The notes under the pieces are model-generated. The model searched no databases and was not told where the DNA came from. It was given only the letters and a program-made list of their open reading frames with translations. Below are positions 1 to 64,000 of a DNA stretch of 64,000 nucleotides, piece after piece. The stretch spans positions 1 through 64,000 of the forward strand of contig JAAYGY010000093.1 of the NCBI GenBank assembly GCA_012735575.1. The letters are read 5' to 3'. The stretch comes from Clostridiales bacterium (GTDB lineage Bacteria; Bacillota; Clostridia; Caldicoprobacterales; UBA3941). The translations under genes and the position numbers were made by a program. The number at the start of each line of letters is the position of its first letter. The first letter of the stretch is position 1.

Positions 1-31
1 AAATACCTCCTTAATAGTTTTTTGTATTATA

Positions 32-50
32 TATGGCTAAATTAGCCATA
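32..50 (-). promoter_or_regulatory. Operator-like palindrome before the left-edge gene
   Basis: TATGGCTAA-A-TTAGCCATA is a perfect 9+1+9 inverted repeat placed 20-40 bases upstream of the ribosome binding site of the gene off the left edge. A second GGGGCTAAATT half-like copy follows at 54-64. The position and the short, symmetric, AT-rich form fit a repressor operator. No regulator gene for it is in the window. Confidence 0.45.
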
Positions 51-475
51 AAAGGGGCTAAATTGAACTTCCTATAAATAAATTATTCTGAAAATCTGAA
101 TGTGGTAATAGACCACTTCTTTTGCTTTGCAGTCATTATAACTAATTTCTAGATAAAAAAACAAACAAATAAAAAAACTTGCCAAGTAAAAACATAAAAT
201 TAATAGTTATAAATATACATAAGAGTTACAAACAAATATACAAACATGATACGTCTGGTGATAACATGTCAAAGTGCATATATTAAAACGTTACTACTCA
301 AGTTGTATTTATATATTAGCATCTCTAATCCGTATTGTCAATATATATAATTTTCTAAATTTTTTTTGGTCAGTTTTATAGAATTTACAATCAATGCTAC
401 AATTGTGTGTATTTTTTTAGACATATTCTCTATAAAAAATGGCAGTTTATTGTAAATCCTATATTTAAATTATTA

Positions 476-510
476 TGTATACATTTGATTTTGTATACCA
501 AATGTATACA
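476..510. promoter_or_regulatory. Inverted repeat with three GTATAC cores next to the UroD-like gene
   Basis: TGTATACATTT (476-486) and AAATGTATACA (500-510) are a perfect 11-bp inverted repeat. A third GTATAC core sits in the spacer at 493-498. The repeat begins two bases beyond the stop codon of the UroD-like gene. It has no GC-rich stem or T tract, so it is unlikely to be a terminator. TGTATACA-like palindromes are typical of GntR-type operators, but that link is inference. Confidence 0.4.
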
Positions 511-512
511 AT

Positions 513-1568
513 TTAAAAAGGCCAATATTCATTTACAACGCTTAACATAGCCTCTATATTCTCCCAGGGTACCTCTGGTTCCAATACATGGGTAGGTGCT
601 AATATAAAGCCGCCGCCTTTCCCTATTTTATCAATCATTTCCCTGCATACTCTTTTTACCTCTTCTGCTGATCCAAAAGGCATGGTAGTCTGAGTTCCTA
701 TAGTACCTCTAAAGGACAGCTTATCTCCATAGAGTTCCTTTATTTTGACCGGATCCATACACTCGGGCTGAACAGGATTTAATATATCTACCCCTATCTC
801 TATAAGATCAGGGATGATACTCTCCACATTTCCGTCAGAATGATAGTCAATCAAAATATCAGGATTTACTTCCCTGGCAGCATCTATAACTTTCTTTAAA
901 CGGGGCTTTAAAAACTTTCGCCACATCTCCGGGCTCATCATCATGTCTCTCTGGGTAGCAACATCATCCCCTACATGGAGAATATCCACCCCTGCCCTGG
1001 CATATCTTCTCGCGCATTCACACCTGATATGGGTAATTCTGTCCATATGATAACAGGCTAGCTCTGGCTGCATCATTAAGTCCACCATAAATTGGTCCAT
1101 TCCCCTAAGGTACCATGCAATTTCAAAAATTGTTATGGCCATACTGGCTACAGCTATTAAATCACTCTTTTTTATACTTTCAACAATAGAAGGAAGCTTA
1201 TCCCAATTATAATCCTCTTCCACATTTGGGTATGGGAAAGATTTAAACTCTTCTATGGTTTCAAAATCCTCCATGGGATGAACCATCCTGTTAAAATGCT
1301 CTAAAGAGCCTTGTATATAGCCTACTCCCCAATGATCTACCGAAATATCAGACCCCTTGTCCTTAAAATAGGTACTAAAGTCAACCTTTCGGGGCAGGGC
1401 TTCAACAGCAATATATCTGGCAGGCATATTAAAATACTCTACATAGTCCGTCCTTCCTGTTTTTTGCTTAAACTTATTCACTAGTGATGGACAAAGGCTA
1501 AACTCAAAAGGAACATAGCCTTCCATTTCTCTCTTTATAGTTTTTAGAAATATATCTCTTTTAGTCAC
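513..1568 (-). CDS. Uroporphyrinogen decarboxylase (URO-D) superfamily protein, MtaA/CmuA-like
   Basis: A 351-residue single-domain protein of the URO-D superfamily. The segment DYHSDGNVESIIPDLIEIG, followed by DILNPVQPE, is characteristic of the branch that groups with corrinoid-dependent methyltransferases (MtaA, CmuA) rather than heme-pathway HemE. Members of this branch usually move methyl groups between a corrinoid protein and an acceptor, but many are uncharacterised. No corrinoid protein or heme gene is nearby, so the substrate is unknown. The start is GTG, preceded by AAGGGGGAG; the closer ATG in another frame meets a stop at once. It lies downstream of the EndoQ-like gene on the same strand with a 52-base gap. 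Family assignment is firm, function is not. Confidence 0.85.
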   Translation of the reverse strand: MTKRDIFLKTIKREMEGYVPFEFSLCPSLVNKFKQKTGRTDYVEYFNMPARYIAVEALPRKVDFSTYFKDKGSDISVDHWGVGYIQGSLEHFNRMVHPMEDFETIEEFKSFPYPNVEEDYNWDKLPSIVESIKKSDLIAVASMAITIFEIAWYLRGMDQFMVDLMMQPELACYHMDRITHIRCECARRYARAGVDILHVGDDVATQRDMMMSPEMWRKFLKPRLKKVIDAAREVNPDILIDYHSDGNVESIIPDLIEIGVDILNPVQPECMDPVKIKELYGDKLSFRGTIGTQTTMPFGSAEEVKRVCREMIDKIGKGGGFILAPTHVLEPEVPWENIEAMLSVVNEYWPF

Positions 1569-1620
1569 ACCATACTCCCCCTTAAATTTAATTTATTTTG
1601 CTTTTAACAGATTTACAGAA

Positions 1621-2811
1621 TTAATGCTCAACCTTTCCATATTTCCCACCACCCCCATGCACCAGGGATAGGGTGCCCTGTCTGGCCTGCATGATCATGT
1701 CAGTTATATCTTCTGAGACCACCTCCCTGATCTCTTCCCTGGAAGCTCTGTGAAGGATATTCATTTCATTACCAAAAGCTTGAATAAGTTTATCTATGGT
1801 CTTGGGGCCTACACCTGGGATAAAGTCAAGAGGCACCTGATAATGATAGGGAGGTCGTTGACTATCAAGGCTTTCCCCTCGATCTCTGATCACTACTAAC
1901 CTATCCAGCACACCCATAACCACTCTATGCTTTGGATCATTGGGGCATTCCGTAACGGGAGGCGGTAGCTGCGTAATAATCTGGCAGTTTAAACAAAAGG
2001 TTCTATGATACTTACCCAGCTTTGGATTTAAACCGAAGTTAGCTACTATCTTCCGTCCTTCCTGGTTTCTTAAGGCCTTTACCACTTCATCGAAGTTTAA
2101 CTCTTTCAGTAGCATTATATTGTATTCCCTGCCCATCTTTCTTAGAGAGTGGGCATCTGAATTGCTGATAAAGGTCTTGGTATCCAGCTCTGACAACTGG
2201 GATGCCATACCTGTATCGGCACTTAAACCCAATTCAATAGAGGGTATTTTTTCAAGAGAGGCTGAATCAAAAATTTTATGCAAGCGATCAGTGCAATTGC
2301 CGTAGAATCCCTTGTAAGGTGTAAAAACATGAGCTGGTATAAAAATCCCTCCCAGGGAATCTACTATATCAAAAAGCTCCTGTCCTGACAGCCTGCTAAC
2401 AGTGGAATTGTATTCCAGGTTGGTCATATGTCTGTCCATTATACGTGAAAATTCCCTGACCTGAGAGAATTTTGGGAAAAACATTAGAGAATGGGCACTG
2501 CACCCCTCTTTTTGCCTGGTCTCAATCTCTGACCCCAGCAAAATTATTAAATCTTCACTATAAACCATCCCTCCCTCAGGTAGCTCATCTAACTCCCCGG
2601 CATTTAGCAGCTCCTCAATATCCCTTATGATCCAGGGAGATACGCAGTCCACTACTCCTATTACCTGAATCCCCTTTCTGTGATAGGCTTCGTAAGCGAT
2701 GTTGCTAAAGGTTAACTTGTCCGATGTACCCCGCTTTGTAATTTTTCCTAAGGAGGACCTGCCAATGTGTACATGAAGGTCTACAAAATACTCCTGCATC
2801 TGTCTTCTCAT
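1621..2811 (-). CDS. Endonuclease Q-like PHP-domain protein (YqxK/TIGR00375 family)
   Basis: The N-terminal segment YFVDLHVHI carries the PHP-type metal-binding histidines. It is followed by the rest of a PHP phosphoesterase fold, a cysteine cluster (FCLNC ... ECPND) that looks like a small zinc-binding site, and a helix-hairpin-helix (FIPGVGPKTIDKLIQAFG) near the C-terminus. This order matches the endonuclease Q family, which nicks DNA next to deaminated bases such as uracil or hypoxanthine; the Bacillus relative is YqxK. I place the start at 2811 (MRRQMQEY). ATG 2799 is an alternative, and the reading frame stays open up to a TTG at 2868, inside a predicted hairpin. About 396 residues, close to the family length. 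The deaminated-DNA role is inferred from the family. Confidence 0.8.
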   Translation of the reverse strand: MRRQMQEYFVDLHVHIGRSSLGKITKRGTSDKLTFSNIAYEAYHRKGIQVIGVVDCVSPWIIRDIEELLNAGELDELPEGGMVYSEDLIILLGSEIETRQKEGCSAHSLMFFPKFSQVREFSRIMDRHMTNLEYNSTVSRLSGQELFDIVDSLGGIFIPAHVFTPYKGFYGNCTDRLHKIFDSASLEKIPSIELGLSADTGMASQLSELDTKTFISNSDAHSLRKMGREYNIMLLKELNFDEVVKALRNQEGRKIVANFGLNPKLGKYHRTFCLNCQIITQLPPPVTECPNDPKHRVVMGVLDRLVVIRDRGESLDSQRPPYHYQVPLDFIPGVGPKTIDKLIQAFGNEMNILHRASREEIREVVSEDITDMIMQARQGTLSLVHGGGGKYGKVEH

Positions 2812-2852
2812 CTTAGCTTTTTTGAATAGTATTTGACAGATAAATAATATAT

Positions 2853-2902
2853 ATACTGCGCCCTCCAAATAGGGAAGCTAGCCCTCCAGGAGAACGCAGT
2901 AT
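2853..2902 (-). terminator. Long hairpin between the GH35 and EndoQ-like genes
   Basis: On the minus-strand RNA, AUACUGCG at 2902-2895 pairs with CGCAGUAU at 2860-2853. The stem continues through two U-G pairs and CUCC/GGAG, giving about 14 pairs. The loop holds a second small hairpin (AGGG/CCCU). An A/U-rich stretch rather than a clean U run follows. It may be a weak terminator or processing site after the beta-galactosidase gene, or a control element for the next gene. Confidence 0.45.
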
Positions 2903-2926
2903 GCAGCTTAAACTATATTTCCTATA

Positions 2927-4666
2927 CTATCCCAAATCCGGATTGCCCAAAAAATCTACGACTGGCTCTTTAAGGCTCTCCAGTTCAAACACCACAATCT
3001 CATTCCTGCCTTTTTTGAGTAGTGGTGCAGGAATATATAAGGTTTTTGTAGGGCCAATATTCCAGTAACGTCCAAGGTTAAATCCATTGACCAAAACAAC
3101 TCCCTTGCCCCAACCCTCCATAGATAGGAAGGTGTCTGCAGGCTCATCTACCTCCAGATATCCTCTGAAAAATGCTGGTAATTTATCTTTTTTCTGTCCT
3201 TGATATTTTAGTGGGGACAGATCCTTTAAAGGCAAGGTATAGATGGTCCACCCAAACAGGAACTGATTGCCCAGCCTTACTCCCTCGGTGATTCCCTTAT
3301 AGTCCTTTAAATGAGGACCGTAGTTGACCCGTCCCAGATTCTCAACTAATATATCCAGCTTTACTCCTTCTTCTGGTATGTCAAAGGTAATATCCTGAGG
3401 TTCGTCCCTCATGTATATTCCCTTAAACTCTCCATCTACGAAAATTAATGCCCTGTCATGAACATCCTGTATAAACAGCTGATTGTCCTTTCGGGGACCA
3501 GGAATATTGGTGCTGTATAGAATAAAGCCATAGTCCTGCCCTAGCTTTTCCATTGGCTCAGGGCATGCTGTCTTTACAGGCTTGCTTAGCCTGTCCAAAT
3601 TATGGCAAAGACTGGCAGTCTCAGTCAATTCCAGTCTGCCATAAGCCTTTTTGGGTATAGGTTCTGGCATCAGATCCTTGTCCACATCTACATATTTGGA
3701 TAATACCTCTTGCACAGCATAGTATTTGTCAGTAGGATCACCACATTCACTTAATGGAGCATCATAGTCATAGCTGGTAACGGTAGGGGTATATTTTTCA
3801 TATCTGTTAGCTCCGTTATAAAACCCAAAGTTGGTTCCTCCGTGGAACATGTAGAAGTTGACAGATGCGCCCATCTTTAGCATCCTGTCTAAAACATCGG
3901 CTACATCAGCCCCGTCTCTGGTATGATGCTTTCCTCCCCAATGATCAAACCAGCCATTCCAATACTCCATACATACCAAAGGTTTGTCGGGCTGATACTC
4001 CTTAAGCTTTGCAAAGTCCTCCTCAGGTCTGGAACCGAAATTTGCTGTCATAAACACATCTTCCAGGGTACCAGATTGCAGCATACCGTCGGTTGGTCCA
4101 TCTGAGGTGAAAAGAAGGACATCCATACCCCTGTCTCTCATAGCCTTTTTCAAATAGTTTAGGTAGTCTTTATCATTGCCATAACTGCCGTACTCATTTT
4201 CTACCTGCATGGCAATTATAGGTCCTCCATTAGTACAAAGTAAAGGCCTTAGACGGGGTAATAATTCATCAAAGAACTTATCCACCCTTTTTAGAAAGGG
4301 TTTGTGATAACAGCGCAGCCTCATATTTGAATCGGCCAGTAGCCAGGAAGGTAGCCCACCAAACTCCCACTCTGAGCATATATATGGTCCAGGGCGTACA
4401 ATTACCATTAGGTCTAATTCATGAGCTATCTCAATAAACTTTACGATATCGGCCATTCCTTCAAAATTAAATTCATCAGGACGGGGCTCATGTATATTCC
4501 ATGCCACATATGTCTCTACAGTATTAAAACCACAAGCCTTTAGCTTTAGGAGCCTGTCCCTCCAATATTCAGGCACTACACGAAAATAATGTATGGCTCC
4601 AGACAGAATCCTTACAGGTTTCCCATCATACAAAAACTGATTACCAGAAATCTCAAATACAGGCAT
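2927..4666 (-). CDS. Glycoside hydrolase family 35 beta-galactosidase
   Basis: A 579-residue GH35 enzyme that releases terminal beta-linked galactose from oligosaccharides or glycans. The N-terminal TIM barrel holds GGPIIAMQVENEYG, with the acid/base Glu158, and VCMEYWNGWFDHWG, with the nucleophile Glu234, in the positions expected for the family. The C-terminal third is the beta-sandwich part (GRVNYGP, LGRYWNIGP). There is no signal peptide, so it probably works in the cytoplasm on imported sugars. A perfect AGGAGG lies 8 bases before the ATG. Its immediate neighbours are not sugar transporters, so the natural substrate cannot be read from context. Confidence 0.93.
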   Translation of the reverse strand: MPVFEISGNQFLYDGKPVRILSGAIHYFRVVPEYWRDRLLKLKACGFNTVETYVAWNIHEPRPDEFNFEGMADIVKFIEIAHELDLMVIVRPGPYICSEWEFGGLPSWLLADSNMRLRCYHKPFLKRVDKFFDELLPRLRPLLCTNGGPIIAMQVENEYGSYGNDKDYLNYLKKAMRDRGMDVLLFTSDGPTDGMLQSGTLEDVFMTANFGSRPEEDFAKLKEYQPDKPLVCMEYWNGWFDHWGGKHHTRDGADVADVLDRMLKMGASVNFYMFHGGTNFGFYNGANRYEKYTPTVTSYDYDAPLSECGDPTDKYYAVQEVLSKYVDVDKDLMPEPIPKKAYGRLELTETASLCHNLDRLSKPVKTACPEPMEKLGQDYGFILYSTNIPGPRKDNQLFIQDVHDRALIFVDGEFKGIYMRDEPQDITFDIPEEGVKLDILVENLGRVNYGPHLKDYKGITEGVRLGNQFLFGWTIYTLPLKDLSPLKYQGQKKDKLPAFFRGYLEVDEPADTFLSMEGWGKGVVLVNGFNLGRYWNIGPTKTLYIPAPLLKKGRNEIVVFELESLKEPVVDFLGNPDLG

Positions 4667-4777
4667 TTTCTTTTCCTCCTATTATTTAATATAATATCTG
4701 GGACTTTGTTCACTTTACATCAGATTATATTGTACCAATAATAGGAAGATTAGGCAATGAGTATTAGTTTACCATAG

Positions 4778-5239
4778 CTAGGTTTCTAAATTTATCAGCT
4801 CTACTTTTTCAATTTCTCCCTCTGTTATCCTTATTCTCCCGAGGCAAATAGGCAGTCGAAACCTCTTTGGTCCTGCACTGCCAGGGTTAAAGTATAGTAC
4901 CCCATCCTGCCATTCCTCTTTGGGAATATGGGAATGTCCGTATATTACGGCATCAAAACCCCCTGCTTTTGGATCTAGATCCAACATACTTATGTCATGT
5001 ATAACAAAAATGAGCAAATTTTCTATCTCTACTACCTGAGTCATAGGAATCCCTTGTGCCCACCTGGCTCTATCAGTGTTGCCTCTAACAGCATAAACAG
5101 GAGCAATTTCCCTGAGTTTTTCTAAAACATTAGGATCCCCTATATCACCGGCATGAATAATCATCTGGCTTTCCTCTAAGGCTTTTAGGGCCTTTTGTGT
5201 AAGTTGTCCATGGGTATCAGAAATTACACCAATAACCAT
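4778..5239 (-). CDS. YfcE/MJ0936-type metallophosphoesterase
   Basis: A 153-residue calcineurin-like phosphodiesterase. The metal-binding signatures are visible in order: GVISDTHG at residues 3-10, HAGDIGD near 30, RGNTD near 52, and YGHSHIP near 100, followed by FNPGSAG. Single-domain proteins of this family hydrolyse model phosphodiesters, and their cellular substrate is generally unknown. The length is normal for the family. The start has AGGAAGGGATG upstream. It lies alone on the minus strand before the repeat at 5275-5380. Confidence 0.9.
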   Translation of the reverse strand: MVIGVISDTHGQLTQKALKALEESQMIIHAGDIGDPNVLEKLREIAPVYAVRGNTDRARWAQGIPMTQVVEIENLLIFVIHDISMLDLDPKAGGFDAVIYGHSHIPKEEWQDGVLYFNPGSAGPKRFRLPICLGRIRITEGEIEKVELINLET

Positions 5240-5274
5240 CTGTTCATCCCTTCCTATAAAAACTTTATATTTAA

Positions 5275-5380
5275 CTGGTTGTGCTAGTTGAATGGTTGGA
5301 TCACTATATTTTATGGCTATTAATAAGTTAACGTTTATAGCCTTTATAAATCATATGAGATGAACCAGCACAACGGATTA
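5275..5380. repeat. Dispersed intergenic repeat with inverted ends, copy A
   Basis: GTTGTGCTAGTT (5278-5289) and AACCAGCACAAC (5363-5374) form a 12-bp inverted end repeat with one mismatch. Inside, GGCTAT and ATAGCC form a second inverted pair. The reverse complement of this block aligns with 15206-15308 at about 70-75 percent by eye, including shared CATATGA and ATATAGTGATC segments. The rest of the 317-base gap (5240-5556) holds no gene, only the 5' region of the DUF4234 gene. Confidence 0.7.
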
Positions 5381-5556
5381 ATTATGTGTAACCAATTATA
5401 ATCTAATTGGTATTCAGTATCAAACAAAATCATATTTATGGTAATATATAGCCCTTGCTGCAGCTTTAGATATTGGACCAAATAAAGAGGGTTTTCCCAG
5501 TCTATGTCGAATAATTATTTTTATAGTCAATTTTTGTTATATTCAGGAGGGATAAG

Positions 5557-5913
5557 ATGCTAAAACAAAGAAATGTAGTTACATCCATAGTGTTGACTTT
5601 GGTAACCTGTGGCTTGTACGGGATCTACTGGTTTATTCAATTAACTGACGATGCCAATGAGCTAAGTGGCGACCACAAAACATCAGGAGGCACAGCCTTT
5701 TTATTTACACTAATTACCTGCGGTATCTATGGTCTTTACTGGAGTTATCAAATGGGTAAAAAAATGTACAATGCACAAGTTAGGGCAGGAGTTCCGGCTA
5801 ATGACAACTCAATTCTCTACCTGATACTTTCTCTGTTCGGTGTGGGGATTATTGCTTATGCCATTATCCAGTCGGACATTAACGATATATTAGAAAAAAA
5901 CAATGCTGCATAG
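5557..5913 (+). CDS. DUF4234 small membrane protein
   Basis: A 118-residue membrane protein with two related segments, VTCGLYGIYWF near residue 16 and ITCGIYGLYWS near residue 52, the hallmark of DUF4234. A third hydrophobic segment lies near residues 85-103. Its function is unknown in the family. A strong AGGAGGG ribosome binding site precedes the ATG. The stop overlaps the start of the DUF2752 gene by 11 bases, so the two are probably translated together. Confidence 0.85.
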   Translation: MLKQRNVVTSIVLTLVTCGLYGIYWFIQLTDDANELSGDHKTSGGTAFLFTLITCGIYGLYWSYQMGKKMYNAQVRAGVPANDNSILYLILSLFGVGIIAYAIIQSDINDILEKNNAA

Positions 5914-6367
5914 CAAAAAAATAATATTTACAATAATTATCTTGCTGCTAATGGTATTTGTCTACGTAGGAGATCCTGCTAAAGGGCCTATATTGCCGTG
6001 CATCTTCAATAAAATTACAGGCTTATACTGCCCGGGATGTGGTATGACCAGGGCTGTACACTCTCTTATGCATTTTAAGTTTTATCACGCCCTTAGGTAT
6101 AATGCCCTTATAGTTTTAATACCACCTATTTTAATAATACATTACCTGTTAACCAGGTTAAATTATAATTCTAGATACAGAAACGCAATAATTTATCTGG
6201 CACTGGTCATTACTATTTTTTATGGCATAGCACGAAACCTATCCTGGTTTAAAGCTTTAGGGCCTGAAACTGTAACCACTAATAATTGGTTTTGGTCTTA
6301 TGTTGGATTTACATGGACTACCACATCGCCTATATTTTTTTTCATTTTTATTTTTTCTTTAATTTGA
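5903..6367 (+). CDS. DUF2752 small membrane protein
   Basis: A 154-residue membrane protein with the DUF2752 signature CPGCGMTRA (Cys43, Cys46), an N-terminal membrane helix and two more hydrophobic segments. The family is of unknown function and often sits next to DUF4234 genes, as here. Members normally end shortly after a motif like ARNLSWFKALGP. This one runs about 30 residues further and overlaps the 3' end of the opposite-strand CDF gene by 70 bases. That tail (Thr- and Phe-rich) looks like read-out of the neighbour rather than conserved protein, which suggests loss of the original stop codon. Confidence 0.8.
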   Translation: MLHSKKIIFTIIILLLMVFVYVGDPAKGPILPCIFNKITGLYCPGCGMTRAVHSLMHFKFYHALRYNALIVLIPPILIIHYLLTRLNYNSRYRNAIIYLALVITIFYGIARNLSWFKALGPETVTTNNWFWSYVGFTWTTTSPIFFFIFIFSLI

Positions 6368-7155
6368 GCAGCAATGGAATGACCCTGCTCTACGGTCATG
6401 GTACCAGAGACCGATACTTTTACTATAATTATAAAACTTACTCCTATGGGCTTTGCATTGATAGAATCCACATGGTCTACACCCTTGATGGATTCTATTT
6501 CTTCTTTCAGCCTGGCAAGATAGTCCTGCTCTATATTGGTATCCATAAGTACATTATAGGCACTGATGAATATCTTTATCCCTGTATAGCCTATCCACAG
6601 GGATATTCCAACACCTACAATTCCATCCACCCAGTATATCTTGGCTGCGCCTAGAATTATTCCTACAAGAGTGGATAAGGTAATTAATATATCATTCCTG
6701 TGGTCTTCGGAGTTGGCAATTATGAGCAGGTTATCCCATCTTTTGCCCGCATGACGGGTATATAGCCATAATGCAGCCTTAGACACTATAGTTATAGAAG
6801 CTACTATTATTAGCCACCATGAAAAAATAAAGCTTTGTCCTACTATAATAGCTTTCAACGCACTTTTAAATACCTCAACTGCGACCAGCAGAAGGGAAAA
6901 ACTTATAATCATAGAAAAAATATATTCAGCCTTCCCGTGCCCGTAAGGATGGCTCCTGTCCTCAGGCATACTGGCTATTTTATTACCTAAATATGTCATT
7001 ACTGATGCAAAAACATCTCCCGCACTATTAAAGCCATCAGCAATCATACCCTGGCTTTTACTTATAAAACCTATTGCTAATTTTATTATAAGCAGTATTA
7101 TATTTGTCCCAATACCTAATATGGCAACCTTCTTAGTCGCAGCATAACGATTCAT
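6298..7155 (-). CDS. Cation diffusion facilitator (CDF) family metal exporter
   Basis: A 285-residue inner-membrane transporter that should export divalent metal ions (Zn, Fe, Mn or similar) by proton exchange. The two metal-site helices are seen as DGFNSAGD near residue 41 and ANSEDHRND near residue 147. HPYGHGKAE, typical of the family, follows the first. The last 80 residues form the soluble ferredoxin-like dimer domain. The second site has His and Asp, as in zinc/iron exporters, but metal choice cannot be read reliably. The ATG is preceded by GGGGGTATTGTATA. The 3' end overlaps the DUF2752 gene on the other strand. Confidence 0.9.
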   Translation of the reverse strand: MNRYAATKKVAILGIGTNIILLIIKLAIGFISKSQGMIADGFNSAGDVFASVMTYLGNKIASMPEDRSHPYGHGKAEYIFSMIISFSLLLVAVEVFKSALKAIIVGQSFIFSWWLIIVASITIVSKAALWLYTRHAGKRWDNLLIIANSEDHRNDILITLSTLVGIILGAAKIYWVDGIVGVGISLWIGYTGIKIFISAYNVLMDTNIEQDYLARLKEEIESIKGVDHVDSINAKPIGVSFIIIVKVSVSGTMTVEQGHSIAAQIKEKIKMKKNIGDVVVHVNPT

Positions 7156-7220
7156 TATACAATACCCCCAAATACAAATATCGGGCCAAATTTCAGCCCG
7201 TTCTTTTTATACCCTTTTTA

Positions 7221-7253
7221 GATATCCTGCTAACATTTTGTTAGCAGGATATC
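7221..7253. other. Perfect 14-bp hairpin overlapping a stop codon
   Basis: GATATCCTGCTAAC (7221-7234) and GTTAGCAGGATATC (7240-7253) pair perfectly around a 5-base loop. The right arm contains the last codons and the TAA of the gene that ends at 7241. No T run follows on either strand, so it is not a standard Rho-independent terminator. It could protect the 3' end of the mRNA or bind a protein. Confidence 0.6.
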
Positions 7254-8050
7254 TTATCCATTTCCTTAATACAGTTCTCCACCTGTCTTATATATTCTGA
7301 CAAACCAGTTAATTTTGCTGCAGGAGGCAGATCTAAAAATCGCTTATTTATGTCTATCAATTTATTTATTATTGATATAAGTTGTCCCTGATTTTTCTCT
7401 TTGCTCTGCCGCTTGTATTGAAGGGCCATGCTGGTCAGCTCCTGCAAACCTGCTAAAAATTTATATAATTGTGGACTGTCTATTTCATTGATGTTAGATA
7501 CCAACCTGCCTACATTATCAAACAACTCCCCTTCTGAATCAAAGGCTTTTCCATGAACCACCTGCTTGTTCAAAGGATTGTAATACACCAAGCCCTTACT
7601 GGCCATCTCATCCATAAGCTCTCTTACATACTCCGGGTTTCCTGCTATGACATTTCGGTATTTGTTCTGGTATCTCAACATAAGTTTCTTGTCGTTATTA
7701 GCCAGTTCCTTTGCACAGCCCCGCACAGATTTCCCCTTTGCCTGCCCTATAAGCATGGCCATCATCAGATCTTTAACCTCTTGCTCTGTAAAGGTGTTTC
7801 CGGCTACATCTCCTCTTCTGGATTGAGTTTCTGTATTTGCTCTGGAGTTTTTGTTATCCTTCTCGTGTATATACCTATAGTAATAATTTCTTACGGTATT
7901 AAATTTAAGTCCACTTTTCTCTGCAATAACCTCAAAGGCTCTGTTTACCGGTTCATCTGCTTCTTTAGATTTGCTAACTTCCTTTTTCATCAAAGAAACT
8001 AAAATGGGATCCAAGAAAGGTTTAGCTGTGTTTTCCTGCATTTCCTTCAC
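7241..8050 (-). CDS. Unknown protein with HTH-like N-terminal segment
   Basis: I do not recognise a named family. The 269-residue protein is charged and soluble. Residues near 38-62 (AFEVIAEKSGLKFNTVRNYYYRYI) resemble a helix-turn-helix, as in small Myb/RsfA-like regulators. A second helical region near 95-140 (KSVRGCAKELANNDKKLMLRYQNKY) may also bind nucleic acid. The C-terminal 100 residues look alpha-helical. The ATG has GGAGTGAAGGAA upstream. It lies between the CDF exporter and the sigma/anti-sigma pair, all on the minus strand. A regulatory role is plausible but only inferred. Confidence 0.7.
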   Translation of the reverse strand: MKEMQENTAKPFLDPILVSLMKKEVSKSKEADEPVNRAFEVIAEKSGLKFNTVRNYYYRYIHEKDNKNSRANTETQSRRGDVAGNTFTEQEVKDLMMAMLIGQAKGKSVRGCAKELANNDKKLMLRYQNKYRNVIAGNPEYVRELMDEMASKGLVYYNPLNKQVVHGKAFDSEGELFDNVGRLVSNINEIDSPQLYKFLAGLQELTSMALQYKRQSKEKNQGQLISIINKLIDINKRFLDLPPAAKLTGLSEYIRQVENCIKEMDKISC

Positions 8051-8142
8051 TCCTTAAATATTGTATATGATAGGTATATTATTCACCAATTTTATCCTAT
8101 TTATACAGCTAAACCCTTAATTTCCCATCCTAGTTTATATTA

Positions 8143-8934
8143 TTATTCATTTTTACTTTTTATAATTATTTTTACCTCATTGCTTCCTATATTTTCACCA
8201 ATATCTCTAACCTCACCCATTTTAGAAAGCTCCCTATATAATATACTTCTCTCTTCATCATCCCTTATATCAATAACAACAGAATCTCCATCATTTTCTA
8301 TCAGCTCTAATCCGTGGTTATTTGCCATTAGAATTAGGGTATGTGGAGTTATACATATATCCTGCACATATACCTCTACCAAATCTGACTGTATTGACAT
8401 TATACCCTCATCAATACCATCTGTATTCTCAGTTCTATCTGCATTTTCATCCAAGGCTGTTATTTCCCCAGAGTCATAATTGTCTTCCATAACCACCATA
8501 TCGGATGATCCCCGTTCCATGTCATCATGAGCAAACTCTTCAACTGCGCTATCGGTACTGGCCATATCCTCAGCCACCCCTTCAATAGGCAGCATCTCCT
8601 TATCTATTGTTCCTGTAAATCTTGTATCTTTTATGGCTTTGACAGACAGGAATATTACTATAATGCCTGCCATAGCACCTAACCATCTTAGCAAATAACC
8701 TGTATTGATTTTTTGTGATCTTTCCAGCTTTTTAATTAAGTTATTCCTAAATCCCCGGGGCAGGGGTTCCTCATCTATGCCTCTTATTAAAGATACCAGC
8801 TCCCTGGTTTCTTCATATTTCTCTTTGCACTGGGAACATTGATTTAGATGCAGTTCAAAATTCTTTTTATCCTGTTCATCTAAAAGTTGGTCTATATAAA
8901 GGCTAATATATTCATCAAAAACTTTGCAATCCAT
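8143..8934 (-). CDS. Transmembrane anti-sigma factor with zinc-finger (RsiW-like)
   Basis: The N-terminus has the zf-HC2 anti-sigma motif: Cys3, then HLNQCSQC with His29, Cys33 and Cys36. One membrane helix lies at about residues 80-100, and an acidic extracellular region of about 160 residues follows. It should hold the ECF sigma factor at the membrane until a signal leads to its cleavage. The start overlaps the sigma gene stop by one base (TAATG), so the two are translationally coupled. The long external part, with a short conserved-looking C-terminal domain (VYVQDICITPHTLI), probably senses the signal; what that is cannot be read from sequence. Confidence 0.88.
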   Translation of the reverse strand: MDCKVFDEYISLYIDQLLDEQDKKNFELHLNQCSQCKEKYEETRELVSLIRGIDEEPLPRGFRNNLIKKLERSQKINTGYLLRWLGAMAGIIVIFLSVKAIKDTRFTGTIDKEMLPIEGVAEDMASTDSAVEEFAHDDMERGSSDMVVMEDNYDSGEITALDENADRTENTDGIDEGIMSIQSDLVEVYVQDICITPHTLILMANNHGLELIENDGDSVVIDIRDDEERSILYRELSKMGEVRDIGENIGSNEVKIIIKSKNE

Positions 8935-9515
8935 TATTTCATCCTCCTCTCGCCATATTCTATTAGACGAGATTTTAGAGCCTTTCGCAGAAGAGCTCTA
9001 CCTCGATTTATATCGGATTTTACTGTTCCAATAGGAATATCAAGAATTTCGGCAATTTCTTTATAGGAATAGTTTTGGATATCCCTAAGGATTATGGCCG
9101 ATTTGTATCTAGGCTTTAAATCGGCAATGCACTCCTTTATAAGCCTGTATTTTTCGCTACTAATCACCTGTTCTTCAGGTAAAGGCTCCGGAGACGGGAT
9201 ATCTATCTCCTGCTGGTCATCATCTATTTTACTTAAGGAAAGGAGCTTAAGCCTTTTTTTACGATAATTATCAATACAGGTATTATAGGCAATACGATAT
9301 ATCCATGTAGAAAACTTGCTGTCTTTCCTAAAATTCTTCAGGTTTCTATATACTTTTAAAAATACCTCTTGGGCCAGATCTTCAGCATCGCTGTAGTTGT
9401 TGGTCATACGGAGACAATAATTATAGATCTTTTTATCAAAGAGCAATACCAGCTCCTCAAAAGCATCTAAATCCCCATCCATAGATTTTTCAACTAACTG
9501 GGATTCTATATTCAT
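8934..9515 (-). CDS. ECF-type RNA polymerase sigma factor (SigW-like)
   Basis: A sigma-70 family ECF factor of about 193 residues. Region 2 is seen as NNYSDAEDLAQEVFLKVYR with STWIYRIAYNTCIDNYRK. Region 4 is seen as YSYKEIAEILDIPIGTVKS, the HTH that reads the -35 element. The reading frame is open to 9539, but ATG 9515 has GGGGAGGG at the right distance and starts exactly at the family N-terminus (MNIESQLVEKS). It is paired with the downstream zinc-finger anti-sigma gene. It probably controls an envelope or oxidative stress response, and the operon of envelope genes starting at 9789 is a candidate neighbour, though no ECF promoter was identified there. Confidence 0.93.
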   Translation of the reverse strand: MNIESQLVEKSMDGDLDAFEELVLLFDKKIYNYCLRMTNNYSDAEDLAQEVFLKVYRNLKNFRKDSKFSTWIYRIAYNTCIDNYRKKRLKLLSLSKIDDDQQEIDIPSPEPLPEEQVISSEKYRLIKECIADLKPRYKSAIILRDIQNYSYKEIAEILDIPIGTVKSDINRGRALLRKALKSRLIEYGERRMK

Positions 9516-9591
9516 ATAACCCTCCCCTATCATCAGCAAATATCAAAACGTACAATGTAATTATTATTTTTTCGTACCCTGTAGTTCATTT

Positions 9592-9600
9592 ATTATAACA
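9592..9600 (-). promoter_or_regulatory. Extended -10 promoter candidate for the sigma/anti-sigma operon
   Basis: The minus strand reads TGTTATAAT (9600-9592), an extended -10 element about 80 bases before the sigma factor start. No good -35 element is present at 17 bases, which is tolerated by extended -10 promoters. A TGAAAC/CGTA autoregulatory promoter of SigW type was looked for and not found. Confidence 0.35.
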
Positions 9601-9788
9601 CAAACACCTGTCCCTTGGTATTATGACGAAAAAACTTCGGATTTTCTTAACAAAATGTAAATAAAAAGTTAGAAATATCTGTTAAGAGTTTTTTAATATA
9701 CAAACTTCTTTGCCTTCTGATATAATATAATCTAGCACAAAAGGCTTCTGGTAAGCCTCTTGGAACTATATGCAAAAGGAGTTTACTA

Positions 9789-10982
9789 ATGCCCGAGATT
9801 GATATAAAAAAATGTGATATCTTAATATTATCCGCTGATTTTGGTACCGGCCATCATCAGGTCTCTGTAGCAATAAAAAAGGTTGTCAGCCAGATGCAGC
9901 CCTCTTTAAAAGTGGGTATATACAACTATTTTGAGTGCATATATCCCCTTCTTAATAAAACTATAAAATTTGGTTATGCTCAAATGCTCAAATACTTTTC
10001 CTTTGGCTACGACTGGTTCTATAAGACTACCAGGGACATAAAACCGGATTCCAAGTGGCAGCGAATTCTGAATAAAATGGGCAAGAGCAAACTCCTGGAT
10101 CTAATACAGCAGTGCTCTCCAAAATTGATTGTATGTACCTTCCCCACTCCTGCTGGTGTTGTTTCTCAGCTAAAAGAGGAAGGAAAAATAGATATACCCC
10201 TGGCGGTAGTCATCACCGATGTTGCTGTCCACAGCCAATGGATACATCCCAAGGTAGATGCCTATATGGTTGCAGCTGATATTGTTGCTTCTCGCCTGAC
10301 AGATCGGGGCATACCAAAAGAAAAGATACATGTTACTGGTATACCCATCAGGCCACAGTTTGAGTCTCCATCAGTGGATCCTGGCCTGTGGATGAAACTT
10401 AATCTAAACCCGGATATATTTACCCTTATAATTATGGGTGGAGGCCAGGGTTTTATGCCCGGCATAGAAAAAATATGCCAAAGACTGTCAGACCTTTCCC
10501 TGCCCATGCAGGTTATTGCTTTAACAGGGTCTAATAAAGAGCTGGCACAAAACCTTGAGGCTATGGCCCAGACTTCTAATATACCAATTAAAGTGTTGGG
10601 CTATATAGAAAATATTGCCCCCCTTATGAAGGCCTCCCATCTGCTCTTATCCAAAGCTGGTGGAATAACGGTCTTTGAAGCCTTGGCTGTTAGGCTGCCT
10701 ATTTTGTTATATAAGCCTCTGCCTGGTCATGAACAGTGCAATGTTAATTTTCTTCTTGAAAATAAGGCTGCTATGCTTGCAAAAAACCAGAACCAGGCTG
10801 TAGAGCTTATAAAAAAGGCCATTGAAAACCCCACTATACTTGAAGGTATTTCACGGGCTATGACACCTTTGTCAAAACCCTTTTCAGCCAGGGATACAGT
10901 AGATATTCTATTAAATATGATTAATATAAAGAATAAATCCATCAATATTATTGATAGAGATAACAGTAAACTTTTTGCATAA
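9789..10982 (+). CDS. MGDG synthase-type glycosyltransferase (diacylglycerol glycosyltransferase-like)
   Basis: A 397-residue GT28/GT-B enzyme. The N-terminal signature ILSADFGTGHHQVSVAI is that of MGDG_synth proteins, and the C-terminal donor-binding half shows IIMGGGQGFMPGIEKIC and KAGGITVFEALAVRLP. Relatives such as UgtP add glucose or galactose to diacylglycerol to make glycolipid anchors; others in the family have unknown acceptors. It lies at the head of a plus-strand cluster with a polysaccharide deacetylase and a YkoP-like protein, an arrangement similar to the ykoN-ykoP region of Bacillus, so an envelope glycolipid role is likely. AAAAGGAG precedes the ATG. Confidence 0.88.
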   Translation: MPEIDIKKCDILILSADFGTGHHQVSVAIKKVVSQMQPSLKVGIYNYFECIYPLLNKTIKFGYAQMLKYFSFGYDWFYKTTRDIKPDSKWQRILNKMGKSKLLDLIQQCSPKLIVCTFPTPAGVVSQLKEEGKIDIPLAVVITDVAVHSQWIHPKVDAYMVAADIVASRLTDRGIPKEKIHVTGIPIRPQFESPSVDPGLWMKLNLNPDIFTLIIMGGGQGFMPGIEKICQRLSDLSLPMQVIALTGSNKELAQNLEAMAQTSNIPIKVLGYIENIAPLMKASHLLLSKAGGITVFEALAVRLPILLYKPLPGHEQCNVNFLLENKAAMLAKNQNQAVELIKKAIENPTILEGISRAMTPLSKPFSARDTVDILLNMINIKNKSINIIDRDNSKLFA

Positions 10983-11102
10983 TCATGGCTATTGATGATT
11001 GACTTATCCATAGCCCATTATGTTCAAATGGAGATAACTTGTGCCTAAAGTAATAGACAAGCTATCTTTTTCTATAAGAACTGGAGAATTGGATGTGAAA
11101 AA

Positions 11103-11822
11103 ATGTGGTGGTCTATACTTCTTGCAATACTTATTATTTTTCTATTATACTGCCTTTTGCCCAGCTACTGGGCACGTAATCGCTCAAAGAAAGTCCTTAG
11201 AAAGGGGCAGACACAAAAAAAGCAAATTGCTCTAACCTTTGATGATGGTCCTAACCCAAACTATACTCCACGGCTGTTGGACATATTAAAAGAACATCAG
11301 GTGACTGCTACCTTTTTTACTATGGGAAAGCAGGCGAAGCTTTACCCAGATATAATAAAGCGAATGGATGCAGAGGGACATGCATTGGGTATCCACTCCT
11401 ACTCCCACCGACATGCCTGGCTGATGTCTCCTACCAGGACTATAAGGGATATGATCCAAACTTATAATATACTAGAGCATATACTGGGAAATCCTCCTAA
11501 GTGGTACCGCCCCCCCTGGGGCACCTTTAACCTCATTAGCATCTTTGCCGCCGAAAGGCTGGATCTAAAAACTGCCTACTGGTCCATTGAAGCACAGGAC
11601 TGGGATAAAAACACCACTGTAGAACACATATATAATACAGTAATAAAAAAAGTTCATCCAGGAGCCATTATCGTACTCCATGACAATCAAGGAGCACCAG
11701 GGGCGCCTGAAAGAACTTTAAAAGCACTGCCTACTATTATAAAAAGTCTTAAAGGGCAAGGCTATGAGTTTGTTAGCCTGGATAGGATGAAAGGAGAATA
11801 CTATGCTAAAGCTAATAATTAG
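11103..11822 (+). CDS. Membrane-anchored polysaccharide deacetylase (CE4, NodB domain)
   Basis: A 239-residue enzyme with an N-terminal membrane helix (residues 2-20) and a NodB-type deacetylase domain that should face the cell surface. TFDDGPN holds the catalytic and metal-binding Asp47/Asp48. HSYSH gives His98 and His102. RPPWG and VLHDN complete the family motifs. It removes N- or O-acetyl groups from envelope polysaccharide. The start region is odd: the best Shine-Dalgarno (GGAG 11083) is 16 bases away, and a short leader frame beginning at GTG 11041 with its own GGAG overlaps the 5' end, so translation may be coupled to a leader. The 3' end overlaps the YkoP-like gene by 20 bases. Confidence 0.9.
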   Translation: MWWSILLAILIIFLLYCLLPSYWARNRSKKVLRKGQTQKKQIALTFDDGPNPNYTPRLLDILKEHQVTATFFTMGKQAKLYPDIIKRMDAEGHALGIHSYSHRHAWLMSPTRTIRDMIQTYNILEHILGNPPKWYRPPWGTFNLISIFAAERLDLKTAYWSIEAQDWDKNTTVEHIYNTVIKKVHPGAIIVLHDNQGAPGAPERTLKALPTIIKSLKGQGYEFVSLDRMKGEYYAKANN

Positions 11823-12366
11823 ACCAGTTATAATCCTGTGGGAAAAAATCTTTGAACAGATAGCAAATATAAAGACAGTGGAAAACTCCCCTTATGATCT
11901 GCTGAGGATGACTGTCCATCCTTATACTGGCCAGCCTACTACCCTGGCTGATGGTACCCAATTAAACAGGGGGGATTATGTTATAGAATTACATATATCT
12001 AACCTGACACTGGCTAAGGGCAAAGTGGGGGATGTCAAGGTGGCTGGTAATATCCGCCTTCTGCCCCTCTTTCGCGAGGAAATGCACAACTTAGCCCAGC
12101 TAGCAAGCCAGGGCAAGCTGGACCCAAGGGCTAAAGTTATATGGGGCGTTACCATGATGGGACCTGGCCTGAAAAGGCTGGGATTTGAACTAAAGCCTAT
12201 GGAAGACTTACCTAACGCAGGATTTTTAGTTTTATGGATGAACTTTCTAAAATGGGTCTTCTCCCCATCCCGATCAAAAGCATCCCCCAAGCACAGATCA
12301 AAGCAAAAAGGCTGTCAATATTTTATGTCTGTAGACCAGCTTATTAAACGCTATGGCAAGGTGTAG
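11803..12366 (+). CDS. YkoP-like protein
   Basis: A 187-residue protein resembling Bacillus YkoP. The region HPYTGQPTTLADGTQLNRGDYVIELHI, then a helical block with LFREEMHNLAQLA and GVTMMGPGLKRLGF, is typical of proteins found fused to or beside polysaccharide deacetylases. Function is unknown. The start has AGGATGAAAGGAG upstream and lies inside the deacetylase gene (20-base overlap), so the two are coupled. A basic segment near residues 150-165 is followed by MSVDQLIKRYG at the end. It is the last gene of the cluster; the opposing gene ends 10 bases away. Confidence 0.75.
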   Translation: MLKLIIRPVIILWEKIFEQIANIKTVENSPYDLLRMTVHPYTGQPTTLADGTQLNRGDYVIELHISNLTLAKGKVGDVKVAGNIRLLPLFREEMHNLAQLASQGKLDPRAKVIWGVTMMGPGLKRLGFELKPMEDLPNAGFLVLWMNFLKWVFSPSRSKASPKHRSKQKGCQYFMSVDQLIKRYGKV

Positions 12367-12376
12367 CAAATAACTT

Positions 12377-14308
12377 CTATTGTTGTCCCTTTCTGTTGGC
12401 TGTATTTTTCCTCCTGGTTTTTACCCTTTTTGTTCCCTTAGGCTCTTTCTTGCCGCCCTTTCTTAAATCGCGGATCAGATACACCATTCCCCCGGCAGTA
12501 GCAATAGCTAAGGCTATAATAACTCCAAGCAGTTTCTTAAGGAAACTAAGCTTAGGATTCTCAGCTTTCTCCTCTTCAGGAATATCCTCACCAATTTTTA
12601 TTTCATAAGGCTCACTGGTAAACTCTACTTCCTGACCGTCATAGGTGATTCCCTTGGCTGTAACGGTAAAGGAGGTATCCTCTTCTATACTAAGTCCTGG
12701 AAGGGTAAGGGTCTCCTGATCGCCGGGCTCTAATGTCAGAATACTACCTATATAAAGTGTTCTTTCATTTAAAATCAGCTCGATATTATCAATTTTTATA
12801 TCCCCTTCATTTATAACGGTGCATACCAAATCTACAGTTCCCGGTTCAGACAATGTTTCAGGCTCTGAGGTTAGCCTAAGAGTAAGCAGGGGATGAGATT
12901 CAATAGCATTGATAAGTATCTCTATAAAATCACCATGAAACTCATAAGCATTGCCAGTTACCTTGTCTTTGGCATATACTCTGGGATGACTGCTGGTGTC
13001 CTGTTCAATAATTTGCTCGGTAGAAAAGGTTTCCTCTTGGCCGGGCTGTAATTCACTAAACCTTGCAACTTCACCAAATTCCGGCTCCTCAACCACTATG
13101 TCAACCATAGTAGTTTCTCCTGTGTTTTTTAAGCTGTATTCTATTGTAACTACATCTCCTACCGCTATATCTTCAGCAGTTACCCTGTTGGTTATCTGAA
13201 GCTCTGCTGCTATTCCGGAAAAGTTTACAGAGTAGGTATCCTGCACATTTCTACCCGTGCCTTCTTCTACGGCAGTTGCCTTAAAGGTATAGTCTACCCC
13301 AGGCTCTACCCTGGCAGTATAGATAACAGTTGCCTCTTTGCCAGGAGCCAGTATATCTTTGAACAGCACTTCTTTACCTGACCAGTCTACCAGTTTTACA
13401 TTGTTTAGGGCTCTATTGCCCTTGTTTTCAACGCTTAGGCTAAAATCCACCGGCTCATTTGGAGCAACTTTGGACTTATTAACCCGCCCTGATATTACCA
13501 AGGGCTTTTCCACCGGTTTTTCTTCTACCTCTACTTCCACAGTAGCACTTTCTACTGTTCTGGTAATCTTATCATTAATACCCATTGGATCATCAAAAGA
13601 CAGGATAGGATGGCTTTTAGTGGTTTTGTCTAGCTTAAATGTTTGGGATACAACTGCCTTTGTACCCGGTTCCAAAACCGGTACAACACCCAGCTCGCCA
13701 AGAACGCTGTCCTGCACTAAAATATTTTCTATAGGTACAGTTGCTGCAGACTGTAGCTCGGCTGTATAGGTGACTTCCTCCCCGACAGGTATTGGCCCTT
13801 TTGTGCTGGTTGAATAGGTAACATCTATGTCAGTAGATAGAATAGATATCTCCCTCTTACCACTTTTTAATGGTACAGCATGACTGCCACCCTCTTCTAT
13901 ATATTCAATAGTGTATTCCAGGGTGTAGGAGGAAACATCTTTTTTACTTTTAAACTTTTCCCCTTTAAAATGCCTGCTTTCTCCAGGAGCAATCGGATAT
14001 TCTAATTCAGGAATAATCCTCTTTCCACCAACAGCTACTTCTTCCCCGAGAAGGGTCTCTTTTATTATAACCTGAGATATATTTACATCGCTTCCATTAT
14101 TTATGGTGTAGTTGATCATAAAATCGGACTGGGGGGCAACATAGTCTCTGCCATCTATTATTACTACCCGGTCTCCCACCAACTGCTCTGTAGATGTAAC
14201 CTCTCCCTGGGCTATGGATGGACTATCCACATAGCCAGGAAAAATAATAGATAGTATTAGTAACAAAAAAATAAATATCTTTATGGCCTTAGAAAACTTT
14301 ATTTTCAT
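12377..14308 (-). CDS. Secreted, membrane-anchored protein with CARDB/DUF11-like Ig repeats
   Basis: A 643-residue surface protein. It has an N-terminal signal peptide (residues 1-34, strongly hydrophobic after KIKFSKAIK). At least five Ig-like beta-sandwich repeats of roughly 100 residues follow, with recurring phrases such as NKGNRALNNVKLVD, NTGETTMVDIVVEEP and NEGDIKIDNIELIL, each ending in L-x-PG-x-E/T. A membrane helix lies near residues 588-610, and a very basic tail stays in the cytoplasm. The repeats resemble CARDB or DUF11 adhesion-type domains, so a structural or binding role at the envelope is likely. No enzyme domain is visible. Confidence 0.8.
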   Translation of the reverse strand: MKIKFSKAIKIFIFLLLILSIIFPGYVDSPSIAQGEVTSTEQLVGDRVVIIDGRDYVAPQSDFMINYTINNGSDVNISQVIIKETLLGEEVAVGGKRIIPELEYPIAPGESRHFKGEKFKSKKDVSSYTLEYTIEYIEEGGSHAVPLKSGKREISILSTDIDVTYSTSTKGPIPVGEEVTYTAELQSAATVPIENILVQDSVLGELGVVPVLEPGTKAVVSQTFKLDKTTKSHPILSFDDPMGINDKITRTVESATVEVEVEEKPVEKPLVISGRVNKSKVAPNEPVDFSLSVENKGNRALNNVKLVDWSGKEVLFKDILAPGKEATVIYTARVEPGVDYTFKATAVEEGTGRNVQDTYSVNFSGIAAELQITNRVTAEDIAVGDVVTIEYSLKNTGETTMVDIVVEEPEFGEVARFSELQPGQEETFSTEQIIEQDTSSHPRVYAKDKVTGNAYEFHGDFIEILINAIESHPLLTLRLTSEPETLSEPGTVDLVCTVINEGDIKIDNIELILNERTLYIGSILTLEPGDQETLTLPGLSIEEDTSFTVTAKGITYDGQEVEFTSEPYEIKIGEDIPEEEKAENPKLSFLKKLLGVIIALAIATAGGMVYLIRDLRKGGKKEPKGTKRVKTRRKNTANRKGQQ

Positions 14309-14482
14309 TTTCTTTCATCCCTTCAAAAAATTTAACCAATTAACAGTTTCCTTATATTTATCCATTGCCTATGTACAGTTCAAAAATTAGAAAATCATTA
14401 CATATATATCCTATTATAGCACCTTTAATTCAATTACAGAAGTTTATTAGGCATTTAATGTTAATTTATACCGAAGGGATAA

Positions 14483-15172
14483 TCAGTCTAATATAAAATC
14501 CAGCCTTTTTCCTATAGAAATTTCGTCTTCCTTAACAATGCTGTCATATACTAATATCTTAACGCCACTTTTAAAAGCCAATCTTAAAGCATGGCCAAAC
14601 TCTGGATCTGTGGCATCATTAGGGGTAAAGAATTTCATCCCCTCCATTTGAACCAGGAAGAATATAAAGCTTTGATACCCCTGATTTTTAGCTTCTATTA
14701 GCTCATAAATATGTTTTGCCCCTCTCTTGGTAGGGGCATCAGGAAACTTACATATTCCGTCATGTTCCAGTGTAACACCTTTAACTTCCATATAGCCTTT
14801 TTCATGGTTCTTTTCAAAATAGATATCAAACCGGGAGCCTCCAAAGGTGGCCTCCCGTCTGATATGGGTGATATTTTGTATCTCTTTTATCTTATTATTG
14901 ACCAAGGCATCATATACCACTGCATTGGGCACTTGTGAATCCGTGTTTATAAGAAGGTCGCCTTTATATCCACCGGTAATGGAATATTTGGTCTTTCTAT
15001 TGGGGTTTGTTCCCTCTTCCAGTATTACAGTAGTACCTTCAGTAAAAATTTCTTTACATCGGCCAGTATTCTTTACATGAACCACTTCTCTTTTTCCATC
15101 TATCTCCACATTTGCAATAAACCTATTGGGTCTATTTATAAATCTAGCATGTTTTATCCTATCATACTTCAT
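14483..15172 (-). CDS. sfsA: DNA/RNA nuclease SfsA
   Basis: A 229-residue SfsA protein of normal length. The N-terminal OB-like part (RFIANVEIDGKREVVHVKNTGRCKEI) is followed by the PD-(D/E)XK-like nuclease core with RFDIYFEKNHEKGYMEVKGVTLE and FPDAPTKRGAKHIYEL, both characteristic. SfsA was first described as a sugar fermentation stimulation protein, and later work treats it as a nuclease; its role here is not otherwise indicated. It is a single gene on the minus strand, separated from its neighbour by copy B of the dispersed repeat. Confidence 0.93.
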   Translation of the reverse strand: MKYDRIKHARFINRPNRFIANVEIDGKREVVHVKNTGRCKEIFTEGTTVILEEGTNPNRKTKYSITGGYKGDLLINTDSQVPNAVVYDALVNNKIKEIQNITHIRREATFGGSRFDIYFEKNHEKGYMEVKGVTLEHDGICKFPDAPTKRGAKHIYELIEAKNQGYQSFIFFLVQMEGMKFFTPNDATDPEFGHALRLAFKSGVKILVYDSIVKEDEISIGKRLDFILD

Positions 15173-15205
15173 TGTTTATACTCCATCAAATTATAAATAC
15201 TAAAT

Positions 15206-15308
15206 TAACCTGTTGCGCCAATTCACCGCATATGAATTATAATGGCTGCCAAACATTCACTTATCAACAACCATTATATAGTGATCTGACAGTCGAACCA
15301 GCACAATA
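15206..15308. repeat. Dispersed intergenic repeat with inverted ends, copy B
   Basis: This copy is in the opposite orientation to copy A at 5275-5380 and aligns with its reverse complement over about 103 bases. The right end GAACCAGCACAATA (15295-15308) is well kept. The left end TGTTGCGCCAATTC (15211-15224) has drifted, mostly by transitions. The central shared blocks are CATATGA, ACTTAT, CCAT and ATATAGTGATC. It fills the gap between sfsA and the DUF362 gene. Confidence 0.7.
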
Positions 15309-15314
15309 GATTAG

Positions 15315-16334
15315 CTATATTTCAATCAGCTCATACTCCATTTTTCCCAGGCCAATCTTCTCTGCATGTCTAAGGACATCTCTGCCTTTGTCAAAAAGTT
15401 TTTGGCCGCTGTTTTGTTGTACCAGGTCCAGGCATGCCGTATCCAGGGCAACAGGATCCTTTGCTGCAAGAACACCAATATTGTCGGCAATTGGTTTCAT
15501 AGGTTTTCCAGCACAGTCACATGCTTCAGTAATATTATGAACAAAAGCAATATATATAATATCTTTACCTCTGGAAGCGCCATAGGCATACTCTGCCAGT
15601 TTTTCGCGGAAATTTGAACCACCCCAAACATTTCTAATTGCACCTTTAGGACAAATAGCTATACAGCCAGCACAGCCGCTACACTTTTCCTCATCAATCA
15701 CTGCAACATCTGAAATGGTAATAGCATCAAAATCACATTTTTCAGCGCAAATACCACATGCTATGCACTTTTGTGACTCTATTACAGGGGATATTCCAGA
15801 ATGCTGATCCAGCTTTCCTCCCCTGGCAGCAAACCCCATACCAAGCTGCTTTATAGCACCACCAAAACCCGCTTCCACATGACCTTTAAAATGGCTCATA
15901 ACTATGTATTGTTTAAACCTACTGTATTCTTTTCCTATTTTACATTTCTTAATATAATCCTTATTTATTTCAATCTCGTCATATTCCGTACCAATATCCC
16001 CATCTGCTATTATAATGGGAATCTGGGTAAAGCCGTGGGCTTTTGCTGTTTCAATATGAATATCCTTTCTGGTTCTAGATCCTCTGTAAAGCACGTTGGT
16101 TTCAATATAATAAGGGGAAACTCCCATTTCTTTGAGATAGTTAATAACTTCATCATAGCATTGAGCAGGGATAAAGGTCTTATTGCCCTTTTCACCAAAA
16201 TGGACCTTTATGGGTACTTCTTTTTCAAACTTGTGTCCAGTATCTGAAACTATATTTTTTAGTAATCGAAGGGCATCCTTCCCAAGCTGCTTATAATCGG
16301 ATTCAGGATTTCTAATAAAATACACTTTATCCAT
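15315..16334 (-). CDS. DUF362 protein with two 4Fe-4S ferredoxin clusters
   Basis: A 339-residue protein made of a DUF362 domain that wraps a bacterial-type 2[4Fe-4S] ferredoxin insert. The cysteine motifs CIACGICAEKCDFDAI and CSGCAGCIAICPKGAI lie near residues 190-230. Conserved DUF362 parts include VHFGEKGNKTFIP and MSHFKGHVEAGFGGAIKQLGMG. Members are common in anaerobes and probably pass electrons, but substrate and partner are unknown. ATG with AGGAGAG upstream. It is divergent from the glutamate synthase-like flavoprotein at 16543. Confidence 0.9.
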   Translation of the reverse strand: MDKVYFIRNPESDYKQLGKDALRLLKNIVSDTGHKFEKEVPIKVHFGEKGNKTFIPAQCYDEVINYLKEMGVSPYYIETNVLYRGSRTRKDIHIETAKAHGFTQIPIIIADGDIGTEYDEIEINKDYIKKCKIGKEYSRFKQYIVMSHFKGHVEAGFGGAIKQLGMGFAARGGKLDQHSGISPVIESQKCIACGICAEKCDFDAITISDVAVIDEEKCSGCAGCIAICPKGAIRNVWGGSNFREKLAEYAYGASRGKDIIYIAFVHNITEACDCAGKPMKPIADNIGVLAAKDPVALDTACLDLVQQNSGQKLFDKGRDVLRHAEKIGLGKMEYELIEI

Positions 16335-16491
16335 GCTAACACTCTCCTTTTTTTATTCCTTATTGGCTTGGATTATATTAATTCTATAAGGCCAGGTGAA
16401 TGATAAATACTTCTCTTCACATACTATACCTTAGAATGAAAATAATGCAAAATGGATATTATGTCCAACAGTTATTATAGCATATTAATAA

Positions 16492-16511
16492 GTTCATAGA
16501 AACATATGAAC
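16492..16511 (+). promoter_or_regulatory. Inverted repeat upstream of the glutamate synthase-like gene
   Basis: GTTCATAGAAACATATGAAC is a perfect 7-bp inverted repeat with a 6-base spacer, 31 bases before the TTG start. It fits an operator site better than a terminator, because the stem is short and AT rich. The regulator is unknown. Confidence 0.35.
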
Positions 16512-16542
16512 CTATATAATTCATAAAGGAAGGGGAAAGGGC

Positions 16543-17955
16543 TTGAAAATTGATTTAAATGTAGACAAGAAAAAGTTAAAGACCCTGGCCGTTATCGGAG
16601 CTGGTGCTGCCATAGCCGGCGCTGCTGGCGCAAATCTAATTGCCCGAACCATTGCCAACAAAGTCAGCGACCGTTTCTATAACATCCTTAGTAAGGATCT
16701 GTATGATGAAAACCTTTGGGAACTAGTTTCATCCACCATGAGAATGACCCCTCAAATAGCTGTGGAAACTAACCTGCGGGCAAATGAACCCAAACTATTG
16801 GAAAGGCCTATGGGTTCTCCATCAAAATTTCCCAGCCTGGATAGCCTAAAATTTAATATAGCCCAGCTTCATACCATGCCCACCGATACCCTTACGGAAA
16901 TCGACACCCAGGTCACCATTGGCAAGATGGCCGTTAAACCCTTTACCATCAAAATGCCCATAATGATTGCTCCAATGGCCTATGGTGTTGCCCTTAGTAA
17001 GGAAGTAAAAATAGCATTGGCCAGAGGAGCTAAAATGGCAGGTATTGCAGCTAACAGTGGAGCTGGCCCTTTTTTGCCTGAGGAGAGGAAAGAGGCAGGC
17101 ATCCTGATATATCAGTATAACCGGGGTAATTGGGGGAAAACTCCTGAAATCCTAAGAAACTGTGATGCTGTAGAAATTCAGTTTGGCCAGGGCGCCTATG
17201 CAGGAGTTGGCCATATTGTAAAAGGCCAGCTGATCGACAGGCAGCTACGAAAAGATTTCGGCATATCAAAAGGGGAGGACATCGTAGCCCATTCAAGGCA
17301 GCCGGAAGTCCAGTCTCCCGAAGACCTGCCCGTCCTGGTTGAAAAGCTAAGAAATATCACTGGTGGAGTTCCTATTGGCGCTAAAATAGGTGCTGGCAAA
17401 TACCTGGAAAAGGATTTGGAATACCTGTGCACCAGTGGTGTAGACTTTATTTCCATCGATGGAGCCGAAGGCGCCTCCAAAGGTTCTCCTCCTATCCTTC
17501 AGGATGATTTTGGTGTACCAACAGTTTTTGCTATACATCGCGCTGCTCAGTGGATTAGAAATAATGGCTACGCTGACCAGGTATCCCTTATAGCATCAGG
17601 CAAGATTCGTACACCAGGGGAAATATTAAAGGCAAAGGCTTTAGGGGCGGATGCCTGTTATATTGGTTCTATAGCTTTGTTCGCCGTTTCCCATCCTCAG
17701 CTGAACAAGGCACTGCCTTTTGAACCCCCTACCACCCTGGTATGGTATAAGGCCCATTATTCTAGTGATTTTAATATCCAAAAAGGAGCCGAAAGCCTTA
17801 ATAACTTCCTTGAGGCCTGTAATCTGGAAATTGCAGACGGAATTAGGGCATTGGGTAAAACCTCCTTTGCCCAGGTTAATAGGGATGATCTTATTGCTAT
17901 AGATGAAACTGTTGCCAGAGGATGTGATATACCTATGGCTTATGTACCCTGTTAA
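16543..17955 (+). CDS. FMN-binding glutamate synthase family protein
   Basis: A 470-residue protein with a GltB central-domain-like FMN barrel. Typical segments are IMIAPMAYGVALSKEVKIALARG, ANSGAGPFLPEE, DFISIDGAEGASKGSPP and SGKIRTPGEILKAKALGADACYIG. It lacks the glutamine amidotransferase domain, so it is not a complete glutamate synthase; stand-alone members may use ammonia or act as unknown oxidoreductases. The N-terminus has a hydrophobic, Ala/Gly-rich segment (residues 15-38) that may anchor it to the membrane. The start is TTG, set by AAAGGAAGGGG 10 bases upstream. Downstream is a clear terminator shared with katA. Confidence 0.88.
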   Translation: MKIDLNVDKKKLKTLAVIGAGAAIAGAAGANLIARTIANKVSDRFYNILSKDLYDENLWELVSSTMRMTPQIAVETNLRANEPKLLERPMGSPSKFPSLDSLKFNIAQLHTMPTDTLTEIDTQVTIGKMAVKPFTIKMPIMIAPMAYGVALSKEVKIALARGAKMAGIAANSGAGPFLPEERKEAGILIYQYNRGNWGKTPEILRNCDAVEIQFGQGAYAGVGHIVKGQLIDRQLRKDFGISKGEDIVAHSRQPEVQSPEDLPVLVEKLRNITGGVPIGAKIGAGKYLEKDLEYLCTSGVDFISIDGAEGASKGSPPILQDDFGVPTVFAIHRAAQWIRNNGYADQVSLIASGKIRTPGEILKAKALGADACYIGSIALFAVSHPQLNKALPFEPPTTLVWYKAHYSSDFNIQKGAESLNNFLEACNLEIADGIRALGKTSFAQVNRDDLIAIDETVARGCDIPMAYVPC

Positions 17956-17981
17956 CTCTAACCTTAGAAATACACACAAAA

Positions 17982-18024
17982 CACCTGCGGCCTAAAGACA
18001 AATCCAGGCTGCAGGTGCTTTATT
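17982..18024. terminator. Bidirectional Rho-independent terminator
   Basis: CACCTGCGGCC (17982-17992) pairs with GGCTGCAGGTG (18007-18017), with one G-U pair. A T-rich run follows on the plus strand, and TGTTTTGTG follows on the minus strand. It serves the convergent glutamate synthase-like and catalase genes. Confidence 0.8.
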
Positions 18025-18065
18025 AAAGCTTAATTTATATAAGTTTAAAAATACAAATCTATTTC

Positions 18066-19541
18066 TTATGTAGTAGATATTTTTGACATATCAATATTCA
18101 TAGCCTTTGCTAGACCTTTGCCATACTCAGGATCTGCCTTATAACAGTTATTTATATGCCTGATCTTAATAAATTCAGGAACACCCTCCATATTGCGAGC
18201 TGTATTCTCAAACAATAATTGTTGCTGCTCAGGTGTCATCAGTCTAAATAACTTGCCTGGTTGTGTATAGTAGTCATCATCATCTTCTCTAAAATCATAA
18301 CGCATGATGTCTCCTTCTGCTTTTAGAGGCGGTTCTTCATATTCAGGCTGTTCTTGCCATTGGCCAAAACTATTAGGTTCATAGTGTAGTGTAGAGCCTC
18401 GATTACCGTCAACTCTCATTTGCCCATCTCTATGGAAGCTGTTATAGTCTTTAACTGCCTTGGGGAAATTGACTGGTATTTGATGATGGTTGACTCCTAA
18501 CCTGTATCTTTGTGCATCACCATAGGCAAACAATCTTCCCTGCAGCATTCTGTCAGGGGAAAATCCTATACCTGGAACAATGCTTGCTGGATTAAAGGCT
18601 GCCTGCTCTACATCTTGGAAGTAGTTGTCTGGGTTCCTGTTTAATTCTAATATTCCAACTTCTATCAGAGGAAATTCACTCTTGTACCAGACCTTGGTTA
18701 AATCAAAAGGATTATAGGGCATTTTATCTGCCTGTTCCTGGGTCATTATCTGAACTGACATAGTCCACCTTGGGTAATCCCCTCTTTCAATTGCCTCGTA
18801 AAGATCTCTTTGATGGCTTTCCCTGTCTTTAGCAATGATAGCAGCTGCTTCTTCATCTGTTAGGTTCTCTATACCCTGATGGGTTGTAAAATGAAACTTA
18901 ACCCATACTCTTTCATTATCTGCATTAATAAAGCTATAAGCATGAGAGGAGTAACCATGCATATGCCTATAGGACTTGGGAATTCCCCTGTCACTCATTG
19001 TAATTGTGACCTGGTGTAGGGCTTCGGGAAGGGATGACCAAAAGTCCCAGTTGTTTGTAGCATCCCGCATGTTGGTCCGTGGATCCCTCTTTACTGCGTG
19101 ATTTAAATCGGGAAATTTAAGAGGATCCCTAAAAAAGAATACCGGCGTGTTGTTGCCCACTAAGTCCCAGTTACCCTCTTCAGTGTAGAATTTTACTGCA
19201 AAACCACGGATATCTCTTTCCGCATCTGCCGCACCTCTTTCGCCTGCTACGGTTGAAAACCGGACAAAAACCTCTGTTTCCTTTCCAATTTCCGAGAACA
19301 CCTTGGCCTTGGTATATTTTGTTATATCATTGGTAACAGTAAACTTGCCAAAAGCACCTGATCCCTTAGCATGCATCCTTCTTTCCGGTATGACTTCCCT
19401 ATTAAAATGTGCTAGTTTTTCCAAAAACCATGCATCCTGCAGTACCATTGGTCCCCTTTTACCTGCTGTCATTACATCCTGATTGTTAGATACGGGAGCC
19501 CCAGTTACACTGGTTAATTTTTTCTTTTTCTCATCCATCAT
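18066..19541 (-). CDS. katA: Heme catalase (monofunctional, small-subunit type)
   Basis: A 491-residue catalase that breaks hydrogen peroxide into water and oxygen. The distal His57 lies in [12 protein letters not shown]. The [11 protein letters not shown] segment at 130-140 gives the distal Asn. The proximal heme ligand Tyr340 is in [14 protein letters not shown]. The length fits clade 3 small-subunit catalases, cytoplasmic, with no signal peptide. GGAGG precedes two adjacent ATG codons (19541 and 19538). It has its own transcription unit and shares the terminator at 17982-18024. No clear PerR box was found upstream. With the superoxide reductase at 37465 it gives this presumed anaerobe protection from oxygen. 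Confidence 0.97.
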
Positions 19542-19791
19542 ACATTCCTCCAGTCTTGTATATTAACTAACCATACCCCTTTTCAGAGCGTATAAAACAA
19601 AATTTTCCTACAATTTTTGATATTTAATTTAGTCTGCTGTCTACACCTATTTCATATCCATCACACAGCACAAAAGGACAGGAATATATAAAATAGCTAA
19701 ACTATTTGAATCCTGAAATTTGGGGTATATATAAATAACTATACAAAATATTGCTTATCCTTACCTTGTTTATGCATATTGGGAGGTTAAT

Positions 19792-20163
19792 ATGAAGAGC
19801 TTAAATATAGTGTTTATAAGTATAGGCCTAATATTCATGGGGCTTGGTATAGTAGGTATTATAGTACCTGTCCTACCCACTACCCCATTTATATTAATAG
19901 CTTCTGCCTGCTTTGCCAAGGGCTCAAATAGATTTGACAGATGGCTCAAAGGGACCAGTGTCTATAAGAACTACGCAGAAGATTACATAAAAGATAAGTC
20001 TATGACCTTTAAAAGAAAGGCTAAACTAATGATTATATCGGATTTGATGCTGGCATATCCTATGATTACAATTAACAAGGCCTATGTAAGGATTATAATT
20101 CTTTTAGTTTGGATATGGAAATACTGGTATTTTATCTTTAAGATAAAAACTAAAAAAGAATAA
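19792..20163 (+). CDS. DUF454 (YbaN-like) membrane protein
   Basis: A 123-residue inner-membrane protein. The N-terminal segment GIVGIIVPVLPTTPFILIASACFAKGS is diagnostic of the YbaN/DUF454 family, with two or three membrane helices and a hydrophobic C-terminus. Function is unknown. It has a GGGAGG ribosome binding site, stands alone on the plus strand, and is followed by a terminator. Confidence 0.9.
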   Translation: MKSLNIVFISIGLIFMGLGIVGIIVPVLPTTPFILIASACFAKGSNRFDRWLKGTSVYKNYAEDYIKDKSMTFKRKAKLMIISDLMLAYPMITINKAYVRIIILLVWIWKYWYFIFKIKTKKE

Positions 20164-20173
20164 AGATAATAAG

Positions 20174-20206
20174 CCCCCTAACGGCAAAAGTATAGCTGTT
20201 AGAGGG
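20174..20206. terminator. Rho-independent terminator between convergent genes
   Basis: CCCCTAACGGC pairs with GCTGTTAGAGGG around an 8- to 10-base loop, with one mismatch and one G-U pair. A short T run follows on the plus strand. It separates the DUF454 gene from the serine hydrolase gene. Confidence 0.65.
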
Positions 20207-20213
20207 TTTAATC

Positions 20214-21113
20214 CTATATTAGGGGATATATGAATTTCCAAACATAATCCAGAATGTTTTGCTGGCCTGTATTATAGGCATTAATTGCTACAACCCCATT
20301 TTTATCGGGCATTATTATGCTGTACTGTCCAAACTTTCCATCTGCCCTGTAGGAGTTATTAGGTCCCATCCAGAATAGATAACTGTACTCTGAATTATAT
20401 GGGGACACTTGTCCGGTCTTTATTTGAGTTTTAGACACTTGATTTACCCATTCTACGGGAATAATCTGCCTACCCTTCCACTGCCCCTTTTGTAGGTATA
20501 GCTGCCCAAATTTTGCAATTTCAGAAACCGTCAGCATAAGTCCGCTGGAACCAAAGCTGTTACCCTTGGCATCAGTTTCCCAGGTTGGCCGCCATATCCC
20601 CAAAGGTTCAAATAATCTGGGCATGAGATATTCCAGTAGGTTGCAGTTTGTTAATTTCTTAATTATCATACCAGCCAGATAGGGACCTACATTGCTATAA
20701 ATAAAATGGGTTCCCGGCTCATAGTCCAGTGGCAGGTTTAGGCTGTATTTTACCCAGTCCATATCTTTCATGGTATATCTCTGCTCAGCCATCAGATAGG
20801 GTTGACTATGCCCCATACTCATGGTAAGCAAATGCTTAACCTTTAATCGCTGTAATCTCTCAGGGGGATTGTCAGGTACTTTATCAGGAAAAAAGTCTAT
20901 TACAGAGTCCTCCAAGGTCAAAAGTCCCTCTCCTATAGCAAGCCCTATGGCTGTAGAAGTGAAACTTTTACTCACAGAATACTGGTTTTGACGGATCTCC
21001 GGCACCCAATGATATTCTGCTATTTTTTCGCCATCTTTTAAAACTATAATGTTATTTAGCATAATATGCTCTGTATGCCCAACAAAATCATCTAATAAAT
21101 TTTTACTCACCAA
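20214..21113 (-). CDS. Serine hydrolase of the beta-lactamase / class C family
   Basis: A 299-residue serine hydrolase. The SxxK motif is SVSK (Ser46-Lys49), followed by SFTSTAIGLAIGEGLL, and the YxN motif is YSN in THFIYSNVGPYLAGM. There is no signal peptide, so it is probably cytoplasmic, unlike true secreted beta-lactamases. Relatives include esterases and D-amino acid peptidases, and the substrate cannot be read. The start is TTG 21113 or GTG 21110, both set by GGGGGCGG. It is divergent from the HyuA-like gene. Confidence 0.85.
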   Translation of the reverse strand: MVSKNLLDDFVGHTEHIMLNNIIVLKDGEKIAEYHWVPEIRQNQYSVSKSFTSTAIGLAIGEGLLTLEDSVIDFFPDKVPDNPPERLQRLKVKHLLTMSMGHSQPYLMAEQRYTMKDMDWVKYSLNLPLDYEPGTHFIYSNVGPYLAGMIIKKLTNCNLLEYLMPRLFEPLGIWRPTWETDAKGNSFGSSGLMLTVSEIAKFGQLYLQKGQWKGRQIIPVEWVNQVSKTQIKTGQVSPYNSEYSYLFWMGPNNSYRADGKFGQYSIIMPDKNGVVAINAYNTGQQNILDYVWKFIYPLI

Positions 21114-21244
21114 TTCCGCCCCCTTAAAACTTCACTAAAGCACTAAAACCTATGCTACTTTTATATTCTACTATATCTGTTGCCTGTTATCCAGGATATG
21201 GGTGTCATATACTAGAATATATACCAGCAAATCTTTAATATTAA

Positions 21245-21272
21245 TTGAATCTGTTCTACTCTATTATATAAT
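21245..21272 (+). promoter_or_regulatory. SigA-type promoter for the HyuA/HDAC operon
   Basis: TTGAAT (21245-21250), a 16-base spacer and a consensus TATAAT (21267-21272) lie 42 bases before the TTG start of the HyuA-like gene. The ribosome binding site AGGAGG is at 21301-21306. Confidence 0.5.
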
Positions 21273-21314
21273 AATATTATACACTTAGATGATTAAGTTA
21301 AGGAGGCATTAAAA

Positions 21315-22988
21315 TTGATTGTTGGTCTTGATGTGGGTGGCACCCATATCGATGCAGTTATTATAGAACATGGTAACATTATAGATACTGTTAAAAGACC
21401 GGTTAACCGTGATGATTTATTTGAATCAATTTGGACAACATTAGAAACCCTTTTTTCCAGACATGATAAAACAAAAATAGAGAGAGTAAACTTAAGCACC
21501 ACTATATCCACCAATGCCATAGTAGAAAAAAAGACTTCACCTGTAGGAATGGTCATTCAAAGTGGTCCAGGCCTGCCCAATGATTATTTGGCATGTGGAG
21601 ATGAAAACGTCTTTATCTCCGGCTATGTTGACCACCGGGGTAAATTAGTCCAGGATTTTAACTTAAAAGAGATACAAAAAGCTATTGACCTGTTTAAGAA
21701 AAGGGATATAAGATGCTGTGCCGTAGTGACAAAGTTTTGTACAAGGAATTTTAACCATGAACTTAAGATAAAGAAACTTCTTGATAAACATTTTCCTTCC
21801 ATTACCATGGGGCATACTTTATCTGGAAAACTAAACTTTCCCAGAAGAGTTTTTACCTCCTATCTAAATGCAGCTACCTACGATATATTTAAAGAATTTG
21901 CTGATAATATAAAAAAGTCTATGGAGCAGGAAGGCATAAATGCACCTCTATTCATTCTAAAGGCTGATGGAGGTACCACCAGCCTTTCAGCAGCCACCGA
22001 CCGGCCTGTTGAGACCATACTTTCTGGACCCGCCGCCAGCTTTATGGGCATTAACGCTATGTTAAATACTAATAAGGATGCTCTGTTACTGGATATAGGA
22101 GGTACCACCACAGACATCTTCTTTTTAGCTGACGGGGTTCCTCTCTTCGAGCCACTGGGCATAGAAATAGGTTCATATAAAACACTGGTTAGGGCAATTT
22201 ACATCCATTCTATAGGCTTGGGAGGAGACAGCAGTATCCATGTAGAGAATGGACAGCTTATAATCGGACCAACAAGAGAAGGCCCTCCTTATGCCCTGGG
22301 CGGACCCAAACCCACTCCTACCGATGCATTAATAGCCCTGGGATTAATGAAAATTGGCAATAGGGATAAAGCTATTGAAGCTATACAGGGTTTAAGCCAA
22401 AAACTTAATTTATCATTAGAGGATACTGCACAAAAAATCCTGGATACCATGGGAGATATAATTAAAGGCAGGGTAGATGCTTTACTTGTCCAAATAAATA
22501 GTAAACCTGTATACACCCTAAAGGAATTATTATATGGCAAGAAGATTAAACCCCATCTAATAAATATAATAGGCGGTCCGGCCAAATATATGAAACCGGT
22601 ACTTGAGAAAAAGTTTAACCTGCCTTGCTATTTTCCCAAACACTATCATGTGGCCAATGCCATAGGTGCAGCCTTGGCCAGAATTACTACAGACATCACT
22701 ATGGTAGCTGATACCTCACAGGGTGTTCTGTCTGTTCCTGAAATGGGTATCTATGAGAAAATAAGCGGAAATTACGGACTGGAATCAGCTAGGGAAAGAG
22801 CCATTAAACTTCTCATTGAAAGGGCTGTTTACCTAGGCGCTTATCAAGATGAATTAGAAACTGAAATAATAGAAGAAAGCAGCTTTAATATGGTAAGAGG
22901 ATTTTTTACCAGTGGTAAAAATATAAGGATTAAGACCCAGATAAAGCCTGGCCTTATTTATGAATTAAAAGGTGATAAAGATGATTAA
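21315..22988 (+). CDS. Hydantoinase/oxoprolinase (HyuA) family protein
   Basis: A 557-residue ASKHA-fold protein of the HyuA family. The N-terminal nucleotide-binding motif is GLDVGGTHIDAVII at residues 4-17, and the central one is LLLDIGGTTTDIFFL near residue 259. The region KADGGTTSLSAA ... ETILSGPAAS is typical. Family members use ATP to open or make amide bonds (5-oxoproline, N-methylhydantoin) or form part of acetone carboxylase; no HyuB partner is present here. The start is TTG, set by AGGAGG. It overlaps the HDAC-like gene by 8 bases, a rare partner that suggests joint amide-bond chemistry. This last point is inference. Confidence 0.88.
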   Translation: MIVGLDVGGTHIDAVIIEHGNIIDTVKRPVNRDDLFESIWTTLETLFSRHDKTKIERVNLSTTISTNAIVEKKTSPVGMVIQSGPGLPNDYLACGDENVFISGYVDHRGKLVQDFNLKEIQKAIDLFKKRDIRCCAVVTKFCTRNFNHELKIKKLLDKHFPSITMGHTLSGKLNFPRRVFTSYLNAATYDIFKEFADNIKKSMEQEGINAPLFILKADGGTTSLSAATDRPVETILSGPAASFMGINAMLNTNKDALLLDIGGTTTDIFFLADGVPLFEPLGIEIGSYKTLVRAIYIHSIGLGGDSSIHVENGQLIIGPTREGPPYALGGPKPTPTDALIALGLMKIGNRDKAIEAIQGLSQKLNLSLEDTAQKILDTMGDIIKGRVDALLVQINSKPVYTLKELLYGKKIKPHLINIIGGPAKYMKPVLEKKFNLPCYFPKHYHVANAIGAALARITTDITMVADTSQGVLSVPEMGIYEKISGNYGLESARERAIKLLIERAVYLGAYQDELETEIIEESSFNMVRGFFTSGKNIRIKTQIKPGLIYELKGDKDD

Positions 22989-24291
22989 GGCAAAAAATAA
23001 GTTAGGACTTGTTTTCTTTCCTGCTTTTGACTGGGCTATCAGCTCCACTCATCCTGAAAGAGAGGAAAGACTTCTTTATACTCAGGATCAAATCTTTGAA
23101 GAAGGTATAGAGGATATTGAAGGAATATATTTTTATAATCCCATTATAGCTGCTGAAAAAGATATTCAAAGGGTGCACTTTTGTGTTCCTGATGTTAAAT
23201 CCAGGCTTACCCAGTCCCATTACATTTCAGCAGGCGGGGCTATCAAGGCTTTTGAGGCTGTAATAAATGGTGATGTGGATAAAGCTTTTGCCCTGGTCCG
23301 TCCTCCAGGCCACCATGCTCAAAGGGTTGTATATGGAGACAGAGGTTTTTGCATCATTAATATAGAAGGGGTTATGCTGGAGAGAATAAGACAAAAAAAT
23401 AAAGATCTTAGGGTGGCTATTATAGATACAGACTGCCATCATGGGGATGGAACCCAGGACATCTACTGGAATGACAAAAATACCCTATTTATATCCTTAC
23501 ACCAGGATGGAAGGACCCTGTATCCTGGCACTGGTTTTTTAGATGAATCCGGTGGACCTGGCGCATATGGATACAATATAAACATTCCCTTGCCTCCTGG
23601 CACTGGCGATGAAGGTTTTTTATATGTTCTGGATAATGTGGTACTACCAATATTAGATGAATATAAGCCAGATATTATAGTTAACTCTGCGGGGCAGGAC
23701 AATCATTATACGGATCCCCTTACCAATATGAATTTTTCCGCTCAGGGGTATGCTAAATTAAATGATAGATTAAATCCTGACATTGCAGTTCTGGAGGGCG
23801 GTTATTCTATCGAAGGCGCCCTTCCCTATATAAACCTGGGTATAATACTGGCCATGGCTGGTATTGACTACTCCCATGTAAAAGAACCTGATTATGATAA
23901 GGATAAATTGAAACAACCTCCAGATATTACCGAATATATTAAAAAGCTATCTGATACTGTTTATAAACGATGGCAAAAGCGCGAAACCCTAAGGGCTGAT
24001 ATAATCAAGGGATATGATAATATTCAAAGAACCAGACAGATCTATTATGATACCGATGGAATACTTGAAAATCAAACCCAAAACTTTAAAATTTGCAGGA
24101 AATGTTCCGGTGTAAATACAATTGATTCCCAAAGCGATACAGGCTACCATATATTTGCTATAACTATACCTTTGGATGCCTGCTCTGACTGTGTTGACCA
24201 TGGATACAGATTATACAAAAATACCTCTAAATCTGATTACTCAAATATATATCTTCAGGACAGGGTTAATGATATGTTTTTTTCCAAGTAG
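22981..24291 (+). CDS. Histone deacetylase family amidohydrolase with C-terminal Cys-pair domain
   Basis: A 436-residue protein of the HDAC/AcuC/acetylpolyamine amidohydrolase fold. The catalytic residues are seen in RPPGHHA, DTDCHHGDGTQ (zinc ligands), SAGQDNHYTDP and LEGGYS. These enzymes remove acetyl groups from amines; the bacterial substrates are mostly small molecules or proteins such as acetyl-CoA synthetase. The last 110 residues are extra: CRKC and CSDC pairs spaced by about 40 residues look like a zinc ribbon. ATG 22981, with AAAGGTG, overlaps the upstream stop by 8 bases; an in-frame GTG at 22972 is less likely. Confidence 0.88.
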   Translation: MIKAKNKLGLVFFPAFDWAISSTHPEREERLLYTQDQIFEEGIEDIEGIYFYNPIIAAEKDIQRVHFCVPDVKSRLTQSHYISAGGAIKAFEAVINGDVDKAFALVRPPGHHAQRVVYGDRGFCIINIEGVMLERIRQKNKDLRVAIIDTDCHHGDGTQDIYWNDKNTLFISLHQDGRTLYPGTGFLDESGGPGAYGYNINIPLPPGTGDEGFLYVLDNVVLPILDEYKPDIIVNSAGQDNHYTDPLTNMNFSAQGYAKLNDRLNPDIAVLEGGYSIEGALPYINLGIILAMAGIDYSHVKEPDYDKDKLKQPPDITEYIKKLSDTVYKRWQKRETLRADIIKGYDNIQRTRQIYYDTDGILENQTQNFKICRKCSGVNTIDSQSDTGYHIFAITIPLDACSDCVDHGYRLYKNTSKSDYSNIYLQDRVNDMFFSK

Positions 24292-24354
24292 AATAACTAA
24301 AATTTGAAAACAAAACAAAGCAATTATATATATTTGCATTATATATTTATTACT

Positions 24355-24837
24355 TTAATTAATTGCAAACTCTGCAGCCAGGTAATGGGTATCAAAATCA
24401 CCGGTTTCCCTAAAATCTAATATATCCTTTATAATCCTATATTCTCCTTTATCCAGGCTGCCATATAGCCATTCCCAATTAACCTCCCACTCTCTCTTAT
24501 CTCCGGGATTGAGCTCATAGCCAATATCCTCAAAGCCATAATCACCTTCAATAACCACTGGTACCTGGTACCACTGATCATTGATCTTTTCCTCCAATAC
24601 ATATGACTCACTATAGATACATTCTTTTTCAGAGTTATTCTCTAAAACCAGAGTCAGGCCAGTTGAAGAAACTGTACCATCCTTAATTTTTATACTAACC
24701 CCTTCAAGATCATTAACTGTTTCAAATTCCGTGGGCTTTAAATCAGATGCTCTGTCCTGTGGTGGAACTGCACCTATGGAACAAGCAGCAGATATAATCC
24801 CTATAAGCAAAAGAATGAATATTAATAGCTTTTTCAT
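24355..24837 (-). CDS. Lipoprotein with bacterial Ig-like domain
   Basis: A 160-residue predicted lipoprotein. The signal peptide ends in a lipobox ISAAC, with Cys19 as the lipid site. The mature part resembles the Big_14 type Ig-like domain: a beta-rich region with LTLVLENNSEKECIYSESYVLEE ... WYQVP and GEYRIIKDI. Function unknown; it is probably held on the outer face of the membrane. The frame is open to 24900, but ATG 24837 has GAGGTGAG and gives a proper signal peptide. It is a single minus-strand gene after the HDAC-like gene. Confidence 0.83.
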   Translation of the reverse strand: MKKLLIFILLLIGIISAACSIGAVPPQDRASDLKPTEFETVNDLEGVSIKIKDGTVSSTGLTLVLENNSEKECIYSESYVLEEKINDQWYQVPVVIEGDYGFEDIGYELNPGDKREWEVNWEWLYGSLDKGEYRIIKDILDFRETGDFDTHYLAAEFAIN

Positions 24838-24960
24838 ATTTCTCACCTCAATATATACGACGTATGAAAGGGAAAAATGTTGCGCCATTATCTTGCCCAT
24901 GATATCTTCGTCATAATTCCTTATTTTTCGATTTAATTTTTATAATTTTCCTATAATATA

Positions 24961-24989
24961 TTGCAATTTAAGGTAACTAAATGTATAAT
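24961..24989 (+). promoter_or_regulatory. SigA-type promoter for the marR-ftsH operon
   Basis: TTGCAA (24961-24966), a 17-base spacer and a consensus TATAAT (24984-24989) with a TG just before it. The start of transcription would fall near 24996, inside the inverted repeat at 24994-25006. Confidence 0.65.
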
Positions 24990-24993
24990 ATAT

Positions 24994-25006
24994 GTATGTA
25001 ACATAC
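24994..25006 (+). promoter_or_regulatory. Operator-like inverted repeat at the marR-ftsH transcription start
   Basis: GTATGT-A-ACATAC is a perfect 6+1+6 inverted repeat five bases after the -10 box. A MarR protein bound here would block the promoter, which would give autorepression. This is inferred from its position and symmetry. Confidence 0.5.
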
Positions 25007-25039
25007 AATTATATATGCATAGAAGAAGGAAGGGTGTGG

Positions 25040-25495
25040 ATGAAGGACAAAACAAGATCTTATATAGAAATTTGGGACTTACTTGATGATATACAGTCTT
25101 TGATAAATATATTGGCTAGAAAAATACAATTTCAATATGATCTAACACCGCAGGAATTGCGGGTATTGATAGAATTAGACCGTACTTCCGTTATGAACAT
25201 CAGCGAACTATCAAAAGCAATAAATAGAGATTTTGGCAATGTCAGTCGTACCTGTTCAATGTTAGCCAGGAAAGGCTTGTTAAACCGGTATCGTTGTAAA
25301 GATGATCAAAGAATTACATTGGTAAGATTGACAGCCAAGGGAAAGGAAAAATTAAATATATTTTACGATTATAATATGACATTGATGCAAAGCAAAAAAC
25401 TGGAAAATAACATAAAAGAATACCAAATTATGGTAACGGGAATGAAAATGTTTCGTTCCTTTGTTATGGAAAGAATGGAGGCATTAGATGATTAA
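25040..25495 (+). CDS. MarR family transcriptional regulator
   Basis: A 151-residue winged-helix regulator. The core runs as LTPQELRVLIELDRTSVMNISELSKAI, then FGNVSRTCSMLARKGLLNRYR as the recognition part, and the wing CKDDQRITLVRLTAKG. The flanking helices that form the MarR dimer are present. The frame is open to 24992, but ATG 25040 has AAGGAAGG at the right spacing. Its stop overlaps the ftsH-like start by 8 bases, so regulator and protease are one translational unit. The operator on the promoter suggests autorepression lifted by an unknown ligand. Confidence 0.9.
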   Translation: MKDKTRSYIEIWDLLDDIQSLINILARKIQFQYDLTPQELRVLIELDRTSVMNISELSKAINRDFGNVSRTCSMLARKGLLNRYRCKDDQRITLVRLTAKGKEKLNIFYDYNMTLMQSKKLENNIKEYQIMVTGMKMFRSFVMERMEALDD

Positions 25496-27332
25496 ACAGG
25501 ACAGAAATCGAAAACCTAAACCCCCCAAACCTATTTTATTCTATTACGGAATTGCATTTCTGGTAGTTTTACTGCTGAATTGGATTATATTCCCCTATCT
25601 GATGAAACCTAAGGTTGAAGAGGTTAGCTATTCCTTCTTTTTAGATAAGATAGAAAACAATGAGGTAACCAATGTGGAAATGGAAGAAAACCAGATACTA
25701 TTCATCACTAAAGATAGTATGGGTATACCATATTATTATAAAACAGGATATGTTAATGATCCAGAGCTGGTATCTCTGTTGCGGGCCCATAATGTAGAAT
25801 TTGGAGGCGTTATCCCAAGACAGCCAAATTATTTTCTAAGCCTTATACTCTCCTATGGTATTCCCCTTTTGATATTCTGGTGGATTGGCAGGAAGATGAG
25901 TAAAGTTTTAGGCGACAAGATGGGACAGGGCGGCCTTTCTCTGGGAGGAAGTGCAGGAAAAATCTATGTTCCTACAGGAGATAAAAAAACCTTTAAGGAT
26001 GTAGCAGGACAAGAAGAAGCAAAAGAGGCCCTTAGAGAAATTATAGACTATCTCTCTCATCCGGATCGATATTCTGAAATTGGTGCCAGGTGTCCAAAAG
26101 GGGTGCTGTTGGTAGGCCCTCCTGGAACAGGAAAAACCTTGATGGCCAAAGCTGTAGCTGGTGAAGCTAACGTACCCTTTTTCTCCATTGCCGGATCTGA
26201 ATTTGTAGAGATGTTTGTTGGACGTGGAGCAGCAAGGGTAAGAGATCTCTTTGATCAGGCAAAGAAAAAGGCACCCTGCATAGTTTTCATCGATGAAATT
26301 GATACTATTGGTAAAAAGAGAGATGCTGGAATAAACACCAACGATGAAAGGGAGCAAACCCTTAATCAGCTGCTAACCGAAATGGATGGATTTGATGGTG
26401 ATTCAGGAGTTATCATTTTAGCAGCTACCAACCGCCCGGAAACTCTAGATCCAGCCCTATTGCGTCCTGGCCGCTTTGATCGTCAGGTGCCGGTGGAGCT
26501 GCCTGATTTACAAGGCCGTATAGCTATCTTTAAGGTTCATGCAAAGAATTATAAGATGGATACACATATAGATTACCATCTTCTAGCCCGTGCCACTGCT
26601 GGTGCTTCCGGAGCTGAGATTGCCAATATTGTCAATGAAGCATCTTTAAGGGCTGTGCGCATGGGACGCACTAGCGTATCCCAGGAAGATTTGGAAGAAT
26701 CCATTGAAGTAGTTATAGCCGGCCATCAGAAAAAAAATGCTATTCTCTCCCCCGAAGAAAAGAAAATCGTAGCCTATCACGAAATTGGCCATGCCCTGGT
26801 GGCAGCTAAGCAGACCAAATCTGCTCCAATTCATAAGATAACCATTATTCCTAGAACTTCTGGTGCGTTGGGCTATACCATGCAGGTGGAGGAAACAGAA
26901 AAATCATTAATGACCAAAACTGATGCCTTTAATAAGATGGTTACCTTCTGTGGAGGAAGAGCAGCAGAGGAAATTATATTTGGTGAAATCACCACTGGTG
27001 CTGCCAACGATATTGAGCGGGTAACTAAAATTGCAAGAGCCATGGTAACCCGTTTTGGTATGAGCGACACATTCGGCATGATGGCCCTAGAAACCAATAC
27101 TAATATGTATCTGGGTGGGGATTCTACCCTAATCTGTTCTTCAAAAACCAGTGAATTGGTGGATCGGGAAGTACAAAATCTAATCCAGGCTGCATATCAA
27201 AAGGCAAAGCAGCTACTGATGGAAAATAAGGGCAAGCTTCATGAGCTGGCAGAATTTTTGTATAACGAAGAGACAATAACTGGAGAACAGTTTATGGAAA
27301 TTCTTAATAGTGAGAATAAATATACAGCTTAA
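25488..27332 (+). CDS. ftsH: FtsH-type membrane AAA zinc metalloprotease
   Basis: A 614-residue membrane-bound protease that unfolds and degrades membrane and regulatory proteins. Two membrane helices (about 15-38 and 115-133) flank a short external domain. The AAA module has Walker A GPPGTGKT at 210-217, Walker B IVFIDEID, and the arginine-finger region RPGRFDRQ. The M41 protease zinc motif is HEIGH, starting at His431. All catalytic parts are intact and the length is normal. Unlike the usual housekeeping ftsH next to tilS-hpt, this one is second in a marR operon, so it is probably an inducible or extra copy. A strong terminator follows. Confidence 0.93.
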
Positions 27333-27361
27333 AAACAACTTCCAAAAGCAGTTAAAAGCAC

Positions 27362-27399
27362 AAAAGCAGATGAAAAAAATTTGTTTCCATCTGCTTTTT
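27362..27399 (+). terminator. Rho-independent terminator of the marR-ftsH operon
   Basis: AAAAGCAGATG (27362-27372) pairs perfectly with CATCTGCTTTT, and TTTTTG ends the right arm (27388-27399). Confidence 0.85.
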
Positions 27400-27445
27400 G
27401 TCTATAGCCTTATTATTTTACTCAGCCTTTATATAGCTATTTATC

Positions 27446-29611
27446 TTACTTAAAAAGCTGAAGAAGATTATAGTTGCCGAATATGGACACTCCTATCAAT
27501 GATACTACAGACATAATCTTGATCAATATATCCAGAGATGGTCCTACAGTATCTTTTAGGGGATCCCCTACTGTATCTCCTATAACTGCAGCTTCGTGGG
27601 TCTTAGAACCTTTCTCATGGCCCTCTATTCTTCCCGTTTCAATATATTTTTTAGCGTTATCCCATGCGCCTCCAGCATTGGCAGTATAAAGAGCAAGCAT
27701 TATAGCTGACAGGGTAGTTCCAATCAATAGTCCTCCAACAAAATCAGGGCCAAATATAAAACCACATATTAGAGGCGTTATTACTGATATAAGGGAAGGC
27801 ATTTTCATTTCCGCTATAGCCCCGGCTGATGAAATACCTATACATCTATTATAGTCTGGTTTAGACTCACCTGTAAGAATCCCAGGATCTTCCCTAAATT
27901 GTCTTCTAACTTCATCCACCATCCTTCCAGCGGCTTTAGCTACAGCATCGATGAGCATACCCGAGAAAAGATATGGTAGTGCGGTGCCTACCATTGCACC
28001 AACCAGGGTAAGAGGATTTATGATGTCCAGTATGGCCTTAAAGCCTGCAGTATCCCCCGCGCCTGCCTGTGATTGCATATAGGATACCAAAAGTGATAGA
28101 GCAGCCAAAGCAGCCGAACCTATAGCAAAACCTTTACCTACTGCTGCCGTGGTATTGCCCACTGAATCCAACTTGTCAGTTATGGCCCTAACTTCAGAGT
28201 CCAGTTTGGCCATTTCGCTTATGCCACCAGCATTATCGGCTATGGGTCCATAAGTATCTACAGAAACAGTAGCCGCAACAAAGGATAGCATACCAATAGC
28301 AGCCATGGTGACCCCATAGATTCCAGCAAAGTAATTGGCAGCTATAATAGTTAGCCCTAATACCAATACTGGTGCAAAGGTAGATCTCATACCTACTGAC
28401 ATTCCATTTGTTATTGTAATTGCCGGTCCTTCAATGGAAGCTTTTGCAACATTCCTAGTGGGTTTGAAATCATAGCTTGTATAATACTCCGCCAGCATTC
28501 CTATAACTATACCACTAACAACACCTGACACTGCAGCATACCAGGGCGATAGGAAACCTTTATTAAATCCTGCAGCTTCTGCATTTACTCCTTTAAACAT
28601 CAAATATGTAAACACACCGTTTCCTACTATGGTAAGGAATGCTGATGTCCATATTGAAATATTTAATTCTCTGTGGGGCTTGTTGGAAACCTTCTTTATT
28701 ATTAAGTACAGGATTCCTATCACACTTGATACAAGTCCAATAGAGGTAAACATAACAGGGTATATAATTAGCTTAGACAGAACATCTTCTCCTATTGGAG
28801 TAGGAGAATTTAGATTGGTATAAAACATGTAGCATGCTAAAGTAACAGCAGCCACAATAGCACCTACAAAGCTTTCTAAAAGATCGGAACCCAAGCCTGC
28901 TACATCTCCTACGTTGTCACCAACATTATCTGCTATGGTAGCAGGATTACGAGGGTCGTCTTCTGGAATATGGGCTTCAGTCTTACCAACTAAATCTGCA
29001 CCCATATCGGCAGCCTTCGTATAAATTCCTCCCCCAACCCTGTTAAACATGGCTATAATACTGCAGCCAAGGGCATAACCTGATACTGTCATGGTAAAGG
29101 GAATAAAACTAATACCCATCCAGTTGCTTACAATCACAAGGTTATCAGGATTCATCTGCCCCATAGCCTTACCAAAAATTAGATATACAAGGGCTAAGCC
29201 CATCAGGGCAAATCCTCCCACACAAAGACCCATTACACTTCCGCCTTGAAATGCTACCTTTAGGGTAGAGCCTAAATTTTTAGTCTTTCGTGCCTCATTA
29301 GATACCCTCACATTTGTAATCGTTGCTATCTTCATCCCAATAAAACCCGCAGCACCGCTCATCAGAGCACCAATTATAAAAGCAACTCCCGTATACCAAG
29401 ATACCACCACAGACAAAACAGCTGCTATAATTGCTCCAGCAACTATTACTACCTTGGTCTCATGTGCAAGGAATGTACTAGCACCTTCCTGGATAATATC
29501 AGCTATTTCAGTCATTAGCTGAGTTCCTGATTCCCTTTTTTTTACAGCATAATAGTTGTATGCTGCAACGCAAATAGCCATAACTACTGCAATAATAATA
29601 AATCCAAACAT
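27446..29611 (-). CDS. hppA: Membrane-bound ion-pumping pyrophosphatase, K+-dependent type
   Basis: A 721-residue integral membrane enzyme with about 16 helices that couples PPi hydrolysis to Na+ or H+ export. The PPi-binding signature is KAADMGADLVGKTEAHIPEDDP followed by NVGDNVGDVAG. Near residue 497 the motif is GNTTAAVGKGFAIG; Ala in place of the Lys of GNTTKA marks the K+-dependent branch, which contains both Na+ and H+ pumps. Which ion is moved cannot be decided by eye. ATG 29611 is chosen because the upstream ATG (29626) itself overlaps the GGGGG ribosome binding site. It is divergent from pckG. Confidence 0.95.
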   Translation of the reverse strand: MFGFIIIAVVMAICVAAYNYYAVKKRESGTQLMTEIADIIQEGASTFLAHETKVVIVAGAIIAAVLSVVVSWYTGVAFIIGALMSGAAGFIGMKIATITNVRVSNEARKTKNLGSTLKVAFQGGSVMGLCVGGFALMGLALVYLIFGKAMGQMNPDNLVIVSNWMGISFIPFTMTVSGYALGCSIIAMFNRVGGGIYTKAADMGADLVGKTEAHIPEDDPRNPATIADNVGDNVGDVAGLGSDLLESFVGAIVAAVTLACYMFYTNLNSPTPIGEDVLSKLIIYPVMFTSIGLVSSVIGILYLIIKKVSNKPHRELNISIWTSAFLTIVGNGVFTYLMFKGVNAEAAGFNKGFLSPWYAAVSGVVSGIVIGMLAEYYTSYDFKPTRNVAKASIEGPAITITNGMSVGMRSTFAPVLVLGLTIIAANYFAGIYGVTMAAIGMLSFVAATVSVDTYGPIADNAGGISEMAKLDSEVRAITDKLDSVGNTTAAVGKGFAIGSAALAALSLLVSYMQSQAGAGDTAGFKAILDIINPLTLVGAMVGTALPYLFSGMLIDAVAKAAGRMVDEVRRQFREDPGILTGESKPDYNRCIGISSAGAIAEMKMPSLISVITPLICGFIFGPDFVGGLLIGTTLSAIMLALYTANAGGAWDNAKKYIETGRIEGHEKGSKTHEAAVIGDTVGDPLKDTVGPSLDILIKIMSVVSLIGVSIFGNYNLLQLFK

Positions 29612-30072
29612 AATAAATACCCCCATATTTTATTATTTTAGTACCTTGGTCCCTGTGAAAACGGGAGTTAAAATAAATAAAAATAGAGTTTTGAAAGTTG
29701 TGAAAATTATTTAGATATAGAGCTGCATAGACTGTGAAATATTGATTGAATAAATTGGTAACTACACTAGTGAATATAATATATCTTATAATTATAGGCT
29801 AATACTATTATATAAATATGTCAAGCTAACAAATGCTCAAAGGAATATTTTGTAATCTTTTGATTCTTCTAAATTATGCTACTATATAATATTGCTTTTT
29901 TTACTTAATTTTGATTTTTTTATGGAGGATTTTCCTGTTTTATGTTATGATATTGTGGGGTACTAATAGAATAATTAAAAATGTATTATGATTTATAATA
30001 ATATAGTTAGCATAGCTAATCTATATATTTTTTAAAATCATATGCAAAATTATATAGCAAAGGAGTAGTTGT
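29612..30072. other. Divergent intergenic region between hppA and pckG
   Basis: A 461-base, extremely AT-rich region with no gene visible. On the minus strand a consensus TTGACA lies at 29824-29819, but no -10 box sits at the normal distance; TATAAT follows after 22 bases. On the plus strand the ribosome binding site AAAGGAG is at 30059-30065. I saw no riboswitch or strong hairpin. Confidence 0.5.
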
Positions 30073-31881
30073 ATGAGTAACAAAATTACCAACAACCAAA
30101 AACTCTTGGACTGGGTCCAAGAAATGGCAGAACTATGCCAACCTGATGAAATTTACTGGTGTGATGGTTCAGAAGAAGAAAATGAACGCCTGTTACAGGA
30201 AATGGTTGACAGTGGTGCAGCCATCAAGCTAAATGAAGAAAAAAAACCTGGCTGCTATCTCTTCCGCAGTCATCCATCTGATGTAGCACGCGTGGAGGAT
30301 CGAACCTTTATCGCATCCAAGAAACAGGAAGATGCAGGTCCTACAAACAACTGGATCGACCCCGATGAACTAAAGGCTACTATGACAGAATTATATAGAG
30401 GATGCATGAAGGGCAGAACCATGTATGTAATTCCTTTCTCTATGGGCCCTATAGGCTCACCTATTTCAAAAATCGGTGTTGAGCTGACAGACAGCCCCTA
30501 TGTTGTAGTAAACATGCGTATTATGACACGCATGGGTAAGGAAGTACTTGATGTACTAGGTGATGATGGAGAGTTTGTACCATGTCTGCATTCAGTAGGT
30601 GCTCCTTTAGCAGAAGGCGAAAAAGATGTCAGCTGGCCTTGTGCACCTATGGAACAAAAATATATAAGCCATTTCCCAGAAGAAAGAACAATCTGGTCCT
30701 ACGGTTCCGGCTACGGCGGAAACGCACTACTAGGTAAAAAATGTTTTGCACTTCGAATTGCATCTGTTCAAGCCAGAGATGAAGGTTGGATGGCTGAGCA
30801 TATGCTTATCCTGAAAATTACAGATCCAGAAGGTAATGTTAAATATGTAACTGGTGCCTTCCCCAGTGCATGTGGTAAAACAAATCTCGCCATGTTAATA
30901 CCAACAATTCCAGGCTGGAAGGTTGAAACAATTGGTGACGATATCGCCTGGATGAAGTTTGGAGAGGACGGACGTCTCTACGCTATAAATCCTGAAGCTG
31001 GTTTCTTTGGTGTTGCACCAGGAACTTCTTATGATTCCAATCCTAATGCAATGGATACTGTTAAAGAAAATACCATATTCACAAATGTTGCCTTAACCGA
31101 CGATGGCGATGTATGGTGGGAAGGAATCGATGGTGAAAAACCTGATCATTTAATCGACTGGCAGGGCAATGACTGGACTCCAGATAAGGATAAGCCTGCA
31201 GCACATCCTAATGCTCGATTTACAGCACCTGCAAAGCAATGTCCTTCCATAGCTCCTGAATGGGAAGACCCCAAAGGTGTGCCAATCTCTGCAATCCTGA
31301 TTGGTGGACGTCGTGCTAGCACTGTTCCACTAGTTCACGAGAGCTTTGACTGGGAGCATGGAGTATTTATGGGTTCTATCATGGGATCAGAAATTACTGC
31401 AGCTGCCATTTCTGACAATATTGGTAAGGTGCGACGAGATCCCTTTGCTATGTTGCCCTTCTGTGGCTACCATATGGGAGACTATCTCAAGCACTGGCTA
31501 AGCATGGAAGAGAAAACCGATTCTGATAAGTTGCCCAAGATCTTCTACGTTAACTGGTTCCGCAAGGATAAGGATGGAAACTGGTTGTGGCCTGGATTTG
31601 GTGAAAACAGCCGTGTGCTAAAATGGATCTTTGAAAGGGTATCCGGCAAAGGTAAAGCAGTTGAAACTCCTATCGGTTATATGCCTACTCCTGATTCTAT
31701 TGACGCCGAAGGACTTGATATCAGCGAAGAGGCTATGGAAGAATTACTAAAAGTTAATAAAGAAGAATGGCTAGAAGAAGTAGCTTCCATAAGAGAATAT
31801 TACAAGATCTATGGAGATAAGCTACCCGAAGAATTAGCAAAACAGCTTGATGCATTAGAAGAGCGTCTACGCAACTTTTAA
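30073..31881 (+). CDS. pckG: Phosphoenolpyruvate carboxykinase (GTP)
   Basis: A 602-residue GTP-type PEP carboxykinase, which interconverts oxaloacetate and PEP with GTP and CO2. The hallmark kinase-1a loop FPSACGKTN (263-271) contains the reactive Cys267 found only in the GTP class. [35 protein letters not shown] and [13 protein letters not shown] are further family blocks. The full family length is present. In clostridia the enzyme can run in either direction, linking PEP/pyruvate to C4 acids. Its partner in the divergent pair is the pyrophosphatase. AAAGGAG ribosome binding site; strong terminator downstream. Confidence 0.97.
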
Positions 31882-31903
31882 GCCAATCTTTCGCTAAAAA
31901 GTT

Positions 31904-31942
31904 AAAAGCAATTGACTGGGATTTTCCCAGTCAATTGCTTTT
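31904..31942. terminator. Strong bidirectional terminator after pckG
   Basis: AAAAGCAATTGACTGGG (31904-31920) and CCCAGTCAATTGCTTTT (31926-31942) form a perfect 17-bp stem with a 5-base loop and T runs on both strands. The broken methyltransferase gene ends exactly at its right edge. Confidence 0.93.
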
Positions 31943-32537
31943 TTATTTCTGGGGAGGTCTTGGTCCATAATACTGGTAATAATCTACCCTTATTCTGCCG
32001 TTGTAAAGTTTTCGTTTTTTATCAGCCTTACGACCATAGTATCTTTCAAATTTTGTGAAGCCCTGCACCACTAGTGTCAACGGTCAGGGTAACCACATCC
32101 TTGAGTATTCCTACTTCCAGTACATATCTGGGACCATTTTCCTCAAACCAACTTTTCTTGTACTTTTCCTTCAGTTTTTCTACTATGGCCTTTTTTACTA
32201 TGGCCTGACAGTCTGAAACACTAAAAAGCTTGGATTTCACTGACTTGCCCTTAACGGGAAACTCCGCGTCTTCGGGTAATAACTCATCCCAGGGCAGTGC
32301 CTTGGTCTTTTCGAATAATTCCTCAAAGCTTAATGCTTTAAACTCTCCCATTCTGATAAGCACCCTATCGGCACTTCTAAGCCATAAATTGGTACGACAG
32401 ACATCAGCTGCCGTACCCTTAAATATTACTCTTGAATTTTCTACTTTCAGATCATCATAGCCTAAATTTCTAAGTTCTCTGGCTACTACCGCCTCTAATC
32501 CAAAGGTAGCAGTAGCTATTAAATCCCATTCTTTCAT
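31943..32537 (-). pseudogene. RlmL/YpsC-family rRNA methyltransferase gene with internal deletion
   Basis: The first 160 residues (MKEWDLIATATFGLEAVVAREL ... TLTVDTSGAGLHK) are the N-terminal ferredoxin-like and THUMP part of a class I RNA guanine methyltransferase (RlmL/YpsC, normally about 375-390 residues). The frame stops at TGA 32048-32046. Shifted by one frame, 32059-31943 encodes the exact C-terminal end of the same family: FERYYGRKADKKRKLYNGR, then YYQYYGPRPP and a TAA. The whole SAM-binding catalytic domain (roughly 185-190 residues) between them is missing. The junction at CTTCACAAA looks like a deletion between short repeats. It should not make active enzyme, although a THUMP-only fragment could still be made. 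Confidence 0.88.
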
Positions 32538-32554
32538 AAACTTTTCATCCTTCT

Positions 32555-34546
32555 TCAGTCAAATATTGCACCCCTGCGGTGGTCATTCCATACATTTTCA
32601 AACCAGTCATCACCTCTGGGAATAGGCCTAACCTTATCCCATTCAAAATATACCTTACCTTCTTTATAAATAACCTCTTGAATCATACTACTTAGTTGAC
32701 CTTCATCCAGGGAGAATCTAAACTTATCGGGCAAGCCTTCCACGGGTAGTATTCCATTTTCATCATAGACTAAATAGGAACCACGGCTTTTGCCGCCCTT
32801 TTCAATATAGTCCCCAATGGCCGACAGGTATATATACTGGGTTAATAATAAATCGTAGTTTTTATAGGCATGGGGTAGCTCCGCTAAAGAGGATATGGAG
32901 GTCATATCCCCTAAAGATAGTAGCATCTTTTTAGCTTCTTTTACCCCCTGCCTTGCACCTTCCAGAGATCGTATATGAGCACCTGCAATATCCATTCTCC
33001 TGCCTATATTATATCTGATATCCATTACATTGCTGATCCTTCCTTTATCTCTCATAAATTTTTTGCCCAGCTCTATTTTCTCCTTAATCTGATCAGCAGT
33101 TAAATTTATAAAACCATCCAAAGCCATGGGATTTTCCTTATATCTGGCAGCTATAAATTCAGCAGCCCTCAGTCCCCCCACCTGTCCGGAATTTAAAGCA
33201 CTTCCACCAGGTCGGTAAACTCCATGAGACCCATTGACTTCCCCTACGGGGAAAAAGTGTTTTAAATTGCTCTCCCACCATATATTTCCCCCCAGCCCAC
33301 CATTATTATGCTGAGCGCATACAGCTATTTCTAAATATTCAACAGCAAGATCTATGCCATTATCCTTATATAGATCTATGGCAGGCTGATTCATATGCGC
33401 CAGTCTTTCTATAGGTGTTCCAAAAAGAGCTCCGGACTTTTCAAGGTACTCATAAGCCTCCTCTCCTAGTAGGCTAAAATCCAGCTCCTCATCCCTATTA
33501 TTGGTGCCTGGATTCTTTGTATAGTCTAAGAATACCCTTCTACCTTTGATTACTGTCTCGTTATAGACCAATATGTCAATTAAAGAGGAGCCAAAGTTCT
33601 CTATCTTCCTTGGATCAAAGGGCCACTGATAGCCCTTTAAAAATACCGCGTCTAAAAGCTTTCCAGCTTCATTAAAATAATCCCATAAAAACTCTCTTTC
33701 ATCATTTCCGTCCTTGTCCGTTGAAATATAGCGGGGCAGCACCTGCTGATAGGTCCCTGACAGGTTCCATCTAAATTTTATTGATGCAATACCATATTGG
33801 GATTCTGTAAGATTCCTGCCTCTAGCACCCGCCTCCAGGGCTATCCCTGTGGAACCGGTCTGACTGGTTGGGTATACAGACGCGCCATACATTCCCGCCG
33901 GGCCGCCTGTTGCATATATAATATTAGTACAGTTAAAAGCTACATATCTTTCATCTTCATTATCCAAAGCATTCAAATTTAGGGTTAAGAGACCTACTGA
34001 CTGGGTTTTATCCCTATTGGTTAGAATCCCAATAACCTGGTATCCATCGAAGATTTTGATGTTCTTGTCCATTACCTGTTGCTGGAGTCTTTCTGTCATA
34101 TAACAGGATGTAAGGGGGCCTGCGGAAGTGGCTCTCTGCCTGGGGTCGTGGTCGGTCTTGTATCCTACATACTCACCATGCCTGTTATGGGGGAAAGGTA
34201 CACCAATATCTGCCAGACGATAAAAGCAACGCCCTGACAGAGCAGCTTCAACAAGGGCAATGTCCCCATGCATACTGCCTCCATCAAAAAGGGTTTTGGC
34301 CATCTCATATACTGAATCCGGTGTATCTCCTGCTAAGGTCAGCTTGTAATATGTCTGCTTATCGGAACCGGTATTTCGTGAAGTACCCATGTTTAGTCCT
34401 TCCGTCACAATAGCAATATCCCTCTGGCCCAGGGAATATAGTCTATCAGCTGCATTAAATCCTGCCGCACCAGTACCTACTACTACAGTATTTAGAGAAT
34501 ATACCTTGATATTTGTACCCATAATATTAACAGTGTTATATAGCAA
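32555..34546 (-). CDS. FAD-dependent oxidoreductase (fumarate reductase/APS reductase flavoprotein-like)
   Basis: A 663-residue flavoprotein of the succinate dehydrogenase/fumarate reductase/APS reductase alpha-subunit superfamily. The FAD-binding motif VVVGTGAAGFNAADRL is near residue 21, and a second FAD segment, GGSALNSGQVGGLRAAEF, lies around residue 450. It lacks the His-flavin signature of true succinate dehydrogenase and no Fe-S subunit is beside it. The start is probably TTG 34546, with AGGGTG 7 bases upstream; ATG 34522 has no ribosome binding site. It is last of a three-gene operon (OYE-like, SDR, this gene) and probably passes electrons to or from the same substrate. Confidence 0.82.
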   Translation of the reverse strand: MLYNTVNIMGTNIKVYSLNTVVVGTGAAGFNAADRLYSLGQRDIAIVTEGLNMGTSRNTGSDKQTYYKLTLAGDTPDSVYEMAKTLFDGGSMHGDIALVEAALSGRCFYRLADIGVPFPHNRHGEYVGYKTDHDPRQRATSAGPLTSCYMTERLQQQVMDKNIKIFDGYQVIGILTNRDKTQSVGLLTLNLNALDNEDERYVAFNCTNIIYATGGPAGMYGASVYPTSQTGSTGIALEAGARGRNLTESQYGIASIKFRWNLSGTYQQVLPRYISTDKDGNDEREFLWDYFNEAGKLLDAVFLKGYQWPFDPRKIENFGSSLIDILVYNETVIKGRRVFLDYTKNPGTNNRDEELDFSLLGEEAYEYLEKSGALFGTPIERLAHMNQPAIDLYKDNGIDLAVEYLEIAVCAQHNNGGLGGNIWWESNLKHFFPVGEVNGSHGVYRPGGSALNSGQVGGLRAAEFIAARYKENPMALDGFINLTADQIKEKIELGKKFMRDKGRISNVMDIRYNIGRRMDIAGAHIRSLEGARQGVKEAKKMLLSLGDMTSISSLAELPHAYKNYDLLLTQYIYLSAIGDYIEKGGKSRGSYLVYDENGILPVEGLPDKFRFSLDEGQLSSMIQEVIYKEGKVYFEWDKVRPIPRGDDWFENVWNDHRRGAIFD

Positions 34547-34564
34547 TTTTCTTCACCCTACTTC

Positions 34565-35341
34565 CTATAATCTCCTTATATGGAATCCTCCGTCTACGTT
34601 TATAACCTCTCCCGTTGAATAGGGTAATAGACCTGAGCACAAAGCCCATACCGCCTTTGCTATATCTTCAGGATAACCCCATCTCTTAATAGGAGTCAGC
34701 CCTCCCTCGATTAAGGCGTCGTACTTATCTTTGACAGTGCTGGTCATATCCGTTGCAATTATACCCGGTCTAATCTCATATACGTTGATGCCATAATCTG
34801 CCAGCCTATCAGCAAATAATTTAGTAACCATGCTGATACCCGCCTTAGAAATACAGTACTCTCCTCTGGAAATTGAAGATGTATAGGCTGACATCGACGA
34901 AATATTTATTATAATGGGCTTATAGTCTTCATATTTTTCAACCGCTTTTATCATCTCATTGGCAACCCTTTGAGTTAAGAAAAAAGTGCCTTTGAGATTG
35001 GTATCTACCACATAATCAAAGCTTTCAATGGTGGTTTCCAGTATATCCATTCTGACCTTTGGAGCTACCCCTGCATTATTTACTAAAAGGTCAATTCTGC
35101 CAAATTCATCCAGAACTTGATCTACCAGCCTATCCCTATCTTCTGCAATGCTTAAACTACCCTGAACATAAATTACATCCTGTCCATACTTTTTAAGCTT
35201 ATCTATATTTTCCTTTACCCTGTTAATATCTGAAGTCCCAAAAATAGCTAATCTATATCCCTGCTCAGACAGTTTTTGAGCAATACCATAACCAATTCCT
35301 CTGCTACCTCCTGTAACAATTGCTACTTTACCTTTAGACAT
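34565..35341 (-). CDS. SDR family oxidoreductase (3-ketoacyl-ACP reductase-like)
   Basis: A 258-residue classical short-chain dehydrogenase. The cofactor motif TGGSRGIGYGIA is at residues 10-21, NNAGVAPKV in the middle, and the catalytic residues are Ser (INISSMSAYTSS), Tyr and Lys (YCISKAG). After the nucleotide motif the residue pattern FGTSD suggests NAD(H) or mixed preference, but this is uncertain. FabG-like sequences often act on hydroxyacids, sugars or steroids, and in this operon the enzyme probably makes or uses a keto group next to the double bond handled by the OYE-like protein. ATG with AAGGGGTGAAAG upstream. Confidence 0.9.
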   Translation of the reverse strand: MSKGKVAIVTGGSRGIGYGIAQKLSEQGYRLAIFGTSDINRVKENIDKLKKYGQDVIYVQGSLSIAEDRDRLVDQVLDEFGRIDLLVNNAGVAPKVRMDILETTIESFDYVVDTNLKGTFFLTQRVANEMIKAVEKYEDYKPIIINISSMSAYTSSISRGEYCISKAGISMVTKLFADRLADYGINVYEIRPGIIATDMTSTVKDKYDALIEGGLTPIKRWGYPEDIAKAVWALCSGLLPYSTGEVINVDGGFHIRRL

Positions 35342-35383
35342 TCTTTCACCCCTTCTAAAGATTTTTTTCTATCCATAATGCTA

Positions 35384-35422
35384 AGAAGAACCGTTGCCGA
35401 GATTTCCGGTTCCGGTTCTTCT
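35384..35422 (-). other. Intercistronic hairpin between the OYE-like and SDR genes
   Basis: AGAAGAACCG (35384-35393) pairs with CGGTTCTTCT (35413-35422). It starts a few bases after the stop of the OYE-like gene and has no T run on the minus strand. A role in mRNA processing or partial attenuation is more likely than full termination. Confidence 0.5.
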
Positions 35423-35426
35423 AAAG

Positions 35427-36794
35427 TTATACATGATATGCTACACGATTTCTATTAATCTCTGGTTTGCCTTTCCGTCCTTCTATATATATAGGTGCAT
35501 ATATCTTTGCATCCTTTATTACGCAACCAGCCTTACCCCTATCCCTCATAATCTCAGAGCATTTACTGCAGGCTATGCAGGATTTCCTACTATCCATGGC
35601 CCCCTTGGTTATAATATCCTTAGCAAAATCAGGATAGGCAAAGGCTTGACGGCCAAACCCGGCAATGGTAAACCAGCCTTCCTGTATTCCTCCTGCAGCT
35701 ATAAAAGGTGCAAACTCCCTCAACCAGCTAAAGCCAGTGGCCATTATTACCATGTCTGGACAGCTTTGCTGGATCTGTCTTATGATATCTAACATTCTGG
35801 CCGTTCCCTCTAAGGGATGCTCTGGGGGTATGTAATAACCAAGATCATAAGGTCTGCCTACATGGGGGTTGTAATAGGGGTTACCCGTACTGATGTTTAC
35901 AAGTCTAACGCCTTTATCGTATAGTATATTGACAAGTTTAATGGGTTCTGTAAGATCCGGTTTTAAAAAATCATCCTTGTCCACACCCCAACCATAAGGA
36001 TAGGGTACTGCATCATAGGCATTCATCCTTACAGCAATGTCCAGTCCCTCGCCAATACCATCTTTAATCTTATCCACGATATTTAATAGGAATCGGGTAC
36101 GATTTTCAAAACTGCCACCATACTTGCCTTCCCTGGTAAAAGCAGATAAAAGTTCGGAATTTAAGTAACCATGACAGGCTTTTATATCAACAGCATCAAA
36201 GCCTACCTCCTTAGCTAAAACAGCCGCCTCTACAAACTTGTCTTCTAGCCTTTCCAGTTCTTGGTCAGTTATTAGGGGATAGTCTTCAGGAATATCCCGT
36301 CCAAGATATGGGTTTCTGGTAGCAATTATAGGTGCAGGTTTCCCTGTGGGACGACTATAGCGGCCTGAATGAGTTAGCTGTACTACTGTATATGGTCTAT
36401 AATCATGGCCAAAATCTTCTCTTGCTGCAGCCAAAGCCTGGTCCAACAACTTTTTAAAATCTTCCTTGTTTTCGGGACATATGTAAATCTGGCGGGGATT
36501 GGCTCTGCCCTCTTCAACTACTGCTGTAGCCTCAAACCACAGCAGGCCTGCACCTCCTCTGGCAAACCGTTCATAACGCCTGTAGGTCAGTTCATCGGGC
36601 TTACCTTCTACTGTTCCATCGCAACCCTCCATAGGGTGAATACCTAAAGAATTGGGAATAATCTTATCTCCCATAGAGATGGTCTTCTTTAGTATCTCTA
36701 AATCCTGGGAAATAGGAATAATTACACCCAGTTTGCTTATATCCTCTTTTACTTCATCCAAAGACCTATATCTAAATTTAGCATGTTCTGCCAT
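35427..36794 (-). CDS. NADH:flavin oxidoreductase (Old Yellow Enzyme family) with Fe-S cysteine cluster
   Basis: A 455-residue FMN TIM-barrel protein. RNPYLGRDIPEDYPLITDQEL, DIKACHGYLNSELLSAFTR (active-site His with the Tyr nearby) and VRMNAYDAVPY are OYE/2,4-dienoyl-CoA reductase segments. The C-terminus has CIACSKCSEIMRDRGKAGC, the four-cysteine 4Fe-4S site of the dienoyl-CoA reductase/BaiH type, but the protein ends there. The FAD/NADH domain that normally follows is absent. The separate FAD protein two genes downstream could supply electrons, a split arrangement. It probably reduces a conjugated C=C bond; substrate unknown. First gene of the operon. Confidence 0.87.
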   Translation of the reverse strand: MAEHAKFRYRSLDEVKEDISKLGVIIPISQDLEILKKTISMGDKIIPNSLGIHPMEGCDGTVEGKPDELTYRRYERFARGGAGLLWFEATAVVEEGRANPRQIYICPENKEDFKKLLDQALAAAREDFGHDYRPYTVVQLTHSGRYSRPTGKPAPIIATRNPYLGRDIPEDYPLITDQELERLEDKFVEAAVLAKEVGFDAVDIKACHGYLNSELLSAFTREGKYGGSFENRTRFLLNIVDKIKDGIGEGLDIAVRMNAYDAVPYPYGWGVDKDDFLKPDLTEPIKLVNILYDKGVRLVNISTGNPYYNPHVGRPYDLGYYIPPEHPLEGTARMLDIIRQIQQSCPDMVIMATGFSWLREFAPFIAAGGIQEGWFTIAGFGRQAFAYPDFAKDIITKGAMDSRKSCIACSKCSEIMRDRGKAGCVIKDAKIYAPIYIEGRKGKPEINRNRVAYHV

Positions 36795-36849
36795 ATCAGC
36801 AGCCTCCTATAAAGTATAAGCTGTCCCCCAAATTTAAACCGCTATCCCA

Positions 36850-37206
36850 TTATTCCTGTTCAGCCTTATGTGCTAAAACCTCATTAATCTTTGCTATTGC
36901 CTTTCTCGCGACTTCCTTTACTTCTTCGTTGTCGTCGTCCTTTATTAGCTTTCTTAAAAACTCAACTGTCCTCTCTTCACCAGTTTCTCCCATAGCCTGA
37001 GCAGCCAGTTTCCTTACCTCAGCTTCTGGATGACGAATATAAGTGGTAAGAAGGTTTATGGTATCCAGATTACCGCATTTGCCTATGGCTTCAAAAGCGG
37101 CATTTCGAAACTCAATATTATCTCCGGATAAAACCTTATCTAAATTAGAGATGTTACCCTTTTCTGCCCACTTTTCTATTCTTTTCTTAGTAGGCTTGAA
37201 AAACAT
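36850..37206 (-). CDS. Small HEAT-repeat protein
   Basis: A 118-residue helical protein with three HEAT-type repeats: FRNAAFEAIGKCGNLDTINLL, VRKLAAQAMGETGEERTVEFL and VKEVARKAIAKINEVL. HEAT repeats mediate protein contacts; there is no catalytic motif. ATG 37206 is preferred over 37212 because AGGAG is then 9 bases away. It lies alone between the OYE-like gene and the superoxide reductase gene. Function unknown. Confidence 0.82.
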   Translation of the reverse strand: MFFKPTKKRIEKWAEKGNISNLDKVLSGDNIEFRNAAFEAIGKCGNLDTINLLTTYIRHPEAEVRKLAAQAMGETGEERTVEFLRKLIKDDDNEEVKEVARKAIAKINEVLAHKAEQE

Positions 37207-37464
37207 ATGCATCCACTCCTATAATTTATTTACAATGCCAAAAAATTAAGATAATTAAAGGGGACAGCTTTTTTCCTTTATCTTACTATATGAATTCCTT
37301 AATATTAATCATAACTTGTATAACTTTTATAGTCAAGGTTAACTTGAATGTTAACTACTAAGACATCTTGCTAATATACAAATGTTCTTTTTCTGTTTAA
37401 TTTGTCATAGATTGGGTATAGATATATTAAATAATCTTGGTGATAATAAGGAGGAAAACAGACT

Positions 37465-37839
37465 ATGGATGTATTTGGTACCCTTATACAGACTGGTGAT
37501 TGGAAAGGTGAGAAACACGTACCCATTATACACTGTCCTGATAGTGTTAAAGCTGGTGAGAATTTTGAATTAAAAGTTACCCTGGGAGATGCTATTGGTC
37601 ATCCTAATACCTTGGAGCACTACATAGCCTGGTTTAAAGTATATTATCAGCCCGAAGGCGGGAAATTCCCCATTGAAATAGCTACATTTGACTTTGGTGC
37701 TCACGGAGAAAGCGATGTGTTTACCGATTATCACGGAACCACCACTGTTAAAATCCCAAAAAGCGGTACTATTTATGCCCTTAGCTACTGCAATATACAC
37801 GGCTTATGGGGCAACAAGGCAGATATTACCGTAGAATAA
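37465..37839 (+). CDS. Superoxide reductase, class II (neelaredoxin type)
   Basis: A 124-residue iron protein that reduces superoxide to hydrogen peroxide without making oxygen, a hallmark of anaerobes. The single Fe centre ligands are visible as His18, His46 and His52 together with the C-terminal pair Cys109 and His112 in SYCNIHGLWG. The mobile catalytic segment is EKHVP at 16-20. There is no N-terminal desulforedoxin domain, which makes it class II. It needs an electron donor such as rubredoxin, which is not next to it. AAGGAGGA precedes the ATG, and a strong bidirectional terminator follows. Confidence 0.94.
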   Translation: MDVFGTLIQTGDWKGEKHVPIIHCPDSVKAGENFELKVTLGDAIGHPNTLEHYIAWFKVYYQPEGGKFPIEIATFDFGAHGESDVFTDYHGTTTVKIPKSGTIYALSYCNIHGLWGNKADITVE

Positions 37840-37876
37840 CCCACTGTAGGATTTTATAGATCTTATTCTCACCCCT

Positions 37877-37916
37877 AAAAAAGATAGTACGGAAGCTATT
37901 CCGTACCATCTTTTTT
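37877..37916. terminator. Bidirectional Rho-independent terminator
   Basis: AAAAAAGATAGTACGGA (37877-37893) pairs with TCCGTACCATCTTTTTT (37900-37916), with one mismatch and T runs on both strands. It serves the superoxide reductase and lemA genes. Confidence 0.9.
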
Positions 37917-38002
37917 ATTTTATATTGCAAGATTAACTCCTTATACCAAAGTTAATTGCTTATTATATAATCTTAAATTTTAACATATTGTCAAACAAAC
38001 TG

Positions 38003-38551
38003 CTAAAACTGTACTCTGGGTACTTCCCGGTCTCCTTCATCAGCTTGAAAGAATGCCTCCTGCCTAAAGCCAAAGATTGATGCAAATATATTGTTGGGAA
38101 AGGTTTCGATTCTGTTATTATATTTAAGGACTGTATCATTGTAAAACTGTCTGGAATAGCGTATTTTATCCTCTATGTCCCTTAAATTTTGCTGGAGATT
38201 TAGGAAATTGGTATTTGCCTTTAGCTCCGGATAAGCTTCCACTACCACCATAAGCCTGTTAAGAGCCTGGGACAGCGTATTATTGGCATCCATACTCTCC
38301 TGAGGGGTATTGGCACTTAACACACTGCTCCTGGCCTTTACAATCTGATCCAAGGTTTCCTTCTCATGGCTTGCATAGCCTTTCACCGTCTCAACTATGT
38401 TGGGAATAAGGTCCGCCCTGTTCTTTAATTGAACATCAATCTGGGACCATGCATTTCTTACCCTGTTTCTTAAGGTAACAAATCCATTGTATGCAGATAT
38501 GGCATATAAAACTAGCAGAATAACTATGCCTAAAATAATATACACTAACAT
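38003..38551 (-). CDS. lemA: LemA family protein
   Basis: A 182-residue LemA protein. One N-terminal membrane helix (residues 2-18) is followed by a helical domain with the family signature YNGFVTLRNRVRNAWSQIDVQLKNRADLIPN and, later, NTLSQALNRLMVVVEAYPELKAN. LemA proteins sit in the membrane with unknown function. ATG 38551 is used because GGGAGG is just upstream; the longer frame to 38581 has no ribosome binding site. It follows a DUF2207 gene, the usual partner of lemA. Confidence 0.93.
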   Translation of the reverse strand: MLVYIILGIVILLVLYAISAYNGFVTLRNRVRNAWSQIDVQLKNRADLIPNIVETVKGYASHEKETLDQIVKARSSVLSANTPQESMDANNTLSQALNRLMVVVEAYPELKANTNFLNLQQNLRDIEDKIRYSRQFYNDTVLKYNNRIETFPNNIFASIFGFRQEAFFQADEGDREVPRVQF

Positions 38552-38600
38552 GGTAATCCTCCCTTTATAATTTATATTCAAATTGAGCTTCTACCTTTTG

Positions 38601-40541
38601 CTAGAAGGCACCACCGCCTCCACTGCCACCGCCACCGCCAGAGCTGCCCCCGCTAAAACCTCCGCCACTACCACTTGCAGAAGAATCGGGCGAGGCTGCT
38701 ATATCTGCCGTGCTAATAGCATTACTTATGGAATTTGTGGTACTGGCTATCATACTGTTCATTAGTGCTAAATTGCTTAAGGAGCTGTAGCCTCTCATAT
38801 ATGTCAGGGAGGGGTCTGATAGCTCTACTTCACTAAACACCTGAGGAAGCTGATCTATAACCTCTTTGGCTACTCCCAGTGAAATGGCATATACAAGGTA
38901 ATGCTCCCAAATAACAATGGATGGAATCTCAGCCTTATCCATCTGGGAAAAATGGAGTAAAAATCTTTTAAAGGCTTTCCACATAGCTGTCTGCTCCACA
39001 CCATACCTGGTTCTCTTTCTTATGCTGGATACTATAAGCATGGTGATTAAAATTATAAAACCTAGTATCCCCATAACAAATCCCATGCCTGCCTCGAGAA
39101 AGATAACCGATGCAATACCTAGTACCAACAATGCTAAGGCAATTAAGGCATACTTACTGCTGCCCCTTAAATCGTTTTTGGTAAAGAACTCCAACTCTTC
39201 TCCCCGGTCTTTTACCAGGGATTTGAATTTTTCATAATCCTTTTGAAACTGAACTGCCCTGGATCTTTTCTTAAGAATATTCTTTAGGTCGTCCAGGAAC
39301 AGACTTTTACCTCCACCAAGTTTGTCTATAAACCATGATATTAAAAACCTTTCATGGGGATGTAAATCATCCAATGCTACACCATCTATCTTGGATATCT
39401 CGTAATTTTCCTGTATCTTTTTAAATACTAAACCTTTTTCCCTTTCAATTCTGTTAATGGTAATCTTCTTTTTCCGTACCAGATCCATTATTGTAGCCAT
39501 TATATCCTTTGGTTCTATATACCCTTTGGTGAGAAGATAGGTCATTACAGCAGGGGTATAATCTCCTGGCAGCTCTCTATAGTAATCACCCTGAAACTCT
39601 GGTTTAAGATCCCTGGAATACTTTGTAATAAATGCAACTAAAGAGTACAAACCAAATAAAGCAGCTGCAGCAAATAGAGGCCAAACCATGTCCCTAATTT
39701 TTTTCAGCTCTGCCTCTCTTTTTTGCCTTTCCCTTTCTAACTCCTCCTGCCTTCTCATCTCCTCCCTGGCTCGCTCCCTCTCAAGATTGGCTTCTTCGGC
39801 TAATCTTTTTTCATTTTCCAGTATAGAAGGCAGTTTTGTTTCATTGTATACACGACTGGAATCGGGAATAAGCTGGGGTGGGAATATGACCAAGGTTTCC
39901 ACAAAGGTACCGGGTATAATTTCTGGAACTTCGAAGGTAAAGGTCTCTTCATCTACAATCCTGGACACTCCCGTTAAAGGTCCGTGGGCATAGACTTTGA
40001 GATCTTCTTTATTGGCACCTTCAGGAATATTAATAGTAATATGGATATTATCTAAAGGTACATCCCAGTTACTGTCTATAACCTTTCTGTTAAAGACACC
40101 AATATCCTGATATTTTTCAGCTACATTCAAAAGGGTATATTCATAGATAAATGTCTTTTCCTCATAGCTAGATGGTTCATAAACTTTCAGCTTGACCAGG
40201 TTGTCTTCCTGGTTCAGTTCATAAACATTTTCGCCCTGTCCCTCTGACTTCTGGAATTCTCTAATCTCCTGCTCCTGTTCTACCCATACCTTAAGATCTT
40301 CAATACCATCGGTCCTGTCCGTATCTATATCCCTTAGAACTCCATTAAAATCCCCGGCAAAATCATAGGTAATCTCCTCTTTAACATGGGCATCACCGTT
40401 GGGCTGAATATGAATGGTTACTTTATAATTACTGATTTGATAGCTTCTATCATCTGCTACTATATTAAGGGATGGAAAGCATAAGGATATAAAAAGCAGA
40501 GTCAGGATTAGAAAAACTTGGAAAGTTTTTACCCTTTTTAT
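38601..40541 (-). CDS. DUF2207 membrane protein with a non-ATG start (AUA or AUC)
   Basis: The open frame runs without a stop from 40544 to 38601. It encodes a signal peptide (KRVKTFQVFLILTLLFISL), the DUF2207 N-terminal domain (NYKVTIHIQPNGDAHVKEE), a charged coiled segment, three membrane helices and a Gly/Ser-rich tail ending in GGGGAF. No ATG, GTG or TTG occurs before the signal peptide. AAAGGGGG lies 8 bases before ATA at 40541 (ATC at 40544 is the other option). Starting at the first internal TTG (40130) would delete the signal peptide and about 137 residues of the domain. So initiation at AUA/AUC, or a recent start-codon mutation, is likely. About 646 residues. Pairs with lemA downstream. 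Confidence 0.78.
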   Translation of the reverse strand: MKRVKTFQVFLILTLLFISLCFPSLNIVADDRSYQISNYKVTIHIQPNGDAHVKEEITYDFAGDFNGVLRDIDTDRTDGIEDLKVWVEQEQEIREFQKSEGQGENVYELNQEDNLVKLKVYEPSSYEEKTFIYEYTLLNVAEKYQDIGVFNRKVIDSNWDVPLDNIHITINIPEGANKEDLKVYAHGPLTGVSRIVDEETFTFEVPEIIPGTFVETLVIFPPQLIPDSSRVYNETKLPSILENEKRLAEEANLERERAREEMRRQEELERERQKREAELKKIRDMVWPLFAAAALFGLYSLVAFITKYSRDLKPEFQGDYYRELPGDYTPAVMTYLLTKGYIEPKDIMATIMDLVRKKKITINRIEREKGLVFKKIQENYEISKIDGVALDDLHPHERFLISWFIDKLGGGKSLFLDDLKNILKKRSRAVQFQKDYEKFKSLVKDRGEELEFFTKNDLRGSSKYALIALALLVLGIASVIFLEAGMGFVMGILGFIILITMLIVSSIRKRTRYGVEQTAMWKAFKRFLLHFSQMDKAEIPSIVIWEHYLVYAISLGVAKEVIDQLPQVFSEVELSDPSLTYMRGYSSLSNLALMNSMIASTTNSISNAISTADIAASPDSSASGSGGGFSGGSSGGGGGSGGGGAF

Positions 40542-40630
40542 GATTTAAACCCCCTTTACACACCAAATAAGATTTGGTAATTATGTTTATATTTTACCAC
40601 AAAAAATTAGCTACCAAATCATTTATTAAC

Positions 40631-40660
40631 AAAAAAACCAGGCAAAAATTTCGCCCAGTT
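40631..40660 (-). terminator. Rho-independent terminator after the hydroxyacid dehydrogenase gene
   Basis: On the minus-strand RNA AACUGGGC (40660-40653) pairs with GCCUGGUU (40643-40636) using two G-U pairs, followed by a run of U. On the plus strand the same sites mismatch, so it works in one direction only. Confidence 0.75.
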
Positions 40661-40702
40661 TTTTTGATATAGATTCTTTTATATAGATATTATGGATTTA
40701 TG

Positions 40703-41665
40703 CTATGGATTTACTATATTAGCATGATTTCCCTCCAGAAAGGCCTTTATATTCTCTGTTGCTATCTTCATAAGCCTCTGCCGCGCTTCCTTAGTAGCCC
40801 AGGCAATATGAGGAGTGATTATACAGTTTTTTGCTGTAAGAAGAGGGTTATCCTTTGCAGGGGGTTCTTCTGATAAAACATCCAATCCTGCACCTGCAAT
40901 AATACCTTTATTTAAAGCTTCTGCCAGATCCTCCTCTACTACAACAGGACCTCTGGAGGTATTAATAAGGAAGGCTGTTCTCTTCATTTTCCTTAACCTA
41001 TCCATATTGATAAGTCCCCGAGTCTCCTCAAACAGTGGACAATGAAGACTTACCACATCAGATTCCTGTAAAAGCTCATCCAGGGACTCTGCCCATCTAA
41101 AATTTTGCCTGTGGGACTGGTCAGTTTTGGTCCTGCTGTGTGCAATAACTTTCATGCCAAAAACCTGTGCTACATCGGCTACCTTCTGTCCTATTCGGCC
41201 AAACCCTATTATTCCCATAGTCTTGCCTGCCAACTCTATCAAGGGATAGTTCCAAAACGTAAAGTCCTTGCTATTGCTCCAGTCTCCTCTTCTTACAGCA
41301 TTGCTGTGATCCTGAACATGGTAGCAGTGCTCCAATAGTAGGGCAAAAACCAATTGAGCTACGGAATCGGTACTATAGGCTGGTACATTGGTAACAATTA
41401 TATCCCTTTCTTTTGCTGCATCAATATCCACTACATTATATCCCGTAGCCAATACTCCAATATACTTTACATCCGGTAATTTTGACAAGGTTTGTTGACT
41501 AAGAGGAGTTTTGTTGGTCAAAAGGATTTGTGCTCCTTTTGCTCTATCTATAATCAAATTCTCTGGTGTTCTATCGTATATCTCAACATCCCCTAACTCT
41601 CTTATAGGATCCCAGCTTAAATCACCTGGGTTTAGAGCATAACCGTCTAAAACAACAATTTTCAT
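40703..41665 (-). CDS. D-2-hydroxyacid dehydrogenase (glycerate dehydrogenase-like)
   Basis: A 320-residue NAD-dependent dehydrogenase. The Rossmann motif GIIGFGRIGQKVA is at about 150-162, INTSRGPVV carries the active-site Arg, and the catalytic His lies in ITPHIAWAT, with LDVLSEEPP before it. It resembles HprA-type enzymes that reduce hydroxypyruvate or glyoxylate. The product glycerate or a branched hydroxyacid would fit next to serine/glycine genes, though the genes between are unrelated. Normal family length; its own promoter and terminator. Confidence 0.9.
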   Translation of the reverse strand: MKIVVLDGYALNPGDLSWDPIRELGDVEIYDRTPENLIIDRAKGAQILLTNKTPLSQQTLSKLPDVKYIGVLATGYNVVDIDAAKERDIIVTNVPAYSTDSVAQLVFALLLEHCYHVQDHSNAVRRGDWSNSKDFTFWNYPLIELAGKTMGIIGFGRIGQKVADVAQVFGMKVIAHSRTKTDQSHRQNFRWAESLDELLQESDVVSLHCPLFEETRGLINMDRLRKMKRTAFLINTSRGPVVVEEDLAEALNKGIIAGAGLDVLSEEPPAKDNPLLTAKNCIITPHIAWATKEARQRLMKIATENIKAFLEGNHANIVNP

Positions 41666-41788
41666 ATTTTATACCTCTTTTCTTCTTTTTATCTCTTAAT
41701 CCACATTCCAAATTTGATTACTATTATACCAAAAATATTATTATATCAATAATATATACTAATAAATCCGCCATCTTATATATAATGA

Positions 41789-41819
41789 ACAAAAGACCTT
41801 TAAACAAAAGGTCTTTTGT
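41789..41819 (-). terminator. Hairpin terminator after the YkuS-like gene
   Basis: ACAAAAGACCTTT (41789-41801) and AAAGGTCTTTTGT (41807-41819) form a perfect 13-bp stem. The T run is partly inside the stem on the minus strand. Confidence 0.65.
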
Positions 41820-41830
41820 ATATGTTTTAA

Positions 41831-42088
41831 CTATTGTACTCTCTGTTCAATAGCTGCCTTAACATCCTCTGGAGTCATGCCTCTGGCTTCTATAATTGGC
41901 CTGTTGCTATTACTGGTTTGAATGCCCATGAAGTTATCATCTAGTCCAGTCATAACAACGGCGTCAAATCCATCTAAAAAATCTTTACTGGCTTTTTGGC
42001 GGGTACTAAACTCACTAACTTTATAACCTGATCTTATAAGATAGTTGATAACAGGCGTCAAACCCTCTTGTACAGCTATGTGTTTCAT
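41831..42088 (-). CDS. YkuS-like small protein (UPF0180)
   Basis: An 85-residue protein beginning MKHIAVQEGLTPVINYLIRSGYKV, the pattern of the UPF0180/YkuS family. The middle VVMTGLDDNFMGIQTS is also typical. Function unknown. The frame extends to 42127, but ATG 42088 has a perfect AAGGAGG. It is a single gene with its own terminator. Confidence 0.88.
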   Translation of the reverse strand: MKHIAVQEGLTPVINYLIRSGYKVSEFSTRQKASKDFLDGFDAVVMTGLDDNFMGIQTSNSNRPIIEARGMTPEDVKAAIEQRVQ

Positions 42089-42202
42089 AGATAAAACCTC
42101 CTTTTTTCCTATTATCTCACCAGTCAAATATAATTATCCCCGTTAGAAATCTCTAATTATCATAGAATAATCTGGTTTGATAAAAAGGATTTTATTGGGG
42201 TT

Positions 42203-43096
42203 TTATCCATTTTCCTTATTATCTTCAAAAATCTTTTTGGCCAGCTTTCTAGCTGTTGGCGTTGCTGCTAGTCCCCCTTCTCCTGTTTCCCTTAAGGAAG
42301 GTACCAGTAAGTCTCCTACCTCTTTCATTGCATCTATGACTTCATCTGCTGGGATAAGGCTTTCAATCCCGGCTAAAGCTAACTGTGCAGCCACCACAGC
42401 ATTAATAGCACCTGTGGCATTACGCTTTATGCAGGGGATTTCCACTAGTCCGGCTACAGGATCGCAAACCAGGCCCAATACACTTTTTAAAGCCATAGCA
42501 CAAGCATGTCCTGCCATGCGGGGACTACCTCCCAGCATCTCCACCAGGGCAGCTGCTGCCATGGCTGCGGCACTACCGCACTCAGCCTGACAGCCGCCCT
42601 CTGCCCCTGAAATGCTGGCTCTCTTTGCTATAACCATGCCCATACCTGCTGCTGTAAACAGGCTCATTATCATTCTGGGTCGTGGGATTTTCTTATCTTC
42701 CTGTACTGCCAGTAAAACAGAGGGCAAGATTCCACAGGATCCAGCTGTTGGGGCTGCTACTATCCTGCCCATAGAAGCATTGGATTCGGCTATAGCTAAA
42801 GCCTTGATCAGCACCTTATCCATAAGGGATCCTCCCAGACTTTTACCCTGCTCTAAAGCCATATAAAGCTTATATGCATCACCACCGCTTAAACCACTGG
42901 CGGATTTTGTGTGGGGATGAAGGGCATCAAGAATAGATTCCTCCATTACCTTGGCGTTGTTTTCCATTTGATGATATATATCATCAGTACTTTTTCCCAA
43001 CTCTTGTGCCTGATCTTCCAATACTATGTCTGATATGTTTTTGTCCCTTTCTTCCGCAGCCTTTATCAACTCGTCTACACTATCATATCTTAACAT
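42203..43096 (-). CDS. sdaAA: L-serine dehydratase, iron-sulfur dependent, alpha subunit
   Basis: A 297-residue catalytic subunit that turns L-serine into pyruvate and ammonia using an oxygen-sensitive 4Fe-4S cluster. The cysteines are in GSCGILPSVLLA, GGCQAECGSAAAM and GHACAMALKS. LGLVCDPVAGLVEIPC is a further family block. ATG 43096 starts the family N-terminus (MLRYDSVDELIKAAEER); the frame is open to 43129. It is the last gene of the deoB-gcv-sda cluster, 75 bases after sdaAB. With the gcv genes it would allow glycine or serine to feed pyruvate. Confidence 0.95.
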   Translation of the reverse strand: MLRYDSVDELIKAAEERDKNISDIVLEDQAQELGKSTDDIYHQMENNAKVMEESILDALHPHTKSASGLSGGDAYKLYMALEQGKSLGGSLMDKVLIKALAIAESNASMGRIVAAPTAGSCGILPSVLLAVQEDKKIPRPRMIMSLFTAAGMGMVIAKRASISGAEGGCQAECGSAAAMAAAALVEMLGGSPRMAGHACAMALKSVLGLVCDPVAGLVEIPCIKRNATGAINAVVAAQLALAGIESLIPADEVIDAMKEVGDLLVPSLRETGEGGLAATPTARKLAKKIFEDNKENG

Positions 43097-43170
43097 TTGC
43101 CCTTTACCCCTCCAAACTCTGGATACCATTTGATTCTTATATTATCTTTTATAATATTCCTTCATCTATC

Positions 43171-43830
43171 TTACAAGGGATTTAATACAGTTACTTCATT
43201 TACACAAGGCAGCTTTATCAATTTGTCTGCAACAGCCTGATCTATTTCCTGATCCACTTCTATTACCATTATAGCCTCTCCGCCCCGCCTTTTTCGATAT
43301 ACTTTCATTTTACCTATATTTATGTTATACGAAGACAAAAGCCCTGTTACTGATGCTACCACCCCTGGTGCATCCTTGTGGGGTATGATTATGGTATGGC
43401 TTCTACCCGTAAAATCCACCTCTAAACCATTTATATCCCTAACAACAACATTGCCCCCACCCACCGATGCAGCAGTTACTACAACCCTTTTTCCTGAACC
43501 ATCCCTTACACTGATTCTAGCAGTATTTGGATGAGCATCCTTTAAATTTACCTGCTTAATAGTAAAATGGAAACCTTGCTTGGCTGCTATATTGAGACTG
43601 TCACGTATCCTTAGATCATGGGGGTCAAAACCCAAAAGGCCACCTATAATAGCCCTGTCGGTACCATGTCCCTTGTATGTCTGAGCAAAAGAGCCGTGAA
43701 GCTCAATAATGGCTTCCACCGGCTCTTGACCTAACAGATTTCTGACAATTTTGCCAATTCTAGCAGCACCTGCAGTATGGGAGCTGGAGGGCCCCACCAT
43801 TATAGGGCCGATAATATCAAATACATTCAT
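43171..43830 (-). CDS. sdaAB: L-serine dehydratase, iron-sulfur dependent, beta subunit
   Basis: A 219-residue subunit with the signature MVGPSSSHTAGAARIGK near the N-terminus, the GHGTDRAIIGGLLGFDP segment, and a C-terminal ACT domain (HKDAPGVVASVTGLLSSYNINIGKMKVYR) that probably binds serine as a regulator. It forms the two-part serine dehydratase with SdaAA. It is 16 bases downstream of gcvPB, so transcription with the gcv genes is likely. GGGAGGAAAG precedes the ATG. Confidence 0.95.
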   Translation of the reverse strand: MNVFDIIGPIMVGPSSSHTAGAARIGKIVRNLLGQEPVEAIIELHGSFAQTYKGHGTDRAIIGGLLGFDPHDLRIRDSLNIAAKQGFHFTIKQVNLKDAHPNTARISVRDGSGKRVVVTAASVGGGNVVVRDINGLEVDFTGRSHTIIIPHKDAPGVVASVTGLLSSYNINIGKMKVYRKRRGGEAIMVIEVDQEIDQAVADKLIKLPCVNEVTVLNPL

Positions 43831-43845
43831 AAACGGCTTTCCTCC

Positions 43846-45300
43846 CTATTCTTCCGGGTTCCAGCGTAATTTGGGTTTTCTTGCAGCCTTTGTCTCATCC
43901 ATACGTCCAATGGGTGCCTTATGAGGCGCAGTCTGTGCCTTGCTGGGGTCTTCCTCCGCCTCTTTTGCAATTTTTATCATGGCATTAATAAACCCGTCCA
44001 AGGTTTCGCGACTTTCAGTTTCTGTAGGTTCAATCATAAGAGCCTCTTTTACTATTAGAGGAAAATAGGTGGTGGGAGGATGGAAACCAAAGTCTATAAG
44101 CCTTTTGGATATATCCATAGCAGATACACCCTTTTGTTTCTGCTTGTGAGCCGATAGAACAAATTCATGCATGCATATTCTATCATAGTCTATATCATAA
44201 TAAGGCTTTAGCTTTTCCATAACATAGTTAGCATTTAGCACAGCCGTTTCTGACACCTGACGAAGGCCTTTTGCACCCATAGTCAATATATAGGCATAGG
44301 CTTTAAGAGCCACCCCAAAATTACCATAGAAGGATCTTATCCTGCCAATGGATAAGGGGCGGTCATAGTCTAAATAATATTTTTGCCCGTCAAACTGTAT
44401 TACTGGACTAGGCAAGAGGGGAACCAGTTCCTTGACAACTCCTACCGGGCCTGCACCAGGTCCTCCTCCTCCGTGGGGTGTGCTAAAAGTTTTATGCAGG
44501 TTTAGATGTACTACATCAAAGCCCATATCCCCAGGGCGGGTTATACCCATTATAGCATTTGCGTTAGCACCATCGTAGTATAACAAGCCCCCTGCATCAT
44601 GGACGATCTGGGCTATTTCTATTATATCCTCTTCAAACAATCCCAGAGTATTTGGATTAGTCAGCATAAGACCTGCAGTGTCCTGCCCTACCATTTGCCT
44701 TAGAATTTCTACATCTACACTACCCCTCTCATTGGAAGGGATCTCCACTACCTCAAAACCTGCCATGGCAGCAGATGAAGGATTTGTTCCATGAGCACTG
44801 TCTGGTACCAGGATCTTATTCCTATTATCTTCACCTCTATTTTTATGGTAAGCTTTGATAATCATCATACCTGTAAGCTCACCATGGGATCCAGCGGCAG
44901 GCTGCAGGGTTATTTCATCCATCCCTGTAATCTGGCACAACATTTTATTTAGTTCATACAAAAGCCTTAAAGAACCTTGAACTGTCTCTTCACATTGATA
45001 AGGATGAACCATTGAAAAGCCTTCTATTCTTGATACATCCTCATTAATTTTGGGGTTATATTTCATAGTACATGAACCCAGGGGATAAAAACCAACATCT
45101 ACACCATGATTTAACCTGGATATACTGGTATAGTGTCTGACCACTTCCGGTTCACTGACCTCTGGTAGATTAGCATCCTTGTCTCTTAATAGCTTGTCGG
45201 GAATAAGCTCCTCAATCTCCCTTTTATCAACATCCAACTGGGGTAAGGAATAGCCCTTTTTACCCGCTAAGCTAAGTTCAAATATCAACTTTCTACTCAT
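43846..45300 (-). CDS. gcvPB: Glycine dehydrogenase (decarboxylating) subunit 2, P-protein
   Basis: A 484-residue PLP subunit of the glycine cleavage system. The PLP lysine is Lys270 in [19 protein letters not shown]. It decarboxylates glycine and passes the aminomethyl group to the lipoyl arm of GcvH. In Firmicutes the P-protein is split in two as here. Its ATG overlaps the end of gcvPA by 8 bases. Normal length. Confidence 0.97.
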
Positions 45301-46645
45301 TAGCTATCTCACCTACCCTTTCCACTAAAGCATCCAATTCCTCTCTGGTTCGCTTTTCTGTGACCGCTATGAGCCAGTCTCCGTCCAGTTCAGGATATGC
45401 TTTTTCAAGAGAATATCCTCCTATTATTCCCTTATCTAATAGATGACGGTTTAACTTTTCTACTGGAATACTGCTCTTTAATGCAAACTCCTTGAAGAAA
45501 GGCCCCTTGAAAACTGGAACGAATAGGCCAGTATCAATCAGCCTATCATATAGGTAGTGAGATTTTTGCACACATTGATACGCTACTTCCTTCAAGCCCT
45601 CCTTACCCATAAGGGACAAGTAGATAGTAGCCATAAGAGAATTTAAGGCCTGATTAGTACATATATTGGATGTGGCCTTTTCCCTGCGAATATGCTGTTC
45701 CCTGGTTTGAAGGGTAAGGACAAAACCACGATTACCATCCTGATCCGTAGTCTCCCCTACTATCCTGCCCGGCATCCTTCTCATAAGCTTTTGAGTGGTC
45801 GCAAAGAAACCAAAGTAGGGGCCACCAAAGCTTAAGGGGTTCCCTAGAGGCTGACCCTCGCCTACCACTATATCTGCCCCCAATTCTCCAGGGGACTTTA
45901 GTATGGCCAGGGAGATAGGATCAGCACAAACTATCAAAAGGGCTTTGTTCTTATGAGCCAGTTCTGCTATTGGCTGTATATCCTCAATGATTCCAAAAAA
46001 GTTGGGAGATTGGATGACTACAGCTGCGGTTTCCTGGGTTATGGATTCTTCCAATGCCTCCATATCTATGGTTCCATCTTCATTATAGCCTGTTTCTATA
46101 ATAGGGATGTCCTGGAATTTGGTATAGGTAGCAGCTACCTGCCTATACTCAGGATGCATGCTCCTGGCTATTACCGCCTGACTTCTTCTGGTTGCCTGGC
46201 AGGCCATGAGAATTGCCTCGGCAACTGCTGATGCTCCATCATACATAGAGGCGTTGGACACATCCATGCCTGTCAACTCGCAGATCATGGTCTGATATTC
46301 AAATATAGCCTGCAAGGTGCCCTGGCTAATCTCCGGCTGATAAGGAGTGTAAGAGGTGTAAAACTCAGCCCTGGAAATAATATGGTCTATGACTGAGGGA
46401 ATATAGTGATCATAGGCACCTGCACCTAAAAAACATGTATACTGGCCTGTGTGTTTGTTAGAGGATGCCAGTTCTCTCATGTGTCGTATTAATTCCATCT
46501 CAGACATGGGACCTGGAATATCCATATCCTTATCTAGTCTGATTTCCTTTGGAATATCCCCAAATAGTTCTTCAATGGACGAATACCCTATCTCCTCAAG
46601 CATTTTTTGCCTTTCATCTTGTGTATTGGGGATGTATCTGGACAT
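45293..46645 (-). CDS. gcvPA: Glycine dehydrogenase (decarboxylating) subunit 1, P-protein
   Basis: A 450-residue PLP-fold partner subunit of GcvPB. The N-terminus [23 protein letters not shown], the segment [21 protein letters not shown] and [15 protein letters not shown] are family markers. It lacks the PLP lysine but is needed for the active dimer. It starts 2 bases after gcvH and overlaps gcvPB by 8 bases, so the three are translated together. Confidence 0.97.
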
Positions 46646-46647
46646 GC

Positions 46648-47031
46648 TTAAGCCTCCTCTTCACAAAACTTTTCATATTCCTCAGCATCCATCAGATTGT
46701 CCAGCTCTCCGCTATCTGCCATATCGATAACTACAATCCATGCATCATAAGGGTCCTCGTTTACCAACTCGGGGCTGTTTTCCAGCTCTTCGTTAACCTC
46801 TATTATTTCTCCTGAAACAGGAGCATAAACATCAGCAGCAGCCTTAACGGATTCTATACTCCCTATAATATCATCAACATCCACATGGATTCCCGCTTCA
46901 GGCAGTTCTATATATACTATGTCACCTAATTCGTCTTGTGCAAAATCTGTAATTCCTATGTAAGCCTTGTTTCCTTCCACTCTCACCCATTCATGCCCCT
47001 TGGCATATTTTAAATCTTCTAATACTTTCAT
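46648..47031 (-). CDS. gcvH: Glycine cleavage system H protein (lipoyl carrier)
   Basis: A 127-residue carrier protein. The lipoyl-lysine is Lys63 in IGSIESVKAAADVYAP. It shuttles the aminomethyl group from P-protein to T-protein. The start has AAGGAGGAAACA upstream. The 167-base gap before it, after gcvT, holds no gene, and I saw no glycine riboswitch there. No dihydrolipoamide dehydrogenase (gcvL) gene is in the window. Confidence 0.96.
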   Translation of the reverse strand: MKVLEDLKYAKGHEWVRVEGNKAYIGITDFAQDELGDIVYIELPEAGIHVDVDDIIGSIESVKAAADVYAPVSGEIIEVNEELENSPELVNEDPYDAWIVVIDMADSGELDNLMDAEEYEKFCEEEA

Positions 47032-47198
47032 GTTGTTTCCTCCTTATTTTTATATTTATATGCATCATTATCAAATTTTCTTATTGTTCTAAGTAAACCA
47101 TTATCACACCGACAACATAATTTGCTGTTTATAAGGGAACACCTTCGCTGATTTGGCTGCAAATCTTAACATTTAGTTTTTAGCTGTTACTTGTTATG

Positions 47199-48284
47199 TT
47201 ATTTAGCATAAAAAGGTGTGCTTACTACCTTTGCCTTTAAGGACTTTCCTCTTACTTGAACATAAAATTCATCACCTAGATTAGAATGCTGGACATTGAC
47301 CAGTGCCAACCCCAGGTTCTTCTTAAGGGTTGGTGCCAGACCGCCACTGGTAACAAAGCCTATTTCCTTTTCATCAGCCAGGACCTTGTAGCCTGTCCTT
47401 GGCATACCCTTATCTACCATTTCAAAGCCTGCCAGCTTGCGTTTTAGTCCTTCCTCAGCCTGTCTTAAGAGGGCATCCTTACCAATAAAATCCTGCTTGT
47501 TTAGCTTTACAAAACGACCTAATCCTGCTTCCAGGGGTGAAATATTTGGAGATAGCTCCTGACCGTATAAGGGAAGTGCCACTTCAAACCTCAATGTATC
47601 TCTGGCACCTAAACCTGCAGGAACCAAGCCCTCACCAGCACCTGCTTCCATTATTCTATCCCACAAGTTTACCGTTTGATAGGAAGGAACATATAGTTCA
47701 AAGCCATCTTCCCCAGTATACCCAGTACGGGACACAATCGCCTTAACCCCGCCAACTTCCACATTATCTGCAAATCTAAAGAAGCGAATCTCATCTAAAG
47801 GAGTAGAGGTGAGTTTTTGCAGGATTTTCTGACTTGCGGGCCCCTGGATGGCTATTAATCCATAGTCTGATGATACATCTTTTATTAGCAGATCATCACT
47901 GGTACAATTCTCCATTAACCATTCATAGTCCTTTTCAGTATTTGATGCATTCACTACAAGCAAATATTTATTTTCTTCCAGCTTGTAGATGAGCAGGTCA
48001 TCTACAGTACCTCCGTTTCTATAGCACATAGGTGAATATACTGCCCTGCCTTGGGACATCTTTGAAATGTCATTAGTAATCATGTGCTGTAAGTATTCCT
48101 GGGCATCCTTACCCTCAATAAGTATTTCACCCATATGGGAAACATCGAATAACCCTGCTGCATTTCGAACAGCGTGGTGCTCTTTTAATATGCTGGAATA
48201 TTGGACCGGCAGTGCCCATCCCCCAAAATTAATTATCTTTCCACCCAATGCTGTATGGGTCTCATAAAGCGGTGTCTTTTTCAC
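47199..48284 (-). CDS. gcvT: Aminomethyltransferase, glycine cleavage T protein
   Basis: A 361-residue tetrahydrofolate-dependent enzyme that takes the methylene group from GcvH and gives methylene-THF and ammonia. FDVSHMGEILIEG near residue 45, the folate-site segment MCYRNGGTVDDLLIYK, and GYTGEDGFELYVP are typical. AAAGAGGGGGAAG precedes the ATG 16 bases after deoB, so it is part of the same transcript. No glycine riboswitch is visible upstream. Confidence 0.97.
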   Translation of the reverse strand: MKKTPLYETHTALGGKIINFGGWALPVQYSSILKEHHAVRNAAGLFDVSHMGEILIEGKDAQEYLQHMITNDISKMSQGRAVYSPMCYRNGGTVDDLLIYKLEENKYLLVVNASNTEKDYEWLMENCTSDDLLIKDVSSDYGLIAIQGPASQKILQKLTSTPLDEIRFFRFADNVEVGGVKAIVSRTGYTGEDGFELYVPSYQTVNLWDRIMEAGAGEGLVPAGLGARDTLRFEVALPLYGQELSPNISPLEAGLGRFVKLNKQDFIGKDALLRQAEEGLKRKLAGFEMVDKGMPRTGYKVLADEKEIGFVTSGGLAPTLKKNLGLALVNVQHSNLGDEFYVQVRGKSLKAKVVSTPFYAK

Positions 48285-48300
48285 ATCTTCCCCCTCTTTT

Positions 48301-49467
48301 CTATATTATTTCTTGAATAAAGCTTAAGCCTTGCCTAGGCTCTTTTATTCCCAGGTATTGTGATATACTGGCTCCCACATCTGCAAAGGTAGACCTTGTT
48401 CCAAGATTGATACCCTGTTTTAGTTTCTTTCCATACACTAAAAGGGGAACATACTCCCTTGAATGATCTGTACTAGGTGTTGTTGGATCACAGCCATGAT
48501 CAGCGGTGATTATCAGTATATCCTCCTCCTTCAGTGCCCCAATAAGCTCTGGAATCCTTGCATCGAACAGGGTCAGGGCTTTAGCATATCCCTCTATGTC
48601 ATTTCTGTGTCCGTATAACATATCAAAATCAATAAGATTTGTAAATATTATACCTCCAAAATCCTCATTAATAAAGTCTATTGTTTTGTCCACTCCATCC
48701 ATGTTTCCTTGGGTAGATACGGACTGGGTGACCCCTCGGCCATTAAATATATCTACAATCTTGCCTACTGCCTTTATTTCAAGCCCTTTTTCCAGGGCAT
48801 TATCCAAGACAGTTTCATGAATAGGGTCCAAAGAAAAATCCCGCCTTCTGTCGGTTCGGGTAAAGTTTCCTGGCTCTCCTATAAAAGGCCTTGCAATAAC
48901 CCTGCCAACAGCATGATCGCCGGTTAGAATATTTCTTGCGATTTGACAAATTTCATAAAGCCTTTGCACAGGTATTATGTCTTCATGTGCAGCTATTTGA
49001 AATACACTGTCAGCTGAGGTGTATACAATTGGATAGCCAGTATCCATATGCTCTTTGCCTAATTCTTCAATTATTTTAGTTCCTGATGCCGGGATATTTC
49101 CCAATACAGATGTGCCTATCTTCTGCTCAAATTTTGATATTATCTCTTGGGGAAATCCCTTAGGGTATGTAGGGAAGGGTTTGGACATAACTATGCCCAT
49201 TATCTCCCAATGGCCTGTAGTGGTGTCCTTACCTGCAGATTTTTCAGCCATTTTTCCAAAACATGCCACTGGATTTTGAATCCCTTCAAATCCTTTTATA
49301 CCATCTATATTGCCTAATCCCAATTTTTGCAGATTGGGCAGCTTAAAATCTTTCACCTGAGCTGCTATATTACCCAAGGTATTACTGCCCTCATCACCAT
49401 ACCTGGCAGCGTCAGGAAGTTCACCTATACCAACACTATCCATTACTATAACTACTACTCTTCTCAT
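48301..49467 (-). CDS. deoB: Phosphopentomutase
   Basis: A 388-residue alkaline-phosphatase-superfamily enzyme that moves the phosphate between C1 and C5 of (deoxy)ribose during nucleoside breakdown. The first metal-binding motif is [15 protein letters not shown], and the second [16 protein letters not shown] near residue 315. ATG 49467 is chosen: it gives the family N-terminus [11 protein letters not shown] and has GAAGGAG, while the in-frame ATG at 49482 has no ribosome binding site. It heads the gcv-sda cluster, an unusual neighbour set. Confidence 0.95.
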
Positions 49468-49627
49468 AAGTTTCTCCTTCATAACAGTGTTATTAGGCTA
49501 ATCCCTATTAGATAAGGTATTCCTATTTTACCATATTCTTTAGGGAATTCCATATTTATTCCGTAATTTTAAGCAAGCTTAGCCTCTTATTAATTTTTCT
49601 TATTGACACTGGTATTATTCTATCTGT

Positions 49628-50875
49628 TTATGCTGATAACCTGTCTTTAACACTGTTAAACATCAAAGTTTTTGTAGCCTCTTTGATATATGAGTTATTC
49701 ATATATAGCTCCCATATAAGCCCGCTTAAATAATTCTCTATCATAAGTAGTGTAATTCCCTTATTTATACCAATATACTCTTTGGAAAACCAGGGCTCAT
49801 CCTGATCCAGATTATAGGAATCATAAAACCCGTATTCCCCCCATAGTTGAGGAAAATTTTCATATGCATACAAAAGTGCTTGTATAGACTCCTTGGGCGT
49901 AAAGGGTAGTGATCCTGCCGCACCACATATAGGCACAGTACCGTCGTTACTGTTTACATCCTCTACAATTCCTGAAGGCAGGATTCCGTATCTGCCACAA
50001 TAGCCCTTAGGTCCTGCACATGCAGTAAGACCCCAGGAATTTGCACCAAAGGTTCTGAATCCCTCAGGATTGTCTATGCAGTACTGCCTATTAGCCAAGG
50101 TTGCCTTAACTGAGTTGTCAAACCAATTAATGCCATCTCTATCAAAGTATTTTTTAAAGTCAAACCATGCATGAGAAAACTGGTGTATAAAGAGGGAATT
50201 ATACCAGCCTCTAATATATATTTCCCCTTTGTACCTGCCTATTAATTTGCCCATATTGTAATATAGCTCAGGTCCTACCTTAGAAGTAGGAGAACCTGCC
50301 CCTAGTATATACATCATAAGCTGCTCTGCAAAATAGTCCCATTGTCCTCCTAAACCGGAGTGACCTTCAGGGTAAATTTCCGGCCAGTAATGCATATAAA
50401 ACCATTTGTTTTCCTTATCAACGATAAAATTCCAATCTACTCTCTTATATATTTCTTCAGCCAATTCTTTTATTTGTCCATCAAAATATTCACCACAGGT
50501 AATAGCACCATTTACCAATATTGCAGTGTCTATGGTGGAGTACTCACAGTTATTATACCTTTTACCGGTTTTAATATCTGTAAAATGAGCATAAAAGCCC
50601 TTATATTGGTCTACATTGTGTATTAAAGTTTTTAGTGTGCTATATGTCCTTTCATAACCCTGTTCATAGGTTATCCAGCCTCTTTCAACCCCTATTGGTA
50701 TGGCGCTAAGCCCAAAACCCACTGATGCAATGCTGGCTACTTCGGGTTTATCTGTAGTATCTATTATTAAACCATATCCTGGGCTATTAATATCTGTGTT
50801 TGTATGTTCCCAAAGAAAGTTAAAGCAGTATCTGGCTTCTTGCTCTAACAGTGCTATTCCATCCATCTGAAACAC
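49628..50875 (-). CDS. Glycoamylase-like family protein (PF10091 / GH144-like)
   Basis: A 415-residue (alpha/alpha) barrel-type carbohydrate enzyme. Typical segments are EARYCFNFLWEHTN at the start, the middle DYFAEQLMMYILGAGSPT and FSHAWFDFKKYFD, and the C-terminal GANSWGLTACAGP. Proteins of PF10091 include GH144 endo-beta-1,2-glucanases, so a beta-1,2-glucan or other glucan may be the substrate. There is no signal peptide, so it acts inside the cell. It is alone on the minus strand. The family is clear, the substrate is not. Confidence 0.8.
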   Translation of the reverse strand: MFQMDGIALLEQEARYCFNFLWEHTNTDINSPGYGLIIDTTDKPEVASIASVGFGLSAIPIGVERGWITYEQGYERTYSTLKTLIHNVDQYKGFYAHFTDIKTGKRYNNCEYSTIDTAILVNGAITCGEYFDGQIKELAEEIYKRVDWNFIVDKENKWFYMHYWPEIYPEGHSGLGGQWDYFAEQLMMYILGAGSPTSKVGPELYYNMGKLIGRYKGEIYIRGWYNSLFIHQFSHAWFDFKKYFDRDGINWFDNSVKATLANRQYCIDNPEGFRTFGANSWGLTACAGPKGYCGRYGILPSGIVEDVNSNDGTVPICGAAGSLPFTPKESIQALLYAYENFPQLWGEYGFYDSYNLDQDEPWFSKEYIGINKGITLLMIENYLSGLIWELYMNNSYIKEATKTLMFNSVKDRLSA

Positions 50876-51000
50876 CCCTTAAACCTCACAAACTATATAT
50901 ATAATTATATATATGTATAGATATACTAACATGGCCTACATGCTGCTATCAACTGTTATAATCTTACAGGTCTATTTCATAGGGGTTTTCAGGGCAATCA

Positions 51001-51030
51001 AAAAGGAGACAATAAAAGCCTATTATCTCC
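51001..51030 (-). terminator. Rho-independent terminator after the small unknown gene
   Basis: On the minus strand GGAGATAATA (51030-51021) pairs with TATTGTCTCC (51014-51005), with one mismatch, followed by TTTTT. Confidence 0.7.
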
Positions 51031-51049
51031 TCTTACTTAAGTCTTATTA

Positions 51050-51343
51050 TTAATTTAACCTGACCACATGAACACAATTGTCACCATCAAAAACTCTAAT
51101 TTGGGCCAGCTGCGATTCGTACTGAACCTTCCCATTGCCTACCTCAATTATGGGCTCTGTCCCTAATCCATAGATTATATCGTGGGACATGGTCTTTAGA
51201 CATTCATACTGCTGCTCCTCATCCAGCCTGTTCCATCCCTTGTCATCAAACCCAATTAACCTGTAGTAGCCCTCCAAATGCTTTAAGGCTTCCACCAGGT
51301 CCTGAATAATAAGGCTATACTGCCTTTTATACCTTACTGCCAT
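51050..51343 (-). CDS. Small unknown protein after the ABC ATPase gene
   Basis: About 97 residues, beginning MAVRYKRQYSLIIQDLVEALKHLEGYYRLIG. It is not recognised. The first half is helical and the second half beta-rich (EPIIEVGNGKVQYESQLAQIRVFD). No membrane segment or signal. ATG 51343 is chosen; a GTG at 51352 and a TTG at 51355 are also possible because AAGG lies upstream of them. It is on the same strand as, and 73 bases after, the two ABC ATPase genes, so it may belong to that unit. Confidence 0.6.
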   Translation of the reverse strand: MAVRYKRQYSLIIQDLVEALKHLEGYYRLIGFDDKGWNRLDEEQQYECLKTMSHDIIYGLGTEPIIEVGNGKVQYESQLAQIRVFDGDNCVHVVRLN

Positions 51344-51416
51344 TGCTTTCACCAAACCTTATCTTATTAATCTATTATTTCTTTAACCCTAATTTACTAT
51401 ACCTAAACCCAATTTC

Positions 51417-52331
51417 CTATTTTGCTTTAGCCTTTTTTTCCTGTCCTTCGGGCTTGACTAATACAATCCGATCATCTTCCAGCTCAACTTTAATTTTCTT
51501 AGCACCCATCATGCCTAAACGCTCTAAATATTCTCTAGGTATTTGAAGTCTGCCTGCTCTATCCAGAACTGCCAGCTCCTCATGAGTGTCCTCCTGTTCC
51601 TCCATAGCATCAAGACTTTCCATGGCCTCAAGCTCTTCTTTATAGGACCGTCTTCTAATAAACTCACTACTGGTTCTTCCGTCCCTAATAGCTACAACAC
51701 GGTCTACCTTTCTTGATACCTGCTGATCGTGGGTAACGATAACAATGGTCAATCCCAAGTTGCTATTAAGATCACGAAATACATCTAAAATCTGTGCAGC
51801 CGTCCTGGTATCTACTGCGCCTGTAGGTTCATCTGCCAATAGCAGCTTTGGCTGGTTGGCTAAAGCTATAGCTATGGCTACACGCTGCTGTTCTCCACCA
51901 GATAGTTGCTCCAATTTATTATTGCGCCTATGGCTCAAACCCACCATATCCAGCAGTTCTTTTGCTCTATTATGCCTTTCCCGCTGACTTCTAAGAAACA
52001 TCATGGGTAGTTCCACATTTTCCTGAGCCGTAAGGTAGGGTATTAGATTTCTAGCATTATTTTGCCATACAAAGCCAACAGTCTCCCTTTTATATTTGAC
52101 AAGCTCCCTGTCAGTAAACTTAAGCAAATCTTTGCCATCTACATAGAGCTTTCCTGCAGAAGGCCTATCCAGTCCTCCTATCATATTTAGGAGAGTGGAT
52201 TTGCCACTGCCACTGTTTCCGATAATGGCCATAAGTTCGCCTTTTTCTACCACCAGGTCCAATCCCTACAAGGCTACTACCTCAATCTCATCCGTTTTAT
52301 ATATCTTAACTAAATTTTCACATACAATCAT
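51417..52331 (-). pseudogene. MacB-type ABC ATPase with AbrB-like tail, interrupted by TAG at codon 22
   Basis: From ATG 52331, with GAGAGGAAGG upstream, the frame reads MIVCENLVKIYKTDEIEVVAL, then TAG (52268-52266), then GLDLVVEKGELMAIIGNSGSGKST. This is a normal ABC ATPase N-terminus in which a Gln codon (CAG) has become TAG. The rest is intact: Walker A GNSGSGKST, signature LSGGEQQRV, Walker B LLLADEPT, His switch VTHD. The last 50 residues (VLDRAGRLQIPREYLERLG, KIKVELEDDRIVLVKPE) match an AbrB/SpoVT swapped-hairpin domain, an uncommon fusion. Without readthrough only a TTG restart at 52262 would give a shortened protein. The damage is recent. Confidence 0.82.
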
Positions 52332-52360
52332 CGGAGCATCCTTCCTCTCTCTGACCCTAT

Positions 52361-53041
52361 CTATATGGCTTCAATTATTTGGCCGTCTTCTAAAGTATAA
52401 ACATGATCTGCTAATTCCATCATATTGGGATCGTGGGTAGTCATAACAACAGTGAGCTTTTCTTTGGCTACCAGATCACGAAACACCTTTACTACCTGAA
52501 GTCCCATTTGGGTATCCAACTCAGCAGTAGGCTCATCAGCAAATATAACTTTAGGACGATGAGCTATGGCACGCGCAATGGCTACACGCTGCTGTTCTCC
52601 TCCAGACAATTCATGGGGTCTGTGATTCATCCTATTGCCCAGCCCTACAAATTCCAGACATTCCTGGGCTCGCTCTCTTCTTTTCTTTTTATCATAGCCT
52701 GCAATTCGCAGGGCAAACTCTACATTTTCATAGGCTGTCATTAATCCAATTAGAGCAACAGACTGAAATACAAATCCCATATCAACGCGGCGCAGTTCAT
52801 CCCGTTGGTTTTCTGGCATATCTGAGATTTTCTGGTCGTATAAATATATATCACCCCGAGTAGGCCTGTCTAAAGCACCTAATAAATTTATGAGCGTAGT
52901 TTTTCCCGAACCAGATCGTCCCCTAAGAATTGTTAAAGTTCCAGGCCTTATAGATATGTTTACATCTCTAAGTGCATGAACTACTTCCCTACCCGATGGG
53001 AAATCCCTACAAAGATTTTCGGTTCTAATAATTGGCTCCAT
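52361..53041 (-). CDS. MacB/LolD-type ABC transporter ATPase
   Basis: A 226-residue ATPase of the lipoprotein/antimicrobial-export type. Walker A GRSGSGKTT, Q-loop VFQSVALI, signature LSGGEQQRVAIARAIA, Walker B VIFADEPTAELD, and MTTHDP for the switch His. Such ATPases normally pair with an FtsX-like permease that is usually in the same operon, but no permease lies here or downstream. It is followed 29 bases later by the interrupted second ATPase, so the two were probably partners of one transporter whose permease is elsewhere or lost. Confidence 0.92.
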   Translation of the reverse strand: MEPIIRTENLCRDFPSGREVVHALRDVNISIRPGTLTILRGRSGSGKTTLINLLGALDRPTRGDIYLYDQKISDMPENQRDELRRVDMGFVFQSVALIGLMTAYENVEFALRIAGYDKKKRRERAQECLEFVGLGNRMNHRPHELSGGEQQRVAIARAIAHRPKVIFADEPTAELDTQMGLQVVKVFRDLVAKEKLTVVMTTHDPNMMELADHVYTLEDGQIIEAI

Positions 53042-53268
53042 CTACCCCACCCCTATATATTAAATTAGACAGGAATATAGACATCCTCTTATGTGCTTTT
53101 AAATGACTGTATACTAAAAATAACACTAATGATTCATTAATTTGTATTACCGGTTGGAATATAATCATAATTATTATTTATAATTATAATGATTATAATA
53201 TAACTTAAGTTTATTATATAATAAAAAGCCCAATAGTAAAAGGAATATCTCAAAATATTGCATTTTTC

Positions 53269-54513
53269 TTAAATATTAACAGAATAAATGCTTTTTAGAT
53301 ACCTGCCTGCCATATATCCTTGAGAAAAGGCAGCCTGGAGGTTGTATCCTCCTGTATCACCGTCAATATCTAGAATCTCCCCAACAAAAAATAGGTTAGG
53401 TATAAGCTTTGATTCCATGTTATTGGGCTTTATCTCTTTTAAGCTCACACCCCCACAAGTCACCATGGCAATATTAAAGCCACCCAATTTTTCTACCTTC
53501 ATAGGAAAAGAGGAGAGAAACTCTGCAAGCTTGTTGCGCTTATCCCTACTTAAATGAGCACATCTGTCATCCCTGGAAATACCTGCCAAGCTAATAAGCC
53601 TGTCCATTAATCTGCGAGGTAGATTATAAGTACTAACAGCGGTTTTTACCAGTTGCCTGCCATTCTCGGTTAATATCCCATCCAATTCCTGTCTGCTTTT
53701 CTCTAAGCTAGGCGCATCTATAAAATTCAGCCTTACTATATCTCCAGGCTCAATATATCGTGAACTATTTAGGATGCCCGGACCGGATAAGCCCCTATGG
53801 GTAAACAATACATCTCCCCTCCAGGTCCCTATCTTTTTATCATTTCTCCATTGGGTTATCTCTATATTTTCAAGGGATATCCCAGCTAGTTCCCCAAAGG
53901 GATAATCATATATATATAAAGGAGTTAATCCTGGTCTAGGTTCTATTATGGTATGGCCCAGGCTGGAAGCCAGTTTATAACCATCCCCTGTTGAACCGGT
54001 AGATGGATAGGATTTTCCTCCTACTGCTATTACCAATGCCTTACTAGAATAAACATTGGTTCTTGTATTTACAATAAATCGGTCTTTTTTCTGGATTACT
54101 TCTTGGACATGCTCATTATAAAGTATAGATACTCCCTTTTTTCTGCATTCCTGCAACAATACATCCAGGATATCCTGGGCTTTTAGGGAACTGGGTAAAA
54201 TCTTACCTTCAACCGTTTCTATAAAATCAATTCCTCGCTCCATAAAAAAATTCAGCAGATCTCTATTAGTAAATCTATTGAATGAAGACCTTAGAAATCG
54301 GCTATTGGATCCATAATGATTATAGAAATCATCCATTGGTCCAGCATGAGTAAGATTACATTGTCCCCCTCCTGTAATTAAAAGTTTCCTCCCTGCCCTT
54401 GGATTTTTCTCCAATATGGCAACTTTAACACCATTTATACCGGCACAATTAATGGCTGTAAAAAGACCTGCCGGACCTGCACCTATTATTAGAATATCAC
54501 AGTATTTACTCAA
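53269..54513 (-). CDS. HI0933/YhiN family NAD(P)/FAD-dependent oxidoreductase
   Basis: A 414-residue flavoprotein of the HI0933 family (BaiN-like). The N-terminal FAD motif is IIGAGPAGLFTAINCAG, followed by the family hallmark NPRAGRKLLITGGGQCNLT. The C-terminal FAD motif is NLFFVGEILDIDGDTGGYNLQAAFSQGYMAG. Some relatives (BaiN) reduce bile acid intermediates, but most have unknown substrates. A single gene with its own promoter. Start ATG, with GAGGTGTAAT upstream. Confidence 0.92.
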   Translation of the reverse strand: MSKYCDILIIGAGPAGLFTAINCAGINGVKVAILEKNPRAGRKLLITGGGQCNLTHAGPMDDFYNHYGSNSRFLRSSFNRFTNRDLLNFFMERGIDFIETVEGKILPSSLKAQDILDVLLQECRKKGVSILYNEHVQEVIQKKDRFIVNTRTNVYSSKALVIAVGGKSYPSTGSTGDGYKLASSLGHTIIEPRPGLTPLYIYDYPFGELAGISLENIEITQWRNDKKIGTWRGDVLFTHRGLSGPGILNSSRYIEPGDIVRLNFIDAPSLEKSRQELDGILTENGRQLVKTAVSTYNLPRRLMDRLISLAGISRDDRCAHLSRDKRNKLAEFLSSFPMKVEKLGGFNIAMVTCGGVSLKEIKPNNMESKLIPNLFFVGEILDIDGDTGGYNLQAAFSQGYMAGRYLKSIYSVNI

Positions 54514-54785
54514 GTATTACACCTCAAATTGCAGTTATTAACTGTTTTTATACTTTTTCCCAATCTATTTTAATAATGATCATTTATCAGGAGAAATATT
54601 AATCCCATATTATCCTATATATATATCCAGGTCAATGGGATACTATAAGGATGATATTTAAACGGAAAAAGATATGTAATACATGAATATAAGTTTATAG
54701 CCTGGCTCATTTTTTTTACTGTAAAGGGGAAGACTAATAATCAAGCTGTAATGAAAGTTAAAAACAAATTTAAGGGGATGAGTTT

Positions 54786-55058
54786 ATGAAAAAAAATGTG
54801 GGAACTTTAGATGCTCATATCCGCCTTTCCATAGGTTTTTCCTTATTAGGTATGGGTGTTATCAGTTCTTCAAAAACCATGGTAACTTTAGGGGCAATGA
54901 AAATAGCTACTGGTATTACTAGATTTTGCCCTATAATGCATTTACTAAAGATAACCACTTTAGAAAATGATAATAGTCTGGAGAAATTCGTCAAAAAAAT
55001 TCCCGAATACGCCGATCAGGCAGTTGATCAATTGGCTGATAATTTGGGGATGGAATAA
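54786..55058 (+). CDS. DUF2892 (YgaP-TM-like) small membrane protein
   Basis: A 90-residue protein with the DUF2892 start MKKNVGTLDAHIRLSIGFSLL, one or two membrane segments (about 16-45), and CP in TRFCPIMHLL, typical of the family. In other proteins this domain is found beside rhodanese sulfur-transfer domains; here it stands alone. The C-terminal 35 residues are soluble and helical. AAGGGGATG precedes the ATG. Function unknown. Confidence 0.88.
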   Translation: MKKNVGTLDAHIRLSIGFSLLGMGVISSSKTMVTLGAMKIATGITRFCPIMHLLKITTLENDNSLEKFVKKIPEYADQAVDQLADNLGME

Positions 55059-55084
55059 GAGGAAGGCAAACTACCTTCCTCTTA
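55056..55084. other. Perfect hairpin covering the stops of two converging genes
   Basis: TAAGAGGAAGG (55056-55066) and CCTTCCTCTTA (55074-55084) pair perfectly around a 7-base loop. The stem holds the TAA of the DUF2892 gene, and the loop holds the TAG of the PHP gene. There is no good T run, so termination would be weak. Confidence 0.6.
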
Positions 55085-56369
55085 GTTCTTCCATACCTAG
55101 CTTTTTATACACCTGAATGCGCTCATTTATATCTGGATATTTGCTAATGGTTTTACTGGAAAACATTCCATCACAAATGTCCTTAGTAGCCGCAATCTCG
55201 TGGCCAATTAAAGCCCATGTAGAATCTATCAAATTCTGGAATAAGGGATTATTTATAGCCTGGCATACAAAGGACTGTCGGGGTGAATTAATATCCTCTC
55301 CACTAATCTCAAAGAGTTCATATTTGGTACATAGCTCCTTGACCCTTTTTAGCTGATCCATAGTATTTCTGGTTGGCATATAGGTAACTGCGTCAAAACC
55401 CAGATCCTTAATAACATCAAAGAGCAGATCTAAATAGTCATCCTCAAACTTTTGGGTCTTTTTATCCCCTGTCACAGAATCCCCTACATCTCCTAAATAT
55501 GCGTAGGCAGATATAGCACCAATCTCCTTGGAAAACTCTATTACCTTTCTCACATCGGGGCATTCCGGGGTAGCATCTACATAGATCATCTCAACTAAAT
55601 CGCTTTTTAGAACACCCAGTAGATCATATTCATAAAAATCATTGCTCTCATCTAATAGATATTTTTCTATATTGGGTTTAACTTCAATACCTAGATTACA
55701 AATTAAAAAGTCTAAAAGTCTTTGTCCCTTTCCCAATGCCTGAACCAGTTTTTTAGACAAGGCGAACAAAAGATGTCTTTCAGTAATACTGCCCCCATCA
55801 TGGTACTGGGATAAGGGAACAACGTCCTTATCAAAATCCAGCTGTATACCGTGCTTGTTAAATATACGGTTTATATTATCCACCATCTGCCTATTTCGCT
55901 TATTTCTCTCCTCTGTGAAGGGTGCAAAAAATTCCTTGACCTTTTGGATTTGTGTATGGGGAATACCATGAAGGGCTACATAAGCTATGTCATCCTGGTC
56001 AGGATTGTTAATCCGCCTGCCCCTAAGAGGGGTTTGTGTAAAGTCCACTCTGCATTCTACCCCTATGGTAGTAGCCATGCCCATAATTTTCCCCGCCTCA
56101 ATAAACTCCCTGGCGCCTGAGATAGAGTCGTGGTCCATAATACCGGCTGTAGTCAGCCCTGCCCTATAAGCCATCCAAACAGCTTTAGTAGGAGAGTAAG
56201 GAGAAAAAGAATAAGTGGTGTGTATATGGTTGTTGACATATCCTTTATCATCAGATTTAGGTATGTCTCCCCTATCAATTGCTTTTTTCAGCTCTTTTAG
56301 GCTGTCCAGCCTTGATTGTGGATTGTCTCCATTAAGTCCTTTGATATAATCATCATAAGTTACCACCAT
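55071..56369 (-). CDS. PHP-domain metal-dependent phosphoesterase (large)
   Basis: A 432-residue protein of the PHP superfamily. The first metal motif is NNHIHTTYSFSPYSP near residue 46, then GIMDHDSISGAREF, then GVECRVDFTQTP. The later ligands are less clear by eye (EISGEDINSPRQSF near the end). PHP proteins hydrolyse phosphate esters. This long form has no characterised member that I can recognise. It lies 28 bases after a second PHP gene, so the two form an operon and may act in one pathway. ATG with GGGGGCGGAT. Confidence 0.82.
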   Translation of the reverse strand: MVVTYDDYIKGLNGDNPQSRLDSLKELKKAIDRGDIPKSDDKGYVNNHIHTTYSFSPYSPTKAVWMAYRAGLTTAGIMDHDSISGAREFIEAGKIMGMATTIGVECRVDFTQTPLRGRRINNPDQDDIAYVALHGIPHTQIQKVKEFFAPFTEERNKRNRQMVDNINRIFNKHGIQLDFDKDVVPLSQYHDGGSITERHLLFALSKKLVQALGKGQRLLDFLICNLGIEVKPNIEKYLLDESNDFYEYDLLGVLKSDLVEMIYVDATPECPDVRKVIEFSKEIGAISAYAYLGDVGDSVTGDKKTQKFEDDYLDLLFDVIKDLGFDAVTYMPTRNTMDQLKRVKELCTKYELFEISGEDINSPRQSFVCQAINNPLFQNLIDSTWALIGHEIAATKDICDGMFSSKTISKYPDINERIQVYKKLGMEELRGR

Positions 56370-56397
56370 ATCCGCCCCCTATTATATATAATTATTT

Positions 56398-57693
56398 CTA
56401 GCCCCAGTACTTGCTCATTCTTCTTGCTACTCGTCCCTTGTAACTCTTCATTATACGGGAAGCATCTTGATTCCCTGCTATGAATTCCAGCATCAGCTTT
56501 CCTTCCTCACGACAGAGCTCATCATGAATAGGAAATACTTCTCTAATTAAAAACAGTGCATACTTGACCAGCCTGTGGGGCCCATAAACCCTAACAGGAT
56601 TACCTGGCAAAGCCTCTACAGCAACACTCTTTAAATCCTTTATACTCTTAATTAAGCTGGGAAGTTCCAAATCCTGTGAAAAAACTATGGTATAATACCA
56701 GCCAAATAGTTGACCGTTATCACAACCATGAGCATCGGTGACACCTACTATGGGCACTTGGATTCCCCTGGCTCTTTGCTCCTGGTAATAGGTCACCTGA
56801 AGATGATTGGATTCAGCTTCATGGATATGAAATCCACCAATTAGCTCAAAGGCATCATAGGGTTGTTTTTCATATATATAATTGTGAAGGTCGATGGAAA
56901 CGTTGTAGACCCTGTTATGTATCCAGTAGGGATGGCAGTATATGGCCAGTCCTCCACCTTGACGTATCTTATCAAAGCACCATTTACATGAGGCATACTT
57001 ATACTGTTCCTCTTCTGAAAGAGGAGCCTTCTCCCTCTCTTTTATCTCCTCAACTTCGTTAAAATAGGTTTCACTTTGGTCTTCAATTAGTTCATTTACG
57101 CTAAAATTACCGCCAAAGTTTATCATATGTACATCGTTATCCGGCGGATGTATCTCCTCACCTGGATAAATTTTAAGATCAATCTCCACATTCTCAAATG
57201 CTTGCTGTGCCTCTAAAGAGGGCTTGTACTGCCCATGGTCAGTTAGGGCCATAAAATCAAGGCCTTCCCTTCTGCATGCAGCCGCTACATAAGCGGGTGA
57301 TTCCTGTCCATCGGAATAGTGGCTGTGCATGTGCATATCTCCCTTATAGGGTCTTAAGTTGTATAGATCTTCCTTGAGAGAGTATACACTAAAGCTGCAG
57401 TATACCCTTTCCTCCTGGCCTGTGACCTCCAAAATGTCTATATTATGCTCCTGTTCGCCTTCAAAGGTAAGAGTAAACTCAAAAACACCATCTTTAGGCT
57501 GGATGCTGCTTATTCTCTTAAAGGACTCTCCCTGGCCTATCCCTCTGGTTTCCATGGGACTGTGAACTAACTTATACCTGGCCTCTTCCTTTATCTTTTT
57601 GTGGCTGTAAAGCGGCTCTACCCTAATGGTTGTACTTTGTCCCTCAGCAACAATCCTTGGAAAGATATTAAAATACATTAAACTCTCCTTCAT
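56398..57693 (-). CDS. PHP-domain protein, CehA/McbA-like, with N-terminal beta domain
   Basis: A 431-residue protein. The first 110 residues look like a beta-sandwich. The PHP part follows: GDMHMHSHYSDGQESP at about 119-134, LDFMALTDHGQYKPS, HMINFGG, AIYCHPYWI and GVTDAHG near residue 317, giving a full set of metal ligands. Members of this branch (CehA/McbA) hydrolyse phosphate or related esters, but the natural substrate is unknown. Start is either ATG 57693 (GAGGGGAG) or ATG 57678 (AAGGAGAG). It is first of the two-gene PHP operon. Confidence 0.83.
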   Translation of the reverse strand: MKESLMYFNIFPRIVAEGQSTTIRVEPLYSHKKIKEEARYKLVHSPMETRGIGQGESFKRISSIQPKDGVFEFTLTFEGEQEHNIDILEVTGQEERVYCSFSVYSLKEDLYNLRPYKGDMHMHSHYSDGQESPAYVAAACRREGLDFMALTDHGQYKPSLEAQQAFENVEIDLKIYPGEEIHPPDNDVHMINFGGNFSVNELIEDQSETYFNEVEEIKEREKAPLSEEEQYKYASCKWCFDKIRQGGGLAIYCHPYWIHNRVYNVSIDLHNYIYEKQPYDAFELIGGFHIHEAESNHLQVTYYQEQRARGIQVPIVGVTDAHGCDNGQLFGWYYTIVFSQDLELPSLIKSIKDLKSVAVEALPGNPVRVYGPHRLVKYALFLIREVFPIHDELCREEGKLMLEFIAGNQDASRIMKSYKGRVARRMSKYWG

Positions 57694-57782
57694 AGCAGGC
57701 TCCCCTCTTTAATTTAGTTTATAACTTATTTTCTCATTATCCTTAATGGAATAAGCATGACGCCCTTCCAAAAGTTTCTGGT

Positions 57783-58769
57783 TTATTTTAAGTTTATAGA
57801 TTCTTCATCTTCATCTTCTTTTAATATGTATTTATATAGTTGTCTGTTATGGAGTACCCAGATCCTGTCTGTAAACTCCCCTTCCTTTATCCCTTCCAGT
57901 TCCTTCTGCATATCATACATCCTGGCATCCATAACATCCAGGTAATGGAGTATCTCACCTTCAGGTATCATGGGCCTTTTGGGGCTGCCAAACTCAGGCT
58001 CATAATGGTGTGTTAAAAGCATGTGCTGCAGTAATATAACAATCTCCGGGTCGGCACTCACCTGTCTGCCTATCCTCTCTATCATCTTTATACCTTGAAC
58101 TATATGTCCCAGCAGCATACCCTCTATGGTATAATTGGATACAATACCCAAATCATTGGAATCCATCTCACCTATCTTTTCCAAGTCATGAAGGATGACT
58201 CCTCCATATAAAAGATCCCTGTTTAGATGAGGATAGACTTCACATACTCTTTCAGCCAGCCTTAGCATGGTCAATATATGATAAAGAAGGCCGGAGCGAA
58301 TAGAATGATGATTCTTCATTGCTGCCGGATAATACATTAGCCTTTCCTTTTTTTCATTTAAGGCACAGCTGACTATTTCTTTGATATCCCGATTCTTAAT
58401 CTGTATTACATATTTTAAAATCTCCCCCAGCATATCCTCTGGTTTTAAGGGAGCAGTATTAACAAAATCTTCGGGATTTACATTATCTTGAGAGTTAATA
58501 AGCCTAATCCTGTCAACTCTATACTGCAGTTTTCCCTGCCATTCAGTTACCATGCCACGAACCTTTACCAGTGTTCCCGGTATAAAATAATCTCCTATTT
58601 CTTTTTTATATTCCCACCATTTGGCATTGATCTCACCAGTCCTGTCCGACAATATAAAATCCATGTATTCACTGTTAGTGGTAGTCATTCTAACAGTAGA
58701 CGATTTTATCATAAAAAATCCCTGGGTAATCTTGCCCACCTGGAAATCCTTTATCTTAGTATTATCCAC
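57783..58769 (-). CDS. yhaM: YhaM-type 3'-5' exoribonuclease (OB-fold plus HD domain)
   Basis: A 328-residue nuclease. The N-terminal OB-fold contains GFFMIKSSTVRMTTTNSEYM and KVRGMVTEWQGKLQ. The HD domain has KNHHSIRSGLLYHILTMLRLA with the metal His and ILHDLEKIGE with the HD pair, and LLTHHYEPEFGSPKRPMIPEG is a YhaM marker. YhaM degrades single-stranded RNA, and DNA, from the 3' end with Mn2+. Normal family length. Monocistronic, divergent from the YhfC genes. Confidence 0.93.
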   Translation of the reverse strand: MDNTKIKDFQVGKITQGFFMIKSSTVRMTTTNSEYMDFILSDRTGEINAKWWEYKKEIGDYFIPGTLVKVRGMVTEWQGKLQYRVDRIRLINSQDNVNPEDFVNTAPLKPEDMLGEILKYVIQIKNRDIKEIVSCALNEKKERLMYYPAAMKNHHSIRSGLLYHILTMLRLAERVCEVYPHLNRDLLYGGVILHDLEKIGEMDSNDLGIVSNYTIEGMLLGHIVQGIKMIERIGRQVSADPEIVILLQHMLLTHHYEPEFGSPKRPMIPEGEILHYLDVMDARMYDMQKELEGIKEGEFTDRIWVLHNRQLYKYILKEDEDEESINLK

Positions 58770-59061
58770 TAGAATCCTCCTAAATTTATCTTACTAATCA
58801 AAAATATTCTATTCTTGTACCTACATAGATATATGTTATCATTATTTGTCATTACCGTAAACAGTTTATTTGTTACTGTTCTGCTGAATAGTCCCTTCCT
58901 GTCCCCTTTATGACCAATACTTCCTATTATTCTCCATTTTCTGAATTTATCTCTTTTTCTCTTGGTCAGCCAGCAGTACCAAAACCCGTTTTGTGTAGTA
59001 TACTAGTATCCATGGATATAAAAATGATTAATTATCATTATTTCTAGGGAGTGCTGATCAT

Positions 59062-59844
59062 ATGGTAGAAAATGCAACAGTTAATAACTTGTCCTTATTT
59101 TATTTGGCTATAGCGTTCATTATACAGTTTATCGTTCCTATTGCTTTGGCCATTTATTTATACAGGAAGAAAAAAATCACAAAAAAACCCTTTATTGTGG
59201 GCCTTATATCCTTTATAATAACTCATATAGTTGTTGAAATAGTTTTAATCCATGCCTTGCAGTCAACCTCCTGGTATCAAAATTTTGCCAGGTCAAGCGT
59301 ATTTCTTGCATCCTTCTTTTTTGTCTCCGTAGTAGGATTTTTGGAAGAAATAGCAAGAGTAAAGGGATTTATCTTGTTTCTAAAGAAGCAATGGGATTGG
59401 AAAGATGGTATAGCTTTTGGCCTAGGCTTTGGGGGAATGGAGTCTATCTTTGCTGGCCTGTCCAGCGCAAACAAAATTTTGGCCACTCTTGCTATAAATT
59501 ATAAAGCTTTTTCTAAATTCAAAGTAGCTGTTCCAGTTCAAAAGATGCTGATTACTACGGCACCCAGCATCTTTCTGGCTGCAGGTCTGGAAAGCCTGTT
59601 TGTTCTGAGCATCCAGATTGGATTAACCTTATTGGCCCTATATGGCATAAGGAATGATAAGCATAGATATTCTATATATGCTGTAATTATACACATTTTA
59701 ATTAATCTACCCTTGTCTTCTTTAAATAAATTAATTGGAGTTTGGGGAACTGAAGCCCTTTTAGCTTTAATAGCCCTAATAGCTGTAGTATTAAGCTATA
59801 AAGCAAAGGAGTGGTATTCATCCTCTATCAATGTTTTTAGATAA
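59062..59844 (+). CDS. YhfC family membrane protein, first of a tandem pair (altered motif)
   Basis: A 260-residue membrane protein with about 7 helices, of the YhfC/PrsW-like intramembrane protease group. The Glu pair is in GFLEEIARVKG (Glu95, Glu96), the second motif is GLGFGGMES and the third IHILINL. In the neighbouring copy the second motif is GIGHGGIES with a His; here the His is Phe123. So this copy may have lost catalysis, or may be a regulatory partner. Start ATG after a GGGAGTG. The gap to the next gene is 11 bases; both are one operon. Family known only by sequence. Confidence 0.82.
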   Translation: MVENATVNNLSLFYLAIAFIIQFIVPIALAIYLYRKKKITKKPFIVGLISFIITHIVVEIVLIHALQSTSWYQNFARSSVFLASFFFVSVVGFLEEIARVKGFILFLKKQWDWKDGIAFGLGFGGMESIFAGLSSANKILATLAINYKAFSKFKVAVPVQKMLITTAPSIFLAAGLESLFVLSIQIGLTLLALYGIRNDKHRYSIYAVIIHILINLPLSSLNKLIGVWGTEALLALIALIAVVLSYKAKEWYSSSINVFR

Positions 59845-59855
59845 GGAGTGGCGTT

Positions 59856-60641
59856 ATGATAAGCAATTTATCTATAATCTTTATGGGCATTGCCCTTGTT
59901 ATCCAGTTTTTAGCTCCCATTGTGCTAGCCATACTTTTCTACAAAAAAGAAAAAGCAGCTATAAAATCCTTCTTTGTAGGAGTTCTCTGCTTTACAGTAA
60001 CACAAATTATAATTAGGATCCCTTTGCTTCAATTACTACAGCTGACAGACTGGTATAAAAGCCTGGTAAATTCCAGTGTCTTCCTTGCAACTCTTCTACT
60101 AGCTCTTTCCGCTGGCATTTTTGAGGAAACAGGTAGATTCTTAAGCTTTAGATTCATCTTAAATAACAGCTTAGAATGGAAAGAGGGAGTGGCTTTTGGT
60201 ATTGGCCATGGCGGAATAGAGTCCATGTATATAGGCCTGTCCAGCGTAAACAATATTTTACTTAGTCTGGCTATTAACTCCGGCACTTTTGATAGTCTTA
60301 TAGCAAAACAGCTTCCAGCTGAAATGGCAGATACTATAAGGGATCAACTTACCTCATTGACTCCGGCTACCTTCCTTGCAGGAGGTCTGGAAAGATTGTT
60401 CACCATATTTATCCATATAGGTTTATCCCTATTGGTTCTATATGGTGTAAGGAATAGAAAATATATCTATTTACTATACTCCATCTTAATCCACACCCTA
60501 ATTAACCTGGTTCTGCCCTTGCTTATGGATTTCCTAGGAATATGGGGAACAGAAACCCTTTTAGCTCTTATAGCTGTCATATTCCTAGTACTAACCCATA
60601 AATCAAGAAAATGGTTTGATTTTTCCCCATATATTTCCTAA
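59856..60641 (+). CDS. YhfC family membrane protein, second of a tandem pair
   Basis: A 261-residue paralogue of the gene before it, about 40 percent alike by eye over the whole length. It retains GIFEETGRFLS (Glu90, Glu91), GIGHGGIES (His118) and IHTLINL, the set of residues expected for a working intramembrane metalloprotease. ATAAGGAG precedes the ATG. The stop overlaps the converging queT stop by 4 bases, with no terminator between. Substrate unknown. Confidence 0.85.
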   Translation: MISNLSIIFMGIALVIQFLAPIVLAILFYKKEKAAIKSFFVGVLCFTVTQIIIRIPLLQLLQLTDWYKSLVNSSVFLATLLLALSAGIFEETGRFLSFRFILNNSLEWKEGVAFGIGHGGIESMYIGLSSVNNILLSLAINSGTFDSLIAKQLPAEMADTIRDQLTSLTPATFLAGGLERLFTIFIHIGLSLLVLYGVRNRKYIYLLYSILIHTLINLVLPLLMDFLGIWGTETLLALIAVIFLVLTHKSRKWFDFSPYIS

Positions 60642-61126
60642 CTAACTTTGCCAAATATTTTTTCCTTATGCTTTTCTAATACTAATATCAGTGGATAACC
60701 TAATCCATAGCAGGCTATAAGCTGTCCTGCCGTTACTGTTCCCACACTAGGCCAGTATGGCAGTCCGTATATCCTATATAAGACCCATCCAATAACAAAC
60801 CCGTTAACAACCACTGGTGGCAGGGGAACCAACCATGGTTTTCTCATCTTTCGAGATAGTATTGCGGCTACTAAAGTAGCTAAGCTTCCAAAAATTATGT
60901 CGATTAGGCCGCCGCCTCCAAAAATATTAGAAACAATACAGCCTACAAACAGTCCAGGTACTGCTGCAGGTGTAAAGTATGGCAGGATAGTCAAAGCTTC
61001 CGATACCCTTACTTGAATCTGTCCATAGCTAATAGGCGCTAAAATAATCGTTATAACAGCATAAACAGCTGCAAGGATGGCAGCTTCTACAATAAATCTT
61101 GTTCTTTTGTCCATGTTAAAATCCAT
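60638..61126 (-). CDS. queT: QueT family queuosine-precursor transporter (ECF S component)
   Basis: A 162-residue membrane protein with 5-6 helices. ILAPISYGQIQVRVSEALTILPYF, GCIVSNIFGGGGLIDIIFGS and PPVVVNGFVIGWVL are characteristic of QueT, the substrate-binding part of an ECF transporter for a queuosine precursor such as preQ1. ATG 61126 is used with AAGGTGATATA; the frame open to 61198 only translates the terminator region. It lies after ileS on the same strand, behind a preQ1-I riboswitch, which supports the assignment. It would use the shared ECF energy module encoded elsewhere. Confidence 0.92.
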   Translation of the reverse strand: MDFNMDKRTRFIVEAAILAAVYAVITIILAPISYGQIQVRVSEALTILPYFTPAAVPGLFVGCIVSNIFGGGGLIDIIFGSLATLVAAILSRKMRKPWLVPLPPVVVNGFVIGWVLYRIYGLPYWPSVGTVTAGQLIACYGLGYPLILVLEKHKEKIFGKVS

Positions 61127-61153
61127 TATATCACCTTTTCCTTTAGAAATTAA

Positions 61154-61189
61154 AATACCCTGGAGAACACAAAATATCCCCAGGGTATT
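61154..61189 (-). terminator. Riboswitch-controlled terminator before queT
   Basis: On the minus-strand RNA AAUACCCUGG (61189-61180) pairs with CCAGGGUAUU (61163-61154), followed by UUAAUUUC. The UCUCC on the descending side can instead pair with GGAGA at 61196-61192 just after the aptamer, giving an antiterminator. So preQ1 binding should favour termination. Confidence 0.75.
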
Positions 61190-61194
61190 GGTCT

Positions 61195-61235
61195 CCATAG
61201 TTTTGTTTATAGACAGGATGGTTTCGAACTGTCTT
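61195..61235 (-). ncRNA. preQ1-I riboswitch aptamer upstream of queT
   Basis: Read on the minus strand, stem P1 is AGACAG (61234-61229) with CUGUCU (61216-61211). The loop is UUCGAAACCAUC, and the A-rich tail is AUAAACAAAACUAUGG, whose AUGG can pair with CCAU of the loop to make the pseudoknot. Order, size and tail match the preQ1-I class (compare the well-known tails AUAAAAAACUA and UUAACAAAACAAGG). It begins 15 bases after the ileS stop and ends 69 bases before the queT start. High ligand would close the terminator and switch the gene off. Confidence 0.82.
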
Positions 61236-61249
61236 ATTTAGTTTTCTGC

Positions 61250-64000
61250 TTAAACTCTTTCTATCATGATACCCGTATCATGATCGTTTATGTCAAACCT
61301 CTCCATTGAGGAGTCTGACACACTTTCAATGCTTACCGCCAAAGTCTCATTCTTGACGTAATCCTCATAGCTTTGTAGTGCCTTTGTAATCTCTTCATCT
61401 CCATCGAAGTATATACGGATATTGTCTGTCACCTCGTAGTCATTATTCTTTCTCATTTGCTGAATCTTGGAGATAAATTCTCTTGCATATCCTTCATCCC
61501 TAAGTTCAGGGGTTATGGTGGTATCTAAGATTACAAAGACGTTATTCTCCATAATTACATTAAAGCCTTCTTTTGCTGCTATGGTTATCAGTACATTATC
61601 ACTATTTATTTCAAAGGGCTCTCCGTCCAGGTCAATGGTATAGCTTTGTCCTGCTTCCAACATTGGGGCAACCACTGATGCATCAAGCTGTGCTAAAGCT
61701 TTCTGGAAAGCCTTAAGCTTTGATCCAAGGACAGGTCCTAATACCCTAAAGTTTGGCTTAATGGTAAAGTCCATATACTGGTTCAAATCTTTGGCAAACA
61801 CTACTTCTTTGATATTCAGCTCCTCCTTGATTAAGGGTACTAGATCCCATATCAAATCCTCGTATTTACCATCAACATAGATTTTTTGTAAGGGTTGACG
61901 CACCTTGATGCGGGCTGACTCTCTAGCAGCACGACCTAAGGTCACCATGCTCCTTACCAGATCCATTCGCTCTTCTACTTTCTCATCTACAAGCTCCAGA
62001 TCCGCCTTAGGATAATAGCTAAGATGCACTGACAGCTCACCTGTTAAATTCTTATATATCTCTTCAGAAATAAAGGGAGCAAAAGGTGCTATCAACTGGG
62101 ATAGTCCTACCAGAACTTCATAGGTGGTATTGTATACAGCCTTTTTATCCTGTGTCAGCTCTGGATCCCAGAACCTTCTTCTGGAGCGTCGGATATACCA
62201 GTTGGACAGATCTTCATTGGCAAAATCCTGAATTCTTCTTACAGCCCTGGTCAGATCATAGGCTTCCATATCCTCTTCTACAGCTTTCTTCAAGTTATTA
62301 TATTTGGATAGGATCCATCTATCCAGTTCTGCTCGATCCTTGTAATCCACAAAGAATTCCTTGGGATCTAGATTGTCGGTGTTGGCATACAGGGTAAAGA
62401 AATTGTATACGTTCTTTATGGTAACAAAGAACTTGCTAACAACCTCTTTAAGTCCGTCCATATCAAAGCGGGTAGGTGTCCAGGGTGGTGATACATGTAT
62501 TAGATACCATCTTAGGGCATCGGCACCATACTGGTCAAACAGCTCAAAGGGATCGACGGTATTGCCTCTGGATTTGGACATCTTTTTGCCCTCTTTATCC
62601 AGAATCAAATCGTTTACCAATACCCTCTTGTAAGGGGATACTCCCTTAACAAAGGTTGATATAGCCATGAGTGAATAGAACCATCCCCTGGTCTGGTCTA
62701 TACCCTCGCATATAAAGTCAGCTGGGAAAAGATCATCAAAGATTGCCTTATTTTCAAAGGGATAATGATGCTGAGCAAAGGGCATGGAACCGCTATCAAA
62801 CCAACAGTCGATTACGTCCTTAACCCTGGTCATAGTGCCACCGCATTTTGGACATTCTAAATGAACCTCGTCAACATAGGGCCTATGAAGTTCAATGCTT
62901 TCATCTATATCTTCAATTGCCCGCTCAACCAGTTCCTTTCGGGACCCAATACTCTCATCATGACCACATTCACATCTCCAGATATTAAGAGGTGTGCCCC
63001 AATACCTGCTTCGGGAGATGGCCCAGTCATTAAGGTTTTCCAGCCAATTGCCAAACCTTTTCTCACCCACGAAAGGAGGATACCATTCTACCTGATTATT
63101 ATTTTCTATTAGCTTATCTTTAAGCCTGGTCATCTCAATATACCAACTGGGCTTTGCATAATAAAGCAGTGGTGTATTACATCTCCAGCAATGGGGGTAG
63201 TTATGGGTTACTTTTTGTTTTCTAAAAAGTTTGCCTTCCTCAGCCAGCCATTTTATTATTTCTGGATCAGCATCCATTACAAAGGTCCCCTTCCAGGGAG
63301 TCTCGAAATACTTTCCATCCTCATCTACCGGCTGCAATACTGGCAGATTATATCTCATACCTGTATCATAGTCATCCTCACCAAAGGCAGGAGCGGTATG
63401 AACTATACCAGTACCATCTTCAACGGTTACATAGTCGGCAAGGGTTACTATAAAGGCCTTCTTGCCTTCGGGGACACTGACAAAGGGCATAAGCTGTTCA
63501 TATTCCACATATTCCAGTTCTTTACCCTTCATCTCTTCTATTACCTCATAATCCTCACCTACTACCTTGGGTGCCAAATGTTTTTCTACATAGTATACCT
63601 CATCTTTATATCTAATCTTTAGATAGGTCTCCTCCGGATTGACGGTAAGGGCAACGTTAGAGGCCAGGGTCCATGGAGTAGTGGTCCATACCAGAAAGTA
63701 CTCATCAGCATCCTTTCGTTTAAACTTTACATATACAGTATCAGTTTTTATCTCCTTATATCCTTGAGCAACCTCATGGGATGCCAGTCCAGTACCACAG
63801 CGAGAACAATAAGGCAGTATCTTGTGTCCTTCATAGATATATCCTTCTTTGAAGAACTTGTCTAATATCCACCATTCTGTTTCTATATAATCGTTATCAA
63901 GAGTTATATAGGGATTATCAAGATCAATCTCATATCCCATTCTCTTGGTCATTTCCCGCCATTGTTTTTCATAAGTAAACACGGATTCACGGCACTTTTG
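61250..64000 (-). CDS. ileS: Isoleucyl-tRNA synthetase, type 2 (5' end outside the window)
   Basis: The 3' part of ileS, at least 910 residues; the frame is open to the right edge, so the first 110-130 residues with the HIGH motif lie outside. LPYCSRCGTGLASHEVAQGYKE, DYVTVEDGTGIVHTAPAFGEDDY (editing domain), ICEGIDQTRGWFYSLM, KMSKSRGN and SWYIRRSRRRFWD are clear. The LPYCSRCGTGLA and C-terminal zinc-free layout match the eukaryote-like IleS2 type, which is known to tolerate mupirocin. It charges tRNA-Ile. queT with its riboswitch is next on the strand. A T-box upstream would be outside the window. Confidence 0.97.
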   Translation of the reverse strand, partial: QKCRESVFTYEKQWREMTKRMGYEIDLDNPYITLDNDYIETEWWILDKFFKEGYIYEGHKILPYCSRCGTGLASHEVAQGYKEIKTDTVYVKFKRKDADEYFLVWTTTPWTLASNVALTVNPEETYLKIRYKDEVYYVEKHLAPKVVGEDYEVIEEMKGKELEYVEYEQLMPFVSVPEGKKAFIVTLADYVTVEDGTGIVHTAPAFGEDDYDTGMRYNLPVLQPVDEDGKYFETPWKGTFVMDADPEIIKWLAEEGKLFRKQKVTHNYPHCWRCNTPLLYYAKPSWYIEMTRLKDKLIENNNQVEWYPPFVGEKRFGNWLENLNDWAISRSRYWGTPLNIWRCECGHDESIGSRKELVERAIEDIDESIELHRPYVDEVHLECPKCGGTMTRVKDVIDCWFDSGSMPFAQHHYPFENKAIFDDLFPADFICEGIDQTRGWFYSLMAISTFVKGVSPYKRVLVNDLILDKEGKKMSKSRGNTVDPFELFDQYGADALRWYLIHVSPPWTPTRFDMDGLKEVVSKFFVTIKNVYNFFTLYANTDNLDPKEFFVDYKDRAELDRWILSKYNNLKKAVEEDMEAYDLTRAVRRIQDFANEDLSNWYIRRSRRRFWDPELTQDKKAVYNTTYEVLVGLSQLIAPFAPFISEEIYKNLTGELSVHLSYYPKADLELVDEKVEERMDLVRSMVTLGRAARESARIKVRQPLQKIYVDGKYEDLIWDLVPLIKEELNIKEVVFAKDLNQYMDFTIKPNFRVLGPVLGSKLKAFQKALAQLDASVVAPMLEAGQSYTIDLDGEPFEINSDNVLITIAAKEGFNVIMENNVFVILDTTITPELRDEGYAREFISKIQQMRKNNDYEVTDNIRIYFDGDEEITKALQSYEDYVKNETLAVSIESVSDSSMERFDINDHDTGIMIERV

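Follow-up and report, generated by a model that had tools for sequence, protein, structure and literature searches.

Where does translation begin in a gene whose reading frame encodes a complete N-terminus, yet offers none of the usual start codons for it? The question is raised by a gene on the minus strand (38601..40541) of the window, as we call the whole stretch of 64,000 nucleotides analysed here; the gene encodes a membrane protein with the Pfam domains DUF2207 and DUF2207_C, of 646 residues when read from an ATA codon. Comparison with related genomes strongly supports non-canonical initiation at this AUA. For the best explanation taken as a whole, in which the AUA at 40541-40539 would be held in place by the Shine-Dalgarno (SD) sequence, read by fMet-tRNA and act as a brake linked to IF3, we estimate a probability of about 0.87.

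The DUF2207 frame and its Shine-Dalgarno sequence

Near position 40550 the minus strand reads GTGTAAAGGGGGTT TAA (40547-40545) ATC (40544-40542) ATA (40541-40539) AAA AGG GTA AAA, and from this TAA the DUF2207 frame is open over 38601-40544, down to its own stop at 38601-38603. The in-frame stop is followed by a single codon, ATC (together 40542..40547, minus strand), before the ATA, which sets the 5' limit of the frame at either ATC or ATA (40539..40541, minus strand). The preliminary description had stated that no ATG, GTG or TTG lies upstream of residue 137, and the earliest in-frame one is the TTG at 40128-40130, residue 138 as counted from the ATA. The residues ahead of this TTG hold a signal-peptide-like N-terminus, IKRVKTFQVFLILTLLFISLCFPSLNIVADD, and more than half of the Pfam DUF2207 domain (PF09972; residues 36-220, E 7.5e-35, 121.1 bits versus a curated cut-off of 24.4), so the signal peptide and the domain claimed for the frame were both recovered; DUF2207_C (PF20990) follows at residues 319-565 (E 3.7e-50, 171.4 bits versus a cut-off of 33).

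The putative start codon stands behind an extended SD sequence, AAAGGGGGT (40548..40556, minus strand), which forms nine contiguous pairs with the anti-SD, one of them G-U (duplex -12.3 kcal/mol), and whose GGGGG is separated from the ATA by exactly 8 nt, in agreement with the strong SD 8 bases upstream that had been described before. The anti-SD, GGATCACCTCCTTTCT, was taken from the 3' ends of the 16S genes of a related genome (G008), because the window's own assembly, like most of the related ones, yielded no 16S gene. The other orthologues have 8 or 9 contiguous pairs with the same anti-SD. In a sample of the window's genome the spacing between GGRGG and ATG peaks at 7-8, so that the ATA occupies the place expected of an ATG. 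The pattern AAGGRGG-N8-ATA occurs at 23 sites genome-wide in the 2.59 Mb assembly (a control pattern at 42), and among these 23 only DUF2207 and ecfA1 open a long frame devoid of ATG, GTG and TTG from the upstream stop to the homologous N-terminus.

Directly downstream of the DUF2207 gene lies a LemA-family gene (38006..38551, minus strand; Pfam LemA, E 6.2e-63), which follows DUF2207 in 7/7 orthologues and also at the loci L038, L010, L046 and L047; upstream there is a D-2-hydroxyacid dehydrogenase gene (40703-41665, minus strand). Just upstream of the SD and below a putative -10 element we found a perfect dyad, ACCAAAT-3-ATTTGGT (ACCAAATAAGATTTGGT, 40562..40578, not assigned to a strand; 0.05 expected by chance), whose core is kept in the sister species (G001) only and not in other genera, and which is possibly an operator or a hairpin of the 5' UTR. 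The possible extended -10 element, TGGTAAAAT (40590..40598, minus strand), which is kept in the sister species, and a hairpin with a T-run in the intergenic stretch (about 40626-40665) were both recognized by eye; the promoter/terminator scan called neither of them.

Conservation of the ATA codon

Among 30 genomes representing the order of the window, seven, including the window's own, harbor an orthologue of the gene, the six others being 60-79% identical to the window protein. Five of the seven sequences are also present in public MAG records (Clostridiales bacterium AS15tlH2ME_109, AS23ysBPME_258 and AS23ysBPME_90; Firmicutes bacterium UBA3941 and UBA4874). The start regions read AAAGGGGGTTTAAATC-ATA-AAAAGG in the window's genome, AAAGGGGGTCTAAGCT-ATA-AAAAGG in the sister species G001, AAGGGGGTAAGAATG-ATA-AAAAAG in G002, AAAGGGGGTAAAGGCC-ATA-TATAGG in G005, AAAGGGGGTAAGGGCT-ATA-TATAAG in G003, GGAGGAGGGTTTATACC-ATA-AAAAAG in G008 and GGAGGAGGGTTGATACC-ATA-AAAAAG in G017, that is, the ATA is invariant in all seven orthologues. 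It is separated from GGRGG by 8 nt in the five genomes of the window's family and by 9 nt in G008 and G017; the extended-SD motif AGGN[AG]T/GGGN[AG]T (PMC13009471) is present in 5/7 orthologues and absent in the latter two.

The codon before the ATA varies: it is ATC in the window's genome, GCT in G001, ATG in G002, GCC in G005, GCT in G003, and ACC in G008 and G017. Of the two near-cognate codons proposed in the preliminary description, AUA and AUC, the first is borne out by its invariance and the second is not, since the preceding codon is not conserved and is GCT in the sister species. The latter reads TAA GCT ATA, with the stop one codon before the ATA, as in the window's genome, which in these two genomes leaves only ATC/GCT or ATA as the start. 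G005 has no standard start upstream of the ATA either. In G002 an ATG immediately precedes the retained ATA and, as its distance from the SD (5 nt) is inside the observed range of spacings, this genome may initiate at the adjacent ATG. In G003, G008 and G017 in-frame ATG, GTG or TTG codons occur about 13 or more codons upstream, so that these three genomes alone do not force the ATA.

Among the 19 internal alignment columns with isoleucine in all seven proteins, not one is ATA throughout (0/19), and ATA accounts for 5/35 of the isoleucine codons of the DUF2207 gene in G008 and for 6/36 in G017. Upstream of the SD-ATA block the ungapped pairwise identity between genera drops to background. Nucleotide differences downstream of the ATA favour third codon positions (82/53/207 over the three positions between the window's genome and G001, 38/23/137 between G005 and G003), and upstream of it this bias is weak or absent (13/11/18 and 4/6/7, respectively), which indicates that coding begins near the ATA and that the gene is under purifying selection. 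A coding extension upstream in G003 and G005 was considered and rejected on the basis of the same 4/6/7 distribution.

Outside the group of seven, the homologue L038 from a Thermoanaerobacterales MAG (55% identical) has GAG-ACC-ATG-AAA-AAA at the equivalent place, the homologue from G182 (49% identical) has GGAGG-8 nt-ATG, and for the more distant DUF2207 homologues examined ATG, TTG or GTG is the apparent start; the ATA was found in the seven orthologues only. In a maximum-likelihood tree these seven and L038 are grouped with full support, the branching of L038 next to the ATA group being unresolved. Since L038, outside the group, has ATG, the ATG-to-ATA change is, judging from these comparisons, old rather than recent. 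The alignment of 5' ends across relatives, which had been named beforehand as a check, thus gave no ATG at the ATA position within the order, an ATG one codon upstream in G002, and an ATG at this position in the outside homologue L038. As to paralogues, the window's genome has a second DUF2207 gene (L002) with a TTG behind AAAAGGGGTGGGAGACT, and the second paralogue of the sister species (L045; G001:C126:10748-12301, minus strand) contains one in-frame TAA.

Near-cognate starts in other genes

The classical gene with a near-cognate start is infC. Its start column is ATT, ATC or ATA in 28/28 genomes, with a GGAGG-type SD at similar spacing, and in some of these infC genes there is also an ATG, two codons before the start column, that lies too near the SD. 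In the window's genome infC, tgt and ecfA1 all lack ATG, GTG or TTG at a plausible place. The ecfA1 gene (G000:C50:14919-15749, plus strand; L104, L120) has a strong SD, AAAGGGGGGAGG. Four genomes of the window's family could be read at its start codon, which is ATC in G002 and ATA in the three others; G003 additionally has an in-frame GTG within the SD. In 23 further genomes of the order the codon is ATG (19), TTG (2) or GTG (1), or an ATG stands next to it (1). The start codon of tgt (G000:C30:85014-86138, minus strand; L154, L202) is ATT in four of five genomes of the window's family and ATA in the fifth (G004), and elsewhere in the order there is an ATG in the same column (11), an ATG one codon upstream (9) or a GTG three codons upstream (1). 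In the window's genome and in G002 an in-frame TGA inside the tgt SD makes any upstream start of this gene impossible.

As for guaB (G000:C89:22162-23616, plus strand; L163, L282), none of the 19 genomes of the order has ATG in the start column, which is ATT in 11 of them and ATA in 8; outside the order there is mostly ATG in or near the same column, with ATT or ATA in a few cases. By this alignment guaB probably starts at ATT/ATA in the order; it is less certain than the others, because initiation could instead occur two or three codons farther upstream, at an in-frame GTG (in G005 a TTG) within or beside the SD.

A home-made gene finder was run over 671 kb of the window's genome and over samples of six other genomes. 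In the 671 kb it called 310 ATG, 47 TTG and 32 GTG starts, and in ten cases its best call was ATA or ATT. We regard infC, DUF2207, ecfA1 and tgt as convincing, guaB and a HAD-type phosphatase as possible, and the remainder of the ten as doubtful. A stricter filter of the same program missed known cases and produced internal false matches, and a search for the pattern GGRGGTRA-N6-ATH yielded convincing matches for infC and tgt only. In the gene of the HAD-type phosphatase (L160; G000:C72:76448-77125, minus strand) the sole SD-supported start would be ATT, in the context ACAAGGGGTGGAAGAT-ATT. ATT is likewise the sole SD-supported start of a frame from another family of the order that resembles, by eye, citramalate/isopropylmalate synthases (L243; G007:C16:21112-22722, plus strand). 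One more frame, similar by eye to CCA-adding enzymes (L164; G000:C89:48526-49677, plus strand), begins within the usual domain and has no SD-supported standard start nearby; it is possibly a frameshifted or truncated gene. Inspection of the alignment by eye for an altered IF3 in the window's family revealed nothing striking, and the initiator tRNA was not found in the sampled genome stretches.

A possible brake on translation, its alternatives and known precedents

Other starts are absent from the 5' part of the DUF2207 frame, the ATA, the SD and the spacing are conserved, and the same arrangement is present in other genes. How the codon would work is suggested by precedent, from which we infer decoding by the initiator tRNA, a low yield and dependence on IF3. 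The strong, optimally spaced, extended SD helix would keep the AUA positioned in the P site of the ribosome, to be read there by the initiator fMet-tRNA (anticodon CAU) with a third-base mismatch, and the DUF2207 protein would consequently begin with methionine. As a poor start codon, discriminated against by IF3, the AUA may serve as a fixed brake keeping this membrane protein low, and it could couple DUF2207 output to the level of IF3 or to the fidelity of initiation, as has been suggested for infC, pcnB and ccpN.

The AUA could also be a start that arose by nearly neutral drift and is tolerated behind a strong SD with no regulatory brake, which is a variant of the above explanation, so that the confidences of the two overlap. 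Such drift would account for the replacement of ATG by ATA, ATT or ATC behind strong SDs in tgt, ecfA1 and DUF2207 of the window's family, and for the ATG adjoining the ATA in G002; it accounts less well for the retention of the DUF2207 ATA over family-level divergence and of the guaB ATT/ATA throughout the order, given that a single-base change would easily restore ATG in either gene. Because the ATA persists across two families, we consider the brake the rather probable interpretation and tolerated drift an unlikely, though serious, one.

Much less probable is a start in another upstream frame, for example at a TTG or GTG at about 40560, with a frameshift near the A-rich stretch that brings the ribosome into the DUF2207 frame. 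In the window's genome no stop interrupts the frame TTG GTG TGT AAA GGG GGT at the site, and slippage can occur on A-rich stretches such as A AAA AAG; in G001, however, the matching frames run into a stop at CTA TAA or lack a start, the relatives have no upstream frame in common, single-base indels upstream set G008 and G017 apart, and the items that are conserved are the SD, the spacing and the ATA. We give slightly less credit still to a start at the downstream TTG or at another non-standard codon. Although no standard start codon precedes the TTG at 40128-40130 in frame, this TTG corresponds to GTA, CTA, CTA, CTT, CGG and CGG in the relatives, has no SD, and would cost the protein its signal peptide and about half of the conserved domain; the AUC at 40544-40542 is replaced in every relative, as listed above, and an internal CTG is contradicted by the sister species, where CTG is absent from the first 36 codons. 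Finally, the other alternative of the preliminary description, a recent ATG-to-ATA mutation, or else a sequencing error, that truly or apparently removed the start in the window's genome alone, is refuted, despite the single base that separates ATA from ATG and the ATG of L038, since the ATA recurs in independently assembled genomes of the sister species and of three other genera in two families (G001, G003, G005, G008 and G017, with ATG-ATA in G002), and purifying selection acts on the gene.

To our knowledge, only a handful of chromosomal bacterial genes with an AUA or AUU start are known, and initiation at the DUF2207 AUA would add to this very small kind a conserved case in an unrelated protein. 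Gene finders restricted to ATG, GTG and TTG are blind to such genes. The same pattern in tgt, ecfA1 and probably guaB suggests that aligning start columns across genomes can reveal near-cognate starts in place of a separate experiment for each, and it makes the regulatory question testable, as a joint response of the near-cognate-start genes of one genome to IF3 or to the supply of fMet-tRNA. It is conceivable, and we put it forward quite tentatively, that in this order of uncultured, Clostridia-like Bacillota selection has repeatedly made use of AUA, AUU and AUC starts as a device on a definable group of genes, namely infC and guaB throughout the order, tgt and ecfA1 within the window's family, and DUF2207 in two families; these genes would form a translational regulon jointly responsive to the IF3 level, fMet-tRNA formylation or GTP supply; if so, gene callers limited to ATG, GTG and TTG would truncate such proteins or misplace their starts.

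In Staphylococcus aureus, ribosome profiling with retapamulin revealed initiation at the AUA of infC and ccpN and at the AUU of cvfC1, all of them with strong extended SDs, and in poor medium reporter fusions of ccpN (AUA), citZ (AUA) and cvfC1 (AUU) reached about 10% of the yield with AUG, a figure that for ccpN rose to as much as 30% in rich medium (PMC13009471). In Escherichia coli the near-cognate AUU starts of infC and pcnB limit translation, according to the work cited there (PMC13009471). The DUF2207 gene resembles other DUF2207/DUF2207_C-LemA pairs in its domains and in its LemA neighbour, and differs from them in the start, which appears to be ATG, GTG or TTG in the other homologues checked. 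The E. coli genes, as far as they are characterized in that citation, share with it the near-cognate start, but theirs is AUU rather than AUA, they encode regulatory or RNA-processing proteins, and they were studied experimentally. The closest likeness is to ccpN, infC and cvfC1 of S. aureus, also a member of Bacillota, in the AUA or AUU start, in the strong extended SD at a fixed spacing and in the conservation among relatives; in S. aureus, however, initiation was demonstrated by ribosome profiling and reporters, whereas the putative start of DUF2207, an unrelated membrane protein, is deduced from sequence.
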